Origin: Sneathiella sedimenti
GTDB taxonomy: Bacteria > Pseudomonadota > Alphaproteobacteria > Sneathiellales > Sneathiellaceae
Direction of reading: 5' to 3'
Length of the DNA stretch: 64,000 nt
Assembly (NCBI RefSeq): GCF_017313765.1
Contig: NZ_JAFLNC010000002.1
Location: 558,001 to 622,000, forward strand
Shown here: piece by piece, positions 1 through 64,000 of the stretch
How positions within the stretch are numbered: the stretch's first letter is position 1
How the letters are laid out: the number at the start of each line of letters is the position of its first letter
Translations under genes and position numbers: made by a program
Notes under the pieces: generated by a model
The model's input: only the letters and a program-made list of their open reading frames with translations
The model's database searches: none
What the model was told of the DNA's origin: nothing

Positions 1-370
1 GCCGAAGGAAAACAGCGAGAAGGTCTTTGACCGGATGCGGTCCCAGCGTGAGCAGGAAGCCAAGGAAATCCGGGCAACGGGTGCGGAAATCGCCCAGCGG
101 ATCACGGCCAATGCAGACAAGGAACGCACGGTCCTGATCGCCAATGCCCGGAAGGATTCAGAAATCCTGCGTGGTGAAGGCGATGGGGAAAAGAACCGTA
201 TCTTCGCTGACGCGTTCGGCAAGGACGAGGATTTCTTCGCCTTCTACCGCTCCATGCAGGCCTATCGCGGATCGATGTCGGACTCAGACACAACCATGGT
301 GCTGTCACCGACATCGCAGTTCTTCAAATATTTCGATCGACAGAGTGTCACCTCTGAAGAAGACAAATAG
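1..370 (+). CDS. hflC: HflC membrane protease modulator, C-terminal part (5' end outside window)
   Basis: The frame is open from the window edge (first full codon at base 2) to the TAG at 368-370, giving about 122 residues of the C-terminus. The visible part is the charged helical tail of an SPFH/band-7 protein (RMRSQREQEAKEIRATGAE, then ARKDSEILRGEGDGEKNRIFADAF and a final SQFFKYF), which is characteristic of HflC. In this family HflC joins HflK around the FtsH protease at the inner membrane and restrains its activity. It is followed by DUF2065 and degP, a common alphaproteobacterial order. The start and N-terminal membrane anchor cannot be seen. Confidence 0.93.
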   Translation, partial: PKENSEKVFDRMRSQREQEAKEIRATGAEIAQRITANADKERTVLIANARKDSEILRGEGDGEKNRIFADAFGKDEDFFAFYRSMQAYRGSMSDSDTTMVLSPTSQFFKYFDRQSVTSEEDK

Positions 371-381
371 GTAACAGTTTT

Positions 382-415
382 AAAACGGCCCGTATCTGAC
401 TGCGGGCCGTTTTTT
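382..415 (+). terminator. Rho-independent terminator after hflC
   Basis: A perfect 11-bp stem (AAAACGGCCCG at 382-392 with CGGGCCGTTTT at 403-413) encloses a 10-nt loop and runs into a T tract. It lies 12 bases after the hflC stop and 16 bases before the DUF2065 start, so it should end or attenuate hflKC transcription. Confidence 0.85.
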
Positions 416-431
416 ACAAGAGGCGGGACGC

Positions 432-620
432 GTGGTAACGGATATTTTGCTGGCGGCGGCGTTGGTGCTGTTTTTTGAAGGCGCGCTCTATGCCCTGTTT
501 CCCGACGGCATGAAGCGGATGATGGTTTCGGCACTTAATACTCCAAGCCATCTCTTGCGTATTTTCGGCCTGGTTTCGGCGATCCTCGGCGTCGTTTTCG
601 TCTGGCTTATCCGCGGATAG
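432..620 (+). CDS. DUF2065 small inner-membrane protein
   Basis: A 62-residue protein with a GTG start, preceded by the purine-rich GAGGCGGGA at 420-428. Two hydrophobic segments are visible (about residues 3-20 and 43-60), with a short polar loop containing FPDGMKRMM between them. This matches the DUF2065 (YjeT-like) family, which often lies next to hflK-hflC; no function is established. A strong terminator sits between hflC and this gene, so it may be expressed mainly by read-through or from a weak local promoter. Confidence 0.8.
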   Translation: MVTDILLAAALVLFFEGALYALFPDGMKRMMVSALNTPSHLLRIFGLVSAILGVVFVWLIRG

Positions 621-670
621 CGCGGGTATGTGATTTGAAATTAATGGAATTTTGCATTTAACCAACATTT

Positions 671-698
671 CTTGACAAACGGGTTTCAATTGCACATT
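671..698 (+). promoter_or_regulatory. Possible heat-shock type promoter for degP
   Basis: CTTGAC at 671-676 and CACATT at 693-698 are separated by 16 bases, resembling the CTTGAA...CCATNT pattern of alphaproteobacterial RpoH promoters. It lies in the 222-bp gap ahead of degP. It could also be read as a weak sigma-70 promoter (TTGACA at 672). It is a pattern match only. Confidence 0.3.
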
Positions 699-842
699 TC
701 TGCCTTAATTGATTTCTAGGTACATACAGCACAATGCACCGGACAATAGCGCTGGTGGATAAAAAAGAGGGGCTAATATTGTCAGTTGATCCTCTGCTCG
801 CGATCTTTGGACCCCGGCAGAGAATCGAATTATAGAAGGAAG

Positions 843-2378
843 ATGGACTTGTATAACCGATACTCAGCACTGCCAAAATCGGCGGAGATTGATGCTCGAG
901 CCATAGCGGATCATGCGCAGCGTGCGCGTAAATATGGTGCGGTCATCATATCAACCTTGACGGTTCTCACATTGATGACCGTTTTTTCATTTAATGTGAA
1001 GGCGCGGCCGGCGCCGGACAGTTTTGCCGATCTCGTGGAGAAGCTCTCCCCGGCGGTTGTCAATATCTCGACGACCCAGACCGTAAAAGGTCCAAGCGGC
1101 GGCTTCCCGAAACTTCCCGATGGTCATCCGTTCGAGGATTTCTTCAAGGAATTCGGAAACAAGGACAAGAATGGCGAGCAGCGCGAACGCAAGGCCACGT
1201 CCCTCGGCTCCGGTTTCGTGATCGATGCGAAGGATGGTTATGTGATTACCAATAATCACGTGATTGACGGCGCAGAAGAGATCAAGGTCATTTTCAAGGA
1301 TGGCGAGAAGTTGGCGGCCACCGTGGTCGGGACAGACCCGAAAACAGACATCGCGGTTCTGAAGATTGATCCCAAGGAATATCCGCTGGTCGATGTCGGC
1401 TGGGGTGACAGTGATGATTCCCGCGTCGGCGACTGGGTGCTGGCCATCGGGAACCCCTATGGTCTTGGCGGCACGGTGACGGCAGGTATTATCTCGGCGC
1501 GCGGTCGCGATATCCGCTCCGGCCCCTATGATGACTATATTCAGACGGACGCCTCCATCAACAAGGGCAACTCCGGCGGTCCGCTGTTCAACATGGACGG
1601 TGAGGTTATCGGCATCAACACAGCGATTTTCTCCCAGTCCGGTGGCAGCATCGGCATTGGCTTCGCGGTTCCATCCGAACTGGCGGTCCCGGTCGTTGCG
1701 CAGCTTATCGAGTTTGGCAAGACCAGCCGTGGCTGGCTCGGCGTTGTTATTCAGCCGGTGACCGAGGAAATTGCCGAAGGGCTTGACCTGAAAGATACCG
1801 ACGGCGTTCTCGTTGCCGGTGTTCCGGAGGATGGCCCTGCGTTCAAGGCGGGCGTCAAGGCCGGTGACGTGATCCTGAAGTTCAACGGCGAAAAGGTCGG
1901 CGAACCACGGGAACTTTCCCGCTTGGTGGCGGAATCCAAGGTTGGCTCCGAGGTGAAGGTAGAACTGTGGCGGAGCGGCGAGATCGTGACCAAGGAAGTG
2001 ACTCTTGGAGAGCTTGAGAAAGCGGAAACCGCGATGGCGAGCGCCTCTCCCTCGGCTCCCGGCAACAGCGACAAGGTGGAACTGCTGGGCATGAAACTGG
2101 CCGCGATCAATGACAGCATGCGGGAGCAGTTCAGCATCGGCCCCGATGTCAATGGCGTCGTGGTGACGGATGTCGATCCGAACTCCGAAGCCGCCGAGAA
2201 GGGCATCCGCCCCGGTGATATCGTGGCCGAGGCGCAGCTTGAGCCGGTATCAAGTCCCGACCAGATGAAGGAACGGATTGCCGAAATTCAGGAGACGGAC
2301 AAGAAATCTGTCCTTCTGCTTCTGAAGCGCGGCGATAACTCCCGCTTCATCGCCCTGAAGCTGAACAAGGAAAGCTAG
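843..2378 (+). CDS. degP: Periplasmic serine protease/chaperone of the Do (DegP/HtrA) family
   Basis: A 511-residue protein. The ATG at 843 is preferred over an upstream in-frame ATG at 786 because GAAGGAAG directly precedes it. Residues 32-51 form a hydrophobic segment followed by a VKA signal-peptidase-like site, preceded by an unusually long 30-residue N-region. The trypsin-like domain shows the triad His139 (NNHV), Asp169 (TDIAVL) and Ser244 (GNSGGP). Two PDZ domains follow, at about residues 290-375 and 412-505. The family degrades or refolds misfolded envelope proteins in the periplasm. Position behind hflC-DUF2065 fits a protein quality-control neighbourhood. A terminator follows. Confidence 0.96.
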   Translation: MDLYNRYSALPKSAEIDARAIADHAQRARKYGAVIISTLTVLTLMTVFSFNVKARPAPDSFADLVEKLSPAVVNISTTQTVKGPSGGFPKLPDGHPFEDFFKEFGNKDKNGEQRERKATSLGSGFVIDAKDGYVITNNHVIDGAEEIKVIFKDGEKLAATVVGTDPKTDIAVLKIDPKEYPLVDVGWGDSDDSRVGDWVLAIGNPYGLGGTVTAGIISARGRDIRSGPYDDYIQTDASINKGNSGGPLFNMDGEVIGINTAIFSQSGGSIGIGFAVPSELAVPVVAQLIEFGKTSRGWLGVVIQPVTEEIAEGLDLKDTDGVLVAGVPEDGPAFKAGVKAGDVILKFNGEKVGEPRELSRLVAESKVGSEVKVELWRSGEIVTKEVTLGELEKAETAMASASPSAPGNSDKVELLGMKLAAINDSMREQFSIGPDVNGVVVTDVDPNSEAAEKGIRPGDIVAEAQLEPVSSPDQMKERIAEIQETDKKSVLLLLKRGDNSRFIALKLNKES

Positions 2379-2400
2379 GTTTTAGCTGACCCCAGAAAGG

Positions 2401-2434
2401 ATGGCGCCCCTCGGACGAGGCGGCGCCATTTTTT
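2401..2434 (+). terminator. Terminator between convergent degP and serB
   Basis: ATGGCGCC at 2401-2408 pairs with GGCGCCAT at 2422-2429, followed by TTTTTT. It lies 22 bases after the degP stop and touches the serB stop codon. The T tract is only on the plus strand, so it serves degP. Confidence 0.8.
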
Positions 2435-3341
2435 ATGCCTGGACGAATTCGCTTCGCCGGTACCCCTGGTAATAGAGGAGGGTGGTCAGGTCCCCGAAAC
2501 GGATGGTCGCATCCGCCGCCGCTGCGGCCTTGGCCTTCGCGTGGTAGGCCACACCTAGTCCCGCCGCCTCGATCATCGGTATATCGTTGGCGCCGTCGCC
2601 GATCGCCGCCGTTTCCTCCCGTCTGAGCGAATATTCATGACGCAGGGATTCCAGCGTGTTGAGCTTGGCGCTGGAATTGAGGATCGGCTCCGCCGCGACG
2701 CCGGTGAGGGCGCCATCGTCGAACAGAAGCTCGTTACTCATATCCATATGGAACCCGACAATTTCGCGGACCCGGCTGGTGAAAAAGGTGAAGCCGCCGG
2801 AGACAAGCGCGGTGTAGGTGCCGCTCGCCCGCATGGTTTGCACCAGGGTCCGTGCGCCGGGGGTCAGGGTGACACGCTCCTCAAACACCTGCTGCAGGAT
2901 CTCTTCGCGGAGGCCCTTCAGCATGGCGACACGGGCGCGAAAGGCCTCGTTGAAATCAAGCTCCCCATTCATCGCCCGTTCGGTAATCGCCGAGACTTCC
3001 TCGCGGAAGCCCGCGAAGTCGGCCAGCTCGTCGATACATTCAACGGTGATAATGGTGCTGTCCATGTCGGCCAGGAACAGCTTCTTGCGGCGAAAGCCCG
3101 ACGGTTGCAGGCAGTAGTCGATCTCCGTGAGCAGCCCCGCCGCCTCTAGGCGCGGTTTTGCCGCCTCTGTATCCAGCCCGTCAAACAGGATGTCGACGGC
3201 GCGGTCCGTGTCTAGCCAGTCCGGCGCGGCGCAGTCGGCCCCGGCCTCGATCAGGGTTTGCCGGGCGGTGTCGGCGATATTGCGAATTGTTGGTTGCGCT
3301 GTATGATCAGCGACAAGGGTGAGAACCGATTTCTGTGTCAT
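2433..3341 (-). CDS. serB: Phosphoserine phosphatase
   Basis: A 302-residue protein of the HAD superfamily catalysing the last step of serine synthesis, phosphoserine to serine plus phosphate. The nucleophile motif DMDST gives Asp92 and Asp94, the SGGF motif is in the middle, and the metal-binding GDGAND motif starts at residue 248. The N-terminal 80 residues match the ACT-like regulatory extension of the longer SerB forms. It starts 19 bp from the divergent miaA gene, so the two promoters must overlap the opposite coding starts. Confidence 0.95.
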   Translation of the reverse strand: MTQKSVLTLVADHTAQPTIRNIADTARQTLIEAGADCAAPDWLDTDRAVDILFDGLDTEAAKPRLEAAGLLTEIDYCLQPSGFRRKKLFLADMDSTIITVECIDELADFAGFREEVSAITERAMNGELDFNEAFRARVAMLKGLREEILQQVFEERVTLTPGARTLVQTMRASGTYTALVSGGFTFFTSRVREIVGFHMDMSNELLFDDGALTGVAAEPILNSSAKLNTLESLRHEYSLRREETAAIGDGANDIPMIEAAGLGVAYHAKAKAAAAADATIRFGDLTTLLYYQGYRRSEFVQA

Positions 3342-3360
3342 AACGTGAGGCTACAATTCC

Positions 3361-4338
3361 TTGACGGATAAAAATGCATCGCCAATTCAGCGCCAGGCGG
3401 GGGCGGTCCTGTTGGCCGGACCCACTGCCAGCGGTAAATCCGCGCTGGCCATTGCCATAGCAGAGGAATTTGACGGTGTCATCATCAATGCGGACAGCAT
3501 GCAGGTTTATAGCGGCCTGCGTGTCCTGACCGCCCGGCCGAGCGCGGAAGAGGAAGCCCGCGTGCCGCATCGGCTCTACGGCGTGCTCGACCCGGCCGAT
3601 TACTGTAACGCCGCGCGCTGGCGCGATATGGCGCTCGCGGAGATCGAGCGTGTGCGCGCCGCCGGAAAGCTGCCCGTGATCGTCGGCGGAACGGGGCTCT
3701 ACTTCGATATCCTGACCAAGGGCATCGCCGACATCCCGGCTATCTCTGACGAGGTGAGGCGACGCCTGCGGGAGCTTCACAAGCGGGAGGGCAATGCCGT
3801 TATCCACAGGATGCTGGCGGAGAAAGACCCGGACATGGCGGCCCGCCTCAATGAAGGGGACAGCCAGCGGCTCTTGCGGGCACTGGAGGTGGTGGAGGAG
3901 ACCGGCACTCCGCTTGGTGACTGGCAGAAGCGCAGCCCCTCGGGCGATGTTCTGCAGGGCCCGCGGCTCTGGCTCGCCCTGACCCCGGACCGGGAATGGC
4001 TGTATGAACGCTGCAACCGCCGCCTCGACTGGATGGTGGCGGAAGGCGGCGCGCTGGAGGAGGTGCGCGCGCTGATGGGCCGCAAGCTCGATCCCGCGCT
4101 ACCGGCGATGAAGGCGCTGGGCGTGCCCGAGCTGATTGCGGTGCTGGAGGGCAGGCTCGCGCAGGCGGACGCGGTGGATCGAATCAAGATGCTGACCCGG
4201 CGCTACGCGAAACGGCAGTTAACCTGGGTCCGGAATAAGATGTGCGAAGCAAATCGCTCTTCTACGCAAGATTTGGAAAGTTTAAAGTCAGAATTCTTTT
4301 CATTTATTCGTCGATTTTTGTTGACGACAGAGGATTGA
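3361..4338 (+). CDS. miaA: tRNA dimethylallyltransferase
   Basis: A 325-residue protein that transfers a dimethylallyl group to adenosine 37 of tRNAs reading codons that begin with U. The P-loop GPTASGKS lies about 20 residues from the N-terminus, followed by NADSMQVY, the GGTGLY motif and a basic C-terminal region with RRYAKRQLTWVRN, the family signature. The start is a TTG at 3361; GTGAGG 11-16 bases upstream could act as the ribosome site, and no in-frame ATG precedes the P-loop. Length is normal. It is divergent from serB across 19 bp. Confidence 0.94.
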   Translation: MTDKNASPIQRQAGAVLLAGPTASGKSALAIAIAEEFDGVIINADSMQVYSGLRVLTARPSAEEEARVPHRLYGVLDPADYCNAARWRDMALAEIERVRAAGKLPVIVGGTGLYFDILTKGIADIPAISDEVRRRLRELHKREGNAVIHRMLAEKDPDMAARLNEGDSQRLLRALEVVEETGTPLGDWQKRSPSGDVLQGPRLWLALTPDREWLYERCNRRLDWMVAEGGALEEVRALMGRKLDPALPAMKALGVPELIAVLEGRLAQADAVDRIKMLTRRYAKRQLTWVRNKMCEANRSSTQDLESLKSEFFSFIRRFLLTTED

Positions 4339-4349
4339 AAGTCTAGTTT
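4321..4349 (+). promoter_or_regulatory. Candidate promoter for the ilvBN-ilvC group
   Basis: TTGACG (4321-4326) and TAGTTT (4344-4349) are separated by 17 bases. The -35 lies inside the last codons of miaA. A transcript starting here would carry a leader of about 110 bases containing the hairpins described next. This is a pattern match only. Confidence 0.4.
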
Positions 4350-4357
4350 CCTCAGCT

Positions 4358-4415
4358 GGGGCCATACCTATTTGGCCCGAAAGTAACGCCCGGTATAGTG
4401 CCGGGCGCTTTTTTT
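4358..4415 (+). terminator. Double hairpin with terminator in the ilvB leader (attenuator-like)
   Basis: A first small stem pairs GGGCC (4359-4363) with GGCCC (4374-4378). A second stem pairs CGCCCGG (4387-4393) with CCGGGCG (4401-4407) and runs into a tract of seven T. GCCCG at 4375-4379 can alternatively pair with CGGGC at 4402-4406, so the two structures could exclude each other. It may simply terminate miaA, or it may attenuate ilvB, whose start is 50 bases on. No leader peptide rich in Ile, Leu or Val is present. Confidence 0.65.
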
Positions 4416-4465
4416 CTATTGCAAGCAAACCGAGACGGCCAAGCAAAAAGATTAGGATCAGGCAA

Positions 4466-6229
4466 ATGGCGAACCAGGAAATGACAGGAGCAGAAATAGT
4501 AATCAAAGCGCTTAAGGATCAGGGCGTGGAGGTGATTTTTGGGTATCCTGGCGGCGCCGTGCTTCCGCTCTATGATGAAATTTTCAAGCAGAACAGCATT
4601 CGCCATATTCTCGTCCGCCAGGAAGGCGGCGCGGTGCATGCGGCGGAAGGCTATGCCCGTTCCACCGGGAAGCCGGGCGTCGTGCTCGTTACCTCGGGCC
4701 CCGGTGCGACCAATGCGGTGACCGGCCTGGCCGACGCGCTGATGGACAGCATTCCCGTTATCTGCCTGACCGGGCAGGTGGCCACCCATATGATTGGCAA
4801 TGATGCGTTTCAGGAGGCCGATACCGTCGGCATCACGCGTCCCGTCACCAAGCATAACTACCTGGTGAAGGATGCGAATGATCTCGCCCGCACGGTGCAT
4901 GAGGCCTTCTATGTCGCGACAAATGGCCGTCCGGGCCCGATTGTCATCGACTTGCCGAAGGACGTTCAGCTGGCGTCGGGCAAATATCTCCCGCCGTCAA
5001 TGGTCAAGCACAAGAGCTACAAGCCGCAGGTCAAGGGCGACCTGAAGGCAATCAAGGCGGCGGTGAAGCTGATCTCAAACGCGAAACGGCCGATCTTCTA
5101 TACCGGTGGCGGCGTTATCAATTCCGGCCCCAAGGCGTCGAAGCTGTTGACCCAGCTGGTTCGCCTGACCGGCCATCCGATCACCAACACCCTGATGGGC
5201 CTCGGTGCCTATCCGGCGTCCGACAAGCAGTTCCTCGGAATGCTCGGGATGCACGGCACCTATGAGGCCAACAACGCCATGCATGACTGCGATGTCATGG
5301 TTTGCATCGGCGCGCGCTTCGATGACCGGATCACGGGACGGCTCGATGCCTTCTCGCCGAAGTCGAAGAAAATCCATATCGACATCGACCCCTCCTCGAT
5401 CAACAAGAACATCCAGGTCGATATCCCGATTGTCGGGGATGTTGCCCATGTTCTGGAAGACATGATCAAGGTCTGGAAATCGGAAGTTCACAAGCCGGAA
5501 GCGGGGGCGACGAAAAAATGGTGGGCGCAGATCCAGGAATGGCGCGCGAAAGACTGCCTGAAGTTCGAGCAGAAGGGTAAGGCGATCAAGCCGCAATATG
5601 CGCTTCAGCGCCTTAACGAGCTGACCAAGGGGATGGATCGCTATTTCACCACCGAGGTCGGACAGCACCAGATGTGGGCGGCGCAGTATCTGCAATTCGA
5701 GGAGCCGAACCGCTGGATGACATCGGGCGGGCTTGGCACCATGGGCTATGGCCTGCCGGCCGCCATGGGCGTGCAGATTGCCCATCCGGACGCGCTTGTT
5801 GTCGATGTTGCCGGCGAGGCCTCGACCATGATGAATATCCAGGAACTCTCGACCATCCTGCAGTACCGCCTGCCGGTGAAGGTGTTCATTCTCAACAATG
5901 AGTATATGGGCATGGTCCGCCAGTGGCAGGAACTGCTGCATGGCGGACGCTATTCGGAAAGCTATATGGAGAGCCTGCCCGATTTCGTGAAGCTGGCGGA
6001 GGCGTTTGGTTCCACCGGATTGCGTTGTACCGATCCGGACAAGGTGGATGACTGCATCAAGGAAATGATCGCCATCAAGGGGCCGGTCGTGGTGGACATG
6101 ATCGTCGACAAGGCGGAGAATGTTTTCCCGATGGTGCCGTCCGGGGCCGCGCATAACGAGATGCTGCTCGGCGGCGAAGCCGATGGTGCCGGACCGAAAG
6201 TCACCTCTGATGGTTTGTCGCTGGTCTAG
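4466..6229 (+). CDS. ilvB: Acetolactate synthase, large (catalytic) subunit
   Basis: A 587-residue ThDP- and FAD-dependent enzyme that condenses pyruvate to acetolactate (or with 2-oxobutyrate to acetohydroxybutyrate), the first common step of Val, Leu and Ile synthesis. The N-terminal ThDP domain shows VRQEGGAVHAAEGYAR with the catalytic Glu; the central FAD region and the C-terminal ThDP domain (MGYGLPAAMG, then VAGEAS...NN) follow. The Mg-binding GDG-type motif reads GEAS, with Glu451 where Asp is usual. The C-terminal MVRQWQELLHGGR region is normal. ilvN follows after 89 bp. Confidence 0.96.
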   Translation: MANQEMTGAEIVIKALKDQGVEVIFGYPGGAVLPLYDEIFKQNSIRHILVRQEGGAVHAAEGYARSTGKPGVVLVTSGPGATNAVTGLADALMDSIPVICLTGQVATHMIGNDAFQEADTVGITRPVTKHNYLVKDANDLARTVHEAFYVATNGRPGPIVIDLPKDVQLASGKYLPPSMVKHKSYKPQVKGDLKAIKAAVKLISNAKRPIFYTGGGVINSGPKASKLLTQLVRLTGHPITNTLMGLGAYPASDKQFLGMLGMHGTYEANNAMHDCDVMVCIGARFDDRITGRLDAFSPKSKKIHIDIDPSSINKNIQVDIPIVGDVAHVLEDMIKVWKSEVHKPEAGATKKWWAQIQEWRAKDCLKFEQKGKAIKPQYALQRLNELTKGMDRYFTTEVGQHQMWAAQYLQFEEPNRWMTSGGLGTMGYGLPAAMGVQIAHPDALVVDVAGEASTMMNIQELSTILQYRLPVKVFILNNEYMGMVRQWQELLHGGRYSESYMESLPDFVKLAEAFGSTGLRCTDPDKVDDCIKEMIAIKGPVVVDMIVDKAENVFPMVPSGAAHNEMLLGGEADGAGPKVTSDGLSLV

Positions 6230-6318
6230 TTTCCACCGAATTTCATTCGAAAAGCTATGGATTTAACGCTTATGCTGGTTTACAAGAGACCCGCGCTTGC
6301 AAAGGGGTTGTCTGGATA

Positions 6319-6831
6319 ATGACTGAAGATACCGAAATATTCCGCCATACCATCTCCGTTCTCGTCGATAATGAGTTCGGTGTACTGGCGCGCGTGGTCG
6401 GCCTTTTCTCCGGTCGCGGATATAATATCGAGAGCCTGACAGTGGCTCGAGTGGACGAGACGGAGAACCTGTCGCGGATTACCATCGTCACCACGGGAAC
6501 GGCGATGGTGATCGAGCAGATCAAGGCACAGCTCGGACGCCTGGTGCCGGTTCACAAGATTGCCGACCTGACCATCGACGGGCCAAGCGTGGAGCGCGAG
6601 ATGGCCCTCGTCAAGGTGGTCAGCAAGGGCGAGAAACGGGTAGAGGCGCTGCGCATGGCGGATATTTTTCGCGCCCGCGCCGTCGACACCACGGAGGATT
6701 CCTTTGTCTTTGAGGTGACGGGTGTTCCCGACAAGGTAAAGGCTTTCATCGGCCTGATGGAACCGCTCGGCAAGGCGGAAGTCTGCCGGACCGGGGTGGT
6801 CGCGGTTCACCGCGGCACCGATGTCATCTAG
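6319..6831 (+). CDS. ilvN: Acetolactate synthase, small (regulatory) subunit
   Basis: A 170-residue protein with an N-terminal ACT domain (ISVLVDNEFGVLARVVGLFSGRGYNIESL, about residues 10-40) and a C-terminal half ending EVCRTGVVAVHRG, typical of IlvN/IlvH. The family binds IlvB, raises its activity and carries the valine feedback site between ACT domains. Length is typical. It lies between ilvB and ilvC on the same strand, with no terminator between them, so the three are probably one transcript. Confidence 0.95.
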   Translation: MTEDTEIFRHTISVLVDNEFGVLARVVGLFSGRGYNIESLTVARVDETENLSRITIVTTGTAMVIEQIKAQLGRLVPVHKIADLTIDGPSVEREMALVKVVSKGEKRVEALRMADIFRARAVDTTEDSFVFEVTGVPDKVKAFIGLMEPLGKAEVCRTGVVAVHRGTDVI

Positions 6832-6873
6832 GGCGGTTCACAACAGAATTTGAATACGGACAGAAGTTTATAA

Positions 6874-7911
<1,038 letters not shown>

Positions 7912-7933
7912 GCGTTTTTATACGTCACAGGAT

Positions 7934-7964
7934 CAAAAGCCGGCCTCTGTGCCGGCTTTTTTTT
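7934..7964 (+). terminator. Terminator after ilvC
   Basis: AAAAGCCGGC (7935-7944) pairs with GCCGGCTTTT (7951-7960), with a 6-nt loop and a run of eight T. It lies 24 bases past the ilvC stop. Confidence 0.9.
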
Positions 7965-8057
7965 GGCCGTTTGGGAAATGGCCAGCGATTACTGGCGCGG
8001 CCCTCTTTCAATTTAATATTGTGAAATCCCCTGTTTTTCGGCATAGTAGACGGCGCG

Positions 8058-8702
8058 ATGCTGAGAAAATGGGGCTGGATAGGGTTCTTGGGGTTTTTCG
8101 TCGGCTTTATGGCCGCGACGCTAGGTATTTGCGCGCTGTTTATTGCCGAGTTCCATCGGATAAACCTGGAAATCATCCAGATTGTCGTCATCGTTATTAC
8201 GGCCATATTCGGTTTCGGCGGCATCTTCCTGCAGAATGTCCTCAGCGGTCGCAATGCCGACTATCTGCGAAACCGCAACATCGCGGAAAATATCCTTATC
8301 GTAAAAGGGGTGCTGGTCGAGAGCAATGTCCAGCGCGAAAAGCTGGCCCACATTCTGCACCAGCCGTTGCCGCCTGGTCGTGAGGAGGTGGAACGCCAGC
8401 TGCGCCTGACTCTGCTCAAGAACGGGTACGGGACCTTCGATATTTTCAAGGCGCTACCCTTCATGACTGGGCCGGAGCTGCTGAAAGGCTTCGAGGGAAA
8501 AGCAATCGAGATTTGCCTGCAATATGGTACCAATTTTGACGAGTTCTTTCGGATACTCCGGAATGAGACCGAAAATAGCGCGGATAAATTTACTCAATTG
8601 CAAATTGAAATTGAGGATTGCGGCGATAAATATGTGCGGGCAATCGGGCTTCTGGATAGCCAGTATGAGGCGCTTTTTGCCAGTTTTGCACAGCAGGCAT
8701 AG
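8058..8702 (+). CDS. Hypothetical two-helix membrane protein
   Basis: A 214-residue protein I do not recognise. Two N-terminal hydrophobic segments (about residues 7-29 and 38-60) form a hairpin anchor. The rest is soluble, largely helical and charged, with repeated heptad-like stretches (NRNIAENILIVKGVLVESNVQREKLAHIL and LQIEIEDCGDKYVRAIGLLDSQYEALFASF). It would face the cytoplasm if both ends stay inside. It is a single gene between the ilvC terminator and an XRE regulator. No catalytic motif is visible. A link to the downstream regulator is possible but unsupported. Confidence 0.65.
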   Translation: MLRKWGWIGFLGFFVGFMAATLGICALFIAEFHRINLEIIQIVVIVITAIFGFGGIFLQNVLSGRNADYLRNRNIAENILIVKGVLVESNVQREKLAHILHQPLPPGREEVERQLRLTLLKNGYGTFDIFKALPFMTGPELLKGFEGKAIEICLQYGTNFDEFFRILRNETENSADKFTQLQIEIEDCGDKYVRAIGLLDSQYEALFASFAQQA

Positions 8703-8732
8703 ACCGGCCTTGCCGGGTGAATATAGCAGTTA

Positions 8733-8795
8733 GTTATAATTCCTGTTGCAATTTATATAACAAAATGCTATATATGGGTCCAGTGGTATAACAAA
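8733..8795 (+). promoter_or_regulatory. Repeated TATAACAAA sites ahead of the XRE regulator
   Basis: TATAACAAA occurs at 8756-8764 and 8787-8795, a spacing of 31 bases or about three helical turns; an inverted GTTATA lies at 8733-8738. The stretch is AT-rich in a GC-rich setting and sits immediately before the ribosome site of the regulator gene. This layout suits an autoregulatory operator, by inference. Confidence 0.4.
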
Positions 8796-8809
8796 TTTCG
8801 GTGAGGACG

Positions 8810-9307
8810 ATGGCTGAAGAGACGAAAATGCCAATGGGACGGATTCTAGGACCTGTTACCGCGGCCAGTCCTGGCTACGCGCCCTGGACCCCGCAAAACG
8901 TGGAGGTGTCTATCCAGAGCCCAGACAAGGAAAAGAAAATTGCCGATCTCGAGGAGAGGATGCAGGCCCTGCAGGAGCGGGTCGATGCGCTTGAACAGAA
9001 AATGACGGAGCTGCAGCAGGAACCGGAACCGGCGGAAGCGGAGGCGGAGCCGCAGATGACGGCTACGCTCTTTTCAAGGAAGAAGGCGGTTGTCCTGCCC
9101 GAGATTCGGGAAAAGCTGCGCAAAGGAGAGAATCCGCTGCGGGTCTATCGCGAGCATCGCGGCCTGACCGGAAAGCAGCTCGCCGAGGCGGCCGGCGTCT
9201 CGCAGGCCTATATAAGCCAGCTTGAAACCGACCGGCGGGCGGGAACGACCGAAGTGATGAAGAAAATTGCCGAAGCGCTGAACGTCAGCCTCGACCGTCT
9301 GGTCTGA
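8810..9307 (+). CDS. XRE-family transcriptional regulator with N-terminal coiled coil
   Basis: A 165-residue protein. The ATG at 8810 follows GGTGAGGA and is preferred over the in-frame GTG at 8801. Residues about 40-75 form a clear coiled coil (KEKKIADLEERMQALQERVDALEQKMTELQQ), followed by an acidic Pro/Glu linker. The C-terminal 60 residues are a Cro/C1-type helix-turn-helix (YREHRGLTGKQLAEAAGVSQAYISQLETDRRAGTTEVMKKIAEAL). The coiled coil presumably sets oligomerisation. The DNA site may be the repeats just upstream. The regulated genes are unknown; it is a monocistronic gene with its own terminator. Confidence 0.8.
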   Translation: MAEETKMPMGRILGPVTAASPGYAPWTPQNVEVSIQSPDKEKKIADLEERMQALQERVDALEQKMTELQQEPEPAEAEAEPQMTATLFSRKKAVVLPEIREKLRKGENPLRVYREHRGLTGKQLAEAAGVSQAYISQLETDRRAGTTEVMKKIAEALNVSLDRLV

Positions 9308-9366
9308 CGGCGGGCCGTTTACGTCGATATATCCGTGAACATAAGGCCTTACTGGCCCTCAACTTG

Positions 9367-9395
9367 AAAAGCCGGCTGTTGGCCCGGCTTTTTTT
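9367..9395 (+). terminator. Terminator after the XRE regulator
   Basis: AAAAGCCGG (9367-9375) pairs with CCGGCTTTT (9384-9392), with an 8-nt loop followed by further T residues. It lies 59 bases past the stop codon. Confidence 0.8.
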
Positions 9396-10803
<1,408 letters not shown>

Positions 10804-10843
10804 ACCCTTGGACAAACGGAATTTCGGTCCGGAGGGCAGATAG

Positions 10844-11737
10844 ATGGCACCTCGACAGGGTAAGGTCTTTAAACTGGCATGGCCGCTGAAAACGATTATT
10901 CAGCGTTCCGCTTTCCTTGCGCTGATTTCCCTCGCCATTGCACTTCTATTTCTCGGCAAGGCCAATATCGGCGTGGTGGAGAAGATGCGGACCACCGCCA
11001 CCGATTTTCTTGCCCCGATCCTCGCCACCATCTCTGAGCCCGTCGACGCCTTCCACAAGGGGGTCGCCCGTGTCCAGAAGCTGACCAGCCTGATCGAGGA
11101 GAATGAACGTCTCCGCGAAGAAAACGCCCGCCTTCTGAAGTGGCAGGCCGCCGGCCGCACGCTGGAGCAGGAGAACGAGAATTTTCGCCAATTGCTGAAC
11201 GCGCTTTCCGATCCGCTGGTGCTGCCGATCACGGCGCGCGTGGTCGGCGACTCCGGTGGTCCATTTGTCCGAACCTTGCTACTGAACGCCGGACGGCGGG
11301 ACGGGGTCCGGGTCGGGCAGGCCGTGGTGGCGCCGCTGGGTCTTGTTGGCCGCATCGCCGAGGTGGGGGAACGTTCGGCGCGGGTCCTGCTTCTGACGGA
11401 CCTTAACTCCCGCATTCCCGTGGTCATGGAGAAGTCGCGCCATAAAGGAATCCTGGTAGGGGACAACTCGTCCTCGCCGCTGCTCGACTTCCTGCCGACC
11501 AATGCGAAGGTCGCGCCGGGTGACCGCGTGGTTACGTCAGGTGATGGCGGTATGTTGCCGGCCGGACGCCCCATCGGGTTTGTATCTTCCGTCACGGAAC
11601 GGGGCATCCGCGTGCAGGCCTATGCCGACTGGACCCGTCTGGAATATGTCAGCGTGTTGCGCTATGATTTGCCGGGCATGAGCAGCCCGGACATGAACCC
11701 CGGCGATCTTGGCGAAAGCAGATTGGATGCAAAGTGA
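10844..11737 (+). CDS. mreC: Rod-shape determining protein MreC
   Basis: A 297-residue bitopic protein. A basic N-terminus precedes a hydrophobic segment at about residues 24-42; a periplasmic coiled coil follows (VQKLTSLIEENERLREENARLLKWQ), then the beta-rich MreC domain with RVVGDSGGPFVRTLLLNAGRRDGVRVGQAV and SPLLDFLPTNAKVAPGDRVVTSGDGGMLPAGRPIG. It links the MreB filament to the periplasmic wall enzymes PBP2 and RodA. A GGAGGGCAG ribosome site precedes the ATG. Its stop overlaps the mreD start by 4 bp. Confidence 0.95.
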   Translation: MAPRQGKVFKLAWPLKTIIQRSAFLALISLAIALLFLGKANIGVVEKMRTTATDFLAPILATISEPVDAFHKGVARVQKLTSLIEENERLREENARLLKWQAAGRTLEQENENFRQLLNALSDPLVLPITARVVGDSGGPFVRTLLLNAGRRDGVRVGQAVVAPLGLVGRIAEVGERSARVLLLTDLNSRIPVVMEKSRHKGILVGDNSSSPLLDFLPTNAKVAPGDRVVTSGDGGMLPAGRPIGFVSSVTERGIRVQAYADWTRLEYVSVLRYDLPGMSSPDMNPGDLGESRLDAK

Positions 11738-12249
11738 GCCAGACTCTCGCCTATCAGTTTAACCGGCTATTGCGCGGCAGTGTGCCGTTCGCGATAACGG
11801 TACTGCTGGCGCTGATGAGTGTGGTTCCGATCGGGATTTCCGGCTATGCCATTGTCACCCCGTCCTTCGCCGCCATTTCCGTCTTCTACTGGAGCATCCA
11901 CCGGCCATACCTGATGGGCGCGCCGCTCTGCTTCGTGCTGGGGCTTTTATCCGATTTCCTGACCGGGGCGCCGCTCGGCCTGTCGTCCTTTCTCTATCTG
12001 CTGATCCATGCCATTGCGGTGTCGCAGCGGCGGATATTTATCGGCAAGGCCTTTGTCCTCACCTGGTTTGGCTATTTCCTGATTGCCTTCATAATTGCCA
12101 TTTTAAGCTGGATCATTGCCTGCCTCTATTCGCTGGCCATTCTGCCGCTGACGCCGATCCTGGTACAGTATGCGCTGTCGCTGCTGGTGTTCCCGCTGTT
12201 TGCCTGGGGATTTGGCATGCTCCAGAATAACCTGTTGAGGCTGACCTGA
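11734..12249 (+). CDS. mreD: Rod-shape determining protein MreD
   Basis: A 171-residue integral membrane protein with about five hydrophobic segments, including PFAITVLLALMSVVPIG, LCFVLGLLSDFLTGAPLGLSSFLYLLIHAI and a C-terminal LVFPLFAWGFGMLQNNLLRL. It completes the MreBCD core. The start is a GTG at 11734 that overlaps the mreC stop (GTGA); the stop overlaps the mrdA start by one base (TGATG). Both overlaps point to translational coupling. Confidence 0.93.
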   Translation: MSQTLAYQFNRLLRGSVPFAITVLLALMSVVPIGISGYAIVTPSFAAISVFYWSIHRPYLMGAPLCFVLGLLSDFLTGAPLGLSSFLYLLIHAIAVSQRRIFIGKAFVLTWFGYFLIAFIIAILSWIIACLYSLAILPLTPILVQYALSLLVFPLFAWGFGMLQNNLLRLT

Positions 12250-14162
12250 TGGCCGGCGACCAGCATAAGGAAAAAGGCAAGGTCTTTACCCGCCGCTCGC
12301 TCCTGATGGCGGGCGGGCAGGCCGTGCTGATGTCGGCGCTGGCCGGGCGTCTTTACTATCTGCAGGTCATTCACTCGGATGAATATTCGACAATGGCCGA
12401 TGAAAACCGGATGAATCTCCGGCTGCTGCCGCCGCTCCGGGGCCGTATCGTTGACCGTTTCGGGCTCGAGGTTGCCAGTAACCGCCATAATTATCGCGTT
12501 GTGCTGATCCCGGAACAGACCAAGAGTGTGGAGGCCACCCTTGATGCACTGGAGCAGTTCGTCCCGCGGGAAATGATCGACCGAGAGCGTGTCCTGAAGG
12601 ACGTCAAGCGCAAGCGGAGTTTCGTCCCCATTCCCGTGGTCGATAACCTGACCTGGGAACAGTTCGCCCGCATCAATGTAAACAGCCCCGACCTGCCGGG
12701 TATCCAGATGGATGTCGGCTCGACCCGTGATTATCCCTATGGCAAGCTGTTTGGCCATATTGTCGGGTATGTCGGTGCGGTGTCGGAAAAGGACCTGCAA
12801 AGCCAGGAGTATGACCCGCTTCTCGAGTTGCCGGAATTTCGCATCGGCAAGAGCGGGATCGAGAAATATTACGATAAAACCCTGCGCGGCAAGGCCGGCC
12901 TCAGTCGGGTCGAGGCAAATGCCTATGGCCGGATCATCCGGGAGTTGAACCGTCAGGAGGGGAAACCGGGCAATGACGCGATCCTCACCATCGACAAGCA
13001 GCTCCAGGAATTCGCGGTGCGCCGCATGGGCGAGGAGAGCGCAGCGGCGGTCGTGATCGACATTCATTCGGGCGATATCCTCTCGATGGTATCCGTACCC
13101 TCCTTTGATCCGAATGCCTTTGCCCGCGGCATAAGCTCCACTGAGTGGAAAGCCCTGATCGACGATCCCAAACGCCCGCTCGGTAACAAGGCGGTCGGCG
13201 GGCAGTATCCGCCCGGCTCGACCTTCAAGATGATCGTCGCCCTGGCGGCGCTTGAGGCCGGGGTGGTCACCGCGGGACACCAGGTTTTCTGCAATGGTCA
13301 TACACAGCTGGGCAAGCATCGCTTCCATTGCTGGAAACGCGGCGGCCATGGCAAGCTCAACCTGGAAGACGCGATTTCCCAGTCCTGCGATATCTATTTC
13401 TATGACATCGCCCGCAAGGTTGGCGTCGACAACATCGCCGAGATGGCCCATCGCTTCGGCCTTGGCGAGGAACTCCATATCGACATGCTGGGTGAGCGGG
13501 ATGGCCTGATCCCGACCAAGGCCTGGAAACTGGCGGTGCAGGGAGTGCCCTGGCAGCTCGGCGAAACCTATAACACCGGGATCGGTCAGGGCTATGTGCT
13601 GACCACCCCGTTGCAGCTGGCGGTAATGACGGCGCGTCTTGCCAATGGCGGTAAGAAGGTGTCGCCGCGCCTTGTACGGTCGATCACCGGTGACATCCTG
13701 GAAGGGGCGGTTCTGCCACATCCGGAACCGGAACTCGAAAACCTTGATTTAGGGATTAGCCAGAAGTCCTTAAAGCATGTTCTTAATGGCATGTATAAAG
13801 TGGTGAACGGTCCGCGCGGGTCGGCGCGTGCCGCGAAAATCCGCGTCGAGGGCTGGGAAATGGCGGGCAAGACCGGCACCGCGCAGGTTCGCCGTATTAC
13901 CCGCAAGGAACGCATCGAAGGGGTGCGGAAATCCGATGAAAAACCGTGGGAGGAGCGGGACCACGCCCTCTTTGTCGGCTATGCGCCCTTTGACGATCCG
14001 CGCTATGCGGTTTCCGTAATTGTCGAGCATGGCGGCAGTGGCTCCGCTGCGGCGGCGCCGATTGCCCGCGACCTGTTGCAGGAGACGCTCCGTCTCGATC
14101 CATTGCGCAAGCCGAGCTATGATATCGCCATCCGCCGCCAGAACGGAGGCGGCGATGCTTAG
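12249..14162 (+). CDS. mrdA: Penicillin-binding protein 2, transpeptidase of the elongasome
   Basis: A 637-residue class B PBP that cross-links new glycan strands in lateral wall growth. It has an N-terminal membrane anchor (about residues 18-36), then the pedestal domain with LRGRIVDRFG and the SGIEKYYD segment, and a transpeptidase domain with the active-site STFK (in GGQYPPGSTFKM, about residue 325), the SQSCD motif near residue 378 and KTGTAQ near residue 541. Length is normal. The gene overlaps mreD by 1 bp and rodA by 8 bp. Confidence 0.96.
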   Translation: MAGDQHKEKGKVFTRRSLLMAGGQAVLMSALAGRLYYLQVIHSDEYSTMADENRMNLRLLPPLRGRIVDRFGLEVASNRHNYRVVLIPEQTKSVEATLDALEQFVPREMIDRERVLKDVKRKRSFVPIPVVDNLTWEQFARINVNSPDLPGIQMDVGSTRDYPYGKLFGHIVGYVGAVSEKDLQSQEYDPLLELPEFRIGKSGIEKYYDKTLRGKAGLSRVEANAYGRIIRELNRQEGKPGNDAILTIDKQLQEFAVRRMGEESAAAVVIDIHSGDILSMVSVPSFDPNAFARGISSTEWKALIDDPKRPLGNKAVGGQYPPGSTFKMIVALAALEAGVVTAGHQVFCNGHTQLGKHRFHCWKRGGHGKLNLEDAISQSCDIYFYDIARKVGVDNIAEMAHRFGLGEELHIDMLGERDGLIPTKAWKLAVQGVPWQLGETYNTGIGQGYVLTTPLQLAVMTARLANGGKKVSPRLVRSITGDILEGAVLPHPEPELENLDLGISQKSLKHVLNGMYKVVNGPRGSARAAKIRVEGWEMAGKTGTAQVRRITRKERIEGVRKSDEKPWEERDHALFVGYAPFDDPRYAVSVIVEHGGSGSAAAAPIARDLLQETLRLDPLRKPSYDIAIRRQNGGGDA

Positions 14163-15291
14163 GGAACTTGGCGCCAAGAATGTCCAGCTGCCGCTGTCGC
14201 GGAAAATCTGGGATATCAACTGGGGCTTTGTCCTGCTGATCTGCGCAACCGCGTCCATCGGCTTCCTGATGCTGTATTCGGCGGCCAACGGCAATCTGGA
14301 GCCCTGGGCCTCACGACAGATGATGCGCTTCGGGGTCGGCCTGATCCTGATGTTCGTGGTCGCCCTCGTCGACATACGGGTCTGGCTCAATCTCGCCTAT
14401 CCGCTTTACGCCATTGCGCTGATATTGCTCGGTGCGGTCGAGGTAATGGGCGTCATCGGCATGGGCGCGCGGCGATGGATCGACTTCGGGCCGTTCCAGC
14501 TGCAACCGTCCGAGGTGATGAAAATCGCGATTATCCTGGCGCTGGCCCGGTATTTCCACAATATCGGCCTGGAGGATGTGCGCCGGATTCGCTGGCTGAT
14601 CCCGCCGATCCTGCTGGTGCTGGCGCCGGTGGCGCTGGTCTTGCGCCAGCCTGACCTCGGCACGGCGCTTTTGCTTGCGGCGGGGGCGGGGATCGTCTTT
14701 TTTGTTGCCGGGGTGCGCCTGTGGAAATTTGCGGTGGTAATCGGCACGGCCATTCCGGCCGGTTTCTTCGCCTTCCAGTTCCTGCATGAGTATCAGAAAA
14801 AGCGCGTTCTTACCTTCCTCAACCCGGAGAATGACCCCCTTGGCGCGGGCTATCATATCCTGCAATCGAAGATCGCGCTCGGCTCCGGCGGGGTGTTCGG
14901 CAAGGGGCTCCTGCAGGGCACGCAGAGCCATCTCAACTATCTGCCCGAAATGCGCACTGACTTTATCTTCAGTATGCTGGCAGAGGAATTTGGCATGGTC
15001 GGCGGGCTGTTGCTGTTTGCGCTCTATATCCTGCTGATTGCCTATGGCTACGCCATCGCCTACCGGTCGCGCAACCATTTCGGCAAGCTGCTGGCCATTG
15101 GCATGACCGGCATCTTCTTCCTCTATATCTTTATCAATGTCGCCATGGTCATGGGAATGGTACCGGTGGTCGGCGTGCCGCTGCCGCTGATTTCCTATGG
15201 CGGGACGGCGATGCTGACCCTGCTCATCGGCTTTGGCATGATCATGAGCGTCTATATCCACCGCGACATCGATATTCCGGGCAAGCGTTAA
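14155..15291 (+). CDS. rodA: Rod-shape peptidoglycan polymerase RodA
   Basis: A 378-residue SEDS-family glycosyltransferase with about ten membrane segments, which polymerises lipid II with PBP2. Family signatures include FGPFQLQPSEVMKIAIILALARYFH, LRQPDLGTALLL, the NPENDPLGAGYHILQSKIALGSGG loop and VGVPLPLISYGGTAMLTLLIGFGMIMS near the end. The ATG at 14155 gives the family's usual N-terminus; an upstream in-frame ATG at 14020 lies inside mrdA and is rejected. It overlaps mrdA by 8 bp and ends the shape operon. Confidence 0.95.
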   Translation: MLRELGAKNVQLPLSRKIWDINWGFVLLICATASIGFLMLYSAANGNLEPWASRQMMRFGVGLILMFVVALVDIRVWLNLAYPLYAIALILLGAVEVMGVIGMGARRWIDFGPFQLQPSEVMKIAIILALARYFHNIGLEDVRRIRWLIPPILLVLAPVALVLRQPDLGTALLLAAGAGIVFFVAGVRLWKFAVVIGTAIPAGFFAFQFLHEYQKKRVLTFLNPENDPLGAGYHILQSKIALGSGGVFGKGLLQGTQSHLNYLPEMRTDFIFSMLAEEFGMVGGLLLFALYILLIAYGYAIAYRSRNHFGKLLAIGMTGIFFLYIFINVAMVMGMVPVVGVPLPLISYGGTAMLTLLIGFGMIMSVYIHRDIDIPGKR

Positions 15292-15445
15292 GCGCCGGAG
15301 AAATCGCTAAACTCGCCTCTTGTCGGGGTGGAATTCCTGTGCTAAACAGTCGCTCCCGGTGCGGAAGCTGACCGTTTTTGTGCCGTGATACCTCTCCGCA
15401 AGGGCGATGTCCTTCCGGTCAACCACGATAGATGACACATATTGT

Positions 15446-15521
<76 letters not shown>

Positions 15522-15555
15522 TTTCCCGGAACATAGAAGACACTTGAGGGAGATG

Positions 15556-15999
15556 TCAGTCCTGCCGGACTTTCATCAATTCCTGCATTTTCGACGTCAC
15601 AAATTCCTCGGCATCCGCGAACATCGTGGTGGAGACCAGCTCGACCTCGAAATTCTCGGCCCGTGCCTTGGCTTTGGCGAGCGAAACCAGCAGATTGTAG
15701 GCAACGTCCAGGGTGACGACAGCGCCGCGAATATACCGGATGCCGCCCTCATACAGAAGGGCGTTGAGAAAGGACATGTCGGCGGGGGACAGCTCGATCT
15801 CATAGCCACCGCGATTATCGAGGATATAGAAGAAGTTAGCCGTCTTGTTGATCTCCAGGACATCCTTGAAAACAATCGCCCGCTGGCGTCGATCAATCGG
15901 TCCGGTCGCCTTGATCAGGTAAAGTTTCTCCACACCGTAATCATGCACGTGTAAATCACAGTTGTCGTAAGACTTTGCCGATGTGACTGTTGGTTTCAT
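15556..15999 (-). CDS. Hypothetical protein, possible STAS-like fold
   Basis: A 147-residue soluble protein I cannot assign. It alternates short beta and helical stretches (EKLYLIKATGPIDRR, ANFFYILDNRGGYEIELSPADMSFLNALL, IRYIRGAVVTLDVAYNLLVSLAKAKARAENFEVELVSTTMFADAEEFVTSKM), which reminds me of STAS or SpoIIAA-like regulators; this is an impression only. No signal peptide or membrane segment. It is a single gene, convergent with the tRNA, with a very AT-rich promoter region upstream on its strand (about 16000-16060). Confidence 0.6.
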   Translation of the reverse strand: MKPTVTSAKSYDNCDLHVHDYGVEKLYLIKATGPIDRRQRAIVFKDVLEINKTANFFYILDNRGGYEIELSPADMSFLNALLYEGGIRYIRGAVVTLDVAYNLLVSLAKAKARAENFEVELVSTTMFADAEEFVTSKMQELMKVRQD

Positions 16000-16394
16000 C
16001 TCGTGTCGAATGCCATTTATGATAGTTTAGATATATATAATATTACGCGATATTCTATAATGTGCAACGATCCTTGACACACGACTAGAATTAACGGGCG
16101 ATAAGGGGCAGCACTTGGTACAATCGGCAGGGCTTTTCAAGTTTTTTTTGAAAAAAAGGTAAGTAAATGTGACGTTTTTCTCATATTTGGGGTATTTTAA
16201 GCGCAATAGCAGGCCTTTTATCAGATACAAGTCGTGCCATCGGCCGACGAATAGAGCCAAAATTCCAATCTGCAGGGACACCGGGCTGTCTTTTCCAGAC
16301 TGCCGGCAATCGCTACCACCTGGACCCGGGAAAATGGCTGTGTGCCCTTGGGCCGCAATAACGGCACCACGCAACGCATTTTGACAATTATGAC
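16000..16394. other. AT-rich non-coding divergent region
   Basis: No convincing gene lies between the STAS-like gene and the short frame before DUF2254. Bases 16020-16060 are strongly AT-rich (TATATATAATATTA), fitting a promoter for the minus-strand gene. Around 16135-16160 there are runs of T then A that do not form a clean terminator. The remaining sequence has stop codons in all frames at short intervals. The composition is lower in GC than its surroundings. Confidence 0.5.
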
Positions 16395-16565
16395 ATGGAA
16401 CCAGAAGCCTTTGGCGCATATGCTGAAAGGCGCAGGGACGTCCAATTCACCGGAATGATCGAATTGCTTGCAACGCCGGATGTCGTTTCGACTATGAAAA
16501 TCCGAAACATCGTGTTTAATCAGCAGCTAAACAAAAGATCCGCCAGGGAGCAGGGGACAAGATGA
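16395..16565 (+). CDS. Possible small protein overlapping the DUF2254 start
   Basis: A 56-residue frame starting ATGGAACCAGAAGCC and ending with a TGA that overlaps the ATG of the next gene (ATGA). The product (MEPEAFGAYAERRRDVQFTG..., then ATPDVVSTMKIRNIVFNQQLNKRSAREQG) is hydrophilic with no recognised domain. No clear ribosome site precedes the ATG, and the frame stays open back to base 16362. The overlap suggests translational coupling, but chance cannot be excluded. Confidence 0.25.
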   Translation: MEPEAFGAYAERRRDVQFTGMIELLATPDVVSTMKIRNIVFNQQLNKRSAREQGTR

Positions 16566-17860
16566 ATCTAAACTTTCTACGCCATCCATTTGTGATGCTG
16601 CAAACCGTTCCGGCAGTCATTGCCCTGTCCATCGGTGCGCTGGCGCTGTTGATCGGCTATGTGGAGAGCTTCTGGCAGATCGACTTCATCGATCCCTATG
16701 TGCACCTGCTTCCGCCGGAAACGGCGCGGACTATCCTCTCCATAATTGCCGGCGGGGCGATGTCAGCACTGACGCTGACCTACTCGATCGTGCTGGTCGT
16801 CTTTGCCCTCGCCGCCGGGACGCTTGCGCCGCGCATGCTGAAACGCTTCACGTCGGATTTTGTCAACCAGATGACGGCTGGTATCTTTGGCGGAACGTTT
16901 CTGTATTCCCTGTTTTCCCTTATCTTCATTGAGCAGGATTTCGTACCCAACCTGACCATTCTCGGGGCGGAAATTCTCGCGGCGATCTGCGTGATGCAGC
17001 TCATCTACTTTGTTCGCAATGTTTCCCAAAGCGTTGCCATCGATGAGGAAATAGCCGGGATCACGGCCAATCTGAAATCCGCGCTTGAAGATCGCAGAAA
17101 ACACCGGGAAGAGCAGGAAGGCGTCCAAAACCTCAAGGAGGAGAAAATCGACAAGCTGGTCTTCGAGATCATGGCAGGAAAGCCCGGCTATCTCGGCATG
17201 GTCAATGAACGCAAGCTGATCGAGATTGCGGCGGACAAGGATATCCTCCTGCAGATTCAAAAACCGATGGGCGCCTATACCCTGGCGGAGGAAGTGCTGA
17301 TCAAGGCCACCGGGGAGCTGGATGAGGAGACGGTCGAAACTATCCAGAAACAGGTGACGATCCGTCCGGCGCGGTCGACAGACAGCCCGGTCGAGTTTTC
17401 CATCAACCTGCTGCTGGAGATCGGGCTGCGCGCCCTGTCGCCGGGGGTCAATGATACCTATACCGCCATTGCCACCGTTGACAGCCTGTCCGACGCGCTG
17501 TCGCAGGCGGCAATGCAGGACGATACTGCTGCGTTTGTCCGCAAGGACGCCGAGGGCAATGCCCGTCTGCTCGTGCGGGAACTGTCCCTGGCCAACCTGA
17601 TTAACCAGGCATTTCACCCGCTGCGGCAGGCGAGCGGCGCAAATATCCTGATGGCCATCTGCCTTGCGCGCGCCTATTCCCGGCTTTGTGCGACTTGCGG
17701 AAAGAATGTGCGGGACCTGCTCCGGGAACATGCCCTGCTGCTCATTCGGGAAATTGAAAAGGCCGGGCATCTTCCCGAGGACATCGACAGCGTGATCGAG
17801 GTGCTGCCGCCGTTCATTCGCAAGGCCAACCGCGAACGGCTGGAGAAGGCGAAAAAGTAA
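16562..17860 (+). CDS. DUF2254 membrane protein
   Basis: A 432-residue protein. The N-terminal 160 residues carry four hydrophobic segments (about 15-37, 58-85, 103-122 and 130-150). The cytoplasmic remainder includes the family-typical stretch EIGLRALSPGVNDTYTAIATVDSL, a charged hinge (RRKHREEQEGVQNLKEEKIDKL) and a C-terminal helical region. DUF2254 proteins are conserved in proteobacteria without a proven role. GGGAGCAGGGGAC precedes the ATG. Start and length are consistent with the family. Confidence 0.85.
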   Translation: MNLNFLRHPFVMLQTVPAVIALSIGALALLIGYVESFWQIDFIDPYVHLLPPETARTILSIIAGGAMSALTLTYSIVLVVFALAAGTLAPRMLKRFTSDFVNQMTAGIFGGTFLYSLFSLIFIEQDFVPNLTILGAEILAAICVMQLIYFVRNVSQSVAIDEEIAGITANLKSALEDRRKHREEQEGVQNLKEEKIDKLVFEIMAGKPGYLGMVNERKLIEIAADKDILLQIQKPMGAYTLAEEVLIKATGELDEETVETIQKQVTIRPARSTDSPVEFSINLLLEIGLRALSPGVNDTYTAIATVDSLSDALSQAAMQDDTAAFVRKDAEGNARLLVRELSLANLINQAFHPLRQASGANILMAICLARAYSRLCATCGKNVRDLLREHALLLIREIEKAGHLPEDIDSVIEVLPPFIRKANRERLEKAKK

Positions 17861-17896
17861 CCGCACGGAATTCGCGGCTTACGGGCTTCTTTTGGG

Positions 17897-17926
17897 TTGT
17901 CTTTCCCCTGTCGGCATTGCCATAAT
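17897..17926 (+). promoter_or_regulatory. Candidate sigma-70 promoter for the panE-like gene
   Basis: TTGTCT (17897-17902) and CATAAT (17921-17926) are separated by 18 bases, and lie 62 bases ahead of the start codon in the gap after DUF2254. Confidence 0.4.
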
Positions 17927-17987
17927 GGGAAAACACCGCCGGGCCGGATCGTGGCCTTTCCAGGCGGCATTCTAGAGGGTGAAAATC

Positions 17988-18899
17988 ATGAAGATACTGA
18001 TCGTAGGCGCCGGGGGCGTGGGCGGATATTTTGGCGCGAAGCTGATGGAGGCGGGGGCGGACATCACCTTCCTGCTGCGCGAGAAACGCCACAGACTTAT
18101 CCAGGAGAAGGGACTCACCCTCGAGACGCCAGACGCCAGCGTCACCGTCCACCCGACATCAGTGACCGCGGATCAGCTGACCCCGGACTATGACCTGATC
18201 ATCCTCGCGCCGAAGTCCTATGACCTGGCCGATTCCCTGAATTCCCTCGAGAAGGCGAGCGGCCGCGGTGTCTTCCTGCCGTTCCTGAACGGGTTTAACC
18301 ATCTCGAGTTTCTTGACACGCGATATGGCAGGGACCGGGTGATGGGCGGCGTCGCGCAAATTGCCGCGATGATCACGGAGACGGGTGCTGTCAGGCGCAT
18401 GGGCGATCTGGCCGGGCTCATCGCGGGCGGACGCTCCCCGGCCCATGAGGCCATTGCGCAGGAATTTGCCGGGTTCTGCGAAAAGGCGGACTTCAACTTC
18501 ACTCACAGCCGGGATATCGAGCAGTCGCTGTGGGACAAATGGGTGATGCTGGCGACCCTCGCGGGGATGACGACGCTTTGTCTCGGATCCGTCGGGGAGA
18601 TTGTCGCCACGCCTTACGGGGCTGAGATGTCCCGCCGCATGCATGCCGAGGCCTGCGCCATCGCGGCCGCCAATGGCCAGCCGATCGCGGAGAAGGTCCA
18701 GACCGGTCAGCTTTCCATGCTGACGAAAGAGGGGTCGATCTTTACCGCGTCGATGATGCGGGACCTCAAAGGCGGCCTCCGCACCGAGCATGAGCATATC
18801 CTCGGCGACCTGATCGCGAAAGGCACGCCCCACAGCATTGACTGCCCCCTCCTCAAAATCGCCTATACCCATATGGCCGTGGCAAAAGGGCAGGGGTGA
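17988..18899 (+). CDS. 2-dehydropantoate 2-reductase family oxidoreductase
   Basis: A 303-residue protein of the ApbA/PanE family, which uses NADPH to reduce ketopantoate to pantoate in CoA synthesis; paralogues act on other 2-oxo acids. The N-terminal Rossmann motif is GAGGVGGYFGAKL at residues 7-19. The C-terminal helical domain contains the catalytic Lys in LWDKWVMLATLAGMT and the S-M-x-x-D stretch ASMMRDLKGG. The ATG at 17988 follows GAGGGTGA and is better placed than the GTG at 17979. No other pantothenate gene is nearby, so the substrate is not certain. Confidence 0.88.
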   Translation: MKILIVGAGGVGGYFGAKLMEAGADITFLLREKRHRLIQEKGLTLETPDASVTVHPTSVTADQLTPDYDLIILAPKSYDLADSLNSLEKASGRGVFLPFLNGFNHLEFLDTRYGRDRVMGGVAQIAAMITETGAVRRMGDLAGLIAGGRSPAHEAIAQEFAGFCEKADFNFTHSRDIEQSLWDKWVMLATLAGMTTLCLGSVGEIVATPYGAEMSRRMHAEACAIAAANGQPIAEKVQTGQLSMLTKEGSIFTASMMRDLKGGLRTEHEHILGDLIAKGTPHSIDCPLLKIAYTHMAVAKGQG

Positions 18900-18906
18900 T
18901 CAATAA

Positions 18907-18934
18907 AAAAGGGACCGGCTTCCCGATCCCTTTT
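18907..18934. terminator. Bidirectional terminator
   Basis: AAAAGGGA (18907-18914) pairs with TCCCTTTT (18927-18934). It has a T run on both strands and lies between the convergent panE-like and cyclase-like genes, 7 bases past one stop and 19 past the other. Confidence 0.75.
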
Positions 18935-18953
18935 CGCCGGTTGTTGGTGTCAT

Positions 18954-19898
18954 CTAGTAGAGGGCGACCGGGTTGATGATCATCTGCACTGTGCCACGGA
19001 CCCGCGCCTGACCCAGCACGAACATGAATTCCGTCACGCCCTCGCGGACCAGCGGGCCGGTGTTCATGGTTTCGAGAATATAAATCCCGTTCTTTTTCAG
19101 CAGCGTAACATGGCCATAGAAGGGACGGCCTTCCTTCTCGGGCGGAATCACGTCAAGACCCCAGGTATCCGAGCCGACGGCCATCACATTCTGCGCGGCG
19201 AGCCATTCGGCCGCATCTTCCGATGTGCCGGGCTCCCCGCTGGCCCAGGCGACAGGATCGCTTGCCAGCTTGGCATCGGTCCAGCCCGTATAGAAGAGCA
19301 CCACATCGCCCTCACGGATCTCGATACCCTGCGCCTTGGCGGCTTCCTGAATATCGGCAGCGGTGAAATATTTCCCGGCTTCCAGGGATTCCACGCCGAA
19401 ATGCTTGGCCATGTCAAGGACGACACCCCGGCCGACAAGTGGCGGGATATTATGGGTGCCGAGCTTCGTCAGGCCGGTAATCTGCGAGATTTCCTTCTCG
19501 CTGAGGCAGTTGTAGTAGAGGCCGTTCTCGCCAAGATGGCCGAGTCCGTCGATCTGGGACCCGATGCCGAGCCAGAGCTGCATCAGGTCGTCGTTATAGT
19601 TCCCGTCGAAGGCGAACAGCTTCTGTCCGCCCTGCTGGTTTGGCTGCACAACCTGCAGGCTGAGTCCGCGCGGCGGGAAGGCGGGTGTCTTGGAATCAAT
19701 CACAATGCCGAGCGGGACGCTCTTGCCCTGTTTTACGAGTTTTGACGCGGCCAGCGTGCGTTCTGGTGTTACCAGGTTGGCGGAGCCGATCTCGTCATCG
19801 GCGCCCCATTTTGACGGTTTGCAGTCCTCGGCGAGGGCAGTACCCGCAAAAAGGGCGAGGCTCACCGCGGTTGCGGCGGCGGTTTTCCATAGTGTCAT
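18954..19898 (-). CDS. Exported cyclase-family (kynurenine formamidase-like) hydrolase
   Basis: A 314-residue protein with a clear signal peptide (residues 1-23, LFAGTALA then EDCKPSKWG). The rest matches the cyclase family of metal-dependent amidases and cyclases that includes kynurenine formamidase: GIGSQIDGLGHLG near residue 113, then RGVVLDMAKHFGVE, GDVVLFYTGW and a C-terminal ETMNTGPLVREGVTEFMFVLGQARVRGT. In the family the metal motif is HxDxxxH; here the first position is Gln, as in some periplasmic members. The substrate is unknown. It is a single gene that shares a terminator with the panE-like gene. Confidence 0.85.
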   Translation of the reverse strand: MTLWKTAAATAVSLALFAGTALAEDCKPSKWGADDEIGSANLVTPERTLAASKLVKQGKSVPLGIVIDSKTPAFPPRGLSLQVVQPNQQGGQKLFAFDGNYNDDLMQLWLGIGSQIDGLGHLGENGLYYNCLSEKEISQITGLTKLGTHNIPPLVGRGVVLDMAKHFGVESLEAGKYFTAADIQEAAKAQGIEIREGDVVLFYTGWTDAKLASDPVAWASGEPGTSEDAAEWLAAQNVMAVGSDTWGLDVIPPEKEGRPFYGHVTLLKKNGIYILETMNTGPLVREGVTEFMFVLGQARVRGTVQMIINPVALY

Positions 19899-20036
19899 GA
19901 TTATCCTCCCAGATTTTATCGTTATATGACAATCGAATAATATTATAAAAACCTAAACATGCAAGCGGACATAACGCGGGGAGGGCGATGCATTTCGGGC
20001 TAGGTGGCGGCGGGGACTTTTGCTATTCTCCCGCAA

Positions 20037-21236
20037 ATGGAAACAACAACAATAACAAAAACCTTTCCGCTCTGGGCGCTTGTGTCGCTCAGTTCCGCTT
20101 ATTTCATGGTTGGAACCTCCAGCCTCTCGGTCATTGCCCTGACCTGGCAGATTTCCGACGGGCTCCAGGTGCCGCCGTCGGATATCGCCTTCCTGGTGAC
20201 CGTGTTCGCGCTCGCCTTCGCCATTGCCGCGCCGCTCACCCAGGTGTTGTTCAGCGGCTATGCGCGCATCAAGATCCTGTGCACGGGGCTTGGCCTGCTG
20301 GCGCTGGCGCTGATTCTCGGGGCGTCCTCGACCAGTTACGAGATGCTGTTCGTCTCGCGCGGCCTGATGGGCCTCAGCGCGGCGGCGATCAGCCCGATGT
20401 GCTCCGCCATCGGCGCCGGGCTCGCCCCGCCGGAACAGCAGGGCAGGGCCATGGGAATCGTGTTCGCCGGGCTGACCTTCGCCTCTGTCCTCGGGACACC
20501 GATTTCCGCCTATCTCGGCACCTTGATGAGCTGGCGGCTGGTACATCTCCTGCTGGCGCTGGTCGCGCTCAGCTCGATGGCATCCATCCTGTATTTCGTG
20601 AAGGACCGGCAGGCCGGCGCGCCGATCTCTTTCTCCCATCTGGTCGAGGCAATGACGCGGATCCGGTCGTCTTTCACGGTGTTGACGACCTTCCTGCAGA
20701 TGACCGCGATTTTCTGCACCTATGCCCTGATCGCGCCCTTTATGTCGCACAAGTTCGGCCTTCCCGAGAACCTGATCGCGCTGGTATTGCTCGCCTACGG
20801 GGTAAATGGCGTTCTGGGCAATGTCTTCGCCGGGCGGCTTAGTGACCGGTTCGGCCCGGAAAAGGTGATTTTTGTGACGCTTGCCGGGCTCGGCGCGGGC
20901 TTCTTCATGATCTGGGCGATCGGTCCGAATTTGTGGCTCGCCTTTATCGCCATCGTTATCTGGTCGGCTTTCGGCATGATGTTTCATTCGCCGCAACAGC
21001 AGCGCATCGCCAATATCGACCCCGAAAGGCGCAGCCTGCTCCTAGCGCTCAATGCGGCGGCGCTCTATCTCGGCATTTCCGTCGGCTCCTGGATCTCGAA
21101 TTTCGTGTCCGTACGCTGGGGGTATGAGGTATTGCCGCTGGTCTCGCTTGTCGTGCTGAGCGCCTGCGCGGTAATATTCAGTACCTCCGTGTTCGCCATG
21201 GGACGCGGGAAAAATGCCGCCGGAGGGCCGGACTGA
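20037..21236 (+). CDS. Major facilitator superfamily transporter
   Basis: A 399-residue carrier with about twelve hydrophobic segments. The ATG at 20037 (METTTITKTFPLW) is favoured over an upstream GTG because the shorter form gives a normal MFS N-terminus. The conserved loop after helix 2 (FSGYARIKIL), the RGLMGLSAAAISPMCSAIGAGLAPPEQQGRAMGIVF region and GRLSDRFGPEKV between helices 8 and 9 resemble the AraJ-type efflux subfamily. Substrate unknown. Its stop overlaps the next gene's start (TGATG). Confidence 0.88.
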   Translation: METTTITKTFPLWALVSLSSAYFMVGTSSLSVIALTWQISDGLQVPPSDIAFLVTVFALAFAIAAPLTQVLFSGYARIKILCTGLGLLALALILGASSTSYEMLFVSRGLMGLSAAAISPMCSAIGAGLAPPEQQGRAMGIVFAGLTFASVLGTPISAYLGTLMSWRLVHLLLALVALSSMASILYFVKDRQAGAPISFSHLVEAMTRIRSSFTVLTTFLQMTAIFCTYALIAPFMSHKFGLPENLIALVLLAYGVNGVLGNVFAGRLSDRFGPEKVIFVTLAGLGAGFFMIWAIGPNLWLAFIAIVIWSAFGMMFHSPQQQRIANIDPERRSLLLALNAAALYLGISVGSWISNFVSVRWGYEVLPLVSLVVLSACAVIFSTSVFAMGRGKNAAGGPD

Positions 21237-22294
21237 TGAAACGACAGATACGCGATATTTTCGCCGATCAGGGGGAGGCGTGCGAGAAACTCGGCTCTCC
21301 CTTCACGGCCCGTATCTGCCGTCTTGCGGGCCAGAGGCTCATGACCGGGACGGCGGTGGCCGATACAATCCTCGGCTGGCAGGGGGACGCCTCCGCACTC
21401 GGGGATTCGGTGCCGCTCCGGCTCTGCGGGGCACTGCATGGGCTGGTCCTGACGGGCAAGAGCAGGGCACTTGCCGCCGTCTATCCGCCGCATCATGAAG
21501 GCGTCTCCGATGACGGCCTCTGGGCCGCCATCGCGGGGGTGCTGGTTGAGGAAGAGTCCTTTATTTTGGATCGCCTGAAAGGCCCACCGCAAACCAACGA
21601 GGTACGGCGCGTCGGGGCGACCTTACCGATGTTTCTGGAGGTGAGTCGCCAGACCGGCCTGCCGCTTGCGCTTTCCGAAGTCGGGGCGAGCGCCGGGCTC
21701 AATCTCTTCCTTGATGAGTTTCATATCACCCTCGGCGAGGACAGCTTCGGCGACCCGACGTCGGCCGTTCAGATCACACCGAAATGGCGCGGGCGCCGGG
21801 CCCCGAAAGGCCCCCTTGATATTCAGGCGCGGGCCAGTTGCGACCTGCTGCCTGTCGATCCGGGCAACATGGCGGACCGGGAGCGGATGCTCTCCTTCAT
21901 CTGGCCAGACCAGGCGGACCGTCTGCAGCGCACCCGCGCCGCCTTCGACATTGCGGCGCGCCAGCGGGCGCGGGTTGAGAAGGCCGATGCTCTCGACTGG
22001 CTTAGAACGCGCACCGCCAAGCCGATGAAGGGCGTGGCGCATGTCATCTACAGCACCATTGCCTGGCAGTATATTCCCAGGGAAGCGCGCGCCACGGGAG
22101 AAGAGATCATCCGCGCCGCCGGGGCGCGGGCAACGGAAGACGCGCCGCTCGCCTGGGCGCGCATGGAGATCGACGGCAAGTCGCCCGGCACGGGCCTGAC
22201 CCTAATCCTCTGGCCGTCAGGGGAGGAGCATCTCGTCGGCCGCGCCGATTTCCATGGCCGCTGGATTGACTGGCACGGCTGGCCGGCAGGCTAG
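21236..22294 (+). CDS. DUF2332 family protein
   Basis: A 352-residue soluble protein. Typical DUF2332 stretches are visible: PLALSEVGASAGLNLFLDEF near residue 143, VDPGNMADRERMLSFIWPDQADRLQRTRAA near residue 205 and HVIYSTIAWQYIPREAR near residue 268. The family has an unproven role; EVGASAGLN resembles the glycine-rich loop of SAM methyltransferases, which is only suggestive. It is translationally coupled to the MFS gene by a 1-bp overlap, so the carrier and this protein may act on the same compound. The stop shares a CTAG with the convergent SDR gene. Confidence 0.85.
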   Translation: MKRQIRDIFADQGEACEKLGSPFTARICRLAGQRLMTGTAVADTILGWQGDASALGDSVPLRLCGALHGLVLTGKSRALAAVYPPHHEGVSDDGLWAAIAGVLVEEESFILDRLKGPPQTNEVRRVGATLPMFLEVSRQTGLPLALSEVGASAGLNLFLDEFHITLGEDSFGDPTSAVQITPKWRGRRAPKGPLDIQARASCDLLPVDPGNMADRERMLSFIWPDQADRLQRTRAAFDIAARQRARVEKADALDWLRTRTAKPMKGVAHVIYSTIAWQYIPREARATGEEIIRAAGARATEDAPLAWARMEIDGKSPGTGLTLILWPSGEEHLVGRADFHGRWIDWHGWPAG

Positions 22295-23025
22295 GCCATC
22301 TTCTCCATCCACGGGCGCAGATCCATCTCGAAGGTCCAGGCGGAGCGGTTCTGGTTGTGGAGGTTCCAGTACGTCTCGGCTATATCCTCGGGCTGCAGGA
22401 TGCCGTCCTTCTCGCGCAGCGCATAGCGTTCGGGAAATCTCTCCTTCACGAAGGCGGTATCGATGGCGCCGTCAATAATGATATGGGCGACATGGATGCC
22501 CTGCGGCCCCAGTTCCCGCGCAAGACTCTGGGCGAGGGCGCGAAGTGAATGCTTTGCCCCGGCAAAGGCGGAATAGCCTGCGCCGCCCCGCATGGAGGCC
22601 GTCGCGCCCGTAAACAGTATCGTGCCCTTACCGCGCGGCAGCATGGCTTTCGCCGCCTCCCGTCCGGTCAGGAAGCCGGCAAAGCTGCTCATCTCCCAGA
22701 CTTTTCGGTACACGCGGGAGGTCATCTCGGTGATCGGGAATTTGACATTGCCGCCGATATTGAAGATGACGGCGCCGAGCGGGGCGATATCCTTCTCGAT
22801 CTTCGCGAACAGGTCGACTATTTCCTCCTCTTTGCGGGCGTCGACGCCAAAGGCATGGGCGCTGCCGCCGTCTTTCCCGATATCCTCGGCGAGCCTGTTC
22901 AGGTCGTCCAGATGCCGGGCGCGGCGGACGATGCAGGTCTCAAACCCTTCTCGGGCAAATCTTCTGGCGATGGCGCCGCCGGTCGCATCTCCCGCGCCGA
23001 CGACAAGACAGGATTGTTTGGTCAT
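22291..23025 (-). CDS. Short-chain dehydrogenase/reductase lacking the catalytic Tyr
   Basis: A 244-residue Rossmann protein. The nucleotide-binding loop reads GAGDATGGAIARRF (residues 10-23) and the NNAG-equivalent is NIGGN. The region that should carry the YxxxK pair reads GGAGYSAFAGAKHSLRALAQSLARELGPQGIHVAH: the residue four before the Lys is Phe, not Tyr, and the usual catalytic Ser position is Ala. Related SDRs with FAxAK exist, so this may be a distinct subfamily rather than decay. Its stop codon overlaps the convergent DUF2332 stop by 4 bp. Substrate unknown. Confidence 0.85.
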   Translation of the reverse strand: MTKQSCLVVGAGDATGGAIARRFAREGFETCIVRRARHLDDLNRLAEDIGKDGGSAHAFGVDARKEEEIVDLFAKIEKDIAPLGAVIFNIGGNVKFPITEMTSRVYRKVWEMSSFAGFLTGREAAKAMLPRGKGTILFTGATASMRGGAGYSAFAGAKHSLRALAQSLARELGPQGIHVAHIIIDGAIDTAFVKERFPERYALREKDGILQPEDIAETYWNLHNQNRSAWTFEMDLRPWMEKMA

Positions 23026-23181
23026 GTTGTTATCCTTGTTTTGACAATTCTGCGCGGAAAAAGGCTAGGCGCTCGTCAGGCCGCTGTCAATCACTGGCGG
23101 AGCCTAAAAAGAAACATATTCCTGTGTAGCTTTAGGCAGGCGGATTCTGTTAGATAGGGGTCGGCAAAAGGATGAGTAGTG

Positions 23182-25527
23182 ATGGCGCGTATTTGGCCGA
23201 TTAAATTCAGGACACTCGGCGGGGAGATTTCTCCCGACTACCGGATCAATGGCGGGGCTATTGACCGCAGCCGGCCGGTGCCGTTCCGGTTCAACGGGCG
23301 GGGCTATCGCGGTTTTGCGGGCGATACGCTGGCCTCCGCGCTGCTGGCGCAGGGGGTCGAGGTGCCGGAGAATGTCTCTCTCCTTCGGGCCGGGGAAAAA
23401 CCTGCCGCCACCCTCACGGCGGCACAGGAACTCTTTGACGATTTGACGGCACGCCACCGGACCAATGGCCATTTCCGGCGCTTTCTGCCGGGATATGCCC
23501 CCTCCGTCGAGACGGGGTCGGACGCGGAGGTCGAGCATGTCTATGACAAGGCGGATTGCCTCATCGTCGGCAGCGGCCCGACCGGGCTGGCCACGGCGCT
23601 GCAACGGGCAGAGGCGGGGCTGGATGTCATTGTGGTCGAACGGGATTTCGAGTTCGGCGGCAGCCTGCTCTATGATGACCAATGGATTGATGGCCGCGCA
23701 CCCGGCGACTGGCGGCGGGCGGTGCTGGATCGGCTCCTGGTGATGCCGAAGGTGCGGTTGCTGAACCGGACCACGGCCCTACTGCGGGAGGGGGAAACCC
23801 TTGTCCATGCGGAGGAGCGGCCGCAGCAGCATCTGACGATGCGCGATCCGCATCTACCGGACCTCCGGATCCGCCATATCCAGGCGCGGGAGACGGTGAG
23901 TGCGGCCGGGATTGATGACCAGATATTTCCATTTGAAAATAATAGATTGCACGGAATATTTAAACTCGAATATGCGCTTTCCCTGGTCAATCGGCACGCG
24001 GTGCTGCCCGGCCATCGCCTGGCGCTCTATGTCGGGCATACAGACGGCTACCGGCTGGCGGCCTCGCTGCTTGCACGCGGGCTCCGGCCGGTCGCGATAA
24101 TCGATGCACGGGCGGAGGTTCCGGACGTTTGCCACCGGTTCGCCCGTCAGGCCGGCATTCCGCTCTATCCGCATCATCGGGTTATCCGGGCGCAGGGGTT
24201 CCGGCGCGTGCGGCGCGTGGTGATCGGAAAAGCAGGGCAGGATCCAGTCAATCGCGATATCCATCTCGACTGCGACAGCCTGGTCCAGTCTGCCGGTGTT
24301 ATTCCGCGCACCGTCCCCGAACTCCTTGAGGAAGGCAGCGTGCTGTCGGTGACGGGCAGGACGCGGGGCGAGACCCTTCCTCATCTGCGGCGCGGTCCTC
24401 TGTTCGAGGCGCAGACGCGGGCAGCGGCCGTCCATCGCACCATTCACGGCTGGCGGTTGGCAGCGGCCTATCCAATAAAGGGCGAGAAGGTACGGGCGGC
24501 GAGTCACCGGGAGGCGCTGGCCGCCTGGACCGGGGTGGCGATGTCGGACCTCTCCCATCTCGGCAAGATCGATCTTCAGGGACCGGACGCGCTGGCTCTG
24601 CTGGAACGGGCGTTCGGCGGCTGGGCCAGTCTGAAGACGGGCCGGATGCGTCCCTTCCTGCTGACGGAGGATGGGGGTGGTGCACTAGCCTCCGTTCTCG
24701 GCTGGCGCCTCGCGCCGCATCATTTCATGCTGACAATGGCGGCGGGATCGCTTGCTACCGTCCGCACCCGTCTCGAGCGGCTGGTGGCAGCGGAGGAGGT
24801 TGCGCCGCGGCTGAAGATGACGGAGGTGACGGATGAATGGGGCGGTGTCGCCCTGATGGGCCCGAAAGCGGAGGCGCTGCTTGCCGGCAGCCTGCCGATG
24901 TCGGTCATGTCGGAAAACTTGCCGCCGATGGCATTTCGTGATTTTTCGCAGGATGACCTGCCGGTCCGCCTCGCGCGGATCAGCCTCTCCGCCGGGGCCG
25001 GATTTGAAATCTACACCCGCGCAGGCTATGCCGATATCCTCTGGAACTTGCTGCTGGAAAAGGGCAAGGCGCAGGGATTGACCCTCGCGGGCACCGTGGC
25101 GCGGGAGATTTTGCGGATCGAGGCCGGACGACCCGGCGAAAGGGAGATCAACGGCCGGACGACAGCGGCGGATCTGGGCCTCGCGCCGCCGGACCGGCTG
25201 GAAGGGCGGCATAAGTCCCGGCTGCAACTGGTCGGCCTTAAATCAGTCTCTCACGAGGTGGAGGGGAAACCGGCCCCGCCGCTTTCCGTCGGCATGACCC
25301 TCTATGAAGGCGACGGGACGGAGCCGACAGGACCCGGCATCGGCGAGATTACCTCCGCCTGCTACAGCCCCGCCCATGACAGGGAGATCGCTCTCGCGCT
25401 GTTAAGTGACGGCCGCGCGCGGGTCGGCACGCTGATCCGCGCCGCCACCGCCGATGGGCGCAAGGTGATTGATGTGAAAGTACAGCCGCCGTGCGTCCTG
25501 CCGCGAAAGGAGATTGGCCATGCCTGA
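23182..25527 (+). CDS. Sarcosine oxidase alpha-subunit-like protein (short form)
   Basis: A 781-residue protein resembling SoxA of heterotetrameric sarcosine oxidase, which oxidises N-methylglycine and passes the methyl to tetrahydrofolate. Order of parts: a ferredoxin-like N-terminus (RINGGAIDRSRPVPFRFNGRGYRGFAGDTLASALLAQG), an NAD/FAD-binding region (CLIVGSGPTGLATALQRAEAGLDVIVVERD at about residue 128), and a GcvT-like aminomethyltransferase half from about residue 450 (LGKIDLQGPDALALLERAF...). It is about 200 residues shorter than usual SoxA and lacks the SFKYHRPRG stretch after the N-terminal domain. It overlaps the soxG-like gene by 8 bp. soxB and soxD are absent here. Confidence 0.82.
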   Translation: MARIWPIKFRTLGGEISPDYRINGGAIDRSRPVPFRFNGRGYRGFAGDTLASALLAQGVEVPENVSLLRAGEKPAATLTAAQELFDDLTARHRTNGHFRRFLPGYAPSVETGSDAEVEHVYDKADCLIVGSGPTGLATALQRAEAGLDVIVVERDFEFGGSLLYDDQWIDGRAPGDWRRAVLDRLLVMPKVRLLNRTTALLREGETLVHAEERPQQHLTMRDPHLPDLRIRHIQARETVSAAGIDDQIFPFENNRLHGIFKLEYALSLVNRHAVLPGHRLALYVGHTDGYRLAASLLARGLRPVAIIDARAEVPDVCHRFARQAGIPLYPHHRVIRAQGFRRVRRVVIGKAGQDPVNRDIHLDCDSLVQSAGVIPRTVPELLEEGSVLSVTGRTRGETLPHLRRGPLFEAQTRAAAVHRTIHGWRLAAAYPIKGEKVRAASHREALAAWTGVAMSDLSHLGKIDLQGPDALALLERAFGGWASLKTGRMRPFLLTEDGGGALASVLGWRLAPHHFMLTMAAGSLATVRTRLERLVAAEEVAPRLKMTEVTDEWGGVALMGPKAEALLAGSLPMSVMSENLPPMAFRDFSQDDLPVRLARISLSAGAGFEIYTRAGYADILWNLLLEKGKAQGLTLAGTVAREILRIEAGRPGEREINGRTTAADLGLAPPDRLEGRHKSRLQLVGLKSVSHEVEGKPAPPLSVGMTLYEGDGTEPTGPGIGEITSACYSPAHDREIALALLSDGRARVGTLIRAATADGRKVIDVKVQPPCVLPRKEIGHA

Positions 25528-26104
25528 TCGTAATTCAGCCCTGCGCGGCCAGCGCATTCACGGACAATTTGGGAACATATCCAAGGAACCCGGCGTAACT
25601 TTTCGGGAAATAAAGGATTTTTCCTATCTGGAGATTACCCTGTGGGACTGGGCACGGGACAGCCTGCGATCCAAACTTGCCGAACTGCTCGGGATCGGCG
25701 ACCTGCCCGACACAGGCGACAGCCAACGGTTGAAGGAGGGGCGGCTGCTGCATCTGGCGGACGGCTCTCTTGCCTATCTCGGGGCGGCGGCGCCGGCGGA
25801 TATCCTGGAAGTGGCGATCACGCCGGAGGAGGGCTGCGTTGTCCCCCTTGGCCACGCCCGCTGCCTCCTGCGCCTGGAGGGTCCGAAAGCCGTGGCGCTG
25901 CTCCGGCGCGGTATCCGCGAGGACCTGCGTGACACCGCCTTCGCCGTCGGTCAGGTGATGACCACCGATATCGGCGGGATTGGCGTGCTGCTGCTCCGGC
26001 CGGATACGGCAAAGTTTGACCTGCTTGTCCCGCGCTCCCACGCGATCGAGGTCTGGCGCTGGCTCACCCGGCGGGCAGCCCCGTTCGGATATGAGGTGCT
26101 ATAG
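25520..26104 (+). CDS. Sarcosine oxidase gamma-subunit-like protein
   Basis: A 194-residue protein resembling SoxG: the central EEGCVVPLGHARCLLRLEGPKAVALLRRGIREDLRDTAFAVGQVMTTDIGGIGVLLLRPD and the end RSHAIEVWRWLTRRAAPFGYEV follow the YgfZ/GcvT-related fold of that subunit. AAAGGAG at 25507-25513 places the start at the ATG 25520, inside the end of the alpha gene. The N-terminal third is more divergent. It is co-transcribed with the alpha-like gene and its last 6 bp overlap the convergent HIT gene. Confidence 0.75.
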   Translation: MPDRNSALRGQRIHGQFGNISKEPGVTFREIKDFSYLEITLWDWARDSLRSKLAELLGIGDLPDTGDSQRLKEGRLLHLADGSLAYLGAAAPADILEVAITPEEGCVVPLGHARCLLRLEGPKAVALLRRGIREDLRDTAFAVGQVMTTDIGGIGVLLLRPDTAKFDLLVPRSHAIEVWRWLTRRAAPFGYEVL

Positions 26105-26506
26105 GCCCTTCAAGGTCGCGCGAATATCGTCGATCCGCGCGTCCGCCGCGGCCTTTTCATAAGGCTCCGCCACACCCTTGCCCCAGACCGGGGCGGGCCA
26201 GGCGGCATCGCCGCGATACCGCGCGATCACATGGATATGAAGCTGCGGCACCATATTGCCGAGCGTGGCGACATTCATCTTGTCCGCCTTGAACAGCGCC
26301 GCCATCGCCCGGGACGCCGCGCGTATTTCCCGCGTCAGGGCGTTATAGTCGGGATGGTTCATATCGTGAATATCAACGAGATCCGGCCTCTCCGGTACCA
26401 GGATGATCCAGGGGAAGCGGGCGTCATTCATCAACAGGACGCGCGAGAGCGACAATGTCAGGATGGGAAAGGTGTCTTTGGCAAGCTGTGAATGAAGCTG
26501 GAACAT
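26099..26506 (-). CDS. HIT-family nucleotide-binding protein
   Basis: A 135-residue protein of the histidine-triad superfamily, whose members hydrolyse or transfer nucleotidyl groups. The C-terminal half shows NVATLGNMVPQLHIHVIARYRGDAAWPAPVWG, with the HxHx core of the triad; the third His of the classical HxHxH is replaced by Ala-Arg as in many alphaproteobacterial members. The N-terminal part, with LMNDARFPWIILVPERPDLVDI, is typical. Single gene, convergent with the soxA/soxG-like pair and divergent from the nucleotidase. Confidence 0.88.
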   Translation of the reverse strand: MFQLHSQLAKDTFPILTLSLSRVLLMNDARFPWIILVPERPDLVDIHDMNHPDYNALTREIRAASRAMAALFKADKMNVATLGNMVPQLHIHVIARYRGDAAWPAPVWGKGVAEPYEKAAADARIDDIRATLKGL

Positions 26507-26565
26507 CGGTATAATTCCTGCGATAATGAATGAACTGATAGCTCAATCAGGGTAGGGGAATTCTC

Positions 26566-28083
26566 ATGAAACATAAATCGCTTTTTAGCCGCGTCCTGCT
26601 TTTGCTGGCACCGGTCTTCCTGTTGTTCTCGGTGTCTGTGTCGGCGGAACCGACGAAACTGACCTTCCTGCATTTCAATGACATCTACCAGCTGTCCGGG
26701 GTGAAGGGAAATGGCGGATTTGCGGAACTATCGACCCTGATCAAGGCGGAGAAGCAACGCTCTCCCAACGCCATTGTCACCTTCGGCGGCGACCTGATCT
26801 CGCCCTCCATCATGTCGGGCCTCAGCAAGGGGACCGAGATGATCGTGCTGATGAACGCGGTCGGCACCGATATCGCGGTGCTCGGCAATCACGAGTTTGA
26901 CTTCGGCCCCGATGTGACGGCGCAGAGAATATCCGAATCGACCTTCCCCTGGCTTGGCACCAATGTCCTTGACGCCTCGGGCAAGGTGGCGCTTGGTGCG
27001 CAGTCGGCCATGATCGTTGAGATGGGCGGCTTCAAGGTCGGCTTCTTCGGCATCCTGACGCCGGAGACAGTCTTTCTGTCCCAGCCGGGCAAGGATATCC
27101 AGTTCGCCGATGTGGTCGAAACCTCGAAGGCAGCCGTCAAATCCCTGCAGGAGCAGGGCGCCGAGATTATCGTCGCGCTGACCCACCTCGACCTGTCGAA
27201 GGATGAGGACCTGACCGGGCAGGTGGACGGCCTCCATGCGGTGCTGGCGGGCCATGATCATGTGGCGGCGACCTTTGTGAAGAATGGCGTCCCGGTCATG
27301 CAGTCCGGGGCGGACGGGATTTATCTTGGCGTGCTTGATCTCGATGTCGAATGGATCGAGAGCCGCGGCAAGAAGCGTCTCTCTGTCCTGCCGAGCTGGA
27401 AGATGGTGGCGACGAAGGGCACGACGCCGGATCCGGAAATCAAGGCGATCATCGATGACTATGAGGCCGCGCTGGACAAGGAACTTGGCGTTGCCATCGG
27501 CAAGACGGCCGTTCTGCTGGATACCACGCGGGCAACCGTCCGCAGCACCGAGGCGGCGTTCGGCAGCCTGATCGCCGATGCCATGCGTGAGGAGGTAAAG
27601 GCAGATATCGGCTTTACCAATGGCGGCGGCATTCGCGGCGACCGGCTGTATGATCCGGGCACGACCCTGACGCGCAAGGATATCCTGACCGAACTGCCGT
27701 TCGGCAATGTCACCGTGCTTGTGGAACTCAAGGGCGCGGATGTGAAGGAACTGCTGGAGACCGGCGTCTCCAAGGTCGAGGATGTGGCCGGCCGCTTTGG
27801 CCAGGTCTCGGGCGTTGCCTTTACCTATGACAAGACCCTGCCTTCGGGATCCCGGATTACCGAAGTGATGGTCGGCGGCGCACCGCTGGATATGGAGAAA
27901 ACCTACACGGTGGCGACCAATGACTATATCGCCGATGGCGGCGACGGCTATGCGGTGCTGAAAGGCAAGAAACAGCTGATCGACGCATCGGGCGGCACCC
28001 TGATGGCGACGACGGTGATGAATTACATCCGCAATATGGGTGGGGTGAACAAGGTCCCCGGCGGGCGCATCACCGAGAAGTAA
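26566..28083 (+). CDS. Exported bifunctional-type 5'-nucleotidase/metallophosphatase
   Basis: A 505-residue protein with a signal peptide (residues 1-28, SVSVSA then EPTKL). The N-terminal calcineurin-like domain shows FLHFNDIYQL, GGDLISPS, GNHEFDFG, THLDLS and GHDH, the dinuclear metal ligands; the usual DxH begins D-I-Y here, as in the known FNDVYE subclass. The C-terminal 5'-nucleotidase domain has FTNGGGIRGDR near residue 345 and the nucleotide-binding VATNDYIADGGDGY near residue 446. It likely scavenges nucleotides in the periplasm. No anchor or sorting signal is visible. Confidence 0.92.
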   Translation: MKHKSLFSRVLLLLAPVFLLFSVSVSAEPTKLTFLHFNDIYQLSGVKGNGGFAELSTLIKAEKQRSPNAIVTFGGDLISPSIMSGLSKGTEMIVLMNAVGTDIAVLGNHEFDFGPDVTAQRISESTFPWLGTNVLDASGKVALGAQSAMIVEMGGFKVGFFGILTPETVFLSQPGKDIQFADVVETSKAAVKSLQEQGAEIIVALTHLDLSKDEDLTGQVDGLHAVLAGHDHVAATFVKNGVPVMQSGADGIYLGVLDLDVEWIESRGKKRLSVLPSWKMVATKGTTPDPEIKAIIDDYEAALDKELGVAIGKTAVLLDTTRATVRSTEAAFGSLIADAMREEVKADIGFTNGGGIRGDRLYDPGTTLTRKDILTELPFGNVTVLVELKGADVKELLETGVSKVEDVAGRFGQVSGVAFTYDKTLPSGSRITEVMVGGAPLDMEKTYTVATNDYIADGGDGYAVLKGKKQLIDASGGTLMATTVMNYIRNMGGVNKVPGGRITEK

Positions 28084-28205
28084 CGCCGCATAAACCGGAA
28101 ACATCCGGCCCCTGTCATTCTTTACTTTTCTTGGCGGGGGCCAGAGGCTAATCTGCGATAAAATATTGCCACGGTCCCCTGCGGCCGAAAGAGAATGGAG
28201 AAAAC

Positions 28206-29789
28206 ATGAGCCAGACCAGCCCCACCCCTGAAGAGAATATGCCCTTTGTGCATTATGCCGAGCGTATCCGCGCCGCCGCGGCCCGCAATCCGTCGCTGGA
28301 GGTGATCAAATGCGAGGGCGAGACGCGGACCTGGGCCGAGTTCCTGCCGCGCACGAACATGGTCGCCAACATGCTGGCAAGCCGTGGCCTCGGCCGCGGG
28401 GACATGGTGGCGGTGCTGGCGAAAAGCAGCATCGAGTATCTGGAAGTCTTTCTCGGCGCGCTGCAGGCCGGGCTCTGCATCGTACCGCTGTCGGGCATGG
28501 CCTCCAGTGAGCAGCTGGAAGTGATGGTCCGTGATTCCGGCTCTAAGCTGGTGTTTGCGTCGCAGTCAACACGCGACCTGATCGAGCCCTTCCGGGGCCG
28601 AGTCGAGGGCGTGGCCGAGGATGGCTATGTGGCCTTTGATTTCGCGGGCGACGGCTGGACCGCGTATGAGGACCTGATCAAGGGCGCCTCCACCGACCAT
28701 CTTTATGTGGATGTGCAGGAAACGGACCCGTTCAACCTGATCTATTCGTCGGGGACCACCGGCGTTCCCAAGGGGATCGAGCAGAGCCAGAAAATGCGCA
28801 GCCAGCATATCCTCCGTTTTGAGGCGCTCGGTATTCGCGAAGGGGCGGTGACACTTGTTTCCACGGCGATGTATTCAAACACGACGTTGGTCGCGCTGCT
28901 GCCGACTCTGGCGCTGGGCGGGCGGATCATTGTCATGCCCAAGTTCGACACCGAGAAATTTCTGGAAATTGCGGCGGCCGAGAAGGTCACCCATGCCATG
29001 CTTGTGCCGGTTCAGTATCAGCGCATCCTCGCCCATCCGGATTTCGATAAATACGACCTCAGCAGCTTCGAGGTGAAACTCTCCACCAGCGCGCCGCTGC
29101 GGGAAGGGGTCAAGCGTGACATCATCACCCGCTGGCCCGGCAAGATGATCGAGATCTACGGCCTGACCGAGGGCGGAATCGGCACCGCGCTGTCCTGCAC
29201 CGAGTTTCCGGACAAGCTGGCGTCGGTCGGCAAGCCGGGCGAGGGGGTTGAGCTGCGGATCATCAATGAGGCGGGCGAACAGCTAGCGCAAGGGGAGATC
29301 GGCGAGATTGTTGGCCGCTCCGATGCGATGATGACCGGCTATCATGGCCGGCAGGACCTGACCGAGGCGATGATCTGGCGCTCACCCGAGGGCAAGGTCT
29401 TTTACAAGAGCGGCGACATGGGCCGCTTTGACAAGGACGGGTTCCTGTTTCTGCTGGACCGCAAGAAGGACATGATCATCTCCGGCGGCTTCAACATTTA
29501 CGCTGCCGATATCGAGGCGGAGCTGGCGCAGCATGGCGATGTGGCTGATGTTGCGGTGATCGGCATTCCGAGCGAGGAATGGGGCGAGACGCCGCTCGCG
29601 CTTGTGGTGCCGAAGGACGGCTCCGGCCTGACCGAGGCGGGCTTGACAGAATGGGTCAATGGCCGGCTTGGCAAGACCCAGCGGATCAGCGGGGTCGAGT
29701 TCCGTGACAACCTGCCCCGCAGCACCATCGGCAAGGTCATGAAGCGGGAACTCCGGCTGCCCTATTGGGAGGCGGCGAACGCCTCCTAA
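28206..29789 (+). CDS. AMP-dependent acyl-CoA synthetase/ligase
   Basis: A 527-residue member of the adenylate-forming superfamily, activating a carboxylic acid with ATP and joining it to CoA. The P-loop-like motif YSSGTTGVPKG is at about residue 178, the YGLTEGG motif near residue 317, GDMGRFDKDGFLFLLDRKKDMIISGGFNIYAADIEAEL near residue 400 and the catalytic Lys in PRSTIGKVMKREL close to the C-terminus. GGAGAAA precedes the ATG. The acid substrate (fatty, aromatic or other) cannot be told. Single gene. Confidence 0.93.
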   Translation: MSQTSPTPEENMPFVHYAERIRAAAARNPSLEVIKCEGETRTWAEFLPRTNMVANMLASRGLGRGDMVAVLAKSSIEYLEVFLGALQAGLCIVPLSGMASSEQLEVMVRDSGSKLVFASQSTRDLIEPFRGRVEGVAEDGYVAFDFAGDGWTAYEDLIKGASTDHLYVDVQETDPFNLIYSSGTTGVPKGIEQSQKMRSQHILRFEALGIREGAVTLVSTAMYSNTTLVALLPTLALGGRIIVMPKFDTEKFLEIAAAEKVTHAMLVPVQYQRILAHPDFDKYDLSSFEVKLSTSAPLREGVKRDIITRWPGKMIEIYGLTEGGIGTALSCTEFPDKLASVGKPGEGVELRIINEAGEQLAQGEIGEIVGRSDAMMTGYHGRQDLTEAMIWRSPEGKVFYKSGDMGRFDKDGFLFLLDRKKDMIISGGFNIYAADIEAELAQHGDVADVAVIGIPSEEWGETPLALVVPKDGSGLTEAGLTEWVNGRLGKTQRISGVEFRDNLPRSTIGKVMKRELRLPYWEAANAS

Positions 29790-29861
29790 GGGACTCGATT
29801 TTGCCTCCCTTCGCGCGCAATTCTTTACGAAGGGTTAATTTTTTTCTGACATAGTCTTTAT

Positions 29862-29885
29862 TCCGGTCAAATTCTTTGGACCGGA
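29862..29885 (+). promoter_or_regulatory. Inverted repeat ahead of the methyltransferase gene
   Basis: TCCGGTC (29862-29868) and GACCGGA (29879-29885) form a perfect 7-bp inverted repeat with 10 bases between, 24 bases before the start codon. It is either an operator or an RNA hairpin in the leader. Confidence 0.4.
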
Positions 29886-29909
29886 CATGGTTGCTTGTCA
29901 GGATTTTGA

Positions 29910-30854
29910 ATGAGTGCAGAGTCGGATAGCCCGGATACGGAAGCCAGGCCGTCAATCAAACACCGGCTGAAAGCCTGGTGGGATGGTTATGAGCTGGAAG
30001 GGGAAACAGTCGAGCGGACTGCCGCAGAGGCGTCGGAACGCGAGAAAATTATCATCAATGATGGCCCGCCCACGGTCAAGGGCTGGAGCCTCAGCCGACA
30101 GCAATCGGTTGTCACCCTGTTTGGCGAGGGGATGACACGCTGCATCCCTGACGAGGTGAAGGAAAACCTGACCCAGCCGCTCGGCATCAACAAGAAGCTG
30201 AGCGTCGCCGAAATCGGCAGCGGCCTCGGCGGATTCGCCCGCTGGGTTTCCAACGAGTATAATGCCTATGTGACCGGCTATGATCCGGACCAGATTTTGC
30301 AGGACGCCGCCATCGAGATGACCAAAATGGCGGGCCGCTCCCGCAAGGTCAATTTCTTCCATTGCGACTTGGAGAAGTTCAATCCCAAGGAACGATCCGC
30401 CGACGTGGTGTATGCCTCCGAGGCATTGTTCCCGGTCAAGAACAAGGCCGGCTGCTTTGCCGCGATCTACAAGATGCTGAAGCCCTCGGGCCAGTTCATG
30501 ATGTCCGACTATATGCTGGAGGGAATCGCACAAGACGCGCCCGAACTGAAGGACTGGCGCAGTGCGGAACCGGTCGGGGCGCACCCGATCGATGTACAGG
30601 AAACCCGTAACCTTTTGACATCAAAGGGGTTTGAGGTGAGCATCGCCGAGAATATCACCGCTCCTTACAAGGCCAATGTCCTGCGCGCCTTTGCCGATTA
30701 TGCGGCGCGAACCGGCAATGGCGAGAAAAGCGGCCATCTGCATGAATGGATCCTGAAAGAGGGGGAGCTGTGGATGCGGCGGATCAAGTTGATGGAGGCG
30801 GGCCATCTGAAAGTGTTCCGGATTTATGCGCGCAAACCCGTGGATATCCGCTGA
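29910..30854 (+). CDS. SAM-dependent class I methyltransferase
   Basis: A 314-residue protein. Motif I reads VAEIGSGLGGFARWV at about residue 98, followed by an acidic residue after VTGYD, then FFHCDLEKF (motif II region), DVVYASEALFPVKNK and YKMLKPSGQFMMSDYML (post II). The N-terminal 70 residues precede the fold and include TVKGWSLSRQQSVVTLFGEGMT. The overall pattern is like small-molecule or ubiquinone-type methyltransferases; the acceptor is unknown. It lies between the acyl-CoA synthetase and rpmJ, on the same strand. Confidence 0.87.
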   Translation: MSAESDSPDTEARPSIKHRLKAWWDGYELEGETVERTAAEASEREKIIINDGPPTVKGWSLSRQQSVVTLFGEGMTRCIPDEVKENLTQPLGINKKLSVAEIGSGLGGFARWVSNEYNAYVTGYDPDQILQDAAIEMTKMAGRSRKVNFFHCDLEKFNPKERSADVVYASEALFPVKNKAGCFAAIYKMLKPSGQFMMSDYMLEGIAQDAPELKDWRSAEPVGAHPIDVQETRNLLTSKGFEVSIAENITAPYKANVLRAFADYAARTGNGEKSGHLHEWILKEGELWMRRIKLMEAGHLKVFRIYARKPVDIR

Positions 30855-30910
30855 CGGGCGGGCGGCGCGCGTTAATGGTAATTTCTTCGCCCGAACAGGT
30901 CTTTTCGTCA

Positions 30911-30939
30911 TTGACAGGCTGCGCCGGGGTCAGTATGTT
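30911..30939 (+). promoter_or_regulatory. Promoter of rpmJ
   Basis: A perfect -35 TTGACA (30911-30916) and TATGTT (30934-30939) are separated by 17 bases, 38 bases before the rpmJ start. It is the best sigma-70 promoter I see in the window. Confidence 0.6.
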
Positions 30940-30977
30940 CCGGCCTTCAAATTCACTTAGCTGTTAGGATCTGGACA

Positions 30978-31103
30978 ATGAAAGTCTTGAACTCGCTCAA
31001 GTCCGCGAAAAAGCGTCATCGCGATTGTCGCGTGGTACGTCGTAAAGGACGCGTTTACGTTATCAACAAAACCAACCGCCGTTTCAAGGCGCGTCAGGGT
31101 TAA
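30978..31103 (+). CDS. rpmJ: 50S ribosomal protein L36 (type B)
   Basis: A 41-residue, very basic protein beginning [17 protein letters not shown] and ending [11 protein letters not shown]. This is the longer, zinc-independent type of L36: only one Cys remains of the usual CCCH zinc site. In alphaproteobacteria this form is usually the only L36 and stands alone, outside the ribosomal protein operons, as here. A strong promoter lies just upstream and a strong terminator just downstream, so it is a self-contained transcript. Confidence 0.96.
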
Positions 31104-31136
31104 TCTGCCGTCGACGTTACTGGTTCTGTAATGTGG

Positions 31137-31173
31137 AAAAAAACCGTAGTGCTCCGGCACTGACGGTTTTTTT
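31137..31173 (+). terminator. Terminator after rpmJ
   Basis: ACCGT-AGTGC pairs with GCACT-G-ACGGT around a TCCG tetraloop (31143-31167), flanked by A and T runs; seven T follow. It lies 33 bases past the rpmJ stop. Confidence 0.9.
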
Positions 31174-31238
31174 GTTTGCATCATGTCGGCTTTCCGCCCT
31201 ATGTCAGGGGGAACAGGGAATAACCCGGGGGAGCCGTT

Positions 31239-32729
31239 ATGTTAATGCCAAAGCCGAACGCCGATGTGCTGGCCAAGCGCGATGCGCTGGTGGCGGGTTT
31301 GCGGCGGATCGTCGCCAATCCTGAAGGTGTTATCGACGACAAGGACGATTTGCGCGCCTTTGAATGCGATGGCCTCAGCGCCTATCGCCAGCTTCCCATG
31401 ATTGCCGTCCTCCCCTCGACGGTGCGGGAAATTTCCGACATCCTCAAATATTGCCAGGCCGAAGGGGTCAATGTGGTGCCGCGCGGTGCGGGCACCTCGC
31501 TTTCCGGCGGCGCGCTGCCGCTGGCCGACGGGGTTCTGCTCGGCCTTGGCAAGTTCAACAAGATCCTTGAGATCGATTATGACAACCGCTGTGTGGTGGC
31601 ACAGCCCGGTGTCACCAACCTAGCCATTACCGATGCGGTGAAGGGCGACGGCTTTTACTATGCGCCGGACCCGTCGAGCCAGATTGCCTGCTCCATCGGC
31701 GGCAATGTGGCGGAGAATTCGGGCGGCGTGCATTGCCTGAAATACGGCCTGACCACCCACAACCTCCTCGGGATCGAGATGGTGACCATGGACGGTGAGA
31801 TCATCCGCCTTGGCGGCAAGCATCTCGATGCGGAGGGGTATGACCTCCTCGGCGTGATGACCGGCTCTGAGGGGCTGCTCGGGGTGATTACCGAGGTAAC
31901 GGTGCGCATCCTCCGCAGCCCGGAACATATCTCGGCGCAGTTGATCGGCTTTCCCTCCAGCGAGCAGGCAGGAGATTGTGTCGGCAAGATCATCGGCGCG
32001 GGCATCATTCCGGCGGGCATGGAGATGATGGATCGCTATGCCATTCACGCGGCGGAGGAATTCTGTCACGCAGGCTATCCGCTGGATGTGGAGGCACTGC
32101 TGATTATCGAGCTGGATGGACCGGAAGTCGAGATTGCCCATTACCAGACGCAGATTGACGCCATCGCCAAGGACTGCGGGGCGACCGTCAGCCGGATCAG
32201 CGAGACGGAAGAGGAACGCATGACCTTCTGGGCCGGGCGCAAGGCGGCCTTCCCGGCGGTCGGGCGTATTTCCCCGGATTATATGTGCATGGACGGCACC
32301 ATCCCGCGCAGCCAGCTCCCCAAGGTGCTCAAGCGCATGAACGAGCTGTCGAAACAGTATGGCCTGCGTGTCGCCAATGTCTTTCACGCCGGCGACGGCA
32401 ACCTGCATCCGCTTATCCTGTTCGATGCGAATAATCCCGGCGAGCTCGAAAAATGCGAGGCCTTTGGCGCCGATATCCTGAAACTCTGTGTCGAGGTGGG
32501 CGGCGTGCTGACCGGCGAACATGGCGTCGGGATAGAGAAGCGCGACCTGATGGGGGAGATGTTCTCGGAAGAGGACCTCAAGCAGCAGCAGCGGCTTAAA
32601 TGCGCGTTTGACCCGGGTGGGCGGCTTAACCCGGGGAAAGTCTTCCCGGTCCTGCATCGCTGCGCCGAGCTGGGCAAGATGCATGTTCACAATGGCGAAT
32701 TGCCGTTCCCCGACATCCCGAGATTCTAG
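31239..32729 (+). CDS. glcD: Glycolate oxidase subunit GlcD (FAD-linked)
   Basis: A 496-residue FAD protein of the PCMH/VAO type that oxidises glycolate or D-lactate to the 2-oxo acid. The FAD-binding stretch PRGAGTSLSGGALPLADGVLLGLGKFNKI is at about residue 84, QPGVTN near residue 124, and the C-terminal FAD-oxidase region includes NVFHAGDGNLHPLILFD near residue 378 and LTGEHGVGIEKRDLM near residue 424. GGGGGAG precedes the ATG at 31239. It begins the glcDEF unit; glcE starts 7 bases after its stop. Confidence 0.94.
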   Translation: MLMPKPNADVLAKRDALVAGLRRIVANPEGVIDDKDDLRAFECDGLSAYRQLPMIAVLPSTVREISDILKYCQAEGVNVVPRGAGTSLSGGALPLADGVLLGLGKFNKILEIDYDNRCVVAQPGVTNLAITDAVKGDGFYYAPDPSSQIACSIGGNVAENSGGVHCLKYGLTTHNLLGIEMVTMDGEIIRLGGKHLDAEGYDLLGVMTGSEGLLGVITEVTVRILRSPEHISAQLIGFPSSEQAGDCVGKIIGAGIIPAGMEMMDRYAIHAAEEFCHAGYPLDVEALLIIELDGPEVEIAHYQTQIDAIAKDCGATVSRISETEEERMTFWAGRKAAFPAVGRISPDYMCMDGTIPRSQLPKVLKRMNELSKQYGLRVANVFHAGDGNLHPLILFDANNPGELEKCEAFGADILKLCVEVGGVLTGEHGVGIEKRDLMGEMFSEEDLKQQQRLKCAFDPGGRLNPGKVFPVLHRCAELGKMHVHNGELPFPDIPRF

Positions 32730-32735
32730 GCCGAT

Positions 32736-33974
32736 ATGCAAATCAGTAAAATCACCGAAGAACAGCAAATTGCCGATATGCTCGACTGGGCGCTCGCGGG
32801 CAAGCATGGCCTTACAATTCAGGGCGCGGGCAGCAAGGCCGGGATCGGCCGTCCCGTCACCACGGAGCAGGGGCTTGATCTCTCCGGCCTCACCGGGGTT
32901 GAGATGTATGAACCGGCCGAGCTGGTGATGAAGGCGAAGGCGGGCACGAAGGTTTCCGAGATCCAGTCGCTCCTCCGCCAGAGCGAGCAGCGCCTTGCTT
33001 TTGATCCCCCGGATTACGGGCCCTTGCTCGGCGGAACTGCGGAAGCGGGGACGCTTGGTGGTATTTTCAGTGCCAATCTCTCCGGCTCGGCCCGCATCAA
33101 GGCGGGCAGCGCCCGCGACCACCTGCTGGGGGTTCAGGGCTTCACCGGCCGCGCGCAAGCGTTCCAGACCGGCAGCCGGGTGATGAAGAATGTCACAGGC
33201 TATGACCTCTGCAAGCTGGTCGCGGGGAGCTATGGCACCCTCGCCATCGCCACCTCGCTCACCTTCAAGGTACTGCCACGGCCGGAGAAAACCCGGACCG
33301 TGCTGCTCTATGATGTGCCGCTGGAGAAGGCGCAACCTCTCATGAACCGGGGGCTGTCCTCCGTCCATGATATCGCCGCCGCCGCTTGGCTGCCCGCCGA
33401 TATTGCCGCCACATGCGACATTGAGTATATCCGCGGTCCGGGCAAGTCGGTGCTGGCTCTCAAGATCGAGGGGCCGGGCCCGTCCGCCGAATTCCGCTGT
33501 ACTGCCATCCGCGAGATGTTGGCGGGTGAGGGCGCGCTCGAGGAACTGCACGGCCATAATTCGGAAAGCTTCTGGCGTTTTGTCAGCAATGCCAGTGCTT
33601 TCGCGGGAAACAATAAACCTCTTTGGAAACTCTCGCTGCCACCTGCCAACGCTGCCCCGTTCATTGCCGCCATTCGTGATAAGGCGGCGGAGGCAGACTA
33701 TTTCCTCGACTGGGGCGGTGGTCTTGTCTGGGTGCAGATGCCCGACGGACTGGCGGATGGGGGTGCGACGTTGGTTCGTGATGCACTCTCCGGGGCAGGT
33801 CATGCGACCCTCATTCGCGGATCGGAAGCCTTGCGGGGAAAGATTGCGCCGTTCCAGCCGCAGCCAACGGCGATCCAGAAAATAAATGCGCGCATCAAGG
33901 ACGGGTTCGATCCCGAGAACATCCTCAATCCCGGGCGGATGTACGCGGTTGAAGAAATGAAGGCAAGAGTTTGA
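32736..33974 (+). CDS. glcE: Glycolate oxidase subunit GlcE
   Basis: A 412-residue FAD-binding protein, the second flavin subunit of glycolate oxidase. The PCMH domain shows IQGAGSKAGIGRPV near residue 29, PPDYGPLLGGTAEAGTLGGIFSANLSGSARIKAGSARDHLLGVQGFTGRAQAFQTGSRVMKNVTGYDLCKLVAGSYGTLA (residues about 91-172), typical of GlcE. The C-terminus ends ILNPGRMYAVEEMKARV. It sits between glcD and glcF with gaps of 6 and 1 bases. Confidence 0.94.
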   Translation: MQISKITEEQQIADMLDWALAGKHGLTIQGAGSKAGIGRPVTTEQGLDLSGLTGVEMYEPAELVMKAKAGTKVSEIQSLLRQSEQRLAFDPPDYGPLLGGTAEAGTLGGIFSANLSGSARIKAGSARDHLLGVQGFTGRAQAFQTGSRVMKNVTGYDLCKLVAGSYGTLAIATSLTFKVLPRPEKTRTVLLYDVPLEKAQPLMNRGLSSVHDIAAAAWLPADIAATCDIEYIRGPGKSVLALKIEGPGPSAEFRCTAIREMLAGEGALEELHGHNSESFWRFVSNASAFAGNNKPLWKLSLPPANAAPFIAAIRDKAAEADYFLDWGGGLVWVQMPDGLADGGATLVRDALSGAGHATLIRGSEALRGKIAPFQPQPTAIQKINARIKDGFDPENILNPGRMYAVEEMKARV

Positions 33975-33975
33975 A

Positions 33976-35268
33976 ATGAAAACAGAATTTTCCATTCTCC
34001 AGCTTGCCGACCCGAAGTTCGCCCGCTCCAACGATATTCTTCGCAATTGCGTCCATTGCGGTTTTTGCACCGCGACCTGCCCGACCTACCTTGAGCTTGG
34101 GGATGAGCGCGACAGTCCGCGGGGGCGCATTTACCTGATGCAGCAGATGCTGGAAAGCGGGGAGCCGGCTCCGGCCTCCACTGTAAAGCATCTCGACCGC
34201 TGTCTCTCCTGCCTGTCCTGCATGACGACCTGCCCGTCGGGTGTGGATTACATGCATCTGGTGGAGCATGGCCGCGACTATATCGAGGAAACCTACAAGC
34301 GCCCGCTGTTTGACCGGCTGCTCCGCGGTGTGCTCGGTATCGTGCTGCCGCGCCCTAGGCTGTTCCGCCTTTCGCTCATCGGGGCGAAGCTGGCGCGCCC
34401 GGCAAAGGATCTCTTTAGCGGGCCGTTGAAGGCGATGCTGGACATGGCGCCGACAAGGCTGCCGCCGGCCTCCCGCCTGGATAGCCGCCGTGTTAATCCG
34501 GCGGGCGGGAAACGAAAGATGCGCGTTGTCCTGATGACTGGCTGCGCGCAGAAGGTGCTCGCGCCCGAGATCAATGACGCGACCATCCGCCTGCTCAACC
34601 GCCACGGAGTCGAGGTGATCATCCCGAAGGGGGCCGGCTGCTGCGGCGCGCTGCCGCTGCATATGGGGAAAGAGAAGGACGCGCAAGGCTTCGCCCGCGC
34701 CAATATCCGGGCCTGGGACCGCGAGATGGAGGGGGACGGGCTGGACGCCATCATCATCAACACCTCCGGCTGCGGGACCACGGTGAAGGATTACGGTGAG
34801 CTGTTCGCCCATCACAAGGACAAAAAGCTTGCCCGGCAGGCCGGGAAGGTCGCCGCAATTGCCTGCGATATCACGGAATTTTTGAGCCGCATCGAGCTGA
34901 CGCCGCCGAAGGTGACAACCGGCCTGAAGGTTGCCTATCATTCCGCCTGCTCGCTCCAGCATGGCCAGCAAATCCGCAAGGAGCCGAAAGACCTCCTTGC
35001 CCAGATGGGCTTTGAGGTGGCGGATATCCCGGAATCCCATATCTGCTGCGGCTCTGCGGGCACCTATAACCTGCTGCAACCGGAACTCTCGGCCAAGCTG
35101 AAGGCCCGGAAAGTCGCGAATATCGCGGAAACCACGCCCGATCTCGTCGCGGCGGGAAATGTCGGCTGCATCGCACAAATCGCCTCCGGCATGGATCTTC
35201 CCGTGGTGCATACGGTGGAGCTTCTTGACTGGGTGACGGGCGGACCGAAACCACCGGCCCTGCAATAA
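33976..35268 (+). CDS. glcF: Glycolate oxidase iron-sulfur subunit GlcF
   Basis: A 430-residue protein that passes electrons from the flavin subunits to the membrane quinone pool. Two [4Fe-4S] motifs are visible: CVHCGFCTATCPTY near residue 17 and CLSCLSCMTTCPSGVDYMH near residue 76. Two CCG domains follow, with GAGCCGALPLHMGKE near residue 220 and SHICCGSAGTYNLLQPELS near residue 355. It closes glcDEF; the stop is followed by GGCGG...CCGCC without a T tract. No glcC regulator or permease is adjacent. Confidence 0.94.
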   Translation: MKTEFSILQLADPKFARSNDILRNCVHCGFCTATCPTYLELGDERDSPRGRIYLMQQMLESGEPAPASTVKHLDRCLSCLSCMTTCPSGVDYMHLVEHGRDYIEETYKRPLFDRLLRGVLGIVLPRPRLFRLSLIGAKLARPAKDLFSGPLKAMLDMAPTRLPPASRLDSRRVNPAGGKRKMRVVLMTGCAQKVLAPEINDATIRLLNRHGVEVIIPKGAGCCGALPLHMGKEKDAQGFARANIRAWDREMEGDGLDAIIINTSGCGTTVKDYGELFAHHKDKKLARQAGKVAAIACDITEFLSRIELTPPKVTTGLKVAYHSACSLQHGQQIRKEPKDLLAQMGFEVADIPESHICCGSAGTYNLLQPELSAKLKARKVANIAETTPDLVAAGNVGCIAQIASGMDLPVVHTVELLDWVTGGPKPPALQ

Positions 35269-35346
35269 GGCGGCTGACCGCCCGCTCACAAATTTGTGTC
35301 ATCCGGCAGCGTTACCAAAACCGCCAAACTGCGCTATACTCAAGGT

Positions 35347-35904
35347 ATGGCACGACGACTTCTGAAACTTATCCTGATTGCGGGGCTCCTCTTCTGGGGC
35401 AACCCGGCGTTTGCCCGTCAGGATGACCCGAAGCTGGATGAATTGTTCGAGCAGCTCGCCGAGACGGAGGACTACCAGAAAGCCAAGGTGATCGAGGGCA
35501 GTATCTGGAAAATCTGGCTGACCTCGGGCAGCGATACGGTGGATTTTCTGATGCTTCAGGGGATCAACTATATGAGCCGGGGCGAGTTTGCGAAGGCCAT
35601 TTCGCTCTTTTCCACGGTCATCAAGATCGATCCCGAGTTTTCTGAAGGCTGGAACAAACGGGCGACGGTGCTGTTCCTGATCGGGGAGTATGACAGCTCG
35701 ATCGAGGATATCGGCCGGACGCTGGAGCTGGAACCCCGCCATTTCGGTGCGCTGTCCGGCCTTGGCCAGATTTATGATCTGCAGAAGATTGAGGCGGGTG
35801 CGCTTTCAGCCTATGAAAAGGCCGTCGAGATCAATCCCCATCTGCCGAGCGTCAAGGCACGGCTCGACCAGTTGATTATCCAGCGGGACAAGAAGCGAAT
35901 CTGA
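35347..35904 (+). CDS. Exported TPR-repeat protein
   Basis: A 185-residue protein with a signal peptide (LLKLILIAGLLFWGNPAFA then RQDDP). At least three TPR-like repeats follow: FLMLQGINYMSRGEFAKAISLFSTVIKIDPEF, SEGWNKRATVLFLIGEYDSSIEDIGRTLELEPRHF and GALSGLGQIYDLQKIEAGALSAYEKAVEINPHL. Such proteins usually scaffold periplasmic complexes; the partner is unknown. The ATG at 35347 gives the signal peptide and is preferred to an in-frame start at 35296. It is convergent with pyk, 15 bp apart, with no obvious terminator. Confidence 0.85.
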   Translation: MARRLLKLILIAGLLFWGNPAFARQDDPKLDELFEQLAETEDYQKAKVIEGSIWKIWLTSGSDTVDFLMLQGINYMSRGEFAKAISLFSTVIKIDPEFSEGWNKRATVLFLIGEYDSSIEDIGRTLELEPRHFGALSGLGQIYDLQKIEAGALSAYEKAVEINPHLPSVKARLDQLIIQRDKKRI

Positions 35905-35919
35905 TCGTTTTCGCGCGTC

Positions 35920-37356
35920 TTACTGTTCCCCGACCCAGGCGATGCGCAGGATGTTGGTTGATCCCGGCGTGCCAAACGGCACCCCCGCCATGATCACAAC
36001 CCGCTGTCCCGGCCGGGTGAACCCCTCGGCAAAGGAAATCTTGCAGGCCTTGTCCACCATATCGGCGAAATTCTTGGCATCCGGTGTGTGAACGCAATGC
36101 AGGCCCCAGACGAGGGCGAGCATCCGTGCCGTCTTGAGCGACGGCGTCAGAACCAGCACGGAGGTTTCGCCCCGTTCCCGCGCCGCCCGGAGGGCGGTGG
36201 AGCCGGAGGTGGTGTAGGTGACGATGGCGGCCGCGCCGATGGTGCCCGCGACCTGTGAGGCGGCGGCGCTGATCGCGTCGGCAGTGGTCGCCTCCAATGC
36301 GCCATGCTTGGCGTCGATGACGCTGCGGTACATCGGGTCTTTTTCGGTCTCCACCGCAATATCATTCATCATTGCCACGGCCTCCAGCGGGAACTCTCCC
36401 GCAGCGCTCTCCGCCGAGAGCATGACCGAGTCCGTGCCGTCATAGATGGCATTGGCGACATCGGTCACCTCGGCGCGGGTCGGCACTGGCGCGGCGATCA
36501 TGCTTTCCAGCATCTGCGTTGCGACGACCACGGGCTTGCCCGCCTCGCGCGCGCGGGCGATGATCCGCTTCTGGATTGAGGGGACTTCCTGAATCGGCAT
36601 TTCAACGCCGAGATCGCCGCGCGCCACCATGATCGCATCGGCCAGATCGATGATACCGCTGAGGGCCTCCACCGCGGCGGGTTTCTCGATCTTTGCCATG
36701 ACCGCAGCGCGGCCGGCGACGATTTTCTTGACCTCGGCGATATCCTCGGGCCGCTGCACGAAGGAGAGCGCAATCCAGTCCACCCCAAGGCTGAGGGCGA
36801 AATCAAGGTCGCGGCGGTCCTTGTTGGTGAGCGGGCTCATCCGGACAAGCGCATTCGGGATATTGACCCCCTTGCGGTCCGAGATCTTGCCGCCGACCGT
36901 GACCTTGCAATCGACGAAATCCGCGCCTGTCCCGGTGACGGTGAGTTTCAGCTTGCCGTCATCAAGCAATAGGATGCTGCCTTCCTCGAGACTTTCCAGC
37001 ACGGCCGGGTGGGGCAGGCACACGCGGTCCTGGTTTCCCGGCGTTTCGTCAAGGTCGAGGCGGAACCTGGCGCCGTTGGTGAGGATGACCGAGCCGTTCG
37101 CAAAGGTGCTGAGGCGGATTTTCGGGCCCTGCAGGTCGGCAAGAATACCGATGGGGCGGCCGACCCGTTCCTCCAGCTCGCGGATGGCGTTGTACCGTTC
37201 CTCGTGGTCCTTGTGGTCGCCGTGGCTGAAGTTGAGGCGAAACACGTCCGCCCCGGCCAGATGCAGCGCCTCGATACTGTCCGCGCTGGAACTTGCGGGG
37301 CCGAGGGTGGCTATGATCTTCGTTTTCCTAAGTCGTCGCATCGTTTTGCTACTCAT
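35920..37356 (-). CDS. pyk: Pyruvate kinase
   Basis: A 478-residue enzyme making pyruvate and ATP from phosphoenolpyruvate and ADP. The N-terminal TKIIATLGPASSSADSIEALHLAGADVFRLNFSHGDHKDHEERYN, the central AVMAKIEKPAAVEAL with the catalytic Lys, the MVARGDLGVEMP substrate loop and KPVVVATQMLESMI...TRAEVTDVANAIYDGTDSVMLSAESAAGEFP are all present. The C-terminal domain may bind an allosteric effector. Length is normal. No ribosome site is clear at either of two nearby ATGs. It lies 90 bp downstream of the FkbM-type gene on the same strand. Confidence 0.96.
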   Translation of the reverse strand: MSSKTMRRLRKTKIIATLGPASSSADSIEALHLAGADVFRLNFSHGDHKDHEERYNAIRELEERVGRPIGILADLQGPKIRLSTFANGSVILTNGARFRLDLDETPGNQDRVCLPHPAVLESLEEGSILLLDDGKLKLTVTGTGADFVDCKVTVGGKISDRKGVNIPNALVRMSPLTNKDRRDLDFALSLGVDWIALSFVQRPEDIAEVKKIVAGRAAVMAKIEKPAAVEALSGIIDLADAIMVARGDLGVEMPIQEVPSIQKRIIARAREAGKPVVVATQMLESMIAAPVPTRAEVTDVANAIYDGTDSVMLSAESAAGEFPLEAVAMMNDIAVETEKDPMYRSVIDAKHGALEATTADAISAAASQVAGTIGAAAIVTYTTSGSTALRAARERGETSVLVLTPSLKTARMLALVWGLHCVHTPDAKNFADMVDKACKISFAEGFTRPGQRVVIMAGVPFGTPGSTNILRIAWVGEQ

Positions 37357-37446
37357 GACATCAGATGTTTTTCAGGCTCGCAGATTTATACTACCCTTTT
37401 TATGTCACTGATGTGAGAGGATTATCGGATATTTTTGCAGGCCTGC

Positions 37447-38340
37447 CTAAAGGCTGAAAACGAGAAGGTCCTTTTGCGGCGTCTGCGCCAGTGCCTCGAA
37501 ATCCGTGACCGGAGTCGGATCGACGCCCGCGTCCTTGAAATCAAGGATATGCGTATAGTTGTCCCGGAGGTAGGCAATGAATTCCCGCGCCTTCTCCTCG
37601 CCGATAAAACGCGGGGAGAATTCGAAGAATACAGGGAGGTGACTGCCGAAGGTCTTGTTGATCTCCTGCAGGATCTCGAAATCAAACCCCTCGATATCCA
37701 TCCATATGAACCTGACGTCCTGAGGGCTGATGCCCTCCTGCCGCACGATGCTGGCGATGGTCAGAGCGGAAACCTCGACCGCCCGCGTATTGCCGGGCAG
37801 GTTCAGGAGGGAATGGCCGCCGCTGACGCCTTCTTCTTTCAGATGCAGGGTAATCGTGCCGTCTTCCGTGTAGACGGCGGCATGGATCGGCGTGATCTCC
37901 GTCGCCCAGCCGTTCAGATGGACATTGGCGCGCAGCAGCTCGAAATTGCGCGGCGCGGCCTCAACGGCAATGACCTTCGCAAACCGGTTGGTGAGTTTGA
38001 GGTAGAGCGCCTGACACCCGATGTTGGCACCGAGGTTGATAGCGACGCCCGCCCCATCGATCTTGCCGGTTTTCTCCAGATAGGCGACAACGCTGTCGAC
38101 GCCGCCACGCCCCCAGTCCCCATGCAGGACAACGGAGCGCCCGACGAGGTCGCGCGGGTCGACCGTTATCATATGGTCACGCGCATGGACCGTCACCGCG
38201 AGGATATCCTCCGGCAGCGACTTGCTCAGGACCTTGCGGCCCCGTTTGCTGTCGAAGAAGCGACGCAGCAACTGGTTTCGGAATTTGTCGACAATAAATG
38301 TCTCTATTTTATTCGGCATTGGTTTGTTGAATTTTGTCAT
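37447..38340 (-). CDS. FkbM-family SAM methyltransferase
   Basis: A 297-residue protein. The FkbM signature is clear: VAINLGANIGCQALYLKLTNRFAKVIAVEAAPRNFELLRANVHLNG (motif I, about residues 98-143), TEDGTITLHLKEEGVSGGHSLLN, VEVSALTIASI and FIWMDIEGFDFEILQEI with the acidic metal-like pair. The family O-methylates sugars, lipids or other small molecules; the acceptor is not known here. A basic N-terminal region of about 60 residues precedes the fold. It is divergent from the formylglutamate gene across 161 bp. Confidence 0.9.
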   Translation of the reverse strand: MTKFNKPMPNKIETFIVDKFRNQLLRRFFDSKRGRKVLSKSLPEDILAVTVHARDHMITVDPRDLVGRSVVLHGDWGRGGVDSVVAYLEKTGKIDGAGVAINLGANIGCQALYLKLTNRFAKVIAVEAAPRNFELLRANVHLNGWATEITPIHAAVYTEDGTITLHLKEEGVSGGHSLLNLPGNTRAVEVSALTIASIVRQEGISPQDVRFIWMDIEGFDFEILQEINKTFGSHLPVFFEFSPRFIGEEKAREFIAYLRDNYTHILDFKDAGVDPTPVTDFEALAQTPQKDLLVFSL

Positions 38341-38501
38341 TTCATTGGGGACGGGTATTTACTTTATAACCTCTTCCCCTCTGGCGGGGATAGATAAATT
38401 GCAGGGGGGCAACAAATTTCTACCCCGTAAATTCCCGTCATTGTAAGTCGCGCCGCGATTGGGATAGTATCGGCCAGTTCCGTACTTTATGATAGAGACC
38501 C

Positions 38502-39278
38502 ATGACTGACAGCACTTCATCCGTATTTGACATCCAGCATCCCGACAGCGACAGCGCCCTGTTGCTGACCGTCGATCATGCAAGCCGCCATATCCCGGAA
38601 GAATACAACAATCTGGGTCTGACCGATCCCTCCGTGCTGGCGCGCCATATCGCCTGGGATATCGGGATCGAGGATGTGACCCGCAGGCTCTCTGACAGGC
38701 TGAAGGCGACGGCGATCTATGCGCGCTTTTCACGCCTGCTGCTGGATGCGAACCGCTACCCGCACGATCCGGCAAGCACGCCCGTGATCAGCGATGGCGT
38801 TGAAATCCCGGCCAATCAGGATATGACCGAGGCGGAGAAGGCCCGGCGGGTCGAGACGTATTTCACGCCCTATCAGGGCGCCATTACCGACCTGATTGAG
38901 AGGAAGCGCGAAGCACATGAGGTGCCGCTGCTGATCTCCATGCACAGCTTCACCCCGGTGATGAATGATTTTGAGCGTCCGTGGCATATCGGCGTGCTGT
39001 GGGACCGGGACCCGCGTATTGCGCTGCCGCTGCTGAAGATATTGCGCGAGAACAGTTCCCTCGTGGTGGGCGATAACGAGCCCTATTCGGCGCGGGAACC
39101 CCTCGGCTACACCATGAATGAACATGGCATGAAGCGGGGCATTCCCAATGTCGCCATCGAGATCCGCCAGGACCTGATCGATACCCATCAGGGGGCGGAG
39201 AAATGGGCCTCCATCATGGCCGATGCGTTGACCCGCCTGGGGCCGCTTGCCCCCTATGAACCGGGAGAACAGGGATGA
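38502..39278 (+). CDS. N-formylglutamate amidohydrolase family protein
   Basis: A 258-residue enzyme of the FGase family, which releases formate and glutamate from N-formyl-L-glutamate in histidine breakdown or acts on related N-acyl amino acids. Typical stretches: LLLTVDHASRHIPEEY near residue 21, HIAWDIGIEDVTRRLSDRL, RLLLDANRYPHDPAS, LISMHSFTPVMN and GIPNVAIEIRQDLI. No hut genes are near. Its stop overlaps the next gene by 4 bp (ATGA). The pyk/FGase/DUF1244/DUF2312 neighbourhood is conserved in alphaproteobacteria. Confidence 0.9.
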   Translation: MTDSTSSVFDIQHPDSDSALLLTVDHASRHIPEEYNNLGLTDPSVLARHIAWDIGIEDVTRRLSDRLKATAIYARFSRLLLDANRYPHDPASTPVISDGVEIPANQDMTEAEKARRVETYFTPYQGAITDLIERKREAHEVPLLISMHSFTPVMNDFERPWHIGVLWDRDPRIALPLLKILRENSSLVVGDNEPYSAREPLGYTMNEHGMKRGIPNVAIEIRQDLIDTHQGAEKWASIMADALTRLGPLAPYEPGEQG

Positions 39279-40420
39279 GCGTGAAAGAGCCGACCTTTAC
39301 CATCGGGATCGAGGAGGAGTATCTGCTCGTCGACCTGGAGACCCGCGACCTTGCCATCGAGCCGAGCGACGACATTCTCACCGAATGCGAAAAGCGCCTG
39401 CCTGAGCATCTGGTGACGCCGGAATTTCTCCGCTCCCAGCTGGAAGTCGGCACCCGGATCTGCACCAATATCACCGAGGCCCGCGCAGCGTTGACGGAAC
39501 TGCGCGGCACGGTGTCAGAGGTGGCGCGCAACCATGGGCTCGGGCTGATGGCGGCCTCCATCCATCCCTTCGCCGACTGGCACCAGCTCAAGCACACCCC
39601 GAAGGAACGCTATGACATCATCGCCCGCGACCTGCAGGCGACGGTGCGGCGGATGATGATCTGCGGGATGCATGTGCATTGCGCGATCGAGGATCCCGAA
39701 CTCCGCATCGACCTGATGAACCAGGCGAGCTATTTCCTGCCGCATCTGCTGGCGCTGAGCACCTCGTCGCCCTTCTGGCGGGGGGAGGAGAGCGGCCTCA
39801 AATCCTATCGTGTCACGGTATTTGATGCGCTGCCGCGGACGGGGCTGCCGGACCGGTTTGAAAGCTTTGGCGAATATACCCGGCTGGTCGATACGCTGGT
39901 CGAGGCCGGCACGATCGAGGATGGCACGAAGCTCTGGTGGGACATGCGCCCGTCGGCGAAATTCCCAACGCTGGAGATGCGGCTTGCCGATGTCTGCCCG
40001 CTGCTCGAGGATGCACTGACCGTCGCCGCGCTTTATTCCTGCATTCTCCGGATGCTGTATCGCCTGCGCCGCAATAACCAGCGCTGGCGGGTCTATCCGC
40101 AGACGCTGGTGGAGGAGAACCGCTGGATCGCGCAGCGCTTCGGCGTTGAGGGGAAGCTGATCGATTTTGGCATTCCCGCGCCGGTGCCGCTCGCCGACCT
40201 GATCGAGGAGATTATCGCTCTGACCGCGGAGGATGCGGCTGCACTTGGCTGTGAGGCGGAAGTGCAGCATGCGCGCGAGATTGTCCGTCGCGGTTCCTCC
40301 GCCGATCGGCAGATCGCCTGCTACCGGGCGGCGGTTGCGGCCGGGGATAGCAAGGAGGCGGCCCTGATAAAAGTTGTCGATCAGGTCTTGAACGAAACCG
40401 TTTCCGGCATAGACTCATAA
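39275..40420 (+). CDS. YbdK-type carboxylate-amine ligase (GCS2 family)
   Basis: A 381-residue member of the glutamate-cysteine ligase family 2, which forms gamma-glutamyl or similar amide bonds with ATP. The N-terminus TFTIGIEEEYLLVDLETRDLAI, the CGMHVHCAI motif near residue 128 and TKLWWDMRPSAKFPTLEMRLADVCP near residue 220 match the YbdK subgroup. The natural substrate of this subgroup is unsettled. It is translationally coupled to the formylglutamate amidohydrolase-like gene, which suggests that the two act on a shared glutamyl compound (inference). Confidence 0.9.
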   Translation: MSVKEPTFTIGIEEEYLLVDLETRDLAIEPSDDILTECEKRLPEHLVTPEFLRSQLEVGTRICTNITEARAALTELRGTVSEVARNHGLGLMAASIHPFADWHQLKHTPKERYDIIARDLQATVRRMMICGMHVHCAIEDPELRIDLMNQASYFLPHLLALSTSSPFWRGEESGLKSYRVTVFDALPRTGLPDRFESFGEYTRLVDTLVEAGTIEDGTKLWWDMRPSAKFPTLEMRLADVCPLLEDALTVAALYSCILRMLYRLRRNNQRWRVYPQTLVEENRWIAQRFGVEGKLIDFGIPAPVPLADLIEEIIALTAEDAAALGCEAEVQHAREIVRRGSSADRQIACYRAAVAAGDSKEAALIKVVDQVLNETVSGIDS

Positions 40421-40450
40421 ATAACGGCGCATTGATAAAGGGAGAAGAAA

Positions 40451-40744
40451 ATGGACCAGGAAACTCTGGAACTTGAAGCCGCGGCCTATCGCCGTTTGCG
40501 CGACCATCTGCGGACACGCACCGATGTGCAGAATATTGACCTGATGAACCTCGGCGGCTTCTGCCGCAACTGCCTCGCCAACTGGTATATGGAGGCGGCG
40601 AACGAGAAGGGCATCGAGATGGACAAGATGCAGGCGCGCGAGATTGTCTATGGCATGCCGTTTGACGAATGGAAGGCGAAATACCAGAACGAGGCGACGC
40701 CGGAGCAGAAGGCCGCGTTTGCACAGAGCCACAAGGACCACTAG
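40451..40744 (+). CDS. DUF1244 family protein
   Basis: A 97-residue soluble protein with the DUF1244 core VQNIDLMNLGGFCRNCLANWYMEAANEKGIEMDKMQAREIVYGMPFDEWKAKYQNEAT. The FCRNCLANWY segment has two Cys three apart. The family is conserved in proteobacteria; a thermostable helical dimer or trimer fold is known but no function. GGGAGAAG precedes the ATG, 30 bp after the GCS2-type gene, so the genes are probably one transcript. Confidence 0.92.
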   Translation: MDQETLELEAAAYRRLRDHLRTRTDVQNIDLMNLGGFCRNCLANWYMEAANEKGIEMDKMQAREIVYGMPFDEWKAKYQNEATPEQKAAFAQSHKDH

Positions 40745-40813
40745 ACGGCGCGGGGGCAAAAAATTTGCCAAAAGGCATGTACTTGCCGGGCCCAAAAATG
40801 CTAGAAAGCCCGT

Positions 40814-40829
40814 CCGGAAATATTTCCGG
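40814..40829. promoter_or_regulatory. Perfect 16-bp palindrome ahead of gapR
   Basis: CCGGAAATATTTCCGG at 40814-40829 is a perfect inverted repeat with an AT-rich centre. It lies 37 bases before the gapR start; an ATATATATATT run follows at about 40839. An operator for gapR, possibly autoregulatory, is the simplest reading. Confidence 0.5.
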
Positions 40830-40866
40830 TCAGTTCGCATATATATATTCACGGAGAAGGTAAGTT

Positions 40867-41169
40867 ATGGCTGACATCGGCGGTGTCGCGGCGGATCATT
40901 TGCGGTCCTATATCGAGAGAATTGAGCGTCTGGAAGAAGAGAAAAAGGGTATCGCCGACGATATCAAGGAAATCTTCGCCGAGGCCAAGGGCACCGGGTT
41001 CGATGTCAAGGCCATGCGCGCGGTTCTGCGTCTTCGCAAGATGGACAAGGCCGATCTGCAGGAACAGGAATATATGATTGACCTGTACAAGCATGCGCTT
41101 GGCATGGCTGCCGAGGAAAACATGCCCGAAGAGGGCACGGACAGCGACGGGGAAGCCGCCGCATTCTAG
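40867..41169 (+). CDS. gapR: Nucleoid-associated protein GapR (DUF2312)
   Basis: A 100-residue protein matching DUF2312: [71 protein letters not shown]. The first half is coiled coil, the second a short helical bundle. In Caulobacter, GapR encircles overtwisted AT-rich DNA and stimulates gyrase and topoisomerase IV. Here the acidic C-terminal tail ([17 protein letters not shown]) extends beyond the conserved core. GGAGAAGG precedes the ATG. It has its own upstream region with a palindrome and ends in a long stem-loop shared with hupE. Confidence 0.93.
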
Positions 41170-41189
41170 GCGAAATCCCCTTGTGAAGA

Positions 41190-41239
41190 CAGGATCGGCT
41201 GATGCAATCAACCTTAGAGTCGCATCAGCCAAAATCCTG
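41190..41239. other. Long imperfect stem-loop between gapR and hupE 3' ends
   Basis: CAGGAT (41190-41195) and GGCTGATGC (41197-41205) pair with GCATCAGCC (41222-41230) and ATCCTG (41234-41239). This is a 15-bp stem with small bulges and a 16-nt loop. There is no T tract on either strand, so it is not a standard terminator; it may stabilise or process the two converging transcripts. Confidence 0.6.
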
Positions 41240-41261
41240 AAAAACCGTTGCGCAGACGGAG

Positions 41262-41858
41262 TTAGACTGCGCCAGTCAGGAACACCGCCCCCACGACGGT
41301 GATAGCGCCGCCGCCGATGCGAATGACAATGTTCTCGGCCCGTGAGTTGCCTAATGTCCCAAACCCGATCCCGCAAAGATGTAGCAGGCCCGTCGCCAGC
41401 ACAAACCCGACGCCATAGGCAACCGCATTGGCGGCCGCGGGTAATTCCGCGCCGTGCGCATGGCCATGGAACAGGGCAAAGAAGGCAACGACAATCCCGG
41501 CAATCCATACCGGTGGGCGGACCATAAAGACGATCAACAGGCCGAGAACGATTGCGGAGCTGGCGATACCGGCCTCAACAGCCGGAAAAGCGATTCCCAT
41601 GAAGCCGAGAAGGGCCCCCACGGCCATCACGAGCGGGAAAACAACCGGCAGGACCCAGATGCCGGGCTTACCGAGAAAAGCGCCCCAAATTCCGACGGCA
41701 ACCATGGCAACAACGTGATCCCAACCCAGTACCGGATGGACAAAACCGCTGGTGAAACCTCCGACGATACCCGGGCCGGCGTGGGCGAGGGCTGGACTGG
41801 CCAGCAGCAGGCTGGTGGTGGCGACCGCAATTGCTGTTGTTAGGGATCTAGACATCAT
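41262..41858 (-). CDS. HupE/UreJ-type metal permease
   Basis: A 198-residue membrane protein with a signal-like first segment (ASPALAHAGPG) and about six hydrophobic helices. The family motif HPVLGWDHVVAMVAVGIWGAFLG is at about residue 41 and FALFHGHAHGAELP near residue 130; their His and Asp residues are the likely metal ligands. HupE/UreJ proteins carry nickel or cobalt. No hydrogenase or urease gene is close. The start could be the ATG at 41858 or the next at 41855, which is better spaced from AAGAGA. It is convergent with gapR. Confidence 0.9.
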   Translation of the reverse strand: MMSRSLTTAIAVATTSLLLASPALAHAGPGIVGGFTSGFVHPVLGWDHVVAMVAVGIWGAFLGKPGIWVLPVVFPLVMAVGALLGFMGIAFPAVEAGIASSAIVLGLLIVFMVRPPVWIAGIVVAFFALFHGHAHGAELPAAANAVAYGVGFVLATGLLHLCGIGFGTLGNSRAENIVIRIGGGAITVVGAVFLTGAV

Positions 41859-42099
41859 TTCTCTTATTATCCATTTCTAATTGATTCTATTTATAAGGGC
41901 GGGGATTTCGGGCAACGGTAGCGCAAGCGTCTCCTGCTTGCAAGCCTGACAGTTCCTTCTGATGCTCTGGATATGGAAATTTTTCCGGCGCGCTGCTGCC
42001 CTGTTGCGGATTGCGGCCTCTTGTATTCCAGGATGCAATAATTAAGTGTAGAACGCGCCTGTCATTAATCCGCAGGTGGTTTGTTGCCGGTTTGGGGCT

Positions 42100-42420
42100 A
42101 TGACGAAATTTTCCACAGATGCGGCGGGCTTTGCGGCCCTCACCATCTCCGAGCTGATGTTGCAGCAATGCGTGCTGTCCGGCCTGTTCACGGCGGAGGA
42201 GGCCCGGCGGCTGCTGTCGTCCGCCGCACGCCGGCATGAGGCGGCGGCCGAAGGCCCGGAAGAGAAGATCGCCCTCAATATGGAGGCCGCGCACCTGATC
42301 CGCGCGCTTGGAAGCGGGCTGGAGCCGCTGTTTCGTGAACGACGCGACAGCTCCAAGACCGTCGCACCCCGTAAACCCGCCCCGAAAAGCAGACCCAACT
42401 GGGTCCGTTTTCCCGATTGA
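42100..42420 (+). CDS. Small hypothetical protein
   Basis: A 106-residue protein I do not recognise. It is helical and Ala-rich (ALTISELMLQQCVLSGLFTAEEARRLLSSAARRHEAAAEG), with a basic Pro-rich tail (KTVAPRKPAPKSRPNW). No signal or membrane segment. The ATG at 42100 is preferred over an in-frame GTG at 42076. Its stop directly abuts the stop of the convergent DUF1272 gene, with no terminator between. It stands alone on the plus strand. Confidence 0.55.
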   Translation: MTKFSTDAAGFAALTISELMLQQCVLSGLFTAEEARRLLSSAARRHEAAAEGPEEKIALNMEAAHLIRALGSGLEPLFRERRDSSKTVAPRKPAPKSRPNWVRFPD

Positions 42421-42651
42421 CTATGTTTTCTTGAGCACCCGCTTGGTGCTCTGCGGGTATTTTTCCATCAGCGCGGCGGGCCGCACGGGACGGAGCGTGA
42501 AATTCCCGCCACAGTTGGGGCAGACACCCTTGTGCACATCCTGCGCGCAAGTCTCACAGAAGGTGCATTCGAAGGTGCAGATATAGGCGTCCGCCTCCCC
42601 GTTGGGCAGGTCCGTATCGCAGGTCTCGCAGTTGGGCCTCAGCTCCAGCAT
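42421..42651 (-). CDS. DUF1272 small zinc-binding protein
   Basis: A 76-residue protein with four CxxC-type pairs: PNCETCDTDL, ICTFECTFCETCA and CPNCGG, as in DUF1272, predicted to bind zinc or an iron-sulfur cluster. The ending RPVRPAALMEKYPQSTKRVLKKT is basic. It begins 17 bp after the stop of the indolepyruvate oxidoreductase gene on the same strand, so the two are likely co-transcribed. No function is known. Confidence 0.88.
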   Translation of the reverse strand: MLELRPNCETCDTDLPNGEADAYICTFECTFCETCAQDVHKGVCPNCGGNFTLRPVRPAALMEKYPQSTKRVLKKT

Positions 42652-42668
42652 CGTTGTTCCCCTTTCCT

Positions 42669-45600
42669 CTATTCCGCCGCCTGCTTTTGCGGCTCGGGGC
42701 TCTTGAAGCTGGCGAGCAGGTTATCGAGATCGCCGCGATAGACTGTAATCGCCTTGTCCTTCACATGGCCGTAGCCGCGGATATGCTGGGGCAGGGCCGC
42801 AATCTCCACCGCGATGGCGTGATTGGCGACGGTCAGGCCGGAGAGAAGCTCATTGACGATGCCTTCAAACTCCTTGATCAGCGCCCGCTCGATCTTGCGA
42901 TCCTCCTGATAGCCGAAGATATCAAGCGGGGTGCCGCGAAGCGACTTGAACTTCGCGAGGAAGCCGAAGGCCTTCATCATGTACTGGCCGTATTCCTTCT
43001 TCTTCAGCTCCCCGGTATCCGGGTCGCGTTTCGCGAACAGTGGCGGGGCGAGATGGAACTTGAGTTCATACTCCCCGTCCATCATCCGCTCGACCCGCTG
43101 CATGAAGGTCGTGTCGGTGTAGAGGCGCGCGACTTCATACTCGTCCTTGTAGGCGAGCAGCTTGAAGTAGGAGCGCGCGACCGCCTCGGAGAGGTCCGAC
43201 TTGCCGGGCATGACCTCGCTCTCGGCGGAGCGGACACGGGCAACCAGGTCGCTGTAGCGCTTGGCGTAGCGGGCATTCTGGTATCCGGTGAGGAATTCCA
43301 CCCGGCGGGAGATCATCTCGTCGAGGTCGCTGGCAGGTTCCATCCGCAGCTTGGGACCTTTCAGTTCCTCAACCTCTTTCAGCACCCGCTCCGGATCATG
43401 GGCCATGACGCGGCCCCAGCCGAACGCCTTCTTGTTGAAGGGAACGGCGACACCGTTCAGCTCGACCGCGCGGAGGAGCGCCTCCTCGGTGAGCGGGATT
43501 AGCCCTTTCTGGAAGGCAAAGCCGAGCATGAAGAGGTTGGTGGCAATGGAATCACCTAGAAGAGTCGTCGCGATCTCGCTCGCCTCGATCAGGTCGCATT
43601 GATCCGGGCCAATGGCTTCGCGGATATGATCGAGGGTGTCCTTCACCGGGAAGGGCGCGTCGGGATCAAGGGTGAAGTCCATGGTCGGGGAGGGATGCGC
43701 ATTGATCACCGCATGGGCGACATTGACATCAAATTTCGCGAGACTGTCATAGGAGCCAGACACTACCATGTCGCAGCCGATGAGAAGGTCCGCGCGGCCC
43801 GCAGGGATGCGGACGGCGTTGATATCCTCAGGCTTCGGCGCGATATGCACATGACTGGTGACGGCGCCGCCCTTCTGGGCGAGGCCCGCCTGGTCGAGGA
43901 CGGAAATGCCCTTGTCCTCCAGATGGGCGGCCATGCCGAGAAGCGCGCCGATGGTGACAACGCCGGTGCCGCCGATCCCGGTGATCAGGATTCGGTAGGG
44001 GGCGGTCAATTCCCGCATCGCCGGGGCGGGAAGGCCCTCCGCCGGGTTTTCCGCCGCATGGGGCGCGGCTTTGCGCAGCTCCCCGCCCTCGATGGTGACG
44101 AAGCTCGGGCAGAAGCCGTTGACGCAGGAATAGTCCTTGTTGCAGGTGGACTGGTTGATGGTCCGCTTGCGGCCGAATTCCGTCTCGATCGGCTCGACCG
44201 ACAGGCAGTTCGATTTGACGGAACAATCGCCGCAACCCTCACAGACGAGATCATTGATAATCACGCGCTTGGCCGGATCGGGGAAGGTGCCACGCTTGCG
44301 GCGGCGCCGTTTCTCGGCGGCACAGGTCTGGTCATAGATGAGGATGGAGACGCCTTTTTCCTCCCGTAGATGTCGCTGGATCTTGTCCAGATCATCGCGA
44401 TGATGAATGGTCGTGCCCTTGGGCCAGGGCGTGCCTTCGCCGTATTTTTCAGGCTCGTCCGTCACCACGCGGATGACCGAGACGCCTTCGCCCTCCAGCT
44501 GCTGGGCGATCTGCCAGGGGGTGATATGCCCCTCCGTCGGCTGCCCGCCGGTCATGGCGACCGCGTCGTTATAGAGGATCTTGTAGGTCATGTTGGCCTT
44601 CGCCGCGACCGCCTGGCGGATGGCGAGGATGCCCGAATGGTAATAGGTGCCATCGCCGAGATTGGCGAAGATATGCTGCTCGTCCGTGAAATGCATCTGC
44701 CCGACCCACGGCACGCCTTCGCCGCCCATCTGGGTGAAGGTGTCGGTATTGCGGTTCATCCAGGTGACCATGAAATGACAGCCAATCCCGGCAACGGCGC
44801 GGCTCCCCTCCGGCACGACAGTGGAGGTGTTATGCGGGCAGCCCGAACAATAGAACGGGGTGCGCACCAGCTTCGCCGGTTTTGCATCGAGCTGCTTTTC
44901 CTTGCGGTCGAGGAAGGCGAGGCGGTTCTCGATTGAGTCGGAGGTGTAGAAGCGGCGGATTCGGCCCGCGATCACCCGCGCGACCATGGCCGGGGTCATC
45001 TCCCCGGTGGACGGTTGCAGCGGTTTCTTGTTCTCGTCAAACTTGCCAAGGATACGGGGGCGGACCGCGGTGTCCCAGTTATAGAGCTGCTCCTTCATCT
45101 GGTTCTCGATGACGGCGCGTTTCTCCTCGATCACCACCACTTCTTCCAGCCCTTCGGCGAACTGGCGGATGCCGTCCGGCTCCAGCGGCCAGGGCATGCC
45201 GACCTTGTAGACGGTGAGGCCGATATCGGCGGCAAGGTTATCATCGATCCCGAGATCACGGAGGGCCTGACGCACGTCATAATAGGACTTGCCCACCGTG
45301 ACGATGCCGAAGCGGCGCTTGGGGCTGTCCATGGTCACCCGGTCGATATGGTTGGCGCGGGCAAAGGCGCGGGCGGCGTAAATTTTATGCTGGTTGAGGC
45401 GCACTTCTTGATCGAAGCGGTTGTCATGAGGCTGGATATTGAGGCCGCCTTCCGGCATCTCGATATTCGGGCGGATAAAGCTGCCGCGATCCGGCGCGAC
45501 ATAAACGGAGGCGCCGCCCTCGACTGTTTCCGAGATGCATTTGAAACCGATCCAGAGACCGGAGAAGCGCGACATTTCAAAGCCAAGCATGCCGTAGTCG

Positions 45601-46139
45601 AGGATCTCCTGCACATTGGCCGGATGCAGCACCGGCATCATCCAGCCGGCGAAACTATGCTCGCTCTGATGGGCGATGGAGGAGGAGACAATGCCGTGGT
45701 CATCGCCCGCAAGCGCCAGAACGCCGCCATATTTGGAGGTCCCGGCGCTGTTGGCGTGGCGGAACACGTCGCCGGAGCGGTCCACGCCCGGGCCCTTGCC
45801 GTACCACAGGCCGAACACACCGTCGTAGCGTGCACCCTTGAACATGTTGAGTTGCTGGCTGCCCCAGACGGCGGTGGCGGCAAGGTCCTCATTGACGCCC
45901 GGTTCGAAATGGATGTCATTCTCTTTCAGGATCTTGTTGGCTTTCCAGAGCGACTGGTCATAGCCCGCAAGAGGAGAGCCGCGGTAGCCTGAGATAAACC
46001 CCGCCGTATTCAACCCGGCGGCGCGGTCGCGTTCCTTCTGCATCAGCGGCAGGCGCACCAGCGCCTGAATACCAGTCAGGAAAATACGGCCTTCCTCAAG
46101 CGTATATTTGTCGTCCAGCGATACATTGGCCAACGTCAT
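42669..46139 (-). CDS. Indolepyruvate ferredoxin oxidoreductase, fused single-chain form
   Basis: A 1156-residue enzyme that oxidatively decarboxylates indolepyruvate or other 2-oxo acids from amino acid breakdown to acyl-CoA, reducing ferredoxin. N-terminal part: GYRGSPLAGYDQSLWKANKIL and the thiamine diphosphate-binding region with LGDGTYYHSGILAIRQAVAAKANMTYKILYND near residue 505. An iron-sulfur region follows (CEGCGDCSVKSNCLSVEP and CVNGFCPSF, about residues 635-690), then the gamma-like domain (TGIGGTGVVTIGALLGMAAHLEDKG near residue 718). It fuses what in archaea are IorA and IorB. GAGGTAAGAG precedes the ATG. Confidence 0.94.
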   Translation of the reverse strand: MTLANVSLDDKYTLEEGRIFLTGIQALVRLPLMQKERDRAAGLNTAGFISGYRGSPLAGYDQSLWKANKILKENDIHFEPGVNEDLAATAVWGSQQLNMFKGARYDGVFGLWYGKGPGVDRSGDVFRHANSAGTSKYGGVLALAGDDHGIVSSSIAHQSEHSFAGWMMPVLHPANVQEILDYGMLGFEMSRFSGLWIGFKCISETVEGGASVYVAPDRGSFIRPNIEMPEGGLNIQPHDNRFDQEVRLNQHKIYAARAFARANHIDRVTMDSPKRRFGIVTVGKSYYDVRQALRDLGIDDNLAADIGLTVYKVGMPWPLEPDGIRQFAEGLEEVVVIEEKRAVIENQMKEQLYNWDTAVRPRILGKFDENKKPLQPSTGEMTPAMVARVIAGRIRRFYTSDSIENRLAFLDRKEKQLDAKPAKLVRTPFYCSGCPHNTSTVVPEGSRAVAGIGCHFMVTWMNRNTDTFTQMGGEGVPWVGQMHFTDEQHIFANLGDGTYYHSGILAIRQAVAAKANMTYKILYNDAVAMTGGQPTEGHITPWQIAQQLEGEGVSVIRVVTDEPEKYGEGTPWPKGTTIHHRDDLDKIQRHLREEKGVSILIYDQTCAAEKRRRRKRGTFPDPAKRVIINDLVCEGCGDCSVKSNCLSVEPIETEFGRKRTINQSTCNKDYSCVNGFCPSFVTIEGGELRKAAPHAAENPAEGLPAPAMRELTAPYRILITGIGGTGVVTIGALLGMAAHLEDKGISVLDQAGLAQKGGAVTSHVHIAPKPEDINAVRIPAGRADLLIGCDMVVSGSYDSLAKFDVNVAHAVINAHPSPTMDFTLDPDAPFPVKDTLDHIREAIGPDQCDLIEASEIATTLLGDSIATNLFMLGFAFQKGLIPLTEEALLRAVELNGVAVPFNKKAFGWGRVMAHDPERVLKEVEELKGPKLRMEPASDLDEMISRRVEFLTGYQNARYAKRYSDLVARVRSAESEVMPGKSDLSEAVARSYFKLLAYKDEYEVARLYTDTTFMQRVERMMDGEYELKFHLAPPLFAKRDPDTGELKKKEYGQYMMKAFGFLAKFKSLRGTPLDIFGYQEDRKIERALIKEFEGIVNELLSGLTVANHAIAVEIAALPQHIRGYGHVKDKAITVYRGDLDNLLASFKSPEPQKQAAE

Positions 46140-46338
46140 CTCTTACCTCACTCCCATTAGAAAAAGACGGTTACTGTTGTACGATATAAGAAGAATATCA
46201 TGAAAGGCAAAAAAGGTCAATAGTGCTGACTTAAATACTTTTTTCATGCAAAATTAATCGGAATTTTTTTGACATTTCGGGGGCAAAGGTGCTTTTGAGG
46301 GGGAGGGTGAGTACAATCGGATTTTGAACGGGCAATTC

Positions 46339-47319
46339 ATGACCATTCTGGTGACAGGGGCGGCGGGATTTATCGGCATGCATGTGTCGGAAGCGCTGCT
46401 GGCGGAAGGAAAGCGGGTTGTCGGTCTCGACAATCTCAACAGCTATTATGACGTGGGGCTGAAGAAAGCCCGGCTCGCGCGGTTGACGGGCCATAAGAAC
46501 TTCACCTTCCACCAGGTCGATATCGCCGATCGCGCGGCCTTTGCGGCGGCGATGGCGGCGCATACGGATATCACCTCTGTCGTCCATCTGGCGGCGCAGG
46601 CCGGGGTCCGCTACAGCCTGACCCACCCGTTCGACTATGCGGAGGCGAATGTCACGGGGTTTCTCGGCATCCTCGAATATTGCCGCGGCCTTGAAAGGCT
46701 GGACCATCTTGTCTATGCCAGTTCCAGCTCTGTCTATGGCGCGAATAACACGCTGCCGTACGCGGTGGATCAGGCGACAGACCGGCCGGTCTCCCTCTAT
46801 GCGGCGACGAAGAAGGCGAACGAGCTGATGGCCTACGCATACGCCCATCTCTACGGACTGCCGATGACGGGCCTGCGCTTCTTTACCGTCTATGGCCCGT
46901 GGGGGCGGCCGGACATGGCCTACTGGCTGTTTACCGAGAAAATCCTGACCGGCAAGCCGGTGCAGATTTATAACCAGGGCGACATGATGCGCGATTTCAC
47001 CTATATCGACGATGTGGTGTCGGGCGTGCTCTCGGTGCTGGCCAAACCGCCGGTAAAAAGCGGGGAGGGGCCGGCCCACAAGGTCTATAACATCGGCAAT
47101 AACAAACCGGAAAAACTGCTTGATTTCGTTGCGGTTATCGAGAAATGTCTCGGCATCGAGGCGCAACGCGAGCTGCTTCCCATGCAGCCGGGCGATGTGA
47201 AAGAAACCTTCGCGGATATTGACCCGCTGCGCCGGGATGTGGGATATGAACCCGCGACCTCCCTTGAGGAGGGCCTGCCGAAGTTCGTTAAATGGTACCA
47301 GAATTATTGTAAGGATTAA
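46339..47319 (+). CDS. UDP-glucuronate 4-epimerase-like NAD-dependent epimerase
   Basis: A 326-residue extended SDR. The NAD-binding motif TGAAGFIGMHV is at residues 6-16, the catalytic Tyr-Lys pair is in YAATKKANE, and SSSSVYGANNTLPYAVDQATDRPVSLYAATKKANELMAYAYAHLYGLPMTGLRFFTVYGPWGRPDMA plus YNQGDMMRDFTYIDDV match the UDP-glucuronate/UDP-galacturonate 4-epimerases. Such enzymes supply sugars for envelope polysaccharide. The ATG at 46339 is preferred to a TTG at 46324. It is followed 6 bp later by two thioesterase genes. Confidence 0.92.
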   Translation: MTILVTGAAGFIGMHVSEALLAEGKRVVGLDNLNSYYDVGLKKARLARLTGHKNFTFHQVDIADRAAFAAAMAAHTDITSVVHLAAQAGVRYSLTHPFDYAEANVTGFLGILEYCRGLERLDHLVYASSSSVYGANNTLPYAVDQATDRPVSLYAATKKANELMAYAYAHLYGLPMTGLRFFTVYGPWGRPDMAYWLFTEKILTGKPVQIYNQGDMMRDFTYIDDVVSGVLSVLAKPPVKSGEGPAHKVYNIGNNKPEKLLDFVAVIEKCLGIEAQRELLPMQPGDVKETFADIDPLRRDVGYEPATSLEEGLPKFVKWYQNYCKD

Positions 47320-47325
47320 CACTGC

Positions 47326-47802
47326 ATGTCGACAGAGTTCGATATCAATCAGATACAGAATATTATAGATCACGGCATTCCCCATTGTTCAGAGATCGGA
47401 ATCAGGGTCCATGACATGGATGCGGACGGTGTGGTCTTCAGCCTGCCGTATCAGGAGCGCTTTGCCGGGAACCCGGTTAATGGCGTGCTCCATGGCGGGA
47501 TCATCACCACCCTGATCGATACGGCGGCGGGCATGTGCATTTATGCGCGGCTCCGGGAATATATGCCGATTGCGACGCTGGACCTGCGCATCGATTATCT
47601 GAAGCCGGCCACGCCGGGGGAGGATGTGTTCACCCGCGCCACCTGTTACCGGGTGACGCGGCAGATCGCCTTCACCCGCGCCATCGCCTATCACAGCGAC
47701 CCGGAGGACCCGATCGCCAACAGCGTCGGCACCTTCATGCTGAAATCGACGCCCGGCAAATCCCTCGATGAAGCGGCGAAAGAGAAGGGAGCGACCTCAT
47801 GA
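47326..47802 (+). CDS. PaaI-type hotdog thioesterase (first of two)
   Basis: A 158-residue hotdog-fold protein. The catalytic-region signature NPVNGVLHGGIITTLIDTAAGMC lies at about residues 48-70, followed by PIATLDLRIDYLKPATPGEDVFTRATCYRVTRQIAFTRAIAYH. Such enzymes hydrolyse acyl-CoA thioesters; substrate unknown. It starts 6 bp after the epimerase and its last codons overlap the next thioesterase by 4 bp (ATGA), indicating coupling. Confidence 0.9.
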   Translation: MSTEFDINQIQNIIDHGIPHCSEIGIRVHDMDADGVVFSLPYQERFAGNPVNGVLHGGIITTLIDTAAGMCIYARLREYMPIATLDLRIDYLKPATPGEDVFTRATCYRVTRQIAFTRAIAYHSDPEDPIANSVGTFMLKSTPGKSLDEAAKEKGATS

Positions 47803-48248
47803 CGGCAATGAGCGCGGAAGATTTCGTCGCCCTGATCAATACGGCGAAGGACAGCAAGGACTGGCGGCCGGTTTTTGAGATCATCCCCTATTTCACCTTT
47901 CTCGGGCTGCGGCTGGAAGAGACCGACGGCAAGTTCATCAGCGTCCTCTCGGAAGACAGGAAATTCATCGGCAACCCGACCCTGCCGGCCCTGCATGGCG
48001 GGGTCGTGGGGGCGTTCCTGGAAAGTGCGGCGCTGGTCCATCTGCTGGCGACGCAGGAGGTGACGCAGCTGCCGAAAATCATCAATATCACGGTGGAGTA
48101 TCTTCGTTCCGGCAAGCCGATCGAGACCTATGCCGAGGCGGTCATCACCAAGCCCGGCCGCCGGGTCGCCAACTTGCGGATCGAGGCTTGGCAGAAGGAC
48201 CGGAACAAGCCGATTGCCGCCGCCCATGCCAATTTTCTTGTCAGCTAG
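47799..48248 (+). CDS. PaaI-type hotdog thioesterase (second of two)
   Basis: A 149-residue hotdog-fold protein. Its core reads GNPTLPALHGGVVGAFLESAALVHLLATQ at about residues 58-86, with LPKIINITVEYLRSGKPIETYAEAVITKPGRRVANLRIEAWQ after it. It aligns along its length with the preceding gene, though the DTA region is replaced by ESA, so the acidic residue after the second helix is Glu. It overlaps its partner by 4 bp. A hetero-oligomer with the first protein is possible by inference. Confidence 0.88.
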   Translation: MTAMSAEDFVALINTAKDSKDWRPVFEIIPYFTFLGLRLEETDGKFISVLSEDRKFIGNPTLPALHGGVVGAFLESAALVHLLATQEVTQLPKIINITVEYLRSGKPIETYAEAVITKPGRRVANLRIEAWQKDRNKPIAAAHANFLVS

Positions 48249-48302
48249 GGATTGCTTCCTAAATGAACAGGGAGCGCCCTTTTTTGTTGGAGTGAGTTAT
48301 TT

Positions 48303-50075
48303 ATGACCGAAGCTGCCCTTGCCAATCTGCCCGAATGGGACCTGAGCGATCTTTACCCGTCCCGAACCTCCCCGGAACTGGTCGAGGACCTGGATACGGC
48401 GGCGCGGGATGCCAAGGCCTTCGCCGAACAGTACAAGGGAAAGCTCACGGTGCTGGACGGGCAGGAACTCTATCTCGCCATCGCCAAATATGAGGAGATC
48501 GGCGAGTTGGAAGGGCGGATCATGTCCTATGCCTATCTGGTCTATGCCGGCAACATGTCGGACCCGGAGATCGGCAAGTTCTTCCAGACCATGCAGGAGA
48601 AGATCAGCGCCATCGGCACTGACCTCCTGTTCTTCACGCTGGAACTCAACCGGATCGAGGAAGACAGGCTGCAGGCGATGTATGAGGGCAGCAGCCTCAA
48701 GAAGTACGAGCCTTGGCTGGACAATGTCCGGGCCCTGAAACCCTATCAGCTGGCGGACGACATCGAGAAACTGCTCCACGAGAAGGACATCTCCGGACGG
48801 AGCGCCTGGGTGCGGCTGTTCGACGAGACCATTGCCGGTCTCAAGTTCAACGTCGATGGCGAGGAAATGTCCTCCCAGAAGGCGTTGCACCTGCTTTCCA
48901 ATCCCAACGGGGAAATCCGCAAGAAGGCCGCGAAGAGCATCGGCAAGGTGTTTGGCGAGAATGTGCGCCTGTTTTCCCTGATTACCAACACGCTTGCAAA
49001 GGACAAGTCGATCGAGGATGAGTGGCGCGGATCGCCCGAGCCGGCCGCCATGCGCCATCTCTCCAACCAGGTCGAGGCCGAGGTCGTCGACGCCCTGTCG
49101 GAGGCCGTGCAGGCCGCCTATCCGACGCTGTCACATCGCTATTACGCGATCAAGGCGAAATGGATGGGGCAGGAGAAGATCGACTACTGGGACCGCAATG
49201 CGCCGCTACCTGATTCCGATGATCGCCTGATCCCGTGGGAGGAGGCGCGCGACACGGTGCTGGAGGCTTATGGCCGATTCTCGCCGGCACTGTCCGATCT
49301 TGGACGGCAGTTCTTTGAAAAACCGTGGATTGACGCCTCGGTCCGGCCCGGGAAATCACCGGGCGCCTTTGCCCATCCGACGGTGCCGAGCGTGCATCCC
49401 TATCTGCTCCTGAACTATCAGGGCAATATCCGCGACGTGATGACGCTGGCCCATGAGCTGGGCCATGGCGTGCATCAGCTGCTGGCCGCGCCGCAGGGCG
49501 GATTGCTGGCCAATACGCCGCTGACCCTGGCCGAGACCGCGAGCGTCTTCGGGGAGCAGCTCACTTTCCGCGCCCTTCTTGAAAAAGAGGCCGATCCCGA
49601 CAAGCGACGGATCATGCTGGCCGGCAAGGTCGAGGATATGCTCAATACCGTGGTGCGCCAGATCGCCTTCTATGAGTTCGAGAAGCGCCTGCATGAGGCG
49701 CGCCGGAAAGAGGAACTGTCGCCCGACCAGATCGGCGAGATCTGGATGGCGGTGCAGAAGGAAAGCCTCGGCCCGGCCATCCGGCTGCATGACGAGTACC
49801 AGTATTACTGGAGCTATATCCCGCATTTCATCCATTCGCCCTTCTATGTCTATGCCTATGCCTTCGGCGATTGTCTCGTAAACGCGCTTTACGCCATCTA
49901 TCAGGAGGCGGAGAGCGGCTTCCAGGACAAGTATTTCGACATGCTGAAGGCGGGCGGCACGCTCCGGCACAAGGAGTTGCTGGCGCCGTTCAATCTCGAT
50001 GCGTCGGACCCGGCGTTCTGGTCGAAGGGGCTGAGCGTGATCGAGGGCTTTATCGACGAGCTGGAGGCGCTTTAG
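48303..50075 (+). CDS. M3-family oligoendopeptidase (PepF type)
   Basis: A 590-residue cytoplasmic metallopeptidase that cleaves short peptides. The zinc motif HELGH is at residues 384-388 (TLAHELGHGVHQLLA), with the downstream Glu in LTLAETASVFGEQLTF about 25 residues on. The N-terminal half is helical (DLSDLYPSRTSPELVEDLD...), as in PepF/M3. Length is typical. GGAGTGAG precedes the ATG. Same strand as the thioesterases, 54 bp after them, but no functional tie is evident. Confidence 0.93.
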   Translation: MTEAALANLPEWDLSDLYPSRTSPELVEDLDTAARDAKAFAEQYKGKLTVLDGQELYLAIAKYEEIGELEGRIMSYAYLVYAGNMSDPEIGKFFQTMQEKISAIGTDLLFFTLELNRIEEDRLQAMYEGSSLKKYEPWLDNVRALKPYQLADDIEKLLHEKDISGRSAWVRLFDETIAGLKFNVDGEEMSSQKALHLLSNPNGEIRKKAAKSIGKVFGENVRLFSLITNTLAKDKSIEDEWRGSPEPAAMRHLSNQVEAEVVDALSEAVQAAYPTLSHRYYAIKAKWMGQEKIDYWDRNAPLPDSDDRLIPWEEARDTVLEAYGRFSPALSDLGRQFFEKPWIDASVRPGKSPGAFAHPTVPSVHPYLLLNYQGNIRDVMTLAHELGHGVHQLLAAPQGGLLANTPLTLAETASVFGEQLTFRALLEKEADPDKRRIMLAGKVEDMLNTVVRQIAFYEFEKRLHEARRKEELSPDQIGEIWMAVQKESLGPAIRLHDEYQYYWSYIPHFIHSPFYVYAYAFGDCLVNALYAIYQEAESGFQDKYFDMLKAGGTLRHKELLAPFNLDASDPAFWSKGLSVIEGFIDELEAL

Positions 50076-50194
50076 GCGGGGTCGGTCCAGCTTTTTATTG
50101 CATTGCACACGACAATCTGTTGCCCGACGGACATTTTTCGGTATATTTCAGGTCAATTTATTAACTACCTGACAAAAGTGAGGGGTCTGTCATT

Positions 50195-50323
50195 ATGAGT
50201 GAGCAAGGCAATATGGACATTTCGGCGCAGCGGGAATCCTACGGGGCATTTATCAAGCTGTTTAAATACAGCACTATTTTCCTGGTAGTCCTGCTGATCC
50301 TGATGGCTATCTTCCTGACATAG
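50195..50323 (+). CDS. aa3-type cytochrome c oxidase subunit IV-like peptide
   Basis: A 42-residue protein: MSEQGNMDISAQRESYGAFI followed by a single membrane segment with KYSTIFLVVLLILMAIFLT. The N-terminal pattern (D-I..Q..SY..F) and one helix match the bacterial aa3 COX subunit IV family, a small subunit first seen in alphaproteobacterial oxidase structures. GTGAGG lies 11 bases before the ATG. It is 92 bp ahead of pntAA, a recurring placement in alphaproteobacteria; the oxidase itself is not in the window. Confidence 0.85.
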   Translation: MSEQGNMDISAQRESYGAFIKLFKYSTIFLVVLLILMAIFLT

Positions 50324-50331
50324 GGAAAACG

Positions 50332-50347
50332 GGCCGCCGCGGCGGCC
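50332..50347. repeat. 16-bp GC palindrome between COX IV and pntAA
   Basis: GGCCGCCGCGGCGGCC at 50332-50347 is perfectly self-complementary. It lies 8 bases past the small oxidase gene and 69 bases before pntAA. With no T tract it is not a normal terminator; it could slow polymerase or shape mRNA ends. Confidence 0.5.
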
Positions 50348-50415
50348 AGTAGCCTCCTTTGGCGTGGCGGGGCGCCTTTCTATCCCGCAACAAATAACAG
50401 ATAAGAGGATCGATT

Positions 50416-51567
50416 ATGAAGATCGCTATCCCCCGGGAGCGTCGGGAAAATGAAAAGCGCGTCGCGGCATCGCCGGACTCTGTAAAGAAGTTCGTCGGTC
50501 TGGGCGCCGAGGTAATTGTCGAGACGGGAGCCGGTGTCACCAGTTCTTTCTCCGACGCGGAATTCGAGGCTGCGGGCGCGAAGATCGCCCCCGATGAGGC
50601 CAGCGCCCTGAAAGACGCCGATGTCGTGCTGAAAATCCAGCGCCCGCTCACCAAGGAAGAGGGCGAGGATGAAGTCGCGCTGATGAAGAAGGGCGCAACG
50701 CTGATCGGCCATCTCGCCGCGCTTCAGAACAGGGACCAGGCGGAAAGCTATGCCAAGGCCGGGATCACCGCGATCTCGTTGGAGTTGCTGCCGCGCATCA
50801 GCCGCGCCCAGTCCATGGATATTCTCTCCAGCCAGTCAAACCTCGCCGGTTACAAGGCCGTGCTGGACGCGACGGCGGAATATGGCCGCGCCCTGCCGAT
50901 GATGATGACCGCCGCCGGGACCATCGCGCCCGCCAAGATTTTCATTATGGGTGTCGGGGTTGCCGGCCTTCAGGCAATCGCCACCGCGCGCCGCCTCGGT
51001 GCCATCGTGACTGCGACGGACGTGCGCGCGGCAACGAAGGAGCAGGTCGAGAGCCTTGGCGCGAAATTCGTCATGGTCGAAAGTGACGAGACCGGCGAGA
51101 CCGAAGGCGGCTACGCCAAGGAAATGAGCGACGACTACAAGAAACGCCAGGCGGAGCTTGTGTTCGAGCATATCAAGAAACAGGACATCGTCGTCACCAC
51201 CGCCCTGATCCCGGGCCGCGAGGCGCCGATCCTGATCACGGACGAGATGCTAGCCGTAATGAAGTCGGGCTCGGTCATCGTTGATCTCGCGGTCGAGGCA
51301 GGGGGCAATGTCACCCAGTCGAAGCCCGGCGAGATTGTCGAAACCGACAATGGCGTCAAGATCGTCGGCCACCTCAATGTCCCGAGCCGGCTGGCGAGCG
51401 ATTCCTCGTCCCTGTTCGCGAAGAACCTTTTCAATTTCCTCAACCCCATGATCGACAAGGAAACGGGGAATTTGAACCTGAACTGGGAGGACGAGCTTGT
51501 TCTCGGCACCGCGCTGACCCGCGATGGCAACATTATCCACCCGCAACTAACCGAGGGAGGGAACTGA
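50416..51567 (+). CDS. pntAA: Proton-translocating transhydrogenase subunit alpha 1
   Basis: A 383-residue NAD(H)-binding domain I protein. The N-terminal MKIAIPRERRENEKRVAASPDSVKKFVGLGAEV and the Rossmann region FIMGVGVAGLQAIATARRLGAIVTATDVRAATKEQVESLGAKFV (about residues 176-220) are as in PntAA of Rhodospirillum and relatives, where the alpha subunit is split in two. The enzyme uses proton flow to move hydride from NADH to NADP. A GAGGATCG site precedes the ATG. pntAB follows after 2 bp. Confidence 0.96.
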   Translation: MKIAIPRERRENEKRVAASPDSVKKFVGLGAEVIVETGAGVTSSFSDAEFEAAGAKIAPDEASALKDADVVLKIQRPLTKEEGEDEVALMKKGATLIGHLAALQNRDQAESYAKAGITAISLELLPRISRAQSMDILSSQSNLAGYKAVLDATAEYGRALPMMMTAAGTIAPAKIFIMGVGVAGLQAIATARRLGAIVTATDVRAATKEQVESLGAKFVMVESDETGETEGGYAKEMSDDYKKRQAELVFEHIKKQDIVVTTALIPGREAPILITDEMLAVMKSGSVIVDLAVEAGGNVTQSKPGEIVETDNGVKIVGHLNVPSRLASDSSSLFAKNLFNFLNPMIDKETGNLNLNWEDELVLGTALTRDGNIIHPQLTEGGN

Positions 51568-51569
51568 TT

Positions 51570-51863
51570 ATGGATATGGTAGATCCAACCGTTTTCCGGC
51601 TTGCCATTTTTGTGCTCGCCATTTTTGTCGGCTATTACGTGGTCTGGAGCGTGACACCGGCCCTGCATACGCCGCTGATGGCCGTCACTAACGCGATTTC
51701 CTCGGTGATTATCGTCGGCGCGCTTATTGCGGCGGGCCCGGCGGACTTGACCCTCGCGAAGGTCTTCGGCTTTGTCGCCATCGTGCTCGCCTCGGTCAAT
51801 ATCTTCGGGGGCTTCCTCGTGACCCAGCGGATGCTGTCCATGTACAAGAAAAAACAGAAATAA
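51570..51863 (+). CDS. pntAB: Proton-translocating transhydrogenase subunit alpha 2
   Basis: A 97-residue membrane protein with three or four helices (FRLAIFVLAIFVGYYVVWSV, SSVIIVGALIAAG, VFGFVAIVLASVNIFGGFLVTQRML). The conserved PALHTPLMAVTNAISSVIIVGAL stretch identifies it as the second half of the split alpha subunit, contributing the N-terminal part of the proton channel domain. It sits 2 bp after pntAA and 12 bp before pntB. Confidence 0.95.
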   Translation: MDMVDPTVFRLAIFVLAIFVGYYVVWSVTPALHTPLMAVTNAISSVIIVGALIAAGPADLTLAKVFGFVAIVLASVNIFGGFLVTQRMLSMYKKKQK

Positions 51864-51875
51864 GGGGGACGATCC

Positions 51876-53264
51876 GTGTCAGCAAATTTTACGGCGCTTG
51901 CCTATCTGGTCTCCGCCATTCTCTTCGTTCTGGCGCTTCGCGGCCTGTCCTCACCGGACAGCTCCCGGCGCGGGAATATCATGGGCATGGCCGGTATGGC
52001 CATCGCCATCATTGTTACCATTCTCCGGCCCGACGTCCTCTCCTATGAGTGGATCATCGGCGGTATCGTCATCGGCGGCGCCATCGGCGCGGTGATTGCC
52101 CAGCGCATCGCCATGACCGCCATGCCGCAGCTTGTAGCGGCATTCCACAGCCTCGTCGGTCTTGCCGCCGTGCTGGTTGCCGCGGCCGCCTTCTACAACC
52201 CGGACGCCTATGGCATTCTCGGGGCAGGGGGCGAACTGACGGTTCTCTCCCGCGTGGAAATGTCCATCGGTGTCGTGGTCGGCGCCATCACCTTCTCCGG
52301 CTCCATCATCGCCTTTACCAAGCTGCAGGGGCTTGTCTCCGGCAACCCGGTTGTTTTTCCGGGCCAGCATTTCGTAAACCTGCTGATCGGCCTGGCCATC
52401 GTCGCGTTGATTATCTGGTTCTGCCTTGATCTTGACCCGACGATCTTCTGGGCGATGACCATCCTGGCCTTCGTCATCGGCTTCCTGATCATCATCCCGA
52501 TCGGCGGCGCCGATATGCCGGTGGTGGTCTCGATGCTGAACAGCTATTCCGGCTGGGCGGCAGCGGGTATCGGCTTTACGCTGGAAAACACCGCGCTGAT
52601 CATCGTCGGCGCGCTGGTCGGCTCTTCCGGTGCGATCCTCTCCTACATCATGTGTAAGGCGATGAACCGCTCCTTCTTCAGCGTGATCCTCGGCGGCTTC
52701 GGCGGCGATACGGCAGCGGCCGGTCCCGACAAGGGCGACCGTCCTTACAAGGCGGGCTCTGCTGACGATGCGGCCTTCATCATGAAGAATGCCGGCAAGG
52801 TCATCATCGTGCCGGGCTACGGCCTCGCGGTGGCGCAGGCCCAGCATGCCCTGCGCGAGATGGTCGATGCTCTGAAAGCGGAAGGGGTCGAGGTTGTCTA
52901 TGCCATTCATCCGGTCGCGGGTCGTATGCCCGGCCATATGAATGTGCTGCTGGCCGAGGCTCAGGTGCCCTATGACGAGGTGTTCGAGCTTGAAGAAATC
53001 AACTCCGACTTCTCCGGCGCCGATGTGGCGCTGGTGGTGGGGGCGAACGACGTGACCAACCCGGCCGCGCGCGATGACCCGTCCAGCCCGATCTATGGCA
53101 TGCCGATCCTTGATGTGGACAAGGCGCGGACGGTTCTGTTCGTGAAACGCTCCATGTCCTCCGGTTACGCCGGCATCGACAACGATCTTTTCTATAAAGA
53201 CAACACCATGATGCTCCTCGCCGACGCGAAGAAAATGGTCGAGGATATCATCAAGGCGCTGTAA
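51876..53264 (+). CDS. pntB: Proton-translocating transhydrogenase subunit beta
   Basis: A 462-residue protein with a GTG start at 51876 behind AAGGGGGAC. About nine membrane helices (residues 5-260) form the rest of the proton channel, including GGADMPVVVSMLNSYSGWAAAGIGF. The C-terminal NADP-binding domain III shows VIIVPGYGLAVAQAQHALREM (about residue 310), HPVAGRMPGHMNVLLAEAQVPYDEV and GANDVTNPAARDDPSSPIYGMPI. It completes pntAA-AB-B and is followed by a strong terminator. Confidence 0.96.
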   Translation: MSANFTALAYLVSAILFVLALRGLSSPDSSRRGNIMGMAGMAIAIIVTILRPDVLSYEWIIGGIVIGGAIGAVIAQRIAMTAMPQLVAAFHSLVGLAAVLVAAAAFYNPDAYGILGAGGELTVLSRVEMSIGVVVGAITFSGSIIAFTKLQGLVSGNPVVFPGQHFVNLLIGLAIVALIIWFCLDLDPTIFWAMTILAFVIGFLIIIPIGGADMPVVVSMLNSYSGWAAAGIGFTLENTALIIVGALVGSSGAILSYIMCKAMNRSFFSVILGGFGGDTAAAGPDKGDRPYKAGSADDAAFIMKNAGKVIIVPGYGLAVAQAQHALREMVDALKAEGVEVVYAIHPVAGRMPGHMNVLLAEAQVPYDEVFELEEINSDFSGADVALVVGANDVTNPAARDDPSSPIYGMPILDVDKARTVLFVKRSMSSGYAGIDNDLFYKDNTMMLLADAKKMVEDIIKAL

Positions 53265-53284
53265 CAACCGCCTGTATCCAAAAC

Positions 53285-53316
53285 AAAAGCCGCTGGTGAG
53301 AGCCAGCGGCTTTTTT
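53285..53316 (+). terminator. Terminator after pntB
   Basis: AAAAGCCGCTGG (53285-53296) pairs with CCAGCGGCTTTT (53303-53314), with a 6-nt loop and a run of six T, 20 bases after the pntB stop. Confidence 0.9.
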
Positions 53317-53395
53317 GTGATCCGGCGCACTTGATTACTCTGTGGAAAAGTGCATCTTCCGCTTAGGGATATTTATTCTCTTTAAAGGACAAATC

Positions 53396-53512
53396 ATGCG
53401 CATTTTACTGATCGGGGCGGTGCTGTTTTTGCTGGCGGCCTGCCAGACGACGACGGCCGAGCAGGACCCGAACCTGATGTGCTGTACCTGGGGCAATAAA
53501 CAGCATCCGTGA
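53396..53512 (+). CDS. Tiny putative lipoprotein
   Basis: A 38-residue product, MRILLIGAVLFLLAACQTTT then a polar tail AEQDPNLMCCTWGNKQHP. The hydrophobic start ends in a good lipobox (LAAC), so the mature peptide would be about 23 residues with a lipid-modified Cys15 and a CC pair. AAAGGAC lies 6 bases before the ATG. It has no named family that I know. It stands between the pntB terminator and a convergent flavin enzyme. Confidence 0.6.
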   Translation: MRILLIGAVLFLLAACQTTTAEQDPNLMCCTWGNKQHP

Positions 53513-53533
53513 ACCGGCGCTTAAGGCGTTCCC

Positions 53534-54151
53534 CTAGTAGAGGTTTTCCTTGTAGGCGACCTTCAGATAGGCGTCGGACTGCTCGGCGTCCATCCCGGCG
53601 ATCTGGTCGGCGAGGACCTGTCCCAGCGTCGGGAACACCGTGCGCTCGACCTGTACCTCCGGGTCCCAGAGCTTCGAGCGGATCAGCGCCTTTGCGCAAT
53701 GCATATAGGCCGACGTCACCTCCACCTTCAGCACCGAGCGCGGCAGCTTGCCATTGACGGCATGGGCCTCCATCAGCGCCGGATCAAGGCTGATCGTCGC
53801 CCTGCCATTGATGCGCAGGGTCTCGTTAATCCCCGGCACCAGAAAGATCAGGCCAACGGCGGGATTGCGGATAATATTGATCAGGCTGTCGAGGCGGTTG
53901 TTGCCCGGCCGGTCGGGAATGGCCAGCGTTTTGTCATCGAGCACGGTGACAAAGCCCGGCGCATCACCGCGCGGGGAGGCATCGGCCGTCCCGTCGCCGC
54001 CATCGGTTCCCATCACCAGAAAGGGCGACAGCGCGATGAAGTTCCGGAAATGCGTGTCGAGTTTGCGGATTTCCTTCTGGACCGCCCGTTCCCCCGGCTG
54101 CTTGTAAACGCTGTAAAGCTCGTCAACGGTGGTGATTGTATGCTCTGTCAT
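53534..54151 (-). CDS. Pyridoxamine 5'-phosphate oxidase-like FMN protein
   Basis: A 205-residue split-barrel protein of the MSMEG_1061-like PPOX group. Typical stretches are FIALSPFLVMGTDGGDGTADASPRGDAPGFVTVLDDKTLAIPDRPGNNRLDSLINIIRNPAVGLIFLVPGINETLRINGRATI, which build the FMN site, and a C-terminal HCAKALIRSKLWDPE. Substrate unknown. Single gene, divergent from the cytochrome b561 gene across about 150 bp. Confidence 0.9.
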   Translation of the reverse strand: MTEHTITTVDELYSVYKQPGERAVQKEIRKLDTHFRNFIALSPFLVMGTDGGDGTADASPRGDAPGFVTVLDDKTLAIPDRPGNNRLDSLINIIRNPAVGLIFLVPGINETLRINGRATISLDPALMEAHAVNGKLPRSVLKVEVTSAYMHCAKALIRSKLWDPEVQVERTVFPTLGQVLADQIAGMDAEQSDAYLKVAYKENLY

Positions 54152-54304
54152 GGCCTTTTCCCTGGCTGTTCTTGTTCTTGCCCCTGCATCATACCCGCCT
54201 TGCGCGCAAATTTGTAGATAAGTTTTTTGATATAAATCATTGGCGAGGCCGGGAGAATAGCCTTATCGTTTACACACTGTGCCCTGCAATTCCGGAGCTT
54301 GCCC

Positions 54305-54895
54305 GTGTTCTACGACCGTTTTACCCGTTTCCTGCATGTTCTGTTCGCCTTTGGCATTGTCATCCAGCTGGTGATCAGTGAATGGATGGTCCACCCCAAG
54401 CCGGACCGGGCCGCCAATTTTCTCTATGAAATCCATGAGAAGCTGGGCGTCGCGCTCCTGGTCGTGCTGGTGATCCACTGGCTGTGGTCGCTGATCCGGG
54501 GCGGCCCGGTCCCGCTGGGCCAGCTGTTCCCCTGGTTTGCCGCCGCGCGCCGCGCCGCGCTCTGGCAGGACATCAAGCATTATCTCGCCTCCTTCGTGAA
54601 ACTGCGGCTTCCCGGGGCGGAGGAGCCCAGCCCCCTTGCCGGGGCCATACAGGGGGTCGGGCTGGTGATTGCCACGGTGATGGCGGCGACGGGCACGCTG
54701 ATCTTTTTCAATGTGGACGACAGCTGGCAGTTCAGCAGCTGGCTGAGTGCGGTGAAGGAGGTCCACAAGTTCCTTGGGCCGGTGATGTGGACCTATCTGG
54801 CGGTTCATGTCGGCGCGTCGGTCCTGCATGAGATTTTCGGTCACCGGTTGATCCACCCGATGTTCAGGTTTCGCAAAAAAAATCCGGACAGCTGA
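54305..54895 (+). CDS. Cytochrome b561-family diheme membrane protein
   Basis: A 196-residue protein with four hydrophobic helices. Helix 1 has RFLHVLFAFGIVIQLVISEW, helix 2 region NFLYEIHEKLGVALLVVLVIHWLWSL, and helix 4 HKFLGPVMWTYLAVHVGASVLHEIF; their His residues are the likely ligands of two b-hemes. Such proteins carry electrons between quinone and periplasmic acceptors or superoxide. GGAG at 54294-54297 places the start at the GTG 54305, with a TTG at 54299 as alternative. Its stop lies inside a bidirectional terminator. Confidence 0.87.
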   Translation: MFYDRFTRFLHVLFAFGIVIQLVISEWMVHPKPDRAANFLYEIHEKLGVALLVVLVIHWLWSLIRGGPVPLGQLFPWFAAARRAALWQDIKHYLASFVKLRLPGAEEPSPLAGAIQGVGLVIATVMAATGTLIFFNVDDSWQFSSWLSAVKEVHKFLGPVMWTYLAVHVGASVLHEIFGHRLIHPMFRFRKKNPDS

Positions 54896-54910
54896 CGCGG
54901 CCCGGATTTT
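54875..54910. terminator. Bidirectional terminator overlapping the cytochrome b561 stop
   Basis: AAAATCCGG (54879-54887) pairs with CCGGATTTT (54902-54910). A runs precede and T runs follow, so it works for the cytochrome gene and for the convergent chemoreceptor gene. The cytochrome stop codon (54893-54895) lies in the loop. Confidence 0.75.
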
Positions 54911-54930
54911 CCTGTAGCTGGGGCGGGCGG

Positions 54931-56721
54931 TTAGCCGGCCATCGAGCGGATATCCTTGAGAACCGCGTTCACTTCCTCGCGCAGCTTGGCGGAGAACTGG
55001 TTCAGCTCCCCGACACTGTCCAGAAGCTGCGTCGCCGAATTCCCGGAGGATGAGGCCATGTTGGACACCATCAGGACGGAGCGGGAAACCTCTTCGGTGC
55101 TGGCCGAGGCCTGCTGCACATTCTGGGTGATTTCCTGGGTCGCGGTGCTCTGCTCCTCCAGTGCGGCGGCCATCGCCTGAACGGTTTCATTGATCCGCAC
55201 GATCATTTCCTCGATCTGCTTGATCGCGTCAACGGCCTCACTCGTGGCGGACTGCATATCGTCGATCTGGCGGGTGATCTGCTCCGTCGCGCTGGTCGTC
55301 TGGGAGGCGAGACCCTTCACCTCGGACGCCACCACGGCGAAGCCCTTGCCGGCCTCCCCGGCGCGGGCGGCCTCGATCGTCGCGTTCAGCGCCAGCAGGT
55401 TCGTCTGGCTGGCGATATTGCCGATCAGCTCGATGACATTGCCGATCTCCCCGGCGGAGCTGGCAAGCTTGCCCACCACCTCATCGGTGGTTTCGGCTAC
55501 GTCCATGGTCTCGCGGGACAGCTTGGCGGAGGCATCCACCTGGCGGGTGATTTCCTGCAACGATACCGACAGTTCCTCGGCGGCCGCGGCGACGCCGCTG
55601 ACATTCCCGGCAGCCTGTTCGGAGGCAGCGGCAATGGCGGTGGAATGACGGTCCGTATCGGCGGCACTGGTGACCATGCCCTTGGCCTTCGCCTCCATGA
55701 CCTCGGCGGCGCCCATAATCTGCTGCGCGACCGAATTGACGGTGCTTTCGAGTTTCTGGGCGATGGACTGGGCAAAGCCGATCCGCTCCGCGGTGGATTT
55801 TGCGGCCGATTCCTGGTCGCGCTGCTTCTCTTCCTCGGCGCGCCGTATTTCCTCGCGTCGGCGTTCCTCCTCGGCGGCCGCCTTTTCCTGGGCGTCCGTC
55901 TCCCGCTGGATCTCCAGCGCCTTCATCTTCTCGGCATTGGCCTGGAACACCTGCACCGCACGGGACATATCGCCAACATCATCCTTGCGGTCGAGCCCGT
56001 CGATCACGACATCATTGTCGCCCTCGGCAAGGGACAGCATGGCCTGCGTCAGCCGGTTCAGCGGGCGGCCGATATACCGCGCCAGCAGAAAGCCGGTCAG
56101 CAGCATAATGCCGAGCAACGCCGCCCCGGTTAGCAACAGCTGCTGCATCAGGGTCGTGGACAATTGCTCGTTCAACCGGTTGAGGCTCCAGCCGATGGCA
56201 GTAAAGCCGACCAGTTCATCTTTCGCGGCCGTGACCGGCGCCAGGATAATCTGGTGGGAGTCCGCTTTTATCGAGACCACCTCGCCATTTTCAAGCGCGG
56301 CCATATTTTTTGACAGCAGTGCCGGCAGGCCCGACACGGAGGGGAGGGTCTCCGAATGATATTCGGTGACGAGATTGCCCTCGTTATCGAAGGTGAGAAT
56401 ATCTGAGAGCAGGGAGCCGTCTTTCGCCGCCATCTCCTGATAGACGTCGGCGATCTTGTCCGTTTTCTGCCATTTCAGGGCGCCTGAAAGCTGCTCCGCC
56501 ATCAGTTCAGAGATGGTGAGGTTATTGGCCGTCGCAAGATCCTCCATGGCATTGCGCTGGTTCTGCAATCCTATGAACACGAGGAGCGAAAGGCCCATCA
56601 GGGTCGTCGCAAACACGACAAGCAGGATTTTGCGACTGACAGTCATCTTGCCGGTGACCGCGTTCCTGTCTTGCGTTTCCGGTTCATTTGTCGGGGTGTC
56701 GGCGCTCATCTCGTATGTCAT
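54931..56721 (-). CDS. Methyl-accepting chemotaxis protein
   Basis: A 596-residue chemoreceptor. Membrane helix 1 is at about residues 31-51, a periplasmic sensing region of about 140 residues follows, then helix 2 ([27 protein letters not shown], about 190-215) and a HAMP domain. A charged coiled coil ([20 protein letters not shown]) leads to the signalling tip [51 protein letters not shown]. No C-terminal CheR-binding pentapeptide. It lies 37 bp downstream of an exported Cache-type protein on the same strand, suggesting a two-protein sensor. Confidence 0.93.
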
Positions 56722-56758
56722 CCTTTATAAAAATAGGCGGAAGAATAGGTGGGGGACA

Positions 56759-57340
56759 TTATTCCAGCATTTCAACATTGACGCCGACGGTCACGGCGCC
56801 GATGGCTTTCCCGCTTTGCGGATCGACAATGGCAACGCTGACCTGTGACTGATAGGTCTGCGTGGATTCATCGAAATCAACATCTTTGATGAGGACGCCC
56901 TTCGGCCCCACCCCATATGTCAGTTGCCATTTATCCTCGTCGCCCTGCCAATAGTCGGAAGTAGCATCACTCTGCCCGACATTGAGGCCCTTCATGTCCA
57001 TGACGAATATTTCGGTATATTTCCCGTGAGAACTTGTTTTGACGCCTTGGAGGTAGTTGGAGAGGTCGTTGGTCAGGACCGCATTGATCATGGTTCTATC
57101 GCCCCCCTTGACCTCGTCGCGCCATTGCTTGTCCTGCCTGTCGATATCGGCCTGGCTCAGCGTGGCGGAAATTTTATTCTGGGACTTGATGGCATCGATC
57201 ACTTCGTCGGACTGCGCCCAGTCGCGAATTTCGGTATCAATCAGATTGGCGACGGCGACTTTGTAATCTTGGGCAAGGGCGGTCGTCGACAAGCTGACGG
57301 ACAGGGCAAGGGCGGCAGTAACGACGAGGGTGCGGATCAT
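56759..57340 (-). CDS. Exported Cache (PDC-like) sensor protein
   Basis: A 193-residue protein with a signal peptide (residues 1-23, STTALA then QDYKVAV). The rest resembles a free-standing PDC/Cache ligand-binding domain: an N-terminal helix (VAVANLIDTEIRDWAQSDEVIDAIKSQN), then KYTEIFVMDMKGLNVGQSDATSDYWQGDEDKWQLTY and VAIVDPQSGKAIGAVTVGVNVEML, the usual last strand. There is no transmembrane anchor beyond the signal. It is upstream of the chemoreceptor in the same operon, so it may bind a ligand and pass it to that receptor (inference). Confidence 0.82.
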   Translation of the reverse strand: MIRTLVVTAALALSVSLSTTALAQDYKVAVANLIDTEIRDWAQSDEVIDAIKSQNKISATLSQADIDRQDKQWRDEVKGGDRTMINAVLTNDLSNYLQGVKTSSHGKYTEIFVMDMKGLNVGQSDATSDYWQGDEDKWQLTYGVGPKGVLIKDVDFDESTQTYQSQVSVAIVDPQSGKAIGAVTVGVNVEMLE

Positions 57341-57509
57341 TATAGAATCTCCAGTAGGTCGATCATATCTGGTTCAATATCCACCAATAATTGCCTGAAT
57401 TATTGGCAGGTTTGTTGAGTATTCAGATTTTGCCCAAGAACTGTTTATTTATAGTTAATCGGGCACCGTTTTGAACCATGTGCGCGGACACTCCTGTAGG
57501 GCACGCGGG

Positions 57510-59510
57510 TCAGGCAACCTGCCGTTGGGATTCCTTGGGGAAGATCACAGTTACCGTTGTGCCACGCCCGAGCTCGCTTTCAATATGCAGCTGACCATTA
57601 TGGGCGGCGACAAAGGATTTGACGATGGACAGGCCTAGGCCAACCCCCTCATGGGTGATGTGGGAGGAGCTGTGCCCCTTGACGAAGGGTTGCGTAATAT
57701 TCGGAAGCTGGTCTTTCTTGATGCCTTCGCCGGTATCCTTGACCTCGACCATGACATTCTTGTCTGTCGCCATCGCCGTCACGGAGATCTTGTCCCCGGC
57801 GTGGGAGAATTTGATCGCGTTGGTCAGCAGGTTCAGGAATATCTGCCGCAGGGCCGTCTCATCGGCATTGATCATCGGCAGATAGCTCTCGGCGAACAGG
57901 GCCACCATGATGCCTTGCGAGGCCGCCCGGTGACGTACGGATTTCACGCAGTCCGTCAGCAGATCCTGGATCGATACCTGTTCAAGCAGCAGCTCGCGCT
58001 TGCCCAGCTCGATCGCGGAGATATCGAGAACCTCGTTGATCAGGGACAGGAGGTGGCGGCCGCTATGATTAATATCCTTGGCATACTCGGTATATTTCTC
58101 ATTGCCGATGGTTCCGAAATATTCGCCGATCAGGATGTCGCTGAATCCGATAATCGCATTGAGTGGGGTTCGGAGTTCGTGGCTCATCGTAGCGAGGAAT
58201 TTCGATTTTGCGAGGTTGGCTTCCTCGGCCTTCATCAGGGCGTGGCGCAGTACCTCCTCGTTTTTCTTGTTGGCGCTGATATCGGTGATAGAGCCGCCGA
58301 CGGCGATGACATTGCCGTCGTCATCCATGATGGGAAACATCTGCACGAAGGTCGGTCGCTGGCCGCCATTGGCCAGCGGGCTCACATACTCCTGCTCGAC
58401 CATCTTCTTTTTCTTGACAATTTCCATTTCCTGGGCATGGACCTTATTGGCGTAATCCTCGGGAAAAAATGCGGAAGTGTTGAGCCCGCGGATTTCCCGC
58501 CCGTCCGGATTGAACCATTCATGCCACTGGGAGTTTGCGTGCAAATAGTTTCCCTGCACATCCTTGATGATGATGGCGGAGGGGGAATGCCCGATAAAGG
58601 TCCGAAACAGCTGGTCGCTCGTCTTGACGCGGAGCTGGCGGACCATCGCAAGATGGATCAGGAAGGCGATCGCGATGGACAGCAGGATCAATGTCGCCAG
58701 AACGATTTCGTCCACTGGGGTGGCATGGGCGGCTATCGTCTCTGCGGTTGGCAGCAGGCTGACTGTCCAGACCCGGTTGCCGATAACGATCCATTTATGA
58801 AAGACTTGATCGTCGTCCCATCCTTCCGCGTTGTCCAGCGTCCCGTATACCTTCTGGTCCTTGTCATGGATCATCACGTCATATTTACCGAGCAGGCCGT
58901 TTGGCAATGCCTGTTTGATCAGGGGTTCGGCGCGGAACACGATATTCACGAAACCGGTCAGCCGCTTCATCTTGATCACCGGGATATAGGCGACAAAGCC
59001 GTCGCCGCCCTGGGTCAGTTGGAAGGGCGGGGTGATCTGCAGCCGGCCGGTGCGTTCCGCCTCGTCCAGCGTCTTGGACGAGGCCGCCAGGCTGCGCACA
59101 TTGAAGTTGACCACGGGCTCGTTCCCCTTGAGCGGGGTGACCCAGCGGATCACGCCCATCGAGTCGATCCAGTTGATCGCCTGGAAATCGCTGAACAGGT
59201 CATGCAGATAGGACGCCTGGGTGATAAATTGCTTGCGGTCGCGGATCTGGCCGGATTTCAGGGAATCGCGGATCTGCTGACCGATGGCGAGGCGGGTCGA
59301 GATATGGCTCTCCAGTCGCGCGGCAAAATTGCCGAGGTCGCTGCGGGCCTCCGTGATATGGCCTTGTTTTTCTGATGTCGGTGTCAGGACCCATGCCGTG
59401 ACGACAAGCAGGATCATGGCCACGGCAATGGCGATTGGCACCCCGATTGTGTAGCGCGGCAGGCGGCTGACAAACTGGTGCAGGTAGTCACGGTCGGTAT
59501 TTCGTTTCAT
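57510..59510 (-). CDS. CHASE/PAS-type membrane sensor histidine kinase
   Basis: A kinase of about 666 residues. N-terminal helix at about 20-43; an extracytoplasmic CHASE-like region with FQAINWIDSMGVIRWVTPLKGNEPV; a second helix (EIVLATLILLSIAIAFLIHLAMV); a PAS domain (FIGHSPSAIIIKDVQGNYLHANSQWHEWF...); then HisKA (KSKFLATMSHELRTPLNAIIGF) and HATPase (FLNLLTNAIKFSHAG, DTGEGI, GVGLGLSIVKSFV). No receiver domain and no adjacent response regulator. The start is uncertain: an ATG at 59510 or a TTG at 59531. It lies upstream of the Cache/chemoreceptor pair on the same strand, 169 bp away. Confidence 0.9.
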   Translation of the reverse strand: MKRNTDRDYLHQFVSRLPRYTIGVPIAIAVAMILLVVTAWVLTPTSEKQGHITEARSDLGNFAARLESHISTRLAIGQQIRDSLKSGQIRDRKQFITQASYLHDLFSDFQAINWIDSMGVIRWVTPLKGNEPVVNFNVRSLAASSKTLDEAERTGRLQITPPFQLTQGGDGFVAYIPVIKMKRLTGFVNIVFRAEPLIKQALPNGLLGKYDVMIHDKDQKVYGTLDNAEGWDDDQVFHKWIVIGNRVWTVSLLPTAETIAAHATPVDEIVLATLILLSIAIAFLIHLAMVRQLRVKTSDQLFRTFIGHSPSAIIIKDVQGNYLHANSQWHEWFNPDGREIRGLNTSAFFPEDYANKVHAQEMEIVKKKKMVEQEYVSPLANGGQRPTFVQMFPIMDDDGNVIAVGGSITDISANKKNEEVLRHALMKAEEANLAKSKFLATMSHELRTPLNAIIGFSDILIGEYFGTIGNEKYTEYAKDINHSGRHLLSLINEVLDISAIELGKRELLLEQVSIQDLLTDCVKSVRHRAASQGIMVALFAESYLPMINADETALRQIFLNLLTNAIKFSHAGDKISVTAMATDKNVMVEVKDTGEGIKKDQLPNITQPFVKGHSSSHITHEGVGLGLSIVKSFVAAHNGQLHIESELGRGTTVTVIFPKESQRQVA

Positions 59511-59646
59511 CCCCTGCAGTCTAGTAAACAAACTCCTAACAAACCTTAAACAACTTTCCTCAGTTTTTATGTTTATTTTGAAGGAGTTCCGGCGAATTTG
59601 GGGAAGGCGAAAAACATGCGTTGGGGTTCAGGGGTCCGATCTGCCG

Positions 59647-59672
59647 TCCGGCCGGATCACAACTTCGTGATC
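59647..59672. promoter_or_regulatory. Twin palindromes in the kinase/lectin divergent gap
   Basis: TCCGGCCGGA (59647-59656) and GATCAC-AACTTC-GTGATC (59655-59672) lie side by side between the divergently transcribed kinase and lectin-like genes. They could be binding sites serving both promoters, or hairpins. Confidence 0.35.
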
Positions 59673-59757
59673 TTCCCTGTTTCCCGTTGCCTTGCGCGGG
59701 TGATTAAAATCTAATTTAGGGCGGGCTTGATCCTGTTATCGATGAAAGGTTATGACC

Positions 59758-60405
59758 ATGACACTGCTGAAATCGCTAGGTGCGGCGGCCCTGCTCGTTG
59801 CGGCCGCTTTCCCGCTCGCGGAGGCGCAGGAAGCGCATCCAATGGGCTTCTTTGTGACGAGCGTCGGACCGGGGAACGGCGGCGATCTCGGCGGACTTGA
59901 GGGCGCGGATGCCTGGTGCACGAAGCTGGCCACCGATGCCGGCGCCCCGGCGCGGGACTGGCGCGCCTATCTCAGCACGCAGGAAGAGGGTAAGCGCGGC
60001 ATTTCCGCCCGCGAGCGCATCGGCCTCGGCCCGTGGTATAACGCCAATGGGGAGCTGATCGCGAGCGATCTCGACATGCTGCATCTGAACCCCAATATCG
60101 TCAAGCGCACCGCCGTCGATGAAAGCGGCAACCCGGTAAAGGGCCGCGGCGACAGCGCGAACGAGCATGATATCCTGACCGGCTCCATGTCCGACGGCAC
60201 CGCCTATTTCCCGAGCGTGACCGACGACAAGACCTGCAGCAACTGGACCAGCTCCGGCGAGGGCAGCGCCACGGTCGGCCACCATGACCGCCATGGCGGG
60301 GGCAACACCTCCTGGAATGCGGCCCATGACAGCCGCGGCTGCAGCGCCGACGCCCTCAAGAGCACCGGCGGCAACGGTTATTTCTACTGCTTCGCGGCGG
60401 ACTGA
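59758..60405 (+). CDS. Secreted lectin-like protein
   Basis: A 215-residue protein. The ATG at 59758 sits 8 bases after GAAAGG and is preferred to the one at 59752. A signal peptide (AAFPLAEA then QEAHP) precedes a domain with GGLEGADAWCTKLATDAGAPARDWRAYLST, ARERIGLGPWYNANGELIASDLDMLH, ANEHDILTGSMSDG, CSNWTSSGEGSATVGHHDRHGG and a final GNGYFYCFAAD. This pattern fits the C-type-lectin/endostatin-like proteins found in proteobacteria. Conserved Cys residues suggest disulfides. Role unknown; it is divergent from the sensor kinase. Confidence 0.75.
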   Translation: MTLLKSLGAAALLVAAAFPLAEAQEAHPMGFFVTSVGPGNGGDLGGLEGADAWCTKLATDAGAPARDWRAYLSTQEEGKRGISARERIGLGPWYNANGELIASDLDMLHLNPNIVKRTAVDESGNPVKGRGDSANEHDILTGSMSDGTAYFPSVTDDKTCSNWTSSGEGSATVGHHDRHGGGNTSWNAAHDSRGCSADALKSTGGNGYFYCFAAD

Positions 60406-60411
60406 TCCGCC

Positions 60412-60636
60412 TCAGCCGCAGCAGTTATCCCCGGCCTGCTTCGGCGGGCAGGGGACACTCCCGTAGGAGCAGTAGACGCAGCAGTCCCCGGCCTTCGGCT
60501 TGAGCAGTGCGCCGCAGCCTTTGCAGTCATAGAACCACTGGCAGGCATCGGTCGGCATCGTCTCGACCTCCTTGTGGCCGCAGTCGGGGCAGGTCAGGAT
60601 CGAGGTGAGCTCGACAGCTGTTTCTTGCGTTTCCAT
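60412..60636 (-). CDS. GDCCVYCSYG-domain Cys-rich protein (mercury-associated)
   Basis: A 74-residue protein with nine or more Cys: LTCPDCGHKEVETMPTDACQWFYDCKGCG, then KPKAGDCCVYCSYGSVPCPPKQ and a final NCCG. This is the small zinc-ribbon-like family named for its GDCCVYCSYG motif, commonly beside mercury resistance genes. Its first 43 bases overlap the 3' end of the merF-like gene in another frame. It is probably cytoplasmic and may bind the metal handed over by MerF (inference). Confidence 0.88.
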   Translation of the reverse strand: METQETAVELTSILTCPDCGHKEVETMPTDACQWFYDCKGCGALLKPKAGDCCVYCSYGSVPCPPKQAGDNCCG

Positions 60637-60818
60637 AGGGCATAGACCGTTATTGCGATAAACAGGGCAAGGGCGGGCAGGAGCACCATATCCAGCAGTC
60701 CGAGGGCGGCGGACAGCCCCACCGAGCCGAGCAGGATCACCAGCACCGGCGTGAAGCAGCAGAGCGCCGCCGCCACCGTCCCGATTATCCCGACCTTGAG
60801 TAATGTCTCGTTTTTCAT
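60594..60818 (-). CDS. merF: MerF-like mercury transporter lacking the C-terminal Cys pair
   Basis: A 74-residue protein with two helices. The first contains VGIIGTVAAALCCFTPVLVILLGSVGLSAALG, with the family CC pair that takes up Hg(II); the second is DMVLLPALALFIAITVYALWKRKK. Known MerF has a second CC pair near the C-terminus; here the end reads KKQLSSSPRS with no Cys. The 3' end overlaps the Cys-rich gene that follows. No merR, merP, merT or merA is next to it. Confidence 0.85.
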   Translation of the reverse strand: MKNETLLKVGIIGTVAAALCCFTPVLVILLGSVGLSAALGLLDMVLLPALALFIAITVYALWKRKKQLSSSPRS

Positions 60819-60896
60819 GCCCCCATGCTACGCCCTATCGCCAAAAGGGCCACACATATCTCTACACAACTTGGTGAGGGGCGGGCGCCGCCGGCC

Positions 60897-61619
60897 TCAG
60901 GTGCCGGGCACGCCGCGCAGCCCGATCACATCGCGATAGAGGAACGACGCGGTCGAGACCAAAATCGCGATGATGATGACCGAGGCGATAAAATTGACCA
61001 GCCCGACAATGATGGCGATCATCGTGACCGCGCCGAACATCGACGCGATGCCGAAGGCGACCAGGGCGGCGACCCCAAGCGGCAGGATAAAGATCATGAT
61101 CGCGAGAATTCCGCCGATAATGAAGGAGAAGATCAGCGTCAGCCCCTCCTGCACGAAGCGGCCGCCGTCGATCGGCTGGTCAAGCGCGATCGCCGGATAG
61201 AAGAAGACGAGCACCGAGCTCGCGATCAGGGCGAGGATCAGGATAACCACTACGGCGGCCTCGTCCGGCAGCACCGCGGCGAGCAGGGAGGCAATCAGCA
61301 TCGAGGCCAGGCTGACCACGACGATCAGCGCGCCGAACTTGATCTCGCGCAGGCCGAAGGCGAGCGCGAAGCCGCGCTTCTCCCGCACCTCGGGCAGCAG
61401 CGAATAGCGGTGCCAGGCGACGGCAAAAATCGCGTAGAGAAAGGACTCGATCACCTGCGCCGCGATGGCAAAGGCGCCGCTGGTGAGGGTGTTGATATAG
61501 GCGAGCACGCCCATCGCCACGACAATCGGCAGGCCGCGCATAAAGCAGGCCCCGGCGTTCTGGACGACAAAGATCGTGGCGGCGATCACCGCCTTCGGTA
61601 CGGTCAGAAGATTTTCCAA
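60897..61619 (-). CDS. Polytopic membrane protein of unknown function
   Basis: A 240-residue protein with about six hydrophobic segments, for example MRGLPIVVAMGVLAYINTL, FGALIVVVSLASMLIASLLAAVL, AAVVVILILALIASSVLVFFYPAIAL and FIIGGILAIMIFILPLGVAALVAFGIASMFGAVTMIAIIVGLV. A cytoplasmic loop has AVAWHRYSLLPEVREKRGFALAFGLREIKFG. I recognise no transport or enzyme motif. Single gene on the minus strand with no ribosome-site certainty. Confidence 0.7.
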   Translation of the reverse strand: MENLLTVPKAVIAATIFVVQNAGACFMRGLPIVVAMGVLAYINTLTSGAFAIAAQVIESFLYAIFAVAWHRYSLLPEVREKRGFALAFGLREIKFGALIVVVSLASMLIASLLAAVLPDEAAVVVILILALIASSVLVFFYPAIALDQPIDGGRFVQEGLTLIFSFIIGGILAIMIFILPLGVAALVAFGIASMFGAVTMIAIIVGLVNFIASVIIIAILVSTASFLYRDVIGLRGVPGT

Positions 61620-61775
61620 AACACCCCTCGCGATTGTTAAACGACACCCGTTTCGCCTTACAGCCTAGCCGATTGCCCAGCAGTTGGATAGAGGCAGATG
61701 AAAACACGCGCAATGCGGACTGTATTAGAATTTCTGTCAGCAGAGTTTGTTACGTTTTCGGACAAGTGAGAATAG

Positions 61776-62519
61776 TTACTTACCTGTGGCAACAGACGAC
61801 GCTTTCTCGACTAAATATTCACGTATAGAAACAAGCTGGTCTACCTGTAAAATTTTTCTAACATAGTCTTTGAGAGCTTCAGCGCTTATGTCTTCTGTTT
61901 CAGCATTTTCCTCTGAGCTTTGCTTTTCTAAAATACCGTTTATAAGAGCATACATTTCTTTGATTGCCTGTGAACGTTCGCCTTCATTCTCTTTGTCGGC
62001 GCTTTCGTTATGCAATGTGACTTGAAGTGTATTTGCTCCAATCTTTTTTACTGCTTGTTCGAATGTTTGCAGCTTGTCGTTAATTTCGGGAGTAATCCAA
62101 GCGGTGTATTCAATCCTTAATTCCGTCAGGTTGTCTGCGTCAAAAGCTGCGCTTAGGTTGGGACCATTTTTAATGAGCCTCTGAATGGTTTGGTGCACTG
62201 TAGATAAATATTTCTCGCAAAACTCAACATGCTTGTCGAAAACGACATTAGCCATATGCGATGTTGCACCCAAATTAAATAGTTGTTGTTGATTTTGAAG
62301 TTGTACTCCTCTGGCGTGCGCAGAGCTTTCGCGATAGAGTTGGAATAGAGCTAGTAACAGCGCACCTAGGGTGGAAATGGAAAAAATCTCCTTATAAATT
62401 TTGTCAACAGGTAGGTATATAATTAAGCCCAGCGACACTATCAAAACTGCTGCTATCCCTATCCAAATACTCCATGTGACATTCTTCATCGCAGTCTTAT
62501 CACTCCAATTTCTTGACAT
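61776..62519 (-). CDS. AT-rich orphan two-helix membrane protein
   Basis: A 247-residue protein I cannot assign to a function. Two hydrophobic segments (about residues 15-36 and 44-62) form an N-terminal hairpin. Then comes a helical cytoplasmic part: LYRESSAHARGVQLQNQQQLFNLGATSHMANVVFDKHVEFCEKYLSTVHQTIQRL, and a C-terminal coiled region rich in Glu (KQSSEENAETEDISAEALKDYVRKIL). The DNA from about 61640 to 62580 is clearly more AT-rich than both sides, with different codon choice, so it was probably acquired. No repeats or integrase flank it. Confidence 0.7.
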   Translation of the reverse strand: MSRNWSDKTAMKNVTWSIWIGIAAVLIVSLGLIIYLPVDKIYKEIFSISTLGALLLALFQLYRESSAHARGVQLQNQQQLFNLGATSHMANVVFDKHVEFCEKYLSTVHQTIQRLIKNGPNLSAAFDADNLTELRIEYTAWITPEINDKLQTFEQAVKKIGANTLQVTLHNESADKENEGERSQAIKEMYALINGILEKQSSEENAETEDISAEALKDYVRKILQVDQLVSIREYLVEKASSVATGK

Positions 62520-62648
62520 TTCAAGTAATCTATACTAGTATATAGGCCTTCCCTAATCGTGGCAAACTATCGTAATCTGTCAACGGTCAGGTGTGAGAAA
62601 GCCGCGCAAGATTTCTCCGGCGCGGTTTTCTGCGTCAGCGGGAGGATC

Positions 62649-63053
62649 TCAGGCAGTCCGGGGATGGTGATCCCCCAGGCGCTTGAGGCCGACGGTTTGA
62701 AGGGTTGCGAGGACCGCAACGGCTATGGCGAGGATCTCGACCACCCAGCTGCCCTCCACCGTCAAACGGTCCTGGAACAAGAGGAGGGACAGACCACTCC
62801 CCCCCACCCAGGCAACGTCGGCGGCAATGATGAGCTTGGCGAACAGCGGATTGATTTGTTTCCGCGTGGCCGTCCAGGCGAAATCGGCGGCGAAGAGCAT
62901 TAAGCCCACCCCAAGCGTGTAGAGGATCCATGGAGCGATCCCCGTCCAGCGCGCGAGCGGGTCCGCGAAGGCGAGCGCCACCCCTCCCGTAAGAAGCGAC
63001 GTCCCGGCATTGATCAGCAGGGTGTTTCGTAGCAGGTTTGACTTAACCGACAT
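62649..63053 (-). CDS. Small four-helix membrane protein
   Basis: A 134-residue protein with four hydrophobic segments (NTLLINAGTSLLTGGVALAFADPL, APWILYTLGVGLMLFAADFAWTA, LFAKLIIAADVAWVGGSGLSLLLF, WVVEILAIAVAVLATLQTVGL). No known motif. GGAG precedes its ATG on the minus strand. It is divergent from an XRE/MmyB regulator across 148 bp, which makes it a likely target of that regulator. Confidence 0.75.
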   Translation of the reverse strand: MSVKSNLLRNTLLINAGTSLLTGGVALAFADPLARWTGIAPWILYTLGVGLMLFAADFAWTATRKQINPLFAKLIIAADVAWVGGSGLSLLLFQDRLTVEGSWVVEILAIAVAVLATLQTVGLKRLGDHHPRTA

Positions 63054-63126
63054 CTTGATCTCCTTTCAGTTGGACCGGCCATGGTGGCCACTGGAAGCAG
63101 GATGGCGGGGAGAGGTTATCTTCTCA

Positions 63127-63143
63127 ATTACCTCATGGGTAAT
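63127..63143. promoter_or_regulatory. Inverted repeat in the XRE/membrane-protein divergent gap
   Basis: ATTACC (63127-63132) and GGTAAT (63138-63143) are separated by 5 bases, in the shared promoter region of two divergent genes. It is a candidate operator for the adjacent XRE regulator. Confidence 0.4.
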
Positions 63144-63201
63144 GTTCCGGATCTTTTTTTCGGACTATTCTGGATGCCGAAATCAAGTGAAAGGAGAGAA
63201 T

Positions 63202-64000
63202 ATGACTGCGTCTGCCTTGCAAACCCCGGTGCCCGAGCTCGGTCGGCTCCTGAAGCACTGGCGGCAGGTTCAGGGAATGAGCCAGCTCGATCTCGCGCTA
63301 GAGGCGGGAATCTCGGCCCGGCACCTGAGCTTTATCGAGACCGGCCGCTCGCAGCCGAGCCGGGAGATGGTGCTGCGGCTCGCCGAGACGCTGGAGCTTC
63401 CCTTGCGCGAACGTAACCGGCTTCTGGGCGCGGCGGGATTTTCTGCGGCCTATCGGGCGCGCTCCCTTGATGATGCGCAGTTTGACAAGGTGCGCGCGGC
63501 GCTGGACTTCATGCTGCAAAAGCAGGAGCCATACCCCGCGCTGGTCATGAACCGCAGCTTCGATGTGCTGATGATCAATCAGGCGGGGGCAAAAATGCTC
63601 GGCGCGTTGGGGCTCGCCCCTCCGGAGGGGGCGGGGCCGCCGAACACGCTCCGGCTGATGCTGCACCCCGATGGCCTGCGCCCCGTGACCCGGGACTGGG
63701 AACGCGCGGCGGGCCACCTGATCGAGCGGGCGCACCGGCAGCTCAAGGGCGCGGCGGACAATGACCCGCTCCGGCAGCTGCTGGCGGAGGTTTTGAGCTA
63801 TCCCGGTGTGCCGGAAAGTTTCGCGATTGAAAACCCGTCCGCCGATGCGCTTCCCGTGCTGCCGCTGGAATTCGAGCTGGGCGGCAAGGTGCTGTCCTGG
63901 ATCACGACGGTGGCGAGCTTCGGCACGCCGCAGGATGTGACGGCGGAGGAGATTATGGTGGAGAGTTTCTTTCCGGCCGATGCGGCGACGGAAGAGCTGA
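63202..64000 (+). CDS. XRE/MmyB-type transcriptional regulator (3' end outside window)
   Basis: The frame is open from the ATG at 63202, behind AAGGAGAG, to the window end: 266 residues. The N-terminal HTH is LGRLLKHWRQVQGMSQLDLALEAGISARHLSFIETGRSQPSREMVLRLAETLELPLRERNRLLGAAGFSAAYR. The following region (YPALVMNRSFDVLMINQAGAKMLGAL) matches the MmyB-like PAS-type ligand domain. Such regulators usually control a divergent gene, here the four-helix membrane protein. The C-terminus is missing only because the window stops. Confidence 0.9.
   Translation, partial: MTASALQTPVPELGRLLKHWRQVQGMSQLDLALEAGISARHLSFIETGRSQPSREMVLRLAETLELPLRERNRLLGAAGFSAAYRARSLDDAQFDKVRAALDFMLQKQEPYPALVMNRSFDVLMINQAGAKMLGALGLAPPEGAGPPNTLRLMLHPDGLRPVTRDWERAAGHLIERAHRQLKGAADNDPLRQLLAEVLSYPGVPESFAIENPSADALPVLPLEFELGGKVLSWITTVASFGTPQDVTAEEIMVESFFPADAATEEL

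Follow-up and report, generated by a model that had tools for sequence, protein, structure and literature searches.

The window, that is, the whole stretch of 64,000 nucleotides of Sneathiella sedimenti DNA that we analysed, encodes on its reverse strand a MerF-like transporter and a small cysteine-rich protein of the GDCCVxC family (NF041374, hereafter GDCC), and the pair formed by these two overlapping genes is real and conserved. With a probability of about 0.5, judged from comparisons of sequences, the pair would be a MerA-independent unit for a soft metal, most likely Hg(II), in which GDCC would be the cytoplasmic acceptor. MerF would pass the metal ion inward through the Cys pair of its first transmembrane helix (TM1), and GDCC would accept the imported ion in the cytoplasm as a thiol (rarely selenol) chaperone or buffer. 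GDCC would thus take the place that the tail pair of MerF, along with MerA, has in classical operons. It would be a small, zinc-ribbon-like Cys protein with additional thiols (C32, C52/C53, C56, C63 and a C-terminal CC).

The merF-like gene (60594..60818, reverse strand) encodes 74 aa and scores well above the cut-offs of both MerF profiles (NF033565, 98.4 bits for a cut-off of 50; PF11431, 71 bits for a cut-off of 24.3). The Cys pair of TM1, C20-C21 in the motif LCCFTP (codons at 60756..60761, reverse strand), is invariant in both MerF alignments and is the only vicinal Cys pair of the protein. The C-terminus reads KKQLSSSPRS, so that the second pair is absent, as an earlier note on this DNA had described; the region concerned lies outside the part matched by NF033565 and PF11431. 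The same note had reported that the end of merF also encodes the start of a Cys-rich gene, and the overlap is indeed of 43 bases including the MerF stop codon (60594..60636, reverse strand). The GDCC start (METQ) sits within the MerF codons YALWKR, at the end of the second transmembrane helix (TM2), and the window sequence that spells AVELTSIL in the GDCC frame yields LSSSPRS, the tail of MerF, in the other. Because the GDCC reading frame dictates the tail of MerF in this Sneathiella type of locus, the overlap may have led to the loss of the tail pair as a side effect, and alone could explain the tail.

This arrangement recurs. Among the 34 loci in which MerF is directly coupled to GDCC, the GDCC start could be called in 33, and the genes overlap in 30 of these, by 4 to 43 bases, which is more than expected by chance; the start falls in the same YA[LI]W codons in 15 of the 30. 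GDCC is probably translationally coupled to MerF across the overlap. A sequencing frameshift near 60600, named in the earlier note as a possible cause of the missing pair, was considered and rejected: it is very unlikely, since S. chungangensis, S. litorea and others show the same arrangement, with the same frames in independent assemblies from Sneathiella and elsewhere.

These two species are also the closest named relatives of the window MerF (86% identical in S. chungangensis, 84% in S. litorea). In both, as in the window, merF is preceded by a membrane-protein gene and GDCC is followed by a histidine-kinase-like gene (gene kinds assigned by inspection), and because the flanking genes match, the pair looks chromosomal and inherited. 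A DUF1554-like protein slightly below the Pfam cut-off is encoded at 59752-60405 (forward strand) of the window, and a close relative of it adjoins GDCC in S. litorea (L109:5414-6058). We found no mer gene close to the window pair, in line with the earlier remark that merR, merP, merT and merA are missing there, and in particular no MerR gene beside it. The search for merA elsewhere in the genome, which had been proposed as a check, gave nothing over the cut-off: in this genome (with a tool-estimated completeness of 100%), where we searched for MerA, MerR and MerT, the best match to MerA (TIGR02053) reached 397.2 bits for a cut-off of 454.45, with none at E<=1e-120, the best match to MerR (TIGR02051), located elsewhere, reached 83.4 bits for a cut-off of 150.85, and MerT had no match at E<=1. 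Aligning the region ahead of merF in five loci revealed no recognisable mer operator; the window and L108 are similar near the gene and the others much less so. Another genome of the genus (G168; L067 and L007) has a merT-merP-merF-merA operon whose MerF lacks the tail CC, plus a GDCC gene elsewhere that has no mer gene in its examined flanks.

The GDCC gene (60412..60636, reverse strand) encodes 74 aa and matches NF041374 with 108.8 bits (cut-off 40). The protein had been described as having nine Cys; it has 11 (C16, C19, C32, C38, C41, C52, C53, C56, C63, C72 and C73), nine of which are the conserved ones, invariant among 33 aligned members of the family. The motif that names it (G50 D51 C52 C53; 60478..60489, reverse strand) is invariant at D51, C52 and C53, and the C-terminal vicinal pair C72-C73 (60418..60423, reverse strand) lies outside the NF041374 match, which spans residues 12-68. 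An AlphaFold2 model from the 33 sequences has a pLDDT of 84.3, and its fold neighbours are weak, short and of zinc-ribbon type (best VIA Z 3.1, best Foldseek E 0.53); a weak profile match to 1qyp was also found (E 0.0027). Two Cys knuckles (C16/C19 and C38/C41) would form a zinc ribbon, leaving C32, C52, C53, C56 and C63, usually with a C-terminal CC, outside the putative ribbon.

The earlier note suggested that GDCC had taken over the role of the lost pair of MerF, and proposed a survey of MerF forms. We surveyed a class sample of 385 genomes (MerF in 44) and a phylum sample of 398 genomes (MerF in 48; metagenome-assembled genomes, MAGs, of f188 weigh heavily in it, and several are incomplete), together with nine named loci and some further loci retrieved for MerA. 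The 103 distinct MerF-like rows tabulated gave 99 classified loci after removal of four under 45 bits; class-sample places under the cut-off (G007:C468, G064:C285, G105 and G238) were left out. MerA was scored as near when on the same strand and within 3 kb of available sequence, and L035, which has a MerA about 3.2 kb away on the other strand, was counted as lacking it. The tail pair is present in 25 of the 99 loci, so that it is not what MerF normally has in this sample, as had been assumed, and it does not define the family. When MerF is directly coupled to GDCC (n=34), neither the tail CC nor MerA is ever present. When GDCC is on the same strand within 3 kb without being adjacent (n=19), eight MerF have the tail CC and three have MerA, and when there is no nearby GDCC on the same strand (n=46), the numbers are 17 and 39. 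In five loci (L064, L065, L102, L214 and L215), MerF lies beside merA and has a long hydrophobic C-terminal extension, as if it had extra TM helices, and the mer operon of L181 has two merF-like genes, of which only the first has the tail CC.

The idea that GDCC specifically replaces the lost pair of the window MerF fits part of these data. The tail pair is found in 0/34 coupled MerF versus 25/65 others (Fisher's test, p 4e-6, kinship ignored), and the C-terminal CC of GDCC is present in 27 of the 36 proteins coupled to MerF and in 28 of the 32 coupled to MerT/MerP (together 55/68), versus 58/101 others (p 0.0016, kinship ignored). Yet 29 of the 46 MerF without nearby GDCC equally lack the pair, and are thus pairless relatives without the partner, of the kind that the earlier note had named as evidence against its suggestion; 23 of these 29 have MerA nearby. 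MerA is itself a confounder, since the pair is found in 19 of the 42 MerF with MerA within 3 kb and in 6 of the 57 without; among the loci lacking MerA the difference is 0/34 coupled versus 6/23 others (p 0.003, kinship ignored). The association cannot be separated from kinship with a tree of the MerF core (96 rows, after dropping L014, L105 and L107): the best tree has 12 changes of coupling and 12 of the CC pair, and is too weak for such a control, its supported branches giving only one independent pair. According to the part of PMC5500634 available to us, which cites earlier mutagenesis (Powlowski and Sahlman 1999), only the first CC pair is important in MerT and MerF, and the second pair of MerF may therefore be dispensable, although elsewhere the same text has the two pairs participating in transport. 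Finally, GDCC is also found behind MerT, MerP and MerTP, and the second pair of MerT is kept in five of seven annotated MerT/MerTP partners. A role of GDCC as a specific substitute is thus possible but not needed, and we regard it as distinctly unlikely for the window MerF.

GDCC is not specific to MerF and goes with Mer-type transporters in general (MerF, MerT-MerP and MerTP). It was found over the cut-off in 62 of the 385 genomes of the class sample and in 101 of the 398 of the phylum sample. Among 64 GDCC places of the class sample (of 65 over the cut-off, the exception being G007, a piece at a contig end), a Mer transporter or MerP lies within 1 kb upstream on the same strand in 24 and downstream in none, and MerA lies within 1 kb in none; these counts come from home-made profiles at >=20 bits, with L086 unverified and a few loci cut by contig ends. 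The other 40 places lack a Mer transporter in the 1 kb upstream, and some copies adjoin genes resembling those of Acr3, P-type ATPases, CcdA, rhodanese, MoaE or MsrP (mostly by inspection). The MerT-like partners in the scanned class loci are below the NCBI cut-offs, and of those of L025, L070, L082 and L088 only that of L082 passes the Pfam cut-off for MerT; two further MerT-like partners annotated as hypothetical lack the second pair. In three gammaproteobacterial MAGs (L186, L192 and L198), a MerR-family gene is followed by MerT- and MerP-like genes, then by merF, a CopZ-like gene and GDCC, in this order. The f188 operons as a set (these three, L203 and L188) have the MerR-family gene, merF, the CopZ-like gene and GDCC, with no match to MerA; four have a MerT-like gene (not L203), and L186, L192 and L198 have a MerP-like one. 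The CopZ-like (Fe-S) protein of L203 scores 127.6 bits with NF047645 (cut-off 100), and in tests of one or two of these loci the MerR-family protein (L203) and the MerP- and MerT-like proteins (both from L186) stay below the NCBI cut-offs.

MerA is rare in this setting. Among the 28 whole genomes with a coupled MerF-GDCC pair, MerA is over the cut-off in three (G095, G097 and G411), each time on another contig. GDCC is not confined to MerA-free operons, since L175, L184, L197 and L221 carry MerA as well; the operon of L184, from a gammaproteobacterial MAG, is merT-merP-merF-merA-CopZ-like-GDCC, with merA between merF and the CopZ-like gene. From this linkage, the most likely role of GDCC is that of a cytoplasmic thiol acceptor or chaperone for metal imported by Mer transporters, chiefly in units lacking MerA.

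One could instead see in GDCC a thiol or selenol redox or repair protein that mends thiols damaged by Hg or As and carries no ion. Selenocysteine (Sec) is usual at redox sites, and the position of C32 (codon 60541..60543, reverse strand, in the window) is read as UGA in two relatives, L085 and L092, whose genomes (G298 and G208) encode SelB over the cut-off. The MsrP-, rhodanese- and CcdA-like neighbours, and a gene of the thioredoxin family, would also fit such a role. However, the most recurrent linkage of GDCC is with Mer transporters, with overlapping starts, and we consider the redox or repair role unlikely. A UGA lies inside GDCC in 4 of 121 distinct stretches, and L287 likewise has UGA read at C32. 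SelB is over the cut-off in only G298 and G208 among the six genomes tested in which a UGA was flagged in the GDCC match; a Sec reading in the other four (G122, G569, G589 and G582) was not counted, and the UGA of L143 was taken as a stop codon. SelB is also found in two of eight tested genomes with the Cys form of GDCC. The window copy has no in-frame UGA, and its genome has no SelB over the cut-off. In L085 and L092, GDCC is directly behind a MoaE-like gene (by inspection). The review PMC13188914, in its available part, equates NF041374 with the hypothetical selenoprotein GOS_B, in print since 2008, for which the available part of PMC2398784 had found no functional evidence; these parts of the two papers make no mention of a linkage with mer transporters. 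In the literature searched, which takes in only a minority of subscription journals, neither the term 'GDCCVxC' nor a query combining mer genes with the absence of merA found a paper.

GDCC is also carried by mobile elements, being encoded in 348 of 72,556 plasmid records. The order merR-merT-merP-GDCC is found on plasmids of Acidovorax, Klebsiella, Pseudomonas, Methylobacter and Aeromonas, where NCBI names the MerR at the head of the locus Hg(II)-responsive, and also, under less specific names, on those of Rhodanobacter and Maritalea. Other plasmids have merT-GDCC (Methylobacterium, Bradyrhizobium) or MerF-GDCC (Agrobacterium, Sulfitobacter), and merTP-GDCC occurs in two Bacteroidota, the annotated plasmid examples being Pontibacter and Haliscomenobacter. 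In Ruegeria, GDCC follows an unnamed MerT-like gene, itself behind a MerR-family gene, and no mer gene is listed beside the plasmid copies of Caulobacter, Pseudomonas (pNK546b) and Sinorhizobium. The MerA profile had no match in the first thirteen plasmid stretches (L288-L300). In a collection of viral contigs, which is redundant, MerT- or MerP-like matches lie upstream of 22 of the 54 GDCC loci and MerA is near none of the 54; a collection of phages had no match to GDCC.

These operons bear on whether MerF-GDCC handles another thiophilic element, e.g., As(III), Cu(I) or Zn(II), in place of mercury. In Sulfuricella, GDCC overlaps the gene of an ACR3 arsenite transporter, and in L006 it follows a transporter of the SBF family. 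The MerR-family regulator of L203 scores best as Zn(2+)-responsive, while staying under every metal-specific cut-off, and 25 of the 28 genomes with the coupled pair have no MerA over the cut-off. Such an element seems rather unlikely all the same, given the GDCC operons headed by regulators named Hg(II)-responsive and the merA operon of L184 that includes GDCC.

The stretches of Klebsiella, Pseudomonas and Aeromonas have identical accessions for merR, MerT, merP and GDCC, and in those of Klebsiella and Aeromonas a Tn3-family transposase and PIN/ribbon-helix-helix genes adjoin the mer locus. GDCC is the fourth gene, after merP, of this Tn5563-type locus (L292:2891-4222, L293:2891-4222, L300:3891-5222). 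The record CP028567 is Tn5563a.2 according to the available part of PMC7157771, and there GDCC sits between merP and the transposase gene. The mer locus of Tn5563 is given as merR, merT and merP in five papers (PMC4785139, PMC4133298, PMC4447125, PMC9537497, PMC7096625), whose descriptions, in their available parts, do not include the fourth gene; two of these texts (PMC4785139, PMC4447125) call the locus partial or defective. In the available part of PMC4447125 (Dziewit et al. 2015), Tn5563a was placed in 15 hosts; two of them then had a higher Hg MIC, and in six the MIC was lower by a factor of 2 or more, a decrease that the authors ascribe to uptake without MerA. This outcome suggests that units of the Tn5563 type bring Hg(II) into the cell, and it argues against GDCC conferring resistance on its own. 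If the copy used in that study carries GDCC, as Tn5563a.2 does, GDCC gave those hosts no protection.

The same observations could mean that these are relic mer operons, drifting after the loss of merA, with GDCC as a passenger: the locus has been called defective, and hosts that received it showed a lower Hg tolerance more frequently than a higher one. In 151 plasmid records, from a redundant collection in which many copies may be interrupted, coverage of the merR-merT-merP-GDCC region reaches 80% or more, and all 15 records among the matches listed align to it in two parts, with about 290 bases in excess, which is what the insertion described in the available part of PMC4785139 would give. 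Against decay, 28 whole genomes contain the coupled pair, whose frames overlap in most cases, the nine Cys are invariant among the aligned members, and GDCC occurs in a quarter of the phylum-sample genomes; we hold decay to be very improbable.

A broader version of the acceptor reading is that mer systems have a widespread branch without MerA, Tn5563 and the window pair included, in which Hg(II) would be left unreduced and passed to GDCCVxC as the terminal acceptor in the cytoplasm, in some cases together with a CopZ-like Fe-S protein. We propose this tentatively, with less confidence than the reading of the pair itself. If true, the orphan GOS_B family of selenoproteins would gain a function. 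The family gets in any case a concrete and testable setting, as partner of mercury-type transporters lacking the reductase, and the mer locus of Tn5563, written up in the available descriptions as three genes and defective, gains a gene. If GDCC accepts metal, surveys that use merA as a marker would need to count mercury handling without MerA.

Compared with known systems, the window MerF has the same LCCFTP pair in TM1 as the MerF family (NF033565, PF11431; structures 2m67, 2h3o, 2lj2 and 1waz), and its profile finds the MerF structure 2m67 at 8.5e-27. It differs from known MerF in lacking the C-terminal CC and adjoining merA, merP or merT genes, and in that the end of its gene overlaps GDCC. 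The classical merA-bearing mer operon has the transporter family in common with the window unit, and MerR and MerP are found in relatives of the window pair, whereas the window unit has no mercuric reductase. Tn5563 and Tn5563a resemble the window pair in being GDCC units without merA (merR-merT-merP-GDCC in Tn5563), but they have MerT and MerP instead of MerF, have MerR and are mobile. The window GDCC itself is a near full-length match to the NF041374 family, with all nine conserved Cys, and represents the Cys form of a family in which Sec is optional.
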